Assembly (NCBI GenBank): GCA_965371225.1
Contig: CBDUXP010000064.1
Coordinates: 1 to 21,138 of the forward strand
Direction: 5' to 3'
From: CBDUXP01 sp965371225 [NCBI: uncultured bacterium]
Lineage (GTDB): Bacteria > Abyssobacteria > SURF-5 > CBDUXP01
Length of the DNA: 21,138 bases
The first letter of the stretch is position 1, and each line of letters opens with the position of its first letter. Positions 1 to 21,138 of this stretch are shown in pieces. Made by a program: the position numbers and the translations under genes. The notes below the pieces were generated by a model, which was not told the origin of the DNA, ran no database searches, and saw only the letters and a program-made list of their open reading frames with translations.

Positions 1-27
1 CCGGGCGGAAACTCGCAGCTGGGGCGC

Positions 28-75
28 GGGCCGGTCTGAAGACCGGCCCCTACCGCAGGTTTTTTCAACAGCCTG
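28..75. repeat. Palindromic intergenic repeat (REP-like) beside a T-rich tail
   Basis: A perfect 9-bp inverted repeat (28-36 with 41-49, loop TGAA) is followed by CCCCTAC, then CCGCAGG, six Ts and CAACAGCCTGC. On the minus strand it directly follows the stop codon of the ABC ATPase gene. The GCCCCTAC end and the TTTTTCAACAGCCTGC block look like dispersed intergenic repeats that I recall from many high-GC environmental genomes, but copy number cannot be seen here. The stem could help terminate the ergothioneine operon, or a plus-strand gene lying before the window. The T run lies 10 bases after the stem, so it is not a textbook intrinsic terminator. Confidence 0.45.
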
Positions 76-849
76 CTAGGCATCGCCGACCACGCCCCCC
101 CGCCCGGCCGCGCGCTCGTGCTCCAGCAGCGCACGCACGTAAGCGTCCGCGGGGTTCGCGCCCAGCTCGCGCGGAGTGGCCACCTGCAGGATTCGGCCGT
201 GGCGCATCACAGCGATGCGATCGCCCAGCCGGAACGCCTCGGCGAGGTCGTGCGTGACCATCACCATGGTCTTGCTGAGCCGCTCCTTCAACCGCAGGAA
301 CTCGTCTTGCAGATCCAGCCGGGTCAGCGCGTCCACCGCGCCAAACGGTTCATCCAGCAGGATAACGTCGGGGTCGCCCGCGAGTGCGCGGGCGAACGCC
401 ACTCGCTGCCGCTGGCCGCCGGACAGTTCGCGCGGATGGCGTTCGCCGTATTCCGCCGGCTCCAGGTTTACCAGGCGCAGGAGTTCGTCCGAGCGCTCGC
501 GGCGCCGCGCGGGCGCCCAGCCGAGCAGCATAGGCACCAGTTCTACGTTGCGCGCCACGGTCCAGTGCGGCAGCAGCCCGCCTTCCTGCTGCACGTACCC
601 CAGGTGTCGCCGGAGGGCGATGGGGTCGGCGTCCCGCACCGGCCGGCCGCGCACGCGCACCTCGCCCACCGTCGGCTCGACCATCCGGTTGAACGTGCGC
701 AACAGGGTGGTCTTGCCGCACCCGCTCTCGCCGATGAGCATGACCGTCTCGCCCGGCGCGACGGCGAGGTCGACGCCGCAGAGCGCCTGGACCCCTCCGG
801 GAAATGTCTTGCCTACGCCGACCGCCTCGAGCAGCGGTTCAGGGCTCAA
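76..849 (-). CDS. ABC transporter ATPase, OpuCA/EgtV (osmoprotectant) family
   Basis: This 257-residue cytoplasmic ATPase would power an importer for a quaternary-amine-type substrate. Walker A (GESGCGKTT) is at residues 40-48, the Q-loop YVQQEGGLLPHWTV is near 85-98, the signature LSGGQ is at 142-146, Walker B ILLDEP is at 163-168 and the switch His is at 200. The Q-loop and LDEPFGAVDALTR pattern is typical of the OpuCA/ProV branch. The CBS domains often present at the C-terminus of OpuCA are absent. The start is TTG at 849, overlapping the DUF427 stop by 11 bases with GGGGAG just upstream, so translation is coupled. No permease or binding protein follows within the window. Ergothioneine importers (EgtUV) belong to this family, so its place at the end of an egtD operon suggests ergothioneine or hercynine transport. 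That substrate is inferred. Confidence 0.85.
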   Translation of the reverse strand: MSPEPLLEAVGVGKTFPGGVQALCGVDLAVAPGETVMLIGESGCGKTTLLRTFNRMVEPTVGEVRVRGRPVRDADPIALRRHLGYVQQEGGLLPHWTVARNVELVPMLLGWAPARRRERSDELLRLVNLEPAEYGERHPRELSGGQRQRVAFARALAGDPDVILLDEPFGAVDALTRLDLQDEFLRLKERLSKTMVMVTHDLAEAFRLGDRIAVMRHGRILQVATPRELGANPADAYVRALLEHERAAGRGGVVGDA

Positions 850-1123
850 CCGTGACTCCCCGCCAAAAGGCGATCATGTCTTTGATGTTCGCGGCCGCCT
901 CTTTCGGATCTGCGTAGTACCAGGCCGCGTCCGCGTTCTCCGCGCCGTCCACCACCAGCGTGTAGTAGTTCGCGGTCCCCTTCCAGCCGCACACCGTGGT
1001 CGTCTCGCTGGGCTTGAGATACTCCTGCTTCACGCTGTCGGGTGGGAAGTACGTGTTCCCTTCCACCGTCTCGAACGTGTCGCTCTCCGCAACAACCTGC
1101 CCATTCCAGTTCGCTCTCGGCAT
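839..1123 (-). CDS. DUF427 domain protein
   Basis: A 94-residue protein covering one complete DUF427 domain, the usual length for a stand-alone member. The conserved features are VAESDTFETVEGNTYFPP near the N-terminus, CGWKGTANYY at about 45-54, AAWYYADPKEAA at about 66-77 and a final FWRGVTVEP. The ATG at 1123 has a strong ribosome site (GAAAGGAG, 7 bases away). It sits 32 bases after the Mo-enzyme/desulfurase gene and overlaps the ATPase gene by 11 bases, so it belongs to the ergothioneine operon. The biochemical role of DUF427 is not known to me. The compact beta-fold suggests a small-molecule or partner-binding function. Reading upstream in the same frame gives a much longer ORF, but that part is a shadow of the preceding gene. 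Confidence 0.9.
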   Translation of the reverse strand: MPRANWNGQVVAESDTFETVEGNTYFPPDSVKQEYLKPSETTTVCGWKGTANYYTLVVDGAENADAAWYYADPKEAAANIKDMIAFWRGVTVEP

Positions 1124-1155
1124 TGCCCCGCTCCTTTCTCGCCGGCTCCGGGCCG

Positions 1156-4100
1156 TTAGCGGCACGCCACGAAGCGCACCGCGCTTTGACTGTCGCGTAT
1201 CACTTCGCCCAGCGCTTCGAGCGTGTAGTCGATATCCGCTTCTCCGTTCCCCACGCCCAACGAGAACCGGACCGCACAGTGCGCGGCCTCGTCGTCCAAG
1301 CCGATCGCCTTCAGCACGTGGGACGGGTCCGGGTTGCCGGACTTGCACGCCGACCCGGATGAAAAATACACCCCCAGGCGATCGAGAAACAACACCAGCG
1401 ATTCGCCGCGCATGCCGGGCAGCGTCATATTCAACGTATTTGGCAGCCGCTCGGTCGGATGGCCGTTCAGGCGCGCGTCCGGCACCAACCCCCGCACGCC
1501 GCGCTCCAGCCGGTCCCGCAGCGCCGCCACCCGCTCCATCTCCTTGTGGTTGAGCCGCCGCACGGCCAGCTCGCAGGCCTTGCCAAAACCGACGATGCCG
1601 GGCACGTTCTCCGTGCCGGAGCGCAGGCCCCGTTCGTGGCCACCGCCGTCGATTTGCGGCGCCAGGGCGATCCCGTACTTCAGGTAGAGCGCGCCGATGC
1701 CCTTCGGGCCGTGCAGCTTGTGCGCCGACACCGCAAGGAGGTCCACGTCCAGCTCCTGCACGTCGATCGGCATCTTGCCGAGGGCCTGCACTGCGTCCGT
1801 ATGGAACAGCGCACCGCCCTCGTGGGCGATCCGCGCCAGGTCGGCGATGGGTTGGATCGTGCCGACTTCGTTGTTCCCCAGCATGACGCTCACCAGGACC
1901 GTCTGCGGGGTCATGGCTGCTGCCAGTACCTCCGGCGCGAGCAGCCCGGTGGCGTCCACGGCCAGCACGGTCAGCGACCACCCTTCCGCCTCCAGCGCGC
2001 GGCAGGCGTTGAGAACGGCGGGGTGTTCGATCGCCGTCGTGATGAAGTGGTTCCCCGCCTCGCGCCGGGCGTACGCCGCCCCTTTGATCGCCAGGTTGTC
2101 CGCCTCACTGCCGCCGCCCGTAAACACGATCCGCCGCGCGGTGCAGTTCAGCGTCTGGGCCAGCTTGCGGCGGGCCGCTTCCACCGCATCGTGCGTCCGC
2201 GTGCCCTGGCTGTGAATGCTCGAGGGATTGCCGCACTCGTCCCGCAAATACGGCACCATGGCCTCCAGCACTTCGGGGTCCACGGCGCTGCTCGCGTTGT
2301 GGTCCAGATACACGTGCCGCATCGCCCGCGCCGGCTCTACGGGAGCGGCGGCAGCTTCGGATGCAGACTCGTCGCACGCAGCTTGCGGGCGCGCGGGTCC
2401 GGCCGCCCCGTCGCACTTCACCACCTCGCAGAGCAGCGCCTTGTAAACCGGAAAGCCGGAGATGGGATCGAAGCGCGCCAGGTCCGTCAGGTCATTGACG
2501 TTGGCTTCCTGCCACGCCTCGGAGCCCAACGGCCCGCCGCCGCCCATGTTCGCGTCGATGGCGCCTTCGATGATGTCCGCGGTCACCCGCGCGCGATACT
2601 TGACGCGACCGCGCGCCGTTTCCACGTACACCCAGTCGCCGTCCTCGATGCCGCGCCGCCGGGCATCGGCGACGTTCACGGTCACCTGCGGCTCGGGCGC
2701 GCGCCGGTTCAGGCCGGGCACCCCATGATGCTGGGAACGGAAATCGGTGAAGATGCGGGCGCCCGAGTTGAACACCAGCGGATACCGCTTCGCCAGGTCC
2801 GGCTGCGCGAGGGGCCCCTCCTTCGGCTCGGTGTAGACGGGCAGCGCGTCATACCCGTGCTCCTCGAGAATAGTGGAGGCGATTTCGAATTTCCCCGTCG
2901 GCGTATTGAACCCCGGCCGCCCGTCGGGCCGTAGCTGTCCCTTCTCCCACTTCTTGTACTGCATCATGACTGTGGGGATGCGCACTTCGCCGCCGGCGGC
3001 GCGCACGTCTTCCAAAGTGAAGCCCGAGCCCGCAAGCGCGTGCCGCAGCAGCTCCTCCTCCGACTGCGGGTAGCGGTCGCCGTACCCCAACCGCGCCGCC
3101 AGTTCCGCCATGACGAGGAAATCGTTGCGCGCCTCCCCCACCGGCTCGACCATCTTGTCGCGAATCTTGAAGAGCGGGCCGTAGATCATGTACGAAGTGA
3201 TCTCGTACATAGTCGTGGCGGGCAGCACGATATCCGCATAGGCGGCATCGGCCGTGAAGTATCGGTCGAGGGTCACCAGGAAATCGAGCGCGCCCAGCGT
3301 CTCGCGCCACAGGCTGGGGTTCGGCCACGCCGTAATCATGGAGCCGCCGTCGATAATCAAGGAGCGGATCTTGTAGGGCTCCCCCTTGAGCACCGAGTCG
3401 GGCAACGCGATGGCGTGCGACTCACCGCGGTACATGCTGTACACGGGAAACCGGTCGCGCCCCAGGGCCTGCCGCACGTCCGGATTCGGCACCAACCCCG
3501 CCCGGTTGATGGGAAACGTGTTCTCCCGCATGCGAATGACCAGACCGCCGGGCACGTCCAACTGCCCCGCCACGGCCCAGAGCGTGAACGCCGCACGGAT
3601 GGCCTGCACGCCGGAATCGGAATATTCCAAGCCCGTGTACATCACCGGGCAGGCCCCGCGCGCGCCGGCAATGCGGCGAGCGAGCCGGCGAACGGTCTCC
3701 GCCGGAACGCCGGTAATCCCTTCGACCACCTCGGGCCGGAAGTGTTGCACGTAGGTTTGCAATTCGACCCAACCCTCGGCCCAATTGGTCACGAAATCTT
3801 CGTCGTACAGTTCCTCCTCGACCAGCACCTGGAGCATGCCGAGCGCGAGGGCGCCGTCGGTGCCGGGCCGCAGGGGAATCCATTCCGCCTCGGTGTCGCG
3901 CGCCGTCTCGCTGCGGCGGGGATCGATCACGATCACCTCCGCGCCGCGCCGGCGCGCCCGCTTGATCTGCTCGTTGGCGAGCGGCGGCGAATCGGTCGCG
4001 GGATTTGCCCCCCACACGATGATGAGCTGCGCCTGCTCCAGGTCGGGATCCATGGTGATGTACATCTCGCCGAGCGTCACGTGCGGCGCGATCATGGCGA

Positions 4101-4596
4101 ACGAGACATAGCACAATGCGCCGACGCCCAACGTATTGGGGGAGCCGAAGGGAAAGAGCACACTGGAGGCGGAAGACACGGCCACCCCCGCCGGTTGAAA
4201 CACGTCGCAGAGCGCGAGTTCAAAGCTGCCGCGGCCCGTATAGATGGCGGTGGCTTCGGGACCGTGGGCCGCCTTGATCGCTTGCAGCCGCGTGACGATG
4301 GTGTCCATCGCCTCATCCCAGGAAATCCGCTCGAACTGGTACGTGCCCTTCGGGCCGACGCGCTTCAGGGGATGACGCAGCCGCTGCGGGTCATGGACAA
4401 TCTCACCGGAGTGCGCCCCGTTCGTGCAGATCATACCGAGCGGGTGGTCCGGAAGGGCCTGCGTGTGCGTGATCCGCCCGTCCTCCAGACGCAACCGGAC
4501 CCAGCACCCGGCCGGACAGATGCCGCAGAGCCCGTCGCGCGTTTCCACGGCGGGCGCCGGTGGCGCGGCCGCGGGAGACGCCGTCGCGCTAGGCAT
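1156..4596 (-). CDS. Molybdopterin oxidoreductase fused to cysteine desulfurase; probable metallopterin-dependent ergothioneine synthase
   Basis: A single 1146-residue protein with two enzyme modules. Residues ~22-725 form a bis-MGD oxidoreductase: [4Fe-4S] ligands C24, C27, C31 and C57, a molybdopterin core, probable Mo/W ligand C162 in GSPNTLGVGALCYVS, and the C-terminal dinucleotide-binding domain. A linker rich in Ala/Pro (about 730-757) leads to a complete NifS/IscS desulfurase (759-1146) with His858, Asp934, PLP lysine K960 in SAHK and catalytic C1084 in SSGSACKSG. No frameshift or internal ribosome site separates the two. The ATG at 4596 overlaps the egtD stop (ATGCCTAG) with AGAAGG upstream; an ATG 33 bases earlier is in frame but less likely. 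No Tat signal is visible, so it is probably cytoplasmic. I infer that cysteine sulfur is passed to the metal site and then to C2 of hercynine's imidazole, giving ergothioneine. The alternative is another Mo/W enzyme that sulfurates itself. Confidence 0.88.
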   Translation of the reverse strand: MPSATASPAAAPPAPAVETRDGLCGICPAGCWVRLRLEDGRITHTQALPDHPLGMICTNGAHSGEIVHDPQRLRHPLKRVGPKGTYQFERISWDEAMDTIVTRLQAIKAAHGPEATAIYTGRGSFELALCDVFQPAGVAVSSASSVLFPFGSPNTLGVGALCYVSFAMIAPHVTLGEMYITMDPDLEQAQLIIVWGANPATDSPPLANEQIKRARRRGAEVIVIDPRRSETARDTEAEWIPLRPGTDGALALGMLQVLVEEELYDEDFVTNWAEGWVELQTYVQHFRPEVVEGITGVPAETVRRLARRIAGARGACPVMYTGLEYSDSGVQAIRAAFTLWAVAGQLDVPGGLVIRMRENTFPINRAGLVPNPDVRQALGRDRFPVYSMYRGESHAIALPDSVLKGEPYKIRSLIIDGGSMITAWPNPSLWRETLGALDFLVTLDRYFTADAAYADIVLPATTMYEITSYMIYGPLFKIRDKMVEPVGEARNDFLVMAELAARLGYGDRYPQSEEELLRHALAGSGFTLEDVRAAGGEVRIPTVMMQYKKWEKGQLRPDGRPGFNTPTGKFEIASTILEEHGYDALPVYTEPKEGPLAQPDLAKRYPLVFNSGARIFTDFRSQHHGVPGLNRRAPEPQVTVNVADARRRGIEDGDWVYVETARGRVKYRARVTADIIEGAIDANMGGGGPLGSEAWQEANVNDLTDLARFDPISGFPVYKALLCEVVKCDGAAGPARPQAACDESASEAAAAPVEPARAMRHVYLDHNASSAVDPEVLEAMVPYLRDECGNPSSIHSQGTRTHDAVEAARRKLAQTLNCTARRIVFTGGGSEADNLAIKGAAYARREAGNHFITTAIEHPAVLNACRALEAEGWSLTVLAVDATGLLAPEVLAAAMTPQTVLVSVMLGNNEVGTIQPIADLARIAHEGGALFHTDAVQALGKMPIDVQELDVDLLAVSAHKLHGPKGIGALYLKYGIALAPQIDGGGHERGLRSGTENVPGIVGFGKACELAVRRLNHKEMERVAALRDRLERGVRGLVPDARLNGHPTERLPNTLNMTLPGMRGESLVLFLDRLGVYFSSGSACKSGNPDPSHVLKAIGLDDEAAHCAVRFSLGVGNGEADIDYTLEALGEVIRDSQSAVRFVACR

Positions 4597-5617
4597 GGCC
4601 GGCCGCCTTCTGGAGCAGGAGCAGGGCAAACCAGTCGCGGCCGTCAGTAAACACCTGTCGGGTGGTCAAGCCGTGGCGTGCGAGGGTAGGCACGAGGCTG
4701 GCCAAGTCGAATTTCCGGGAGATTTCCGTATGCACGAGTTCATTCGCGGCCACGCGGCAGGTGGTGTCCAGGGGGGCGACGTGAATCTCTTGCGCTTCTG
4801 CGAACCGGGCCCACGTCTCGATGCGGCTGCGGGCGATGTTGTAGCGCGAGACGTGCTCGATCGTGTCCACGTTGATGCTGGCGCCCAATTCGCGATTCAT
4901 GCGCGCGAACAGGTTGCGGGTGAACGCCTCCGTACGGCCCGCGGCATCGTTGTATGCCGCCTGGATCACCGCGGGATCTTTCACCAGATCGACGCCGAGG
5001 AGAAAGTAATCGTCCGGTCCCATGCTGGCGTGAATCCGGGTCCAGAACGCGTCCGCCGCGTCTTCATCGAAGTTGCCGATGCTACTGCCGAGGAAAATGA
5101 TCATCGCGGGCGAGAGGGCTTCGAGCACGGGCAGCGCGTGCTCGTACACGCCGTGGACGGGCGCCATGTCCACGTCCGGCAGCAGGGTCTCCAGCTCGTC
5201 TTGCGCCTGTTCGAGCGCCGCGCGGCTCACGTCGATGGGCACGTATGGGGCGGCGCCCGCATGACTGAGGTACGCACGCAGAATGTGTTGCGTTTTGGCG
5301 GAGGAGCCGGAACCCAACTCGACCAGACTCACCTCCCCAGTTGTGGCGGCAATGTCGGGCGCATGCCGGTGGAGAATCGCCGCCTCCGTCCGCGTGAGGT
5401 AGTACTCGGGCTGTTCGCAGATCCGGCCGAAGAGGGCGCTGCCCTCCGCGTCGTACAGGAAGCGGCACTCCAGTGTCTTCGGCTCCGCCTGCAGCCCGCG
5501 GGCCACGGAGTGCGCGAAGTCCATGACCGGATCGTCGTGCAGGCCTTCATCGATGACGACGATGCCCCCGTCCGCTTCCGCCGACGCCAATTGATCGGCG
5601 AGCCATTCGCTGTTCAT
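4589..5617 (-). CDS. egtD: L-histidine N-alpha-methyltransferase EgtD (hercynine synthase)
   Basis: A 342-residue SAM-dependent methyltransferase that would trimethylate histidine to hercynine, the first committed step to ergothioneine. The full family length is present. Features include YYLTRTE at 72-78, the SAM loop ELGSGSS at about 100-106, LGSSIGNF at 177-183 with N182, the substrate tyrosine Y222 in AYNDAAG, and TEISRKF at 297-303 with E298 and S300, matching the histidine-binding Glu and Ser of characterised EgtD. The ATG at 5617 is preferred because AGGAAGGG lies upstream; an in-frame ATG 51 bases earlier would add a family-atypical basic tail. The gene is first in the operon and overlaps the fused Mo enzyme by 8 bases. 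No egtB, egtC, egtE or rhodanese-type eanB lies nearby. Confidence 0.94.
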   Translation of the reverse strand: MNSEWLADQLASAEADGGIVVIDEGLHDDPVMDFAHSVARGLQAEPKTLECRFLYDAEGSALFGRICEQPEYYLTRTEAAILHRHAPDIAATTGEVSLVELGSGSSAKTQHILRAYLSHAGAAPYVPIDVSRAALEQAQDELETLLPDVDMAPVHGVYEHALPVLEALSPAMIIFLGSSIGNFDEDAADAFWTRIHASMGPDDYFLLGVDLVKDPAVIQAAYNDAAGRTEAFTRNLFARMNRELGASINVDTIEHVSRYNIARSRIETWARFAEAQEIHVAPLDTTCRVAANELVHTEISRKFDLASLVPTLARHGLTTRQVFTDGRDWFALLLLQKAAGHA

Positions 5618-6007
5618 GAGGGTCGATCCCTTCCTACGGCGGTGGGCGGGTGAAGAGGCGCTCGGCAATGGCCTGTTCGAGAATCGCCGTGCGTGCGGGC
5701 CACCGTGGCTCAGGCGTGGGAGGTAAGCGGACGGGCCGCGGCGTCAGCGCCGATTGGGCCTCGAGGGGCGCTGTTACCGTGACAGGGTCGGCAGGATTCC
5801 TCTCTCCACGGAACTCCTACTGTAGCGGGAAGCGGCGGTCGAGCACAACTGAATGTGATTCGGTCGCAGCCAGCACGACTGCAATATGCACCGTAACACC
5901 GCGCCGGGCAATAGGTAATGCCATCGCAGGAGCGACAGGCTGCTGCGTATCGCCGCGAGCAATACCCCGCGGTGCAGCGACCGAAACTCGCGCGCGCGCC
6001 GGCGGGA
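5618..6007. other. 390-bp intergenic region upstream of egtD
   Basis: No convincing gene is visible between the fbp operon and egtD. On the minus strand a weak promoter-like pair, TTGTGC (5843-5848) and TACAGT (5819-5824) with 18-base spacing, points toward egtD, leaving a leader of about 200 bases. I could not recognise a SAM, Moco or other riboswitch in that leader. Immediately before egtD the minus strand has an open frame without a usable start codon, ending in LEQAIAERLFTRPPP at the TAG at 5636-5634. This could be the tail of a decayed gene, but I cannot name it. No clear intrinsic terminator follows the fbpC-like gene. Confidence 0.4.
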
Positions 6008-7045
6008 CTACGCCGGCCCGTCCGGCAGCGGCCAACAGGGACGCACCGCCGCCACCCGCCCGCGCGCGCCCACGGCCGGGGCGTCCATCCCGCTTGCGGC
6101 CGCCATCACCTCGCCCCCGGGCATCCGGCAGGTCAGGCGGTAGCCCATCCCGTGGAACCGCCGCGCCACCACCTCCACCGCGCCGTCGGCCATGGCCACG
6201 AACCGGAGATCCTCCGGCCGTACCACCACCGTGACCGATCCCTGCGCCGGTTGCGCCAGCGGGATCGTGCCCCACGCCGTGTCCGCCTTATCGCCCGCCG
6301 CCGCGCCGGAGACGAACGCCGCCGGTCCCACCAGCGCCGCCACCTCCCGACTCGCAGGACGGGCGTACACGCGCTCGGGCGTGTCGCACTGCGCCACAGT
6401 CGCGCCGTCCGCGGCGGGCACCAGCACGGCCACTCGATCCGCCAACCCCAGCGCGTCGGTGCGATCGTGCGTCACCAAGAGCACGCTCGTGCCTTCCCGG
6501 CGCACCAGGCGCGCCAACTCCTCCGCCAAGGACTGGCGTAATGCGGCATCCACATTGGCAAACGGTTCATCCAGCAGGAGGATCCGCGGCCGGGGTGCGA
6601 GCGCTCGGGCGAGCGCCACGCGCTGTTGCTGGCCGCCGGAGAGCGCGTGGGGGCGCCGGTCAGCGAACGGCCCCATGCCGATCACGTGTAACAACTCATC
6701 GACACGGCCGTTGTCCGCTTGCCGGAGACCGAACGCGATATTCTCCCGCACCGTCAGCGCCGGGAACAGCGCGTAATCCTGAAACACCAACCCCACCCGG
6801 CGGCGCTCTACCGGCAGGAGATCGTGGCCGTCGCGCGCGGCGACTTGCCCCGCCAGCCGCACCATCCCCGCCACCGGCGTGACGAGCCCGGCGACGGCGC
6901 GCAAGAGGGTCGTCTTCCCACACCCGGACGGGCCGAGGACGGCCAGAAACTCGCCCGGGTGCAATATCAGATCCACGCCGGCCAACACCGGATGGGTCCC
7001 AAACGCGTGGCCCATCCCGCGGAGTTCGAGCGGCGGCTCAGACAT
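6008..7045 (-). CDS. fbpC: Ferric-iron ABC transporter ATPase, FbpC-like
   Basis: A 345-residue ATPase of the Fbp/Pot/Cys group. Walker A (GPSGCGKTT) is at 38-46, the Q-loop FQDYALFP is at about 88-95, signature LSGGQ is at 135-139, Walker B LLLDEPFANVD is at about 156-166 and the switch His is at 193. A C-terminal TOBE-like regulatory region (about residues 230-345) includes VVVRPEDLRF. It would power the two-halved permease encoded just upstream, whose stop codon it overlaps by 8 bases. The order of binding protein, permease and ATPase is that of fbpABC. Molybdate, thiamine or polyamine importers share this ATPase type. The iron assignment comes from the binding protein. As last gene of its operon it is followed by gene-free DNA. 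Confidence 0.85.
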   Translation of the reverse strand: MSEPPLELRGMGHAFGTHPVLAGVDLILHPGEFLAVLGPSGCGKTTLLRAVAGLVTPVAGMVRLAGQVAARDGHDLLPVERRRVGLVFQDYALFPALTVRENIAFGLRQADNGRVDELLHVIGMGPFADRRPHALSGGQQQRVALARALAPRPRILLLDEPFANVDAALRQSLAEELARLVRREGTSVLLVTHDRTDALGLADRVAVLVPAADGATVAQCDTPERVYARPASREVAALVGPAAFVSGAAAGDKADTAWGTIPLAQPAQGSVTVVVRPEDLRFVAMADGAVEVVARRFHGMGYRLTCRMPGGEVMAAASGMDAPAVGARGRVAAVRPCWPLPDGPA

Positions 7046-8657
7046 ACTGCCTCCAGCGCAGGCTGATCGCGACCACGCTGCACGCCACCGCCACCATCAG
7101 CAAGCCCGCCAAGCCGGCGTCGTGCAGAAACGCCTCCTGGTACCGGTCGTACACGCGGAAGCTCAGCGTGCGCAGGCCCATGGCCCCGCCTAGGAGCAGC
7201 GTGACCGGCAGCTCCTTAATCAGCGCGAGCAGGACGAGCACGAACGCCGCCGCGGTCCCCGGCGCGACCGCCGGCAGGGCGATCCGACGCAACCACTTAC
7301 CCCGGCTGACGCCGAGCGTCCGCGCGGACGCCTCCTGCCGCGGGTCCAAGTGCAACACCGCGGTCTTGAGGCTCGCATACGCTTCGGCCAGGAAGCGCAT
7401 GGCGTAGCCCAGCAAGAGCAGCACCCCACTGCCCGTCAGCGTCTGGTAGACGCCGCTGCCGCGTCCGAGGCCGCGCGAGACGAACAGCGCCGCCAGCATG
7501 AGGCCGAAGGCGAGTAACACGCCGGGCAGCGCGCTCGTAAGATACGTGCCCTGCTCGATGGCCCACGACAGGCGCGGCCCGCGCCGCGCACCGATCCACG
7601 CCGGCAGGAGAGCAAGCGCAACGGTGAACAGCGCGCCGACGCCGGCCGCCGCAGCCGTGTCGCGGAGCGGCACCCAGAGGCTCGCAAACGTTTCGTCATA
7701 GCGGATGCCGTCGCGTACCCAGACGAGCAGGGTGAGAATCGGCAGCGCGACGCCAAGCCCAATGACCGCCGCCTGCATGAGGTACGCCAGGGCGAGGGCC
7801 GCCGGCGTGAGCGTGCGCCGCGCGGGGGGGCGGGGGTTGCTGACCGTGCTCGCGCCCGGCAGCACGCCGTGGATCAGGCGCGCGCCCACGAGCAACGGCA
7901 CCGTGGCCCCCAACACCGCAAAGCCGAGCACCACTGCCTGGCCCAACTGCTGGTGGTCCGCCGCCTGGTACAGCCGCCACGTGAGCACCTGGCAATCCAG
8001 CACGGCGACCGCGCCAAAGTCGCTGATGACGTAGAGCGCCGTCAGCAGCAGACTGAACGCGAGCGTCGGGCGCAGGCGCGGCAGCACGACGGTGCGAAAC
8101 GTGCGCCAGCCGGAGGCGCCCAGACTCCGCGCCGCTTCCTCTTCGGCCGCGGACATGCGCGCGAGGGCGGCGCTCACCAGCAGTTGTACGTAGGGAATGG
8201 TGATGACCGTCAGCACGAGCGCGGCGGGCCAGAATCCACGGAACACGCCCAGGCCCAGGCTCCGGCCCACCAGCCCGCCCGGGCCGACGGTGTCGCGGAT
8301 CGTGCTCGCCACAAGATAGCTGGGCAGGGCGAGCGGCAGGAGCGTGAGGATGCCCAAGGCGCGCACACCGGGATAGCGCGCGCGCTGCTCGACCCACGCG
8401 AGCCAGGTGCCGCTCGGCAGCGCGGCGAGCGACACGACCGCCCCAAGTCCGAGCGTGCTCGCGAACAGGCGCCACACCCCGCTGCGCTGGATCAGGGCGG
8501 CGAAGGTGGCCGGGCCGGTGTGGAACGGAGTCGGCGGCGGGTGCAGCGCCCCGGCGATCAGCCCCCCGAGCGGGAGCAGCACCAGGAGCGTCACGGCCAC
8601 CGCGCCCGCGAGGGGCAGGCTGCGCAGCACGCGCGCGCGAGTGAATGCGTTCCTCAT
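7038..8657 (-). CDS. fbpB: Ferric-iron ABC transporter permease, FbpB-like (fused two-domain)
   Basis: A 539-residue inner-membrane protein built from two homologous permease halves, the standard size for FbpB. Roughly a dozen hydrophobic segments are visible. Each half has an EAA-type coupling loop that docks on the ATPase: EEEAARSLGASGWRTF in the first half and QEASARTLGVSRGKWL in the second. I chose the ATG at 8657, which gives a basic N-terminus (MRNAFTRARV) before the first membrane segment. An ATG at 8678 would add seven residues, and neither has a strong ribosome site. It lies 42 bases after the binding-protein gene and overlaps the ATPase gene by 8 bases, so the three genes form one operon. 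The permease half-fusion is normal for the family. Confidence 0.87.
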   Translation of the reverse strand: MRNAFTRARVLRSLPLAGAVAVTLLVLLPLGGLIAGALHPPPTPFHTGPATFAALIQRSGVWRLFASTLGLGAVVSLAALPSGTWLAWVEQRARYPGVRALGILTLLPLALPSYLVASTIRDTVGPGGLVGRSLGLGVFRGFWPAALVLTVITIPYVQLLVSAALARMSAAEEEAARSLGASGWRTFRTVVLPRLRPTLAFSLLLTALYVISDFGAVAVLDCQVLTWRLYQAADHQQLGQAVVLGFAVLGATVPLLVGARLIHGVLPGASTVSNPRPPARRTLTPAALALAYLMQAAVIGLGVALPILTLLVWVRDGIRYDETFASLWVPLRDTAAAAGVGALFTVALALLPAWIGARRGPRLSWAIEQGTYLTSALPGVLLAFGLMLAALFVSRGLGRGSGVYQTLTGSGVLLLLGYAMRFLAEAYASLKTAVLHLDPRQEASARTLGVSRGKWLRRIALPAVAPGTAAAFVLVLLALIKELPVTLLLGGAMGLRTLSFRVYDRYQEAFLHDAGLAGLLMVAVACSVVAISLRWRQYV

Positions 8658-8699
8658 ACATCCGCCGCCCAGCGCCATCGCGCCCGGCGAGTACGCACT

Positions 8700-9800
8700 C
8701 TACTGCAAGCCCAATTCCTGCAGCAGCGCCAGGGTCGGACCCACATCCGCAAGGAACGTCTGGTCGACTGCCGCCAGGTTGAGCTGCGCCAGCGGCGGCA
8801 CGTCCGGATGCGTGGGCACGCCTGGTCGTGTGGGGTATTCGAAGTTCTCCGCACTGAAGCGTTCCTGGACGGTCGCGCTAGTGAGAAACGCCATGAGGCG
8901 ATGCGCCGCCGCAACGCGGGGACTGCCCGTACGCACGCCGACGCCCGCGACCATAAGAATATTCCCCGCGTCGCCCGGCGTCGAGAAGCTGTAGTTCGCC
9001 GCGGCGAAGTCCGGCCTCTTCAGCCGGTGCAAGTAGTAATGATTCACCCACCCAATGGCAATCTCCCCGGCAGCGGCGGCGCGCACCTGCGGCGCATTCT
9101 TCGGATACACGATGGGGGCGTTCGCCTGCATGCCTTCCAGCCACGTGCGCGTCTTCGCCTCCCCCCAGAGGTGCCGCAGGGCGCTGATGTGCGCCTGGGC
9201 ACTGCTGTTACCGGGCGCCCACCCCAGGCGGCCCTTCCACTTGGGATCCTTCAGCTCCCACAACGTGGCCGGCAATTGGTCCGTCGCTACCAAGCTCGGG
9301 TTATAGACCAGCACGCGCGCCCGGCCACTCACCCCGATCCACCGCCCATGCGCATCGCGGAAACGGGGATCCACCCGGGTCAGCAGGTCCTGCGGCAGTT
9401 CCTGCAGGAAACCCCTCGCCGCCAGCGCGCCCAGGTAGCCCGAGTCTTGGAAAAAGATCACGTCGGCGGGACTGTCGGGCCCCTCGTTGAGCAGCTGGGT
9501 GGCCAACGCCGGCGTCTTGTTGTAGCGCACGTCCAGGCGGACGCCCGTGTCCGCCTCGAACGCCTCGAGGATCGGCCCCACCAGCGCCTCGCCCCGGCCG
9601 CAGTACACCACCAGCGCCGATTTCCCCGCGTGGGTCGGGCCGGCCCAGAGCAGGAGGAGCGCGGCGGGCAACACGCCACGCCTCAGGACGGCACCACAGG
9701 CGCGAATCGCGGTCACGAGCGCCAGCACCGCCGCGCGGCGCGCGTTGTGCCACAGACTTCGGAAATCCGTGACCGGTGGCTCCGTGTGTGCGAGGATCAT
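8700..9800 (-). CDS. fbpA: Periplasmic ferric-iron-binding protein, FbpA-like
   Basis: A 366-residue class II periplasmic binding protein. The N-terminus has a long basic/hydrophobic leader with RRGVLPAALLLLWAGPTHA at about 40-58, and likely signal cleavage after A58. The mature part begins GKSALVVYCGRGEALV, typical of FbpA/IdiA/FutA proteins. The paired tyrosines Y255-Y256 in WVNHYYL match the two Tyr ligands that bind Fe(III) in this family, which supports iron over thiamine or phosphonate. The start is uncertain: ATG at 9800 (AGAGG nearby) is preferred over an in-frame TTG at 9836. The leader is still longer than usual, so a later start is possible. It is first in the fbpABC operon and is divergent from the cyclase gene. 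A possible Fur box lies 55-70 bases upstream. Confidence 0.87.
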   Translation of the reverse strand: MILAHTEPPVTDFRSLWHNARRAAVLALVTAIRACGAVLRRGVLPAALLLLWAGPTHAGKSALVVYCGRGEALVGPILEAFEADTGVRLDVRYNKTPALATQLLNEGPDSPADVIFFQDSGYLGALAARGFLQELPQDLLTRVDPRFRDAHGRWIGVSGRARVLVYNPSLVATDQLPATLWELKDPKWKGRLGWAPGNSSAQAHISALRHLWGEAKTRTWLEGMQANAPIVYPKNAPQVRAAAAGEIAIGWVNHYYLHRLKRPDFAAANYSFSTPGDAGNILMVAGVGVRTGSPRVAAAHRLMAFLTSATVQERFSAENFEYPTRPGVPTHPDVPPLAQLNLAAVDQTFLADVGPTLALLQELGLQ

Positions 9801-9854
9801 GCGGCCTCTACGACCGCGGGCAGGCGGACCAGGCAATCCAACCGCGGCCTTATT

Positions 9855-9869
9855 TGCGACTGAGTCTCA
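9855..9869 (-). promoter_or_regulatory. Possible Fur box upstream of fbpABC
   Basis: On the minus strand the 15 bases TGAGACTCAGTCGCA match 12 of 15 positions of the TGAGAATCATTCTCA form of the Fur operator, by eye. The site lies 55 bases upstream of the chosen fbpA start and overlaps the likely promoter zone (TTGTAC and AAATAA-like hexamers are nearby). Iron repression of an fbp operon is what the family would predict. The region is the only AT-richer patch between the divergent fbpA and cyclase genes. No score was computed. Confidence 0.35.
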
Positions 9870-10020
9870 ATTAGTACAAATCCATCCTACCGCGATACCC
9901 AGCTGAAGTCAATTGTCCGAGAAAGGTGTAGCCCAGGCACAGGATGGCGGATAAAATCGCAGGCAGGAAGCCACTCTCACTACTGCATGCTTGGCTGGCA
10001 ATCAGCCAAAGGAGGGGCGT

Positions 10021-10251
10021 ATGGAAGACACACGGGAGGCACCGCCAAACCCGCAGAACGAGGAAATCTGGCGGGCGATCGTGACAGGGCAGGATCCGCG
10101 GTGGCGCAAGGGCTGGCACCTGCGGCGCATGATTCCGTCGAAGACGCGGTGCAAAAACTGCAATGCGCCGTTCGAGGGGATCGGGGCGTGGTGGATGCAG
10201 CGCCGCGGCCGGGGCCAGTATCACAAAAACCCCCACTTCTGTAACTACTGA
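10021..10251 (+). CDS. N-terminal CxxC...Cxx(UGA) segment of a class III cyclase, ends at in-frame UGA
   Basis: This 76-codon frame starts at an ATG with an excellent ribosome site (AGGAGG, 5 bases away); a TTG at 9991 is an unlikely earlier start. It holds WRAIVTGQDPRWRKGWHLRR, then CKNC (C44, C47) and NPHFCNY (C74), and stops at UGA (10249-10251). Cyclases of this family that I recall carry this same zinc-ribbon-like N-terminus, ending CNxC and running without a break into the GGAEVELSMLF catalytic domain. Here the UGA takes the place of the fourth cysteine, and the next codon opens the cyclase in the same frame. Read through, the protein is about 290 residues. It is either a selenocysteine-containing cyclase or a gene split by a single TGC/TGT-to-TGA change. 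Confidence 0.7.
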   Translation: MEDTREAPPNPQNEEIWRAIVTGQDPRWRKGWHLRRMIPSKTRCKNCNAPFEGIGAWWMQRRGRGQYHKNPHFCNY

Positions 10252-10285
10252 ATGGACGCGTGCACCCGGCGCCCGGGCGGCGCCG
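10249..10285 (+). other. In-frame UGA with downstream hairpin (possible bacterial SECIS)
   Basis: The UGA at 10249-10251 is followed, 15 bases later, by a 7-bp perfect stem CGGCGCC/GGCGCCG (10267-10273 with 10279-10285) closing a five-base loop CGGGC (10274-10278). A stem-loop with G in the apical loop, beginning about 15-25 bases after UGA, is the general shape of bacterial selenocysteine insertion elements. In DNA this GC-rich such stems arise easily by chance, and the palindrome GCCCGGGC offers a competing fold. The recoding call is therefore tentative. Confidence 0.25.
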
Positions 10286-10893
10286 AAGTGGAACTGTCCA
10301 TGCTCTTTGTCGACGTCCGCGGGTCCACCACGTTAGCCGAGCAGATGAGCCCCCGGGAGTTCAGCCGCCTGATGAATCGCTTCTACAAGGCGGCCACGGC
10401 GGTTCTGATCAAGACCGACGCCTTCATCGACAAGCTGGTGGGCGACGAAGTAATCGGGTTTTACCTGCCGATTTTCGCGCGGAAGAACTACGGCCCTGGC
10501 GCCGTGACCACGGCCGAAGACCTGAAGATCGCGCACGTCCGCGCAGCAGTGCACGGCGCCCGCGAAATGCTTCGGGTGACCGGGCATAACGATCCGGGCG
10601 GGCCGTGGCTACCCGTCGGGGTCGGCGTCCACACCGGGTTGGCGTTTTTCGGGACGGTCGTCGGGGCCGAAGGCAGTATGGAGGACTTCACGGCCCTCGG
10701 CGACAATGTGAACATCGCCGCGCGCCTGGCGTCGGCGGCGGGCCCGGGCGAGGCGATCATCAGCGAAGCGGCCTATACGGCAGCGGGCCTGGACTTGGGC
10801 GACCTCGAACAGCGCGAACTGCAACTCAAAGGACGGCAAGAGCCGGTTCGCGCGCGCGTCCTTCGGTCCGCCGCCGCCCTCGCCACCGGCTAG
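10252..10893 (+). CDS. Class III adenylate/guanylate cyclase catalytic domain
   Basis: A 213-residue cytoplasmic cyclase domain that would form a cyclic nucleotide from ATP or GTP. Catalytic features are complete: the first metal Asp D21 in FVDVRGST, the second D65 in KLVGDEV, K61 and the DFTALG segment for base choice, and N154/R158 in GDNVNIAARL. The ATG at 10252 directly follows the upstream UGA and has no ribosome site of its own, so independent initiation looks poor. The domain is more likely the C-terminal part of one protein starting at 10021, made by UGA decoding, coupled restart, or not at all. An intact active site with no further damage argues against an old pseudogene. It runs convergent with btuD, with an 11-base gap. 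Confidence 0.85.
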   Translation: MDACTRRPGGAEVELSMLFVDVRGSTTLAEQMSPREFSRLMNRFYKAATAVLIKTDAFIDKLVGDEVIGFYLPIFARKNYGPGAVTTAEDLKIAHVRAAVHGAREMLRVTGHNDPGGPWLPVGVGVHTGLAFFGTVVGAEGSMEDFTALGDNVNIAARLASAAGPGEAIISEAAYTAAGLDLGDLEQRELQLKGRQEPVRARVLRSAAALATG

Positions 10894-10904
10894 CAGGCGC
10901 GGAC

Positions 10905-11723
10905 CTATCCCCCGGGGGCGGGCTTCCCGCCCGGGTCGGCGGTCACGGGGTGGAGCGGTACCACGCTCAAGCCCGCGCCGCCGACTTGTACGCGGACCAC
11001 GGCGCGCACGCGGAAGTACCGCGCGAGATTGGCCTCGGTGAGTACTTCGTCGGGGGAACCCTCCGCGGCCACCGTCCCGTCGTACAGCACCACGATCCGG
11101 TCGCAGTACCGGCTCGCGAGGGACAGGTCGTGAATCGCCGCGAGCGCACACCGGCCAGCGCCGGCGATTCGGCGTACCAGCGTCATGACCTCCAACTGGT
11201 GCGCCAGGTCCAGATTCGCAGTCGGCTCGTCCAGCAGGATCACGGGCGTCTCCTGGGCGAGCGCGCGCGCCACCAGCACCCGCTGCCGCTCGCCGCCGGA
11301 CAGGGAATCGGCCGCCCGGTCGGCGAGCGCGGCCGTCTCCGTCTGCTCGAGCGCGCGCTCGACCACTTCCACGTCGTGCGCGCCCTCGGGCCGGAAGCGG
11401 CCCAGGTACGGGTTGCGGCCCATAGCCACCACTTCGCGCACCGTGAAGGCAAAGTCGATCCGCGCATCCTGCGGCACGAATGCCGCGCGCTGGGCGATCT
11501 GCCGCCGGCGCAGGCCGGCCACCTCCCCACCGCACAGGGTCACGCTGCCCTGCTGCGGCCGGAGCAACCCGAGCAGGATGTGCAGCAGCGTCGTCTTCCC
11601 CGCGCCGTTCGGCCCCACCAAGCCAACGACCTCATTCTCGTTCACGTGCAGGGACACGCCCCGCAGCACCGGCCGCGCGGCATAGGCGAACGCCAACTGC
11701 CGCGCCTCCACCAGCGCCGCCAT
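10905..11723 (-). CDS. BtuD/FecE/FhuC-type ABC transporter ATPase
   Basis: A 272-residue ATPase of the cobalamin/siderophore/heme import group. Walker A (GPNGAGKTT) is at 38-46, the Q-loop FVPQD is at about 82-86, GRNPYLGRF is at 102-110 (typical of FecE/BtuD), signature LSGGE is at 141-145, Walker B VILLDEPTANLD is at 161-172 and the switch His is at 198. The last ~35 residues form a proline/glycine-ending extension. The ATG at 11723 shares one base with the permease stop (TGATG), so the two are coupled. It is last in a six-gene operon. A longer frame continues upstream but only shadows the permease gene. The substrate is not set by this subunit. Confidence 0.88.
   Translation of the reverse strand: MAALVEARQLAFAYAARPVLRGVSLHVNENEVVGLVGPNGAGKTTLLHILLGLLRPQQGSVTLCGGEVAGLRRRQIAQRAAFVPQDARIDFAFTVREVVAMGRNPYLGRFRPEGAHDVEVVERALEQTETAALADRAADSLSGGERQRVLVARALAQETPVILLDEPTANLDLAHQLEVMTLVRRIAGAGRCALAAIHDLSLASRYCDRIVVLYDGTVAAEGSPDEVLTEANLARYFRVRAVVRVQVGGAGLSVVPLHPVTADPGGKPAPGG
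10911..10935 (-). terminator. GC-rich hairpin at the end of the btuFCD operon (weak terminator candidate)
   Basis: A 7-bp GC stem (10916-10922 with 10926-10932, loop CTT) extends by three more pairs past a two-base bulge. It overlaps the last codons of the ATPase gene, between the convergent cyclase and btuD ends. No run of T follows on either strand, so intrinsic termination is only a possibility. Confidence 0.25.
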
Positions 11724-12757
11724 CAGCTCAAGTGCTCCCGCCGCCGCGTGGTGAGCAGATACAGGAAGAAGGGCGCGCCCACGCACGCGGTGACGATGCC
11801 CAGCCGAATTTCCTCCGGCGCGATCAAAGTCCGCGCCAGCAGATCGGCCAACACTAGGAAACTCGCCCCCGCCGCCATGGACAGCGGCAGGAGCCACCCG
11901 TGCCGCGGCCCGCTCACCAGGCGGATCATGTGCGGGATGACCAGCCCTACGAAGCCGATGACCCCGGACACCGCCACCGCGACGCCCGTCACGAGAGCGG
12001 CGGCGAACAGCAGCGTGCGCCGCACGCGCGGCACGTCGACGCCGACGGACGCGGCGTGCGTTTCGCCCAGCAGGAGCGCGTCCAGCTCGCGCGCGTGCGC
12101 CACGATGACCGCCGCCCCCAGCAGCGTTGCGGGCGCCACCATGCGCACGTGATCCCACGTGCGGCCGTCGAGGCCCCCCATGAGCCAGAAGATCGTTTGG
12201 CGCCCGATCTGGTAGTTGGCCAGCGCCAGGGAAATGACGAACGAGGTGAGCGCCGCGTTCAGGCTCCCCACGGCAATCCCCGCCAGCAGGAGCGTGCCGA
12301 TCGTAGCCTGCCCCCGGTAGGTGGCGATCGCGTACACCACGAAAGCGGTCACGCCCGCGCCGAGGAACGCGAGGCCGGGCAACGCCCAGACCGTGCGCGC
12401 TGCGAAGCCAAGGTGCAGCGCCACCACCGCGCCCAACGACGCGCCGGCCGATACCCCGATGACCCCCGGGTCGGCCAGCGGATTCCGGAAGAGGCCCTGC
12501 AGCGCCGCGCCGCTCACGGCCAGCCCCGCGCCGACGCATGCCGCCACCAACACGCGTGGCAAGCGCACATCCACGATGATCGTGTCGTGCCACGCGGGAA
12601 AGGTACGTTCGAGTGGCGCCCCCAGCGCATGCAGCAAGATCGCGACGATCTCACCCGGCGCGAAGTCCGTCGCGCCCACGGACACGGCGGCCCCCATCGC
12701 CGCGACCAACACGGCCATCGCGCCGGCCGCCACGAGGACGCCGCGCCACGGCCTCAC
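11723..12757 (-). CDS. BtuC/FecCD-type ABC transporter permease
   Basis: A 344-residue inner-membrane protein with about ten hydrophobic segments, full length for the FecCD family. Recognisable family blocks are RLPRVLVAACVGAGLAVSG, QGLFRNPLADPGVIGVSAGAS, WLMGGLDGRTWDH and the C-terminal GFVGLVIPHMIRL, followed by ISVAP-like APEEIRLGIVTACVGAPFF. I chose GTG at 12757, which overlaps the binding-protein stop as GTGA. The in-frame upstream extension is a basic, low-complexity shadow of that gene. It shares one base with the ATPase start downstream. Substrates of this family include vitamin B12, heme and ferric siderophores, and the sequence alone does not choose between them. Confidence 0.9.
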   Translation of the reverse strand: MRPWRGVLVAAGAMAVLVAAMGAAVSVGATDFAPGEIVAILLHALGAPLERTFPAWHDTIIVDVRLPRVLVAACVGAGLAVSGAALQGLFRNPLADPGVIGVSAGASLGAVVALHLGFAARTVWALPGLAFLGAGVTAFVVYAIATYRGQATIGTLLLAGIAVGSLNAALTSFVISLALANYQIGRQTIFWLMGGLDGRTWDHVRMVAPATLLGAAVIVAHARELDALLLGETHAASVGVDVPRVRRTLLFAAALVTGVAVAVSGVIGFVGLVIPHMIRLVSGPRHGWLLPLSMAAGASFLVLADLLARTLIAPEEIRLGIVTACVGAPFFLYLLTTRRREHLS

Positions 12758-13743
12758 GTGTCGAACGCCTCCGGGTGCAGTATCCGCGCCACCTGTTCGA
12801 AGCCGTGGACCGCGTATTGCGACAAGGTCACCGTCCACGCGCTGTTGAGTACGTGCACGCGACCGTGCTGCACCGCCGGCACGTGTTGCCACAGGGGATC
12901 GTCAGCCAGCGAAAACGGTTGCCCCGGCGCATCGGCCGGCCGCCAGTCCGGCACGAACACCACCTCCGGCGCGAGGCCGATGGCCAGTTCGAGGGGAATC
13001 GCCGCTTGCCCGCGCAGCCCCGCTTCGCGCGCCACGTTGTGGCCGCCCGCACGTTCGATGATCTCGTCCATCAACGTATCGCGGCCGGACGTGAACCCGC
13101 CGAAGACGAAGTAGAGCACCCGCGGCTTTGGCCGGCCGGCGACGCGGCGATCCACCTCCGCCAGGCGGCGCTCCATGTCGCGCACCAACTCGGCCGCGGC
13201 CGCGTCCGCCCCCACGGCCGCCCCCGCCGTGCGCACGTTCCGCGCCACATCGGCGAACGACCCGTAGCGTCCGAAGCGCAGGACGGGAATCCCCAGGGAC
13301 AGGAGAAAGCGCACGGTCTCGGCCCGGGTGTAATCCGCCACCACCACCAGGTCCGGTTCGAGGCGCACCAGCGTCTCGATGGTCGAAGATATCCGCTCCG
13401 CGTTCGGCGGCGCGAGGTCCACGCAATTGGAAATCGCGGGATCGTCGATCAAATGGGTGACGGCGACGAACCGGTCGGGCGGCACGAGGGCGGTGAGAAT
13501 CTCGTCCCCGAGCAGCACGCTCGACGCGATCCGCTGCGGCGGCCGCGCCATCTCCTGCGAAATGCCGAGGGGGTCCACCAGGGTACGCGGGAAGGCGTCG
13601 CCGATGATGACCGTGTCGCGATACGCGTCCGAGAAGAGGACTCCACCGCCCGGCGCGCCGCCTGCCGCCAGCGCCCCGATTCCCGCGAGCGCCAACCCCA
13701 AGCTGAGCGCGGCGGTGCCGGAGAGCCGTCGGCCTCCGCTCAT
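12754..13743 (-). CDS. BtuF/FecB-type substrate-binding protein
   Basis: A 329-residue class III periplasmic binding protein. Residues ~1-33 form a signal peptide (basic MSGGRR, then an Ala/Leu/Gly-rich core), and no lipobox Cys is seen. The first lobe carries PQRIASSVLLGDEILTALV, ISSTIETLVRLEPDLVVV and a helix-backbone region with VLRFGRYGSF. The second includes GRDTLMDEIIERAGGHNVA, a strong BtuF/FecB signature, and ALAPEVVFVPD-like IGLAPEVVFVPDW. The ATG at 13743 overlaps the upstream gene stop as ATGA. The four-base overlap with the permease start confirms one operon. Ligand could be cobalamin, heme, a siderophore or another large organic molecule. The coupling to metabolic genes upstream hints at an unusual ligand. 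Confidence 0.88.
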   Translation of the reverse strand: MSGGRRLSGTAALSLGLALAGIGALAAGGAPGGGVLFSDAYRDTVIIGDAFPRTLVDPLGISQEMARPPQRIASSVLLGDEILTALVPPDRFVAVTHLIDDPAISNCVDLAPPNAERISSTIETLVRLEPDLVVVADYTRAETVRFLLSLGIPVLRFGRYGSFADVARNVRTAGAAVGADAAAAELVRDMERRLAEVDRRVAGRPKPRVLYFVFGGFTSGRDTLMDEIIERAGGHNVAREAGLRGQAAIPLELAIGLAPEVVFVPDWRPADAPGQPFSLADDPLWQHVPAVQHGRVHVLNSAWTVTLSQYAVHGFEQVARILHPEAFDT

Positions 13744-14852
13744 CCGGCGGGGTCCATCAAGCCCGTGAAGCCGGAGGGCGCGTGCGGGCCGATCACCAGT
13801 TGCTCCAGCAGGCCGATGCCGGTGCGCTCCCCCATCTGCGCGCGGCAGAGTTGTTGCACGTGCACGTGAAACGGGGCCATGGGATCCAGGTCGGCCAGGA
13901 TCCACGATTCGCCCGACACCGCCGCTTCACCCTTCCACACCCCGTGCCCCCACTCCGGATGCAGGTAGCCCAGGCCCAACATCTGAAACGTCAGCAGGGG
14001 CTCCAGCGAAATCACCCGCGCCTCCCCCGCGTGGGGCGTCAGGGTCAGTTCAGCCGAGGCCGCACGCCGCGTGCCCGGCTGCCAGCGCACGGCGTGCGCA
14101 ACCGACGCCATGCGTTCGATGGCCGGCACGGCGCTGGGCGCGGCGGCATCCGCATAGACCGGCGCGACGCTGCCGCTGGCGTGCCACGGCCGACCGTCCG
14201 CGGCTTCGTTCACGGCGAAGTGGGCGCACACGTCGTCGAACTGGAGCGGCGCCCAGAGCCAGAAGAACTGCGGCGGCGTCCCCGGCGCGCCCGCCTCCCG
14301 TTCCCCCACCGGGCGGATGCCCCACGACCGGTCCCGGGTGCCGAGTATGGTCGCATCATCCAACACGATGCGCTTGCCGTCGACTTCGAGCCAGCCGTCC
14401 CACGAGCCAAACTGCGTGTAGCGCGTGTAATCGAGAAACAGGCGGCCGTCGATGCGATGGGTAAACCGGGGCTCCTCGATGGCCGGGGTGCGCGCGCGAA
14501 AGCGCAGGTCGCCGGTCAGTCCGAAATCGTTGTCGCTGATGCGCACGCGGAGAGTGTGCAGGGGCTCCTCGACCGCGACCGCGATGGGACCGACGGTAGT
14601 GTCCGCCCGTTCCGCGGGCGCGAGCCGCGACGCGCGCACGGTGTGCTGCCGCCCGTCGCAGACCACGCTGAACGCGGCATCCATCACCTGCCGATTCGGG
14701 TACAGGCCGAGCGCGGCCCCGAACATCAGGTCACCGGCGCGGCTGAAGCCGTTAAAAAAATACCGGTCGTAGAAGTTCCGGTCGCCGGTGGCCACGTGGG
14801 CGAGGGGCTCCGGCGTCTGATGGATGAGGTGCTCGTCGAAATGCGTCAGCAC
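13740..14852 (-). CDS. DUF7064/DUF7065-type (AttH/CrtC-like lipocalin-fold) protein
   Basis: A 370-residue protein without an obvious signal peptide or membrane segment. It starts HFDEHLIHQTPEPL, followed by NFYDRYFFNGFSRAGDLMFGAALGLYPNR, the pattern of a family of double-lipocalin proteins distantly related to AttH and hydroxyneurosporene synthase. Near the middle, RYTQFGSWDGWLEVDGK, TRDRSWGIRPVG and FFWLWAPLQFDD are further family hallmarks. Members often lie beside ACAD10-like phosphotransferases and acyl-CoA genes, as here, but no reaction is established to my knowledge. The start is GTG at 14852, only three bases after the preceding stop, with AGGGGTG as ribosome site. The last four bases overlap the binding-protein start, so it is coupled to the importer. 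Hydrophobic-ligand binding or modification is an inference. Confidence 0.75.
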   Translation of the reverse strand: MLTHFDEHLIHQTPEPLAHVATGDRNFYDRYFFNGFSRAGDLMFGAALGLYPNRQVMDAAFSVVCDGRQHTVRASRLAPAERADTTVGPIAVAVEEPLHTLRVRISDNDFGLTGDLRFRARTPAIEEPRFTHRIDGRLFLDYTRYTQFGSWDGWLEVDGKRIVLDDATILGTRDRSWGIRPVGEREAGAPGTPPQFFWLWAPLQFDDVCAHFAVNEAADGRPWHASGSVAPVYADAAAPSAVPAIERMASVAHAVRWQPGTRRAASAELTLTPHAGEARVISLEPLLTFQMLGLGYLHPEWGHGVWKGEAAVSGESWILADLDPMAPFHVHVQQLCRAQMGERTGIGLLEQLVIGPHAPSGFTGLMDPAG

Positions 14853-14855
14853 CGG

Positions 14856-15323
14856 TCACCCCTGGGAAATTTCTTTGAGCATGGAGGGTTTGAGCACCGC
14901 CACCTCGCGCATGGCCTGCAGGCCCAGGTGCTCGCCGAGGGCCGCGCGGGCGACCTCGCTCTCCGCATCCGGCAGGGCCGCGATGGCTTCCAGTGCCTGC
15001 CCCAGGGCGGCCCGCGCGCCTGCGCTCCGCGCTTGCGGAGGTGCGGCCGGTGTGTCCTCGACAGCGCCCTCGATCGCGGCGGCCGTCTCCGCGTGGCCCG
15101 CTCCCCGGAGGGACTCCGCCGCCCGCGCGAGCGCCGCCAGGGCAGAGTCCGCTTCGGTCGCGTGCAACTCGGCCTTTTCTTCCACGCGGTCTTCCAGGTT
15201 CTGAAGCACGTCGATGGCCGCGTAGAGTTGGCCGCGCGCAAACCCGCTCGCCACCTCCGGCAGCACGTTCGTCTTCAGCGTGTCGACGACGCCGGCAAGC
15301 AATCTTTCCACGGGTACGAGCAC
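14856..15323 (-). CDS. Small Ala-rich helical protein of unknown function
   Basis: A 155-residue soluble protein, rich in Ala, Glu and Leu and probably almost wholly alpha-helical. It is not recognised as a named family. An N-terminal helical region (LLAGVVDTLKTNVLPEV, then LYAAIDVLQNLEDRVEEKAEL) is followed by a low-complexity Ala/Pro patch (about 85-105) and a second helical part ending in MLKEISQG. The track of GGAGG five bases before a GTG at 15323 decides the start; a TTG at 15335 is in frame but would place that ribosome site inside the gene. It lies between the phosphotransferase (one base apart) and the DUF7064/7065 gene (three bases apart), so it is likely an accessory protein of these enzymes. 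Confidence 0.75.
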   Translation of the reverse strand: MLVPVERLLAGVVDTLKTNVLPEVASGFARGQLYAAIDVLQNLEDRVEEKAELHATEADSALAALARAAESLRGAGHAETAAAIEGAVEDTPAAPPQARSAGARAALGQALEAIAALPDAESEVARAALGEHLGLQAMREVAVLKPSMLKEISQG

Positions 15324-15324
15324 G

Positions 15325-16371
15325 TCAGCCTCCAAACCAGCCGCGCAGGGCGGCTAGCAGCGCATACAGGAACGGCAACTGATGATCGAAGATCGCCATG
15401 CGCAGGTCGCGCGACCGGCCGTCGTTGAACGCGCGGATCCCCGTCATCATGATGGCGATCATCTTGACGACGCTGAGGACGCTGTAGAACTGCAAGCGCG
15501 CATCGTCGACCGCACGGCCCGAGACGCTCATGTACGCCTCGTTGAACTCCTCCGGCGTCAGCAGGGCCGAGGCGTACGGCGTCCCCGCCCGCCAGAGTTC
15601 CGAACAGCACCACGCCACGTCCTCCAGGGGATCGCCCAGGTGCACCAGCTCCCAGTCGAGGATGCCGGTAAGGTGCGCTTCCCCATCCTCGCGCTGCACG
15701 AGAAAGTTGCCCAGCCGATAGTCGCCATGGACGAGCGTGACCTCCTCCGAGGCGGGCGCATGCGCGTGCAGCCACAGGAACGCTTCCGCCACGATGGGCG
15801 GCACCGGCAGCGCGCTCTCCCGCACGCGGTGCGCCCACTTCTCGACTTCCCGTGCGGCCGCGCCGGTGCCGGGCGGGGGCGGGCCGAGGAAATCGAACTG
15901 GCATGCCCGCCAATCGACGGCGTGCAACCGGGCCAGCCAGTGCACCACGTCCGGCCCGAGCGCCTGCCGCTCGCGGTCATCGAACGGCAGGCTGCCGTCG
16001 GCCGCGGCGGCGGGGATGGGCACTTCGCCCGGCAACCGTTCCATGACGTAGAAGGGTCGATCCAGCGCTGCCGGATCCCGTTCGAACCACGGGGTCGGCG
16101 GCGACGGGAGCGGGTCGTCAGAGAGTACGTTCAGCACGCGGAATTCCGGCTCCAGGTCATAGGGTTCCAGAAGCCCGGCCTCCGGTTCGCGCTTGATGAC
16201 ATAGCTGCGGACCTGGGGGCTGCCGCCGCGCACGAACTCCAGGTCGAACATGAAGGTCTCCTGCGAGAAACCCTCCGTGCTGCGCTGGAGGTTGGTCACG
16301 TGCAGGTCGTCCGCCGCCTCCAAGTGGCTGGCGAGAAAGCGCGCGATTCGGGATTCGAGTGTGTCGCTCAT
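15325..16371 (-). CDS. APH-family phosphotransferase (ACAD10/11 N-terminal kinase-like)
   Basis: A 348-residue kinase-fold protein. It has a nucleotide-binding N-lobe (TEGFSQETFMFDLEF, VIKREPEAG), the catalytic loop HGDYRLGNFLV with its Asp and Asn, and the metal-binding segment GILDWELVHLGDPLEDVAW. These are hallmarks of the aminoglycoside-phosphotransferase superfamily. The pattern is that of the kinase half of ACAD10/11, thought to phosphorylate 4-hydroxyacyl-CoA, rather than that of a drug-resistance enzyme. The ATG at 16371 has no clear ribosome site. It is the first gene of the six-gene operon that ends in a BtuFCD importer. The divergent neighbour acuI also acts on a CoA thioester. The substrate is not proven by sequence. 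Confidence 0.82.
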   Translation of the reverse strand: MSDTLESRIARFLASHLEAADDLHVTNLQRSTEGFSQETFMFDLEFVRGGSPQVRSYVIKREPEAGLLEPYDLEPEFRVLNVLSDDPLPSPPTPWFERDPAALDRPFYVMERLPGEVPIPAAAADGSLPFDDRERQALGPDVVHWLARLHAVDWRACQFDFLGPPPPGTGAAAREVEKWAHRVRESALPVPPIVAEAFLWLHAHAPASEEVTLVHGDYRLGNFLVQREDGEAHLTGILDWELVHLGDPLEDVAWCCSELWRAGTPYASALLTPEEFNEAYMSVSGRAVDDARLQFYSVLSVVKMIAIMMTGIRAFNDGRSRDLRMAIFDHQLPFLYALLAALRGWFGG

Positions 16372-16580
16372 GGAATGGCACGGCGGGCCGGCGCGTCCAA
16401 GCCGCCCACCCCACCGCCTCTCTGGTGCATCGCCTCCGTCATGGGGAAAGAGGCGAGTATTGTACTGTGCGCCCCGGCCGGCGCGCGGGGAGCAGGCGAC
16501 CGGCTAGAATGGCGGCTCACATCGCGCGGCAGGCGGGCCGGCAGGCGGCGCCGGGGAATGCGCGTGAGGGGGCAGTACCG
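16372..16580. promoter_or_regulatory. Divergent promoter region between the phosphotransferase operon and acuI
   Basis: These 209 bases hold no gene. Toward acuI, TAGAAT at 16505-16510 resembles a -10 box about 70 bases before the start codon. Toward the phosphotransferase, TACAAT on the minus strand (16459-16464) could be a -10 box about 90 bases before its start. No good -35 hexamers are seen at the expected distance for either, and the stretch between them is very GC-rich. No operator was recognised. Confidence 0.3.
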
Positions 16581-17576
16581 ATGAGTGAGACGTTTCGAGC
16601 GCTGGTGGCGGACCAGGTGGAGGGGAAGACGCAGACGGCCCTCCAGGACCTGACAGCGGCGGACTTGCCGGACGGGGACGTGACCGTCGCCGTGGCCTAC
16701 TCCACGCTGAACTATAAGGATGGGCTCGCCGTGACCGGCGCGGGCAAGGTCATCCGCCGCTTCCCCATGGTGTGTGGCATCGATCTGGCCGGGACGGTCG
16801 AGGAATCCCAATCGTCCGAGTTTGCGCCCGGCGACCCCGTGGTGCTCACCGGCTGGGGACTCGGGGAAGCGCACTGGGGCGGGTACGCGCAGAAGCAGCG
16901 GGTGCGCAGCGAGTGGCTCGTGCCGCTGCCGGCCCCGTTCACTCTGCAACAGGCCATGGCTATCGGCACGGCAGGGTTCACCGCCATGCTCTGTGTCACG
17001 GCGCTTGAGCAGGCGGGCGTGACGCCGGGCGAGCATGAGGTGATCGTGACCGGCGCCGCAGGCGGGGTTGGCAGCGTCGCCGTCGCGCTGTTGGCCAGTC
17101 TCGGCTACACCGTCGCCGCGTCGACCGGGCGTGCAGACGCCCACGACTATCTGCGCGGGCTCGGCGCGAGTACCGTGGTCGATCGCACGGAACTGGCGAC
17201 GCCATCCGGGCGGCCACTGGATAAGGAGCGCTGGGCCGGCGGCGTGGACACGGTGGGCGATGAAACGCTCGCGTCCGTCCTCCGTCAAACGCGCTACGGG
17301 GGCGCCGTGGCCGCGTGTGGCTTGGCGGGGGGCGTCAATCTGCCCACCACCGTCCTCCCCTTCATCCTGCGGGGCGTGACCCTGCGCGGCATCGATTCCG
17401 TCATGTGTCCGAAGGCCCCGCGCGTGGAAGCGTGGCGCCGGTTGGCGCAGGACCTGCCCCTGGACAAGCTGGACGCGATGACCACGGTCGAGCCCCTGGC
17501 CAAGGTGCCGGAATTGGCGCAGACCATTCTGGATGGCCACGTCCGCGGCCGCACCGTCATCGACGTGAACGCGTAG
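16581..17576 (+). CDS. acuI: Acrylyl-CoA reductase (NADPH), AcuI/YhdH family
   Basis: A 331-residue medium-chain quinone-oxidoreductase-type protein that would reduce acryloyl-CoA to propionyl-CoA with NADPH. Family features are STLNYKDGLAVTGAGKV at about 42-58, the CGID LAGTV block, VLTGWGLGE, the cofactor-binding GAAGGVGSVAVALL at about 157-170, and GVTLRGIDSVMCPK near 273-286, which is distinctive of AcuI/YhdH. Length is exact for the family. The ATG at 16581 is preceded by GAGGGGG at 8 bases. An in-frame upstream extension to 16359 has no such signal. It stands alone on the plus strand, divergent from the phosphotransferase operon and convergent with the small gene at 17587. A role in acryloyl-CoA detoxification or 3-hydroxypropionate/DMSP use is known for the family. 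The role here is inferred. Confidence 0.92.
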   Translation: MSETFRALVADQVEGKTQTALQDLTAADLPDGDVTVAVAYSTLNYKDGLAVTGAGKVIRRFPMVCGIDLAGTVEESQSSEFAPGDPVVLTGWGLGEAHWGGYAQKQRVRSEWLVPLPAPFTLQQAMAIGTAGFTAMLCVTALEQAGVTPGEHEVIVTGAAGGVGSVAVALLASLGYTVAASTGRADAHDYLRGLGASTVVDRTELATPSGRPLDKERWAGGVDTVGDETLASVLRQTRYGGAVAACGLAGGVNLPTTVLPFILRGVTLRGIDSVMCPKAPRVEAWRRLAQDLPLDKLDAMTTVEPLAKVPELAQTILDGHVRGRTVIDVNA

Positions 17577-17586
17577 CGGCCGCGCG

Positions 17587-17889
17587 CTAGGTCAGGCGGA
17601 GCACATCGCGGGCGTGGGCTTTGCCGGCCGCGTTGAGCTGCAGACGTTTCTGCGTCGGCCCGCCCACGTCCAGGTGCCGTGCCTCGATCATGCGGTCCAG
17701 CTCGGCGTTCAACGTGTCGGTACCCGCATCGGCGGACGCGGTGCCGTGCTCTTCGCTAGCCAACAACCGGTGGGCTTCCGTCAGGATGGACAGGCGCGTG
17801 CGCATGCGGTGCCGGGGTAGCGCCCGGGTAGCGTCGTACAGGACGCGGTACAACACCCGTGCCGGGGGGGACGTGGGCGTCTTCGCCAT
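17587..17889 (-). CDS. Small basic protein of unknown function
   Basis: A 100-residue protein not assigned to a family. It is basic in its first half (RALPRHRMRTRLSILTEAHRLL), probably mainly helical, and ends with RLQLNAAGKAHARDVLRLT. That end faintly recalls the wing-and-helix end of winged-helix regulators, but I do not claim DNA binding. The ATG at 17889 has AGGAG five bases upstream; the open frame extends further but only through a GC-rich leader. It follows the flavin reductase gene by 76 bases on the same strand, so both may be co-transcribed. It converges on acuI, with ten bases between stops and no visible hairpin. Confidence 0.65.
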   Translation of the reverse strand: MAKTPTSPPARVLYRVLYDATRALPRHRMRTRLSILTEAHRLLASEEHGTASADAGTDTLNAELDRMIEARHLDVGGPTQKRLQLNAAGKAHARDVLRLT

Positions 17890-17965
17890 CACCGCTCCTG
17901 CCGGCGGCAACCGGGCGCGCGGTCGCTCGCACGGGCGTTCCCGCCAGGGGTGTCCCAGGGAGCGG

Positions 17966-18460
17966 TCAGGCGTCCGGCTCCGCAGCCAGGGCGGCGTAAC
18001 GCCCGCCATGAAAGATGAGCGGCGCGCGGTTGTCGTATCGGAAGCGCTCCACGCGCCCGACCACGATCGCATGGTCGCCGCCGGGGTGCCGGGCTTCGGT
18101 ACGGCACTCGAAACACGCGACGCAGTCGGTCAGTACGGGCACGTCCCCCAGTCCCGCGTCCAGGTCCACCCCCGCGAACCGATCGTCCGTGGAACTGGCG
18201 AACCGGTTGGAGACTTCGGCCTGGTCGGCGGCGAGCACGTGCACGGCGAACCAGTCGGCGGCCTGAAACACCTGCCACAGGGACGCGGCGTGGGCAATGC
18301 TCCACAGGATCAGCGGCGGGTCCAGCGACACCGAGCTAAAGGAATTCACCGCCATCCCCACCGGACTCCCGTCGGGTGCGCGGGTCGTGACCACGGTGAC
18401 GCCGGTCGCGAACGTGCCCAGCGCGTTGCGGAACTGCCGCGTATCGAACTCGTCTGCCAT
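17966..18460 (-). CDS. Flavin reductase-like protein (HpaC/split-barrel FMN-binding)
   Basis: A 164-residue split-barrel flavoprotein of the flavin reductase domain family. It has the typical N-terminus FRNALGTFATGVTVVTT (residues 10-26), GMAVNSFSSVSLDPPLILWSI (35-55) for flavin binding, FAVHVLAADQAEVSNRFAS at 71-89 and the closing APLIFHGGRYAAL. Such proteins supply reduced flavin to a two-component monooxygenase or act as FMN-dependent reductases. No monooxygenase gene lies next to it, so its partner is unknown. The ATG at 18460 is the family start; the ribosome site is weak. The in-frame extension upstream to 18898 is on the wrong strand of the AsmA gene and is not real. It is divergent from the AsmA gene. 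Confidence 0.88.
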   Translation of the reverse strand: MADEFDTRQFRNALGTFATGVTVVTTRAPDGSPVGMAVNSFSSVSLDPPLILWSIAHAASLWQVFQAADWFAVHVLAADQAEVSNRFASSTDDRFAGVDLDAGLGDVPVLTDCVACFECRTEARHPGGDHAIVVGRVERFRYDNRAPLIFHGGRYAALAAEPDA

Positions 18461-18724
18461 CGTTCCCGTCGGACCTTGCTCGCCGGACCTGCGCCGCCAC
18501 GTGGGCGGGTGTGCCGCGGGGCCGGTGTGGGCGGCAGAACTGTATACGGCGGTCCGATGGGGTAGCAAGCGCGGGCCGGACGCGCGCGGCGCCATCGCGC
18601 CTTGGGGCTCGGTGCATATCCAGGCCTCCGGGAAAACGGTAGGATAGACCCCGTGAACAGGGCAGGCGCCGGTGGCGAGGAGGGGCGCGACCGGACGCCA
18701 CGACGATTTTCGCTTGCGGGCCAC

Positions 18725-20605
18725 ATGTCCCCCGGTTTCCGCCGGCTGGTGGTGGTGGTGGTCCTGAGCGCCGGGGTGCTGGCGGCCATCGACCTGGCCG
18801 TGTACTGGCTGGTGCCGGCGCAGCGATACGCCGAGCGGGTCATCGATCAACTGTACGCGGCCACGGGCGCCCACCTGACCTTCCGCGGGCGACCTCACCT
18901 GTCGCTCTTTCCCCGCCTCGCGCTCGAACTATCCGACGTAGAGGTCACGGCCACGCCGGGGACGACGCTCGCCCCCCTGGCGGCAGTGGATGAGCTGCAC
19001 CTCCAGTTTTCGGCAGCGGCGTTCCTCCGGGGCGAACTCCGGGTGGATGAAGCGGTGCTCTTCGATCCCGTGCTCACCATGGTGGTGGGGCCCACCGGTG
19101 CGCGCAACTGGGCCCTCACCAGGCCACCCGCCGAAGGCGGACCCCGGGAGGCGCGCCGCGACGCCGGCAGCGGGGGCATGGGGTCCCGCTTTCGGTTCGA
19201 CGACATCCGCGTGATCAACGGCACCCTGGCCTATGTGGATCAGCGCCTGAAAGTGGAGGAGGCCGTGACGCCGGTCAACGGCCGGATCTTCGTGCCGACC
19301 CTTGATGGTCCGCTCAGCGCGGACGGCTACTTTCCGTGGCACGGGAGCCTCGTGCAAATCGAATGTGATTTTGCCAACACCCGCCACCTCTTGAGCGGCC
19401 AACCGACCAAGGTGGCCTTCTCCCTGAGTGCCGACGCGGGGGTCGCAACGTATCGGGGTACCGCGCGGGTGGGCGCGGCACCGGCCGGCTCCGGCGAGCT
19501 GGAGATTCGGGCGCCTTCGTACGCCGGCCTGATGGAGTATCTCATGCAGCGGCCGCAGCAGGAGGCGGAGGCGTCCGGGCCCGCAACCGTATACGCGGCG
19601 CTCCACTATCGGGAGGGGCACCTGCGCGTGTCGGACGTCCGCATGGACCTAGGCGGCCGACGGGTGGCAGGCGAAGCCGCTTTGCGGCTTGGAGCCCAGC
19701 GGCCTGAGCTGGGCGTGCGGTTGGTCACGGATCAGGTGAACCTGACCCCCCTGTTTCCCGCGGCTGATGCGCCGGCGCGGGACGCGGAGACGGAGGAAGG
19801 CCCCCATTACCTGGCGGCCCCCATGTGGAGCGATACGCCCATCGGCCTGGGCCCCCTGGGCGCAACGGATGCGAATATCGAGGTCTACGCCGATGCGGTG
19901 CGGCTGCGCGGGTTGATGTTGGGCCCGAACAAGATGACGGCCACGATCGCGCAGGACCAGATCTCGGTCGATGTCGGCGAAACGACGGCGGGCGATGGAT
20001 TCCTGCGTGTAACGATGAACGTGGACCGGACCGGCGAGCAGCCGCGCTACGTGGCCCGGGTCCATCTGGAATCGGTCGACGTGAACGAGCTGCTGCACGG
20101 CCTGTGGGGCGCCTCGTCCGTGACGGGCACAGCAACAGGCGCCATGGAATTTACGGGGACGGGAACAAGCCCGCAGGAACTCGTCAGCTGCCTCCAAGGG
20201 TACGGCTGCATAACCATAGTCAATGGGGCGTTGCACGGCGTGGACCTCTCGTCTTCCAGCGGGAACCTGGTGCGCTTCGTCTTGCGTCAAGTGCGGGGCG
20301 CGGAGAAGCGCACCCCCTTCCGGCGCATGTCGGGCACCTTCGAGATACAGGACGGCGTGTTGTATAACCCTGACCTCCTTCTGGAAGCGAGCACCCTGCG
20401 CCTGAGCGGCGGCGGCGCCACGAGCCTGCTGGACCGGTCCCTCGACTACCGGCTCGCCCTGCGGCGGCCGTGGATGCGGGTCCCCCTCGCGATTCAGGGG
20501 ACGTGGGGAGCCTTGGAGGTCGACGCGGCCATCCCCCGGCCGCTGCCGTCCCTCACAGGCGGGGGACAGCCGCCAAAGGCGCCCGCGGCGAGTCGCATCG
20601 AGTAA
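18725..20605 (+). CDS. AsmA family protein
   Basis: A 626-residue membrane-anchored protein. One N-terminal transmembrane helix (RLVVVVVLSAGVLAAIDLAVYWLV, near residues 7-30, in two pieces) is followed by the AsmA N-terminal pattern: IDQLYAATGAHLTFRG, SLFPRLALELSDVEV, LRGELRVDEAVLFDP and a long beta-rich periplasmic part. The C-terminal portion has the AsmA block with SLLDRSLDYRLAL and AIQGTWGALEVD. Family members help outer-membrane lipid or protein assembly and point to a Gram-negative envelope. The ATG at 18725 is chosen to begin just before the membrane helix. A GTG at 18653 with AGGA upstream would add 24 residues. Between the divergent flavin reductase and this start there are about 264 bases without a recognised gene. 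Confidence 0.85.
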   Translation: MSPGFRRLVVVVVLSAGVLAAIDLAVYWLVPAQRYAERVIDQLYAATGAHLTFRGRPHLSLFPRLALELSDVEVTATPGTTLAPLAAVDELHLQFSAAAFLRGELRVDEAVLFDPVLTMVVGPTGARNWALTRPPAEGGPREARRDAGSGGMGSRFRFDDIRVINGTLAYVDQRLKVEEAVTPVNGRIFVPTLDGPLSADGYFPWHGSLVQIECDFANTRHLLSGQPTKVAFSLSADAGVATYRGTARVGAAPAGSGELEIRAPSYAGLMEYLMQRPQQEAEASGPATVYAALHYREGHLRVSDVRMDLGGRRVAGEAALRLGAQRPELGVRLVTDQVNLTPLFPAADAPARDAETEEGPHYLAAPMWSDTPIGLGPLGATDANIEVYADAVRLRGLMLGPNKMTATIAQDQISVDVGETTAGDGFLRVTMNVDRTGEQPRYVARVHLESVDVNELLHGLWGASSVTGTATGAMEFTGTGTSPQELVSCLQGYGCITIVNGALHGVDLSSSSGNLVRFVLRQVRGAEKRTPFRRMSGTFEIQDGVLYNPDLLLEASTLRLSGGGATSLLDRSLDYRLALRRPWMRVPLAIQGTWGALEVDAAIPRPLPSLTGGGQPPKAPAASRIE

Positions 20606-20608
20606 CCT

Positions 20609-20638
20609 GGGCCGCGCGCGGGCACGTGCCGCGCGCCC
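20609..20638 (+). terminator. Strong GC inverted repeat between asmA and the protease gene
   Basis: An imperfect inverted repeat is centred on GCACGTGC (20622-20629). Five pairs flank the centre, then after a one-base bulge six more CG pairs, with two further pairs outside. It lies between the AsmA stop (20605) and the next ribosome site. The Ts of an intrinsic terminator are missing, so it may only attenuate readthrough or protect the asmA transcript end. Confidence 0.3.
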
Positions 20639-20660
20639 GAACGAGACGAGGAGAGACGGC

Positions 20661-21138
20661 ATGGCGGTGCAGCCCGGCTACTATCGTCTTCCCACCATCC
20701 ACGCGGCCACCATCGTCTTCGTGAGCGAGGACGACGTGTGGCGTGTCTCGACCGACGGCGGCGCGGCGCACCGCGTGAGCGCCAACCCGGGCCACAGTGC
20801 GTACCCGAGCCTGTCCCCGGACGGATCGCGGCTCGCCTACGTCAGCCAGGATGAAGGCGCGCCGGAGGTCTACGTGATGCCCGCGCGCGGCGGGGAGCCC
20901 GCCCGGCGGCTTACGTTTCTCGGCGCCAACACGCGCGTCGCCGGCTGGCGGTCCGATGGGTCCGCGATCCTCTTCGCGAGCGACGCCGCGCAACCGTTCT
21001 CGGGCGACTGGCACCTCTGGGAAGTCGCACCGGACGGTGGGCCGCCGCGCGCCCTCGGCCTCGGCCCCGCCCTGGGCATCGCATTCGATCCCCGCGGCAG
21101 CGGCGGAGTGCCGTTTGCGGTCAGCAGATCGACGAAGA
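20661..21138 (+). CDS. Tricorn-like protease, N-terminal beta-propeller (partial, cut by window end)
   Basis: The first 159 codons of a gene that runs off the window. It begins GYYRLPTIHAATIVFVSEDDVW, then repeated WD40/TolB-like beta-propeller blades with AYPSLSPDGSRLAYVS, EVYVMPARGGEPARRLTFL and a further blade with GWRSDGSAILFAS. The opening 'YYR-PTIH---I-FVSEDDVW' is typical of tricorn-type S41 peptidases, which use an N-terminal propeller to gate peptides into a serine-protease core. The catalytic part is not in the window, so a TolB-like propeller protein without protease remains possible. The ATG at 20661 has GAGGAGAG nine bases upstream. It lies 55 bases after the AsmA gene on the same strand. 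Confidence 0.78.
   Translation, partial: MAVQPGYYRLPTIHAATIVFVSEDDVWRVSTDGGAAHRVSANPGHSAYPSLSPDGSRLAYVSQDEGAPEVYVMPARGGEPARRLTFLGANTRVAGWRSDGSAILFASDAAQPFSGDWHLWEVAPDGGPPRALGLGPALGIAFDPRGSGGVPFAVSRSTK

Follow-up and report, generated by a model that had tools for sequence, protein, structure and literature searches.

An operon predicted to make ergothioneine without dioxygen, with a DUF427 gene that recurs near ergothioneine genes

An oxygen-independent route to ergothioneine is that of Caldithrix abyssi and its relatives, where EgtD is paired with a fusion of the type named metallopterin-dependent ergothioneine synthase (MES), a class published in 2022 with the same architecture as the protein described below (PMC9516567). 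That source reports 55 genomes in which MES adjoins the methyltransferase gene, and production of ergothioneine in E. coli by four MES homologues. Mutants C153S, K952A, C1074S and C1135S of the Caldithrix enzyme (CaMES) made almost no ergothioneine, while loss of C1097 only halved production, and the sulfur transfer is reversible (PMC9516567). The EanB and EgtB routes share with MES the EgtD-made precursor and the final product, and differ from it in that EanB is a rhodanese using polysulfide and EgtB a sulfoxide synthase depending on dioxygen and iron.

The locus that concerns us lies in a window of 21,138 nucleotides (the whole stretch of DNA that was analysed), where egtD precedes a gene for a fusion that is, judged from its sequence, a member of the MES class, known since 2022, and not the founder of a new class. 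The earlier note on this DNA had named a metallopterin-dependent ergothioneine synthase of Caldithrix abyssi: that enzyme is real, and is MES itself (PMC9516567). We hold it very probable, on the basis of sequence comparison, that the operon would make ergothioneine without dioxygen via EgtD and MES; that this would be a complete route we infer from homologues. The features are these:

4589 to 5617, minus strand: egtD, L-histidine N-alpha-methyltransferase, 342 aa (PF10017, TIGR03438, alignment to 4uy7)
1156 to 4596, minus strand: predicted MES, a fusion of 1146 aa (domains, residues, tree)
2377 to 4596, minus strand: bis-MGD/[4Fe-4S] module, MES residues 1-740 (cluster cysteines C24, C27, C31 and C57, metal ligand C162; phmmer)
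1156 to 2313, minus strand: NifS/IscS-type cysteine desulfurase, MES residues 762-1146 (K960, C1084, and an ...RFVACR tail with C1145)
839 to 1123, minus strand: DUF427 protein, 94 aa, third gene of the operon (PF04248, 3.5e-33)
76 to 849, minus strand: ProV-like ATPase of a quaternary-amine ABC importer, 257 aa (PF00005, 2.7e-34)
28 to 49, minus strand: perfect stem-loop with 9-bp arms and a 4-nt loop, 3' of the ATPase stop (read directly and from folds)

The open frame of the fusion extends from the first TTG over 1156..4629 (minus strand); translation probably begins at the ATG at 4596, for a protein of 1146 aa. With this start the numbering of C24, C27, C31, C57, C162, K960 and C1084 proposed earlier is exact, and so is the overlap of 8 bases, ATGCCTAG, between the MES ATG and the egtD stop (egtD 5617..4589, fusion ATG 4596). 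A gap of 32 nt separates the MES stop from the DUF427 start, and the TTG start of the ATPase, if right, overlaps the DUF427 stop; the stem-loop at 28..49 has no T run. All four genes of the operon, from egtD to the ATPase, have a third-position GC of 0.83-0.88, for a window GC of 69%. A Pfam scan of 28 distinct ORFs of the window (taken from 85 ORFs of at least 100 aa, plus DUF427) gave no sulfoxide-synthase, amidotransferase or rhodanese domain, which we take to be the domains of EgtB, EgtC and EanB, and the sole class-V aminotransferase domain among them, of the EgtE-like fold, is the fusion's own. The claim that the window holds no egtB, egtC, egtE or eanB thus stood for these 28 ORFs, the fusion's Aminotran_5 aside. 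Two features go beyond the earlier note: the conserved C-terminal C1145, and an operon that runs on into DUF427 and the ABC ATPase.

A single chain carries, in this order, Molybdop_Fe4S4, Molybdopterin, Molydop_binding and Aminotran_5 (the last at 2.5e-78). Among the best 25 of 48 NCBIfam matches, the top one is NifS TIGR03402 (1.1e-147, under its equivalog cut-off), and oxidoreductase models match at sub-threshold level only. The best phmmer match of the Mo module in the PDB is acetylene hydratase 2e7z (E 4.4e-71), C162 aligning with Cys138 in chain numbering, a cysteine metal ligand that we take to be Cys141. No PDB chain covers both modules among the best 60 of 89 matches at E <= 1e-20, which are separate desulfurases or Mo enzymes. 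An AlphaFold model built from 26 aligned fusions reached a mean pLDDT of 72.9 and a pTM of 0.53, with values below 50 over residues 122-185, that is, the metal-site region including C162.

The likeness to CaMES covers the domain order, the [4Fe-4S] and metal-ligand cysteines, the PLP lysine, the two essential relay cysteines and the egtD partner. C24, C27, C31, C57 and C162 are the equivalents of CaMES C14, C17, C21, C48 and C153; K960, C1084 and C1145 those of K952, C1074 and C1135, the last being the essential relay cysteine; and C1107 corresponds to C1097. Successive gaps between these nine residues are 3, 4, 26, 105, 798, 124, 23 and 38 in the window, against 3, 4, 27, 105, 799, 122, 23 and 38 in CaMES, as computed from published residue numbers, not from the sequence. 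Differences lie in the GC-rich context (69%), in the nearest relatives of the enzyme, two Acidobacteriota MAG proteins, in the 8-base overlap with egtD, and in the presence of DUF427 and the ABC ATPase downstream in the operon.

A genome scan, from which the best 80 of 117 relatives were taken, provided 51 MES-like fusions (L001-L051), 44 of them full-length single ORFs, six cut by contig ends and one split between frames, the remaining 29 of these 80 being distant Mo enzymes or plain desulfurases. We aligned 56 full-length fusions, namely that of the window, the 44 single-ORF ones and 11 from two phylum searches. The sites without variation (56/56) are the cluster cysteines, C162, K960, C1084, C723 and C1145; C1107 is a cysteine in 54/56, and the spacing C1084-C1107-C1145 (23, 38) is identical to that of CaMES in all 56. 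Assignment to MES follows from the full-length match to these 44 + 11 fusions and from the nearly identical spacing of the nine CaMES positions. A tree, quickly built and with long branches to the outgroup, unites the 56 fusions with support 99 and groups the window protein with L001 and L002, the two Acidobacteriota proteins, about 77% identical to it, with support 100. The protein thus falls among MES fusions, and the outcome that the earlier note would have taken as a refutation, a Mo domain inside a reductase clade unlinked to egtD, did not appear. Of the suggested 'new lineage' of a rare class, membership in the class stands, while separateness has to be qualified, the nearest relatives being Acidobacteriota and Gemmatimonadota MAGs. 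A rare class of metallopterin enzymes forming C-S bonds, reported in 2022, is widened to an operon whose closest enzymes are those of these two phyla.

MES is rare in the phylum samples, both drawn from larger groups: at E <= 1e-180 it is found in 9/298 genomes of the L003 phylum sample (Gemmatimonadota) and in 8/396 of the L001 phylum sample (Acidobacteriota), the latter eight including G044, cut by a contig end, G680, matching from residue 359 on, and G383, without the desulfurase.

With acetylene hydratase (2e7z) and thiosulfate reductase (2vpw) the window protein shares the DMSO reductase fold family and the cluster motif, and with the former also a cysteine metal ligand; the fused desulfurase sets it apart from both. 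The position of the catalytic Asp of acetylene hydratase, Asp13, is Pro28 in the window and Pro, Ser or Ala in 56/56 fusions, which argues against a hydratase activity. With IscS and NifS the desulfurase shares K960, C1084 and the fold family, and it differs from them by the extra ...RFVACR tail with its invariant cysteine and by the fused Mo module.

The chemistry would run as follows. EgtD would trimethylate histidine to hercynine (TMH), whose imidazole ring MES would then sulfurise at C2, with L-cysteine as the donor. The cysteine would be activated by PLP on K960, C1084 would take the persulfide, and the flexible C-terminal C1145 would carry it to the metallopterin module. There it would restore the terminal sulfido ligand on a bis-MGD-bound Mo or W that C162 coordinates, and TMH would then attack that sulfide. 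That the window copy is active, which of the two metals it holds, and the detail of the cycle are presumed here by analogy, and the catalytic cycle is a proposal in PMC9516567 as well.

A further cysteine, C130, is conserved in 61/62 of the fusions that cover the position (55/56 full-length, 6/6 partial) and is a candidate for an extra relay role. It is replaced by N in L034 and in L098, where the desulfurase is not fused, and L053, a stand-alone Mo protein, also has a cysteine there in a loose alignment. L034:7956-11393 (+), from a MAG with no EgtD detected, is the sole full-length fusion of the 56 without C130. We also considered C723 as a relay cysteine; it is not specific to MES, since five of six aligned stand-alone Mo proteins have it (the exception being L061). 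Together, C130 and C1145 would mark out a route for sulfur that lends itself to testing by mutants.

The methyltransferase itself is clearly identified: the window EgtD scores 336 bits against PF10017 (cut-off 23) and 322.5 bits against TIGR03438 (cut-off 290.9), and in the alignment to M. smegmatis EgtD (4uy7) the six histidine-binding positions, which we take to be Y39, Y56, N166, Y206, E282 and S284, are identical. When fusions next to egtD were looked for across genomes, along the lines of the earlier note, the gene lay in the flanks of 34/51 fusion loci among the best 80 of 117 relatives. PF10017 is found in 44/50 MES genomes (counts over 50 genomes leave out L051), 42 of them at E <= 1e-56 and two, G015 and G038, as short partial matches; it also matched 2/14 control genomes at E <= 0.001. 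The 6/50 MES genomes where PF10017 found no EgtD are all MAGs, and incompleteness may account for the absence. In the EgtD tree the window falls in a set of 16 rows (100/100) without L001 and L002, whose EgtDs belong to another set (100/98) though their MES are the closest to that of the window; the simplest reading would be an exchange of the partner methyltransferase on at least one occasion. EgtD matches also occur in open frames of 820 and 666 aa (L107:5535-7994 (+), G023 C36), either possible fusions or mere frames.

It might be asked whether the substrate that the fusion sulfurises is some other imidazole or betaine, or whether the reverse reaction is its main one, egtD then serving a related histidine betaine. 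The reversibility of the CaMES reaction (PMC9516567) speaks for this, as do L098, without a fused desulfurase, and L034, without C130, both from genomes without a detected EgtD, so that other roles may exist in the family at large. Yet five more fusion genomes without a detected EgtD keep C130, which makes the link between that residue and EgtD loose, and the window copy retains every residue shown to be needed for forward synthesis, has C130 as well, and overlaps egtD; for the window we therefore judge this reading improbable. Still less credible is a Mo module acting as an ordinary reductase or formate dehydrogenase, with the fused desulfurase sulfurating its cofactor once, in the manner of FdhD or ABA3 maturation: desulfurases do sulfurate Mo cofactors (PMC9516567) and similarity to the Fdh, PhsA and DmsA models is significant, but it is sub-threshold, with scores far under the curated cut-offs, the architecture is kept in the 44 full-length single-ORF fusions with egtD near 34 of the 51, and the Mo site of the CaMES K952A mutant is still active (PMC9516567).

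The relative just mentioned, L098 (genome G383), deserves a word of its own. Its stand-alone Mo module (L098:6918-9098 (-), an open frame of 727 aa with 56% identity to the window) keeps the cluster cysteines and C162, with C130 changed to N, and a tandem DUF427 follows downstream (L098:5151-6224 (-)); about 5 kb away, a permease-SBP/ATPase pair is encoded on the opposite strand, and EgtD was not found in the G383 genome. With the desulfurase not fused and the CaMES reaction reversible (PMC9516567), this suggests, as a lead only, ergothioneine breakdown or another sulfur donor.

Reading the operon as one for ergothioneine synthesis via EgtD and MES, we come to its third gene, which, beside the candidate relay cysteine C130 and the oxidase-family and EgtB genes of MES genomes, is what is new here: a DUF427 gene in the operon, recurrent near ergothioneine genes. 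PF04248 is present in 12/50 MES genomes. It lies near MES or egtD in 5/12 of these (L033, L036, L040, L045, L046), in differing gene orders, the window being a sixth case, and 7/12 show no DUF427 neighbour in the loci examined. The neighbour clustering is used for its EgtD, DUF427 and ABC rows only, shadow ORFs over MES crowding the rest, and some neighbour offsets are artefacts of stop-to-stop frames.

Co-occurrence extends to the phyla of the MES-bearing genomes. EgtD is found in 47/52 genomes with DUF427 against 72/246 others in the L003 phylum sample (odds ratio 22.7, p 1e-16), and in 46/49 against 46/188 in the L001 phylum sample (odds ratio 47, p 1e-19), by Fisher tests in which relatedness and aerobic lifestyle are uncontrolled. 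In the L003 sample DUF427 is near egtD in 7/47 genomes holding both: directly 3' of it in G124, G233, G292, G330 and G221, whereas in G342 and G154 it precedes egtD by about 0.2-1 kb. By coordinates, none adjoins egtD in the L001 sample. In G124, G233, G292 and G330 egtD is preceded by an EgtB gene that scores over cut-off, the contig of G221 beginning at egtD; what follows DUF427 is an FMN oxidoreductase in G292 and, in G124, G233 and G330, a flavin disulfide reductase. In the EgtD tree the EgtDs of the five tight linkages share one clade, so that these linkages are not five independent events. Recurrence beside MES/egtD and egtB-egtD may be followed at 839..1123 (-) of the window, L033, L036, L040, L045, L046 and L110-L116.

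In the library searched, no paper mentions DUF427 together with ergothioneine; PMC6316151, considered as a DUF427 paper, contains DUF4278 instead. We found a single relative with a solved structure, 3djm, which adopts a beta-tent fold, lacks a zinc site and has no assigned function (PMC4287342). We would tentatively propose, as an idea with perhaps slightly more against it than for it, that this beta-tent protein (PF04248) is dedicated to ergothioneine in both the EgtB and the MES routes; serving routes with and without dioxygen, it would act on ergothioneine or hercynine itself, by binding, carrying, reducing or recycling, and not in sulfurisation. DUF427 and the ABC ATPase would, as we infer, act on product or precursor. 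The recurring neighbour gives a domain of unassigned function a concrete, cheap test.

MES hosts have been described as exclusively anaerobic (PMC9516567). At the gene level this looks too strong, a claim to be qualified and not overturned: PF00115, the heme-copper-oxidase family, is over cut-off in 35/50 MES genomes, 29 of these having a best match at E <= 1e-90, and in 8/14 control genomes too. As the family includes NO reductases, and as strict anaerobes can carry oxidases, this result concerns gene content, not lifestyle. That several genomes with the Acidobacteriota and Gemmatimonadota enzymes closest to the operon also encode oxidase-family genes is relevant to the question of why a dioxygen-free synthesis of ergothioneine exists. 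The EgtB model TIGR03440 matches 32/50 MES genomes at E <= 0.001, over cut-off in two only, G008 and G025; in G025 egtB is beside egtD on a contig of 18.9 kb and MES on one of 61.2 kb. These two MAGs (loci L117 in G008, L118 in G025) may combine dioxygen-dependent and dioxygen-independent routes, or be contaminated.

As for transport, the ATPase of the window matches proV TIGR01186 at 2.3e-80, under cut-off. An EgtU transporter beside MES was considered; of such a system the window has the ATPase only. Permease-SBP fusions of L008 and L098 have the TMD-SBD architecture of EgtU, and we claim no ergothioneine specificity for them because other proteins match better: A. fulgidus ProX for L008 (1.3e-46, against 6.5e-27 at best for EgtUC), and choline/acetylcholine-type proteins for L098 (acetylcholine-sensor binding proteins at 6.2e-50, against 2.3e-35 for EgtUC). 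At L008:11494-13886 (-), the OpuAC and permease fusion goes with an ATPase and is convergent with MES, as a quaternary-amine importer, not clearly EgtU. Upstream of egtD, the window carries a second ABC importer (6008..9836, minus strand), with a TOBE-bearing ATPase, a two-domain permease and an SBP_bac_6-type binding protein, matching 2-aminoethylphosphonate/thiamine-like models under cut-off, and further on (10905..13905, minus strand) an ABC ATPase ORF of 562 aa beside a Peripla_BP_2 binding protein, by family an importer of the siderophore/B12 type.
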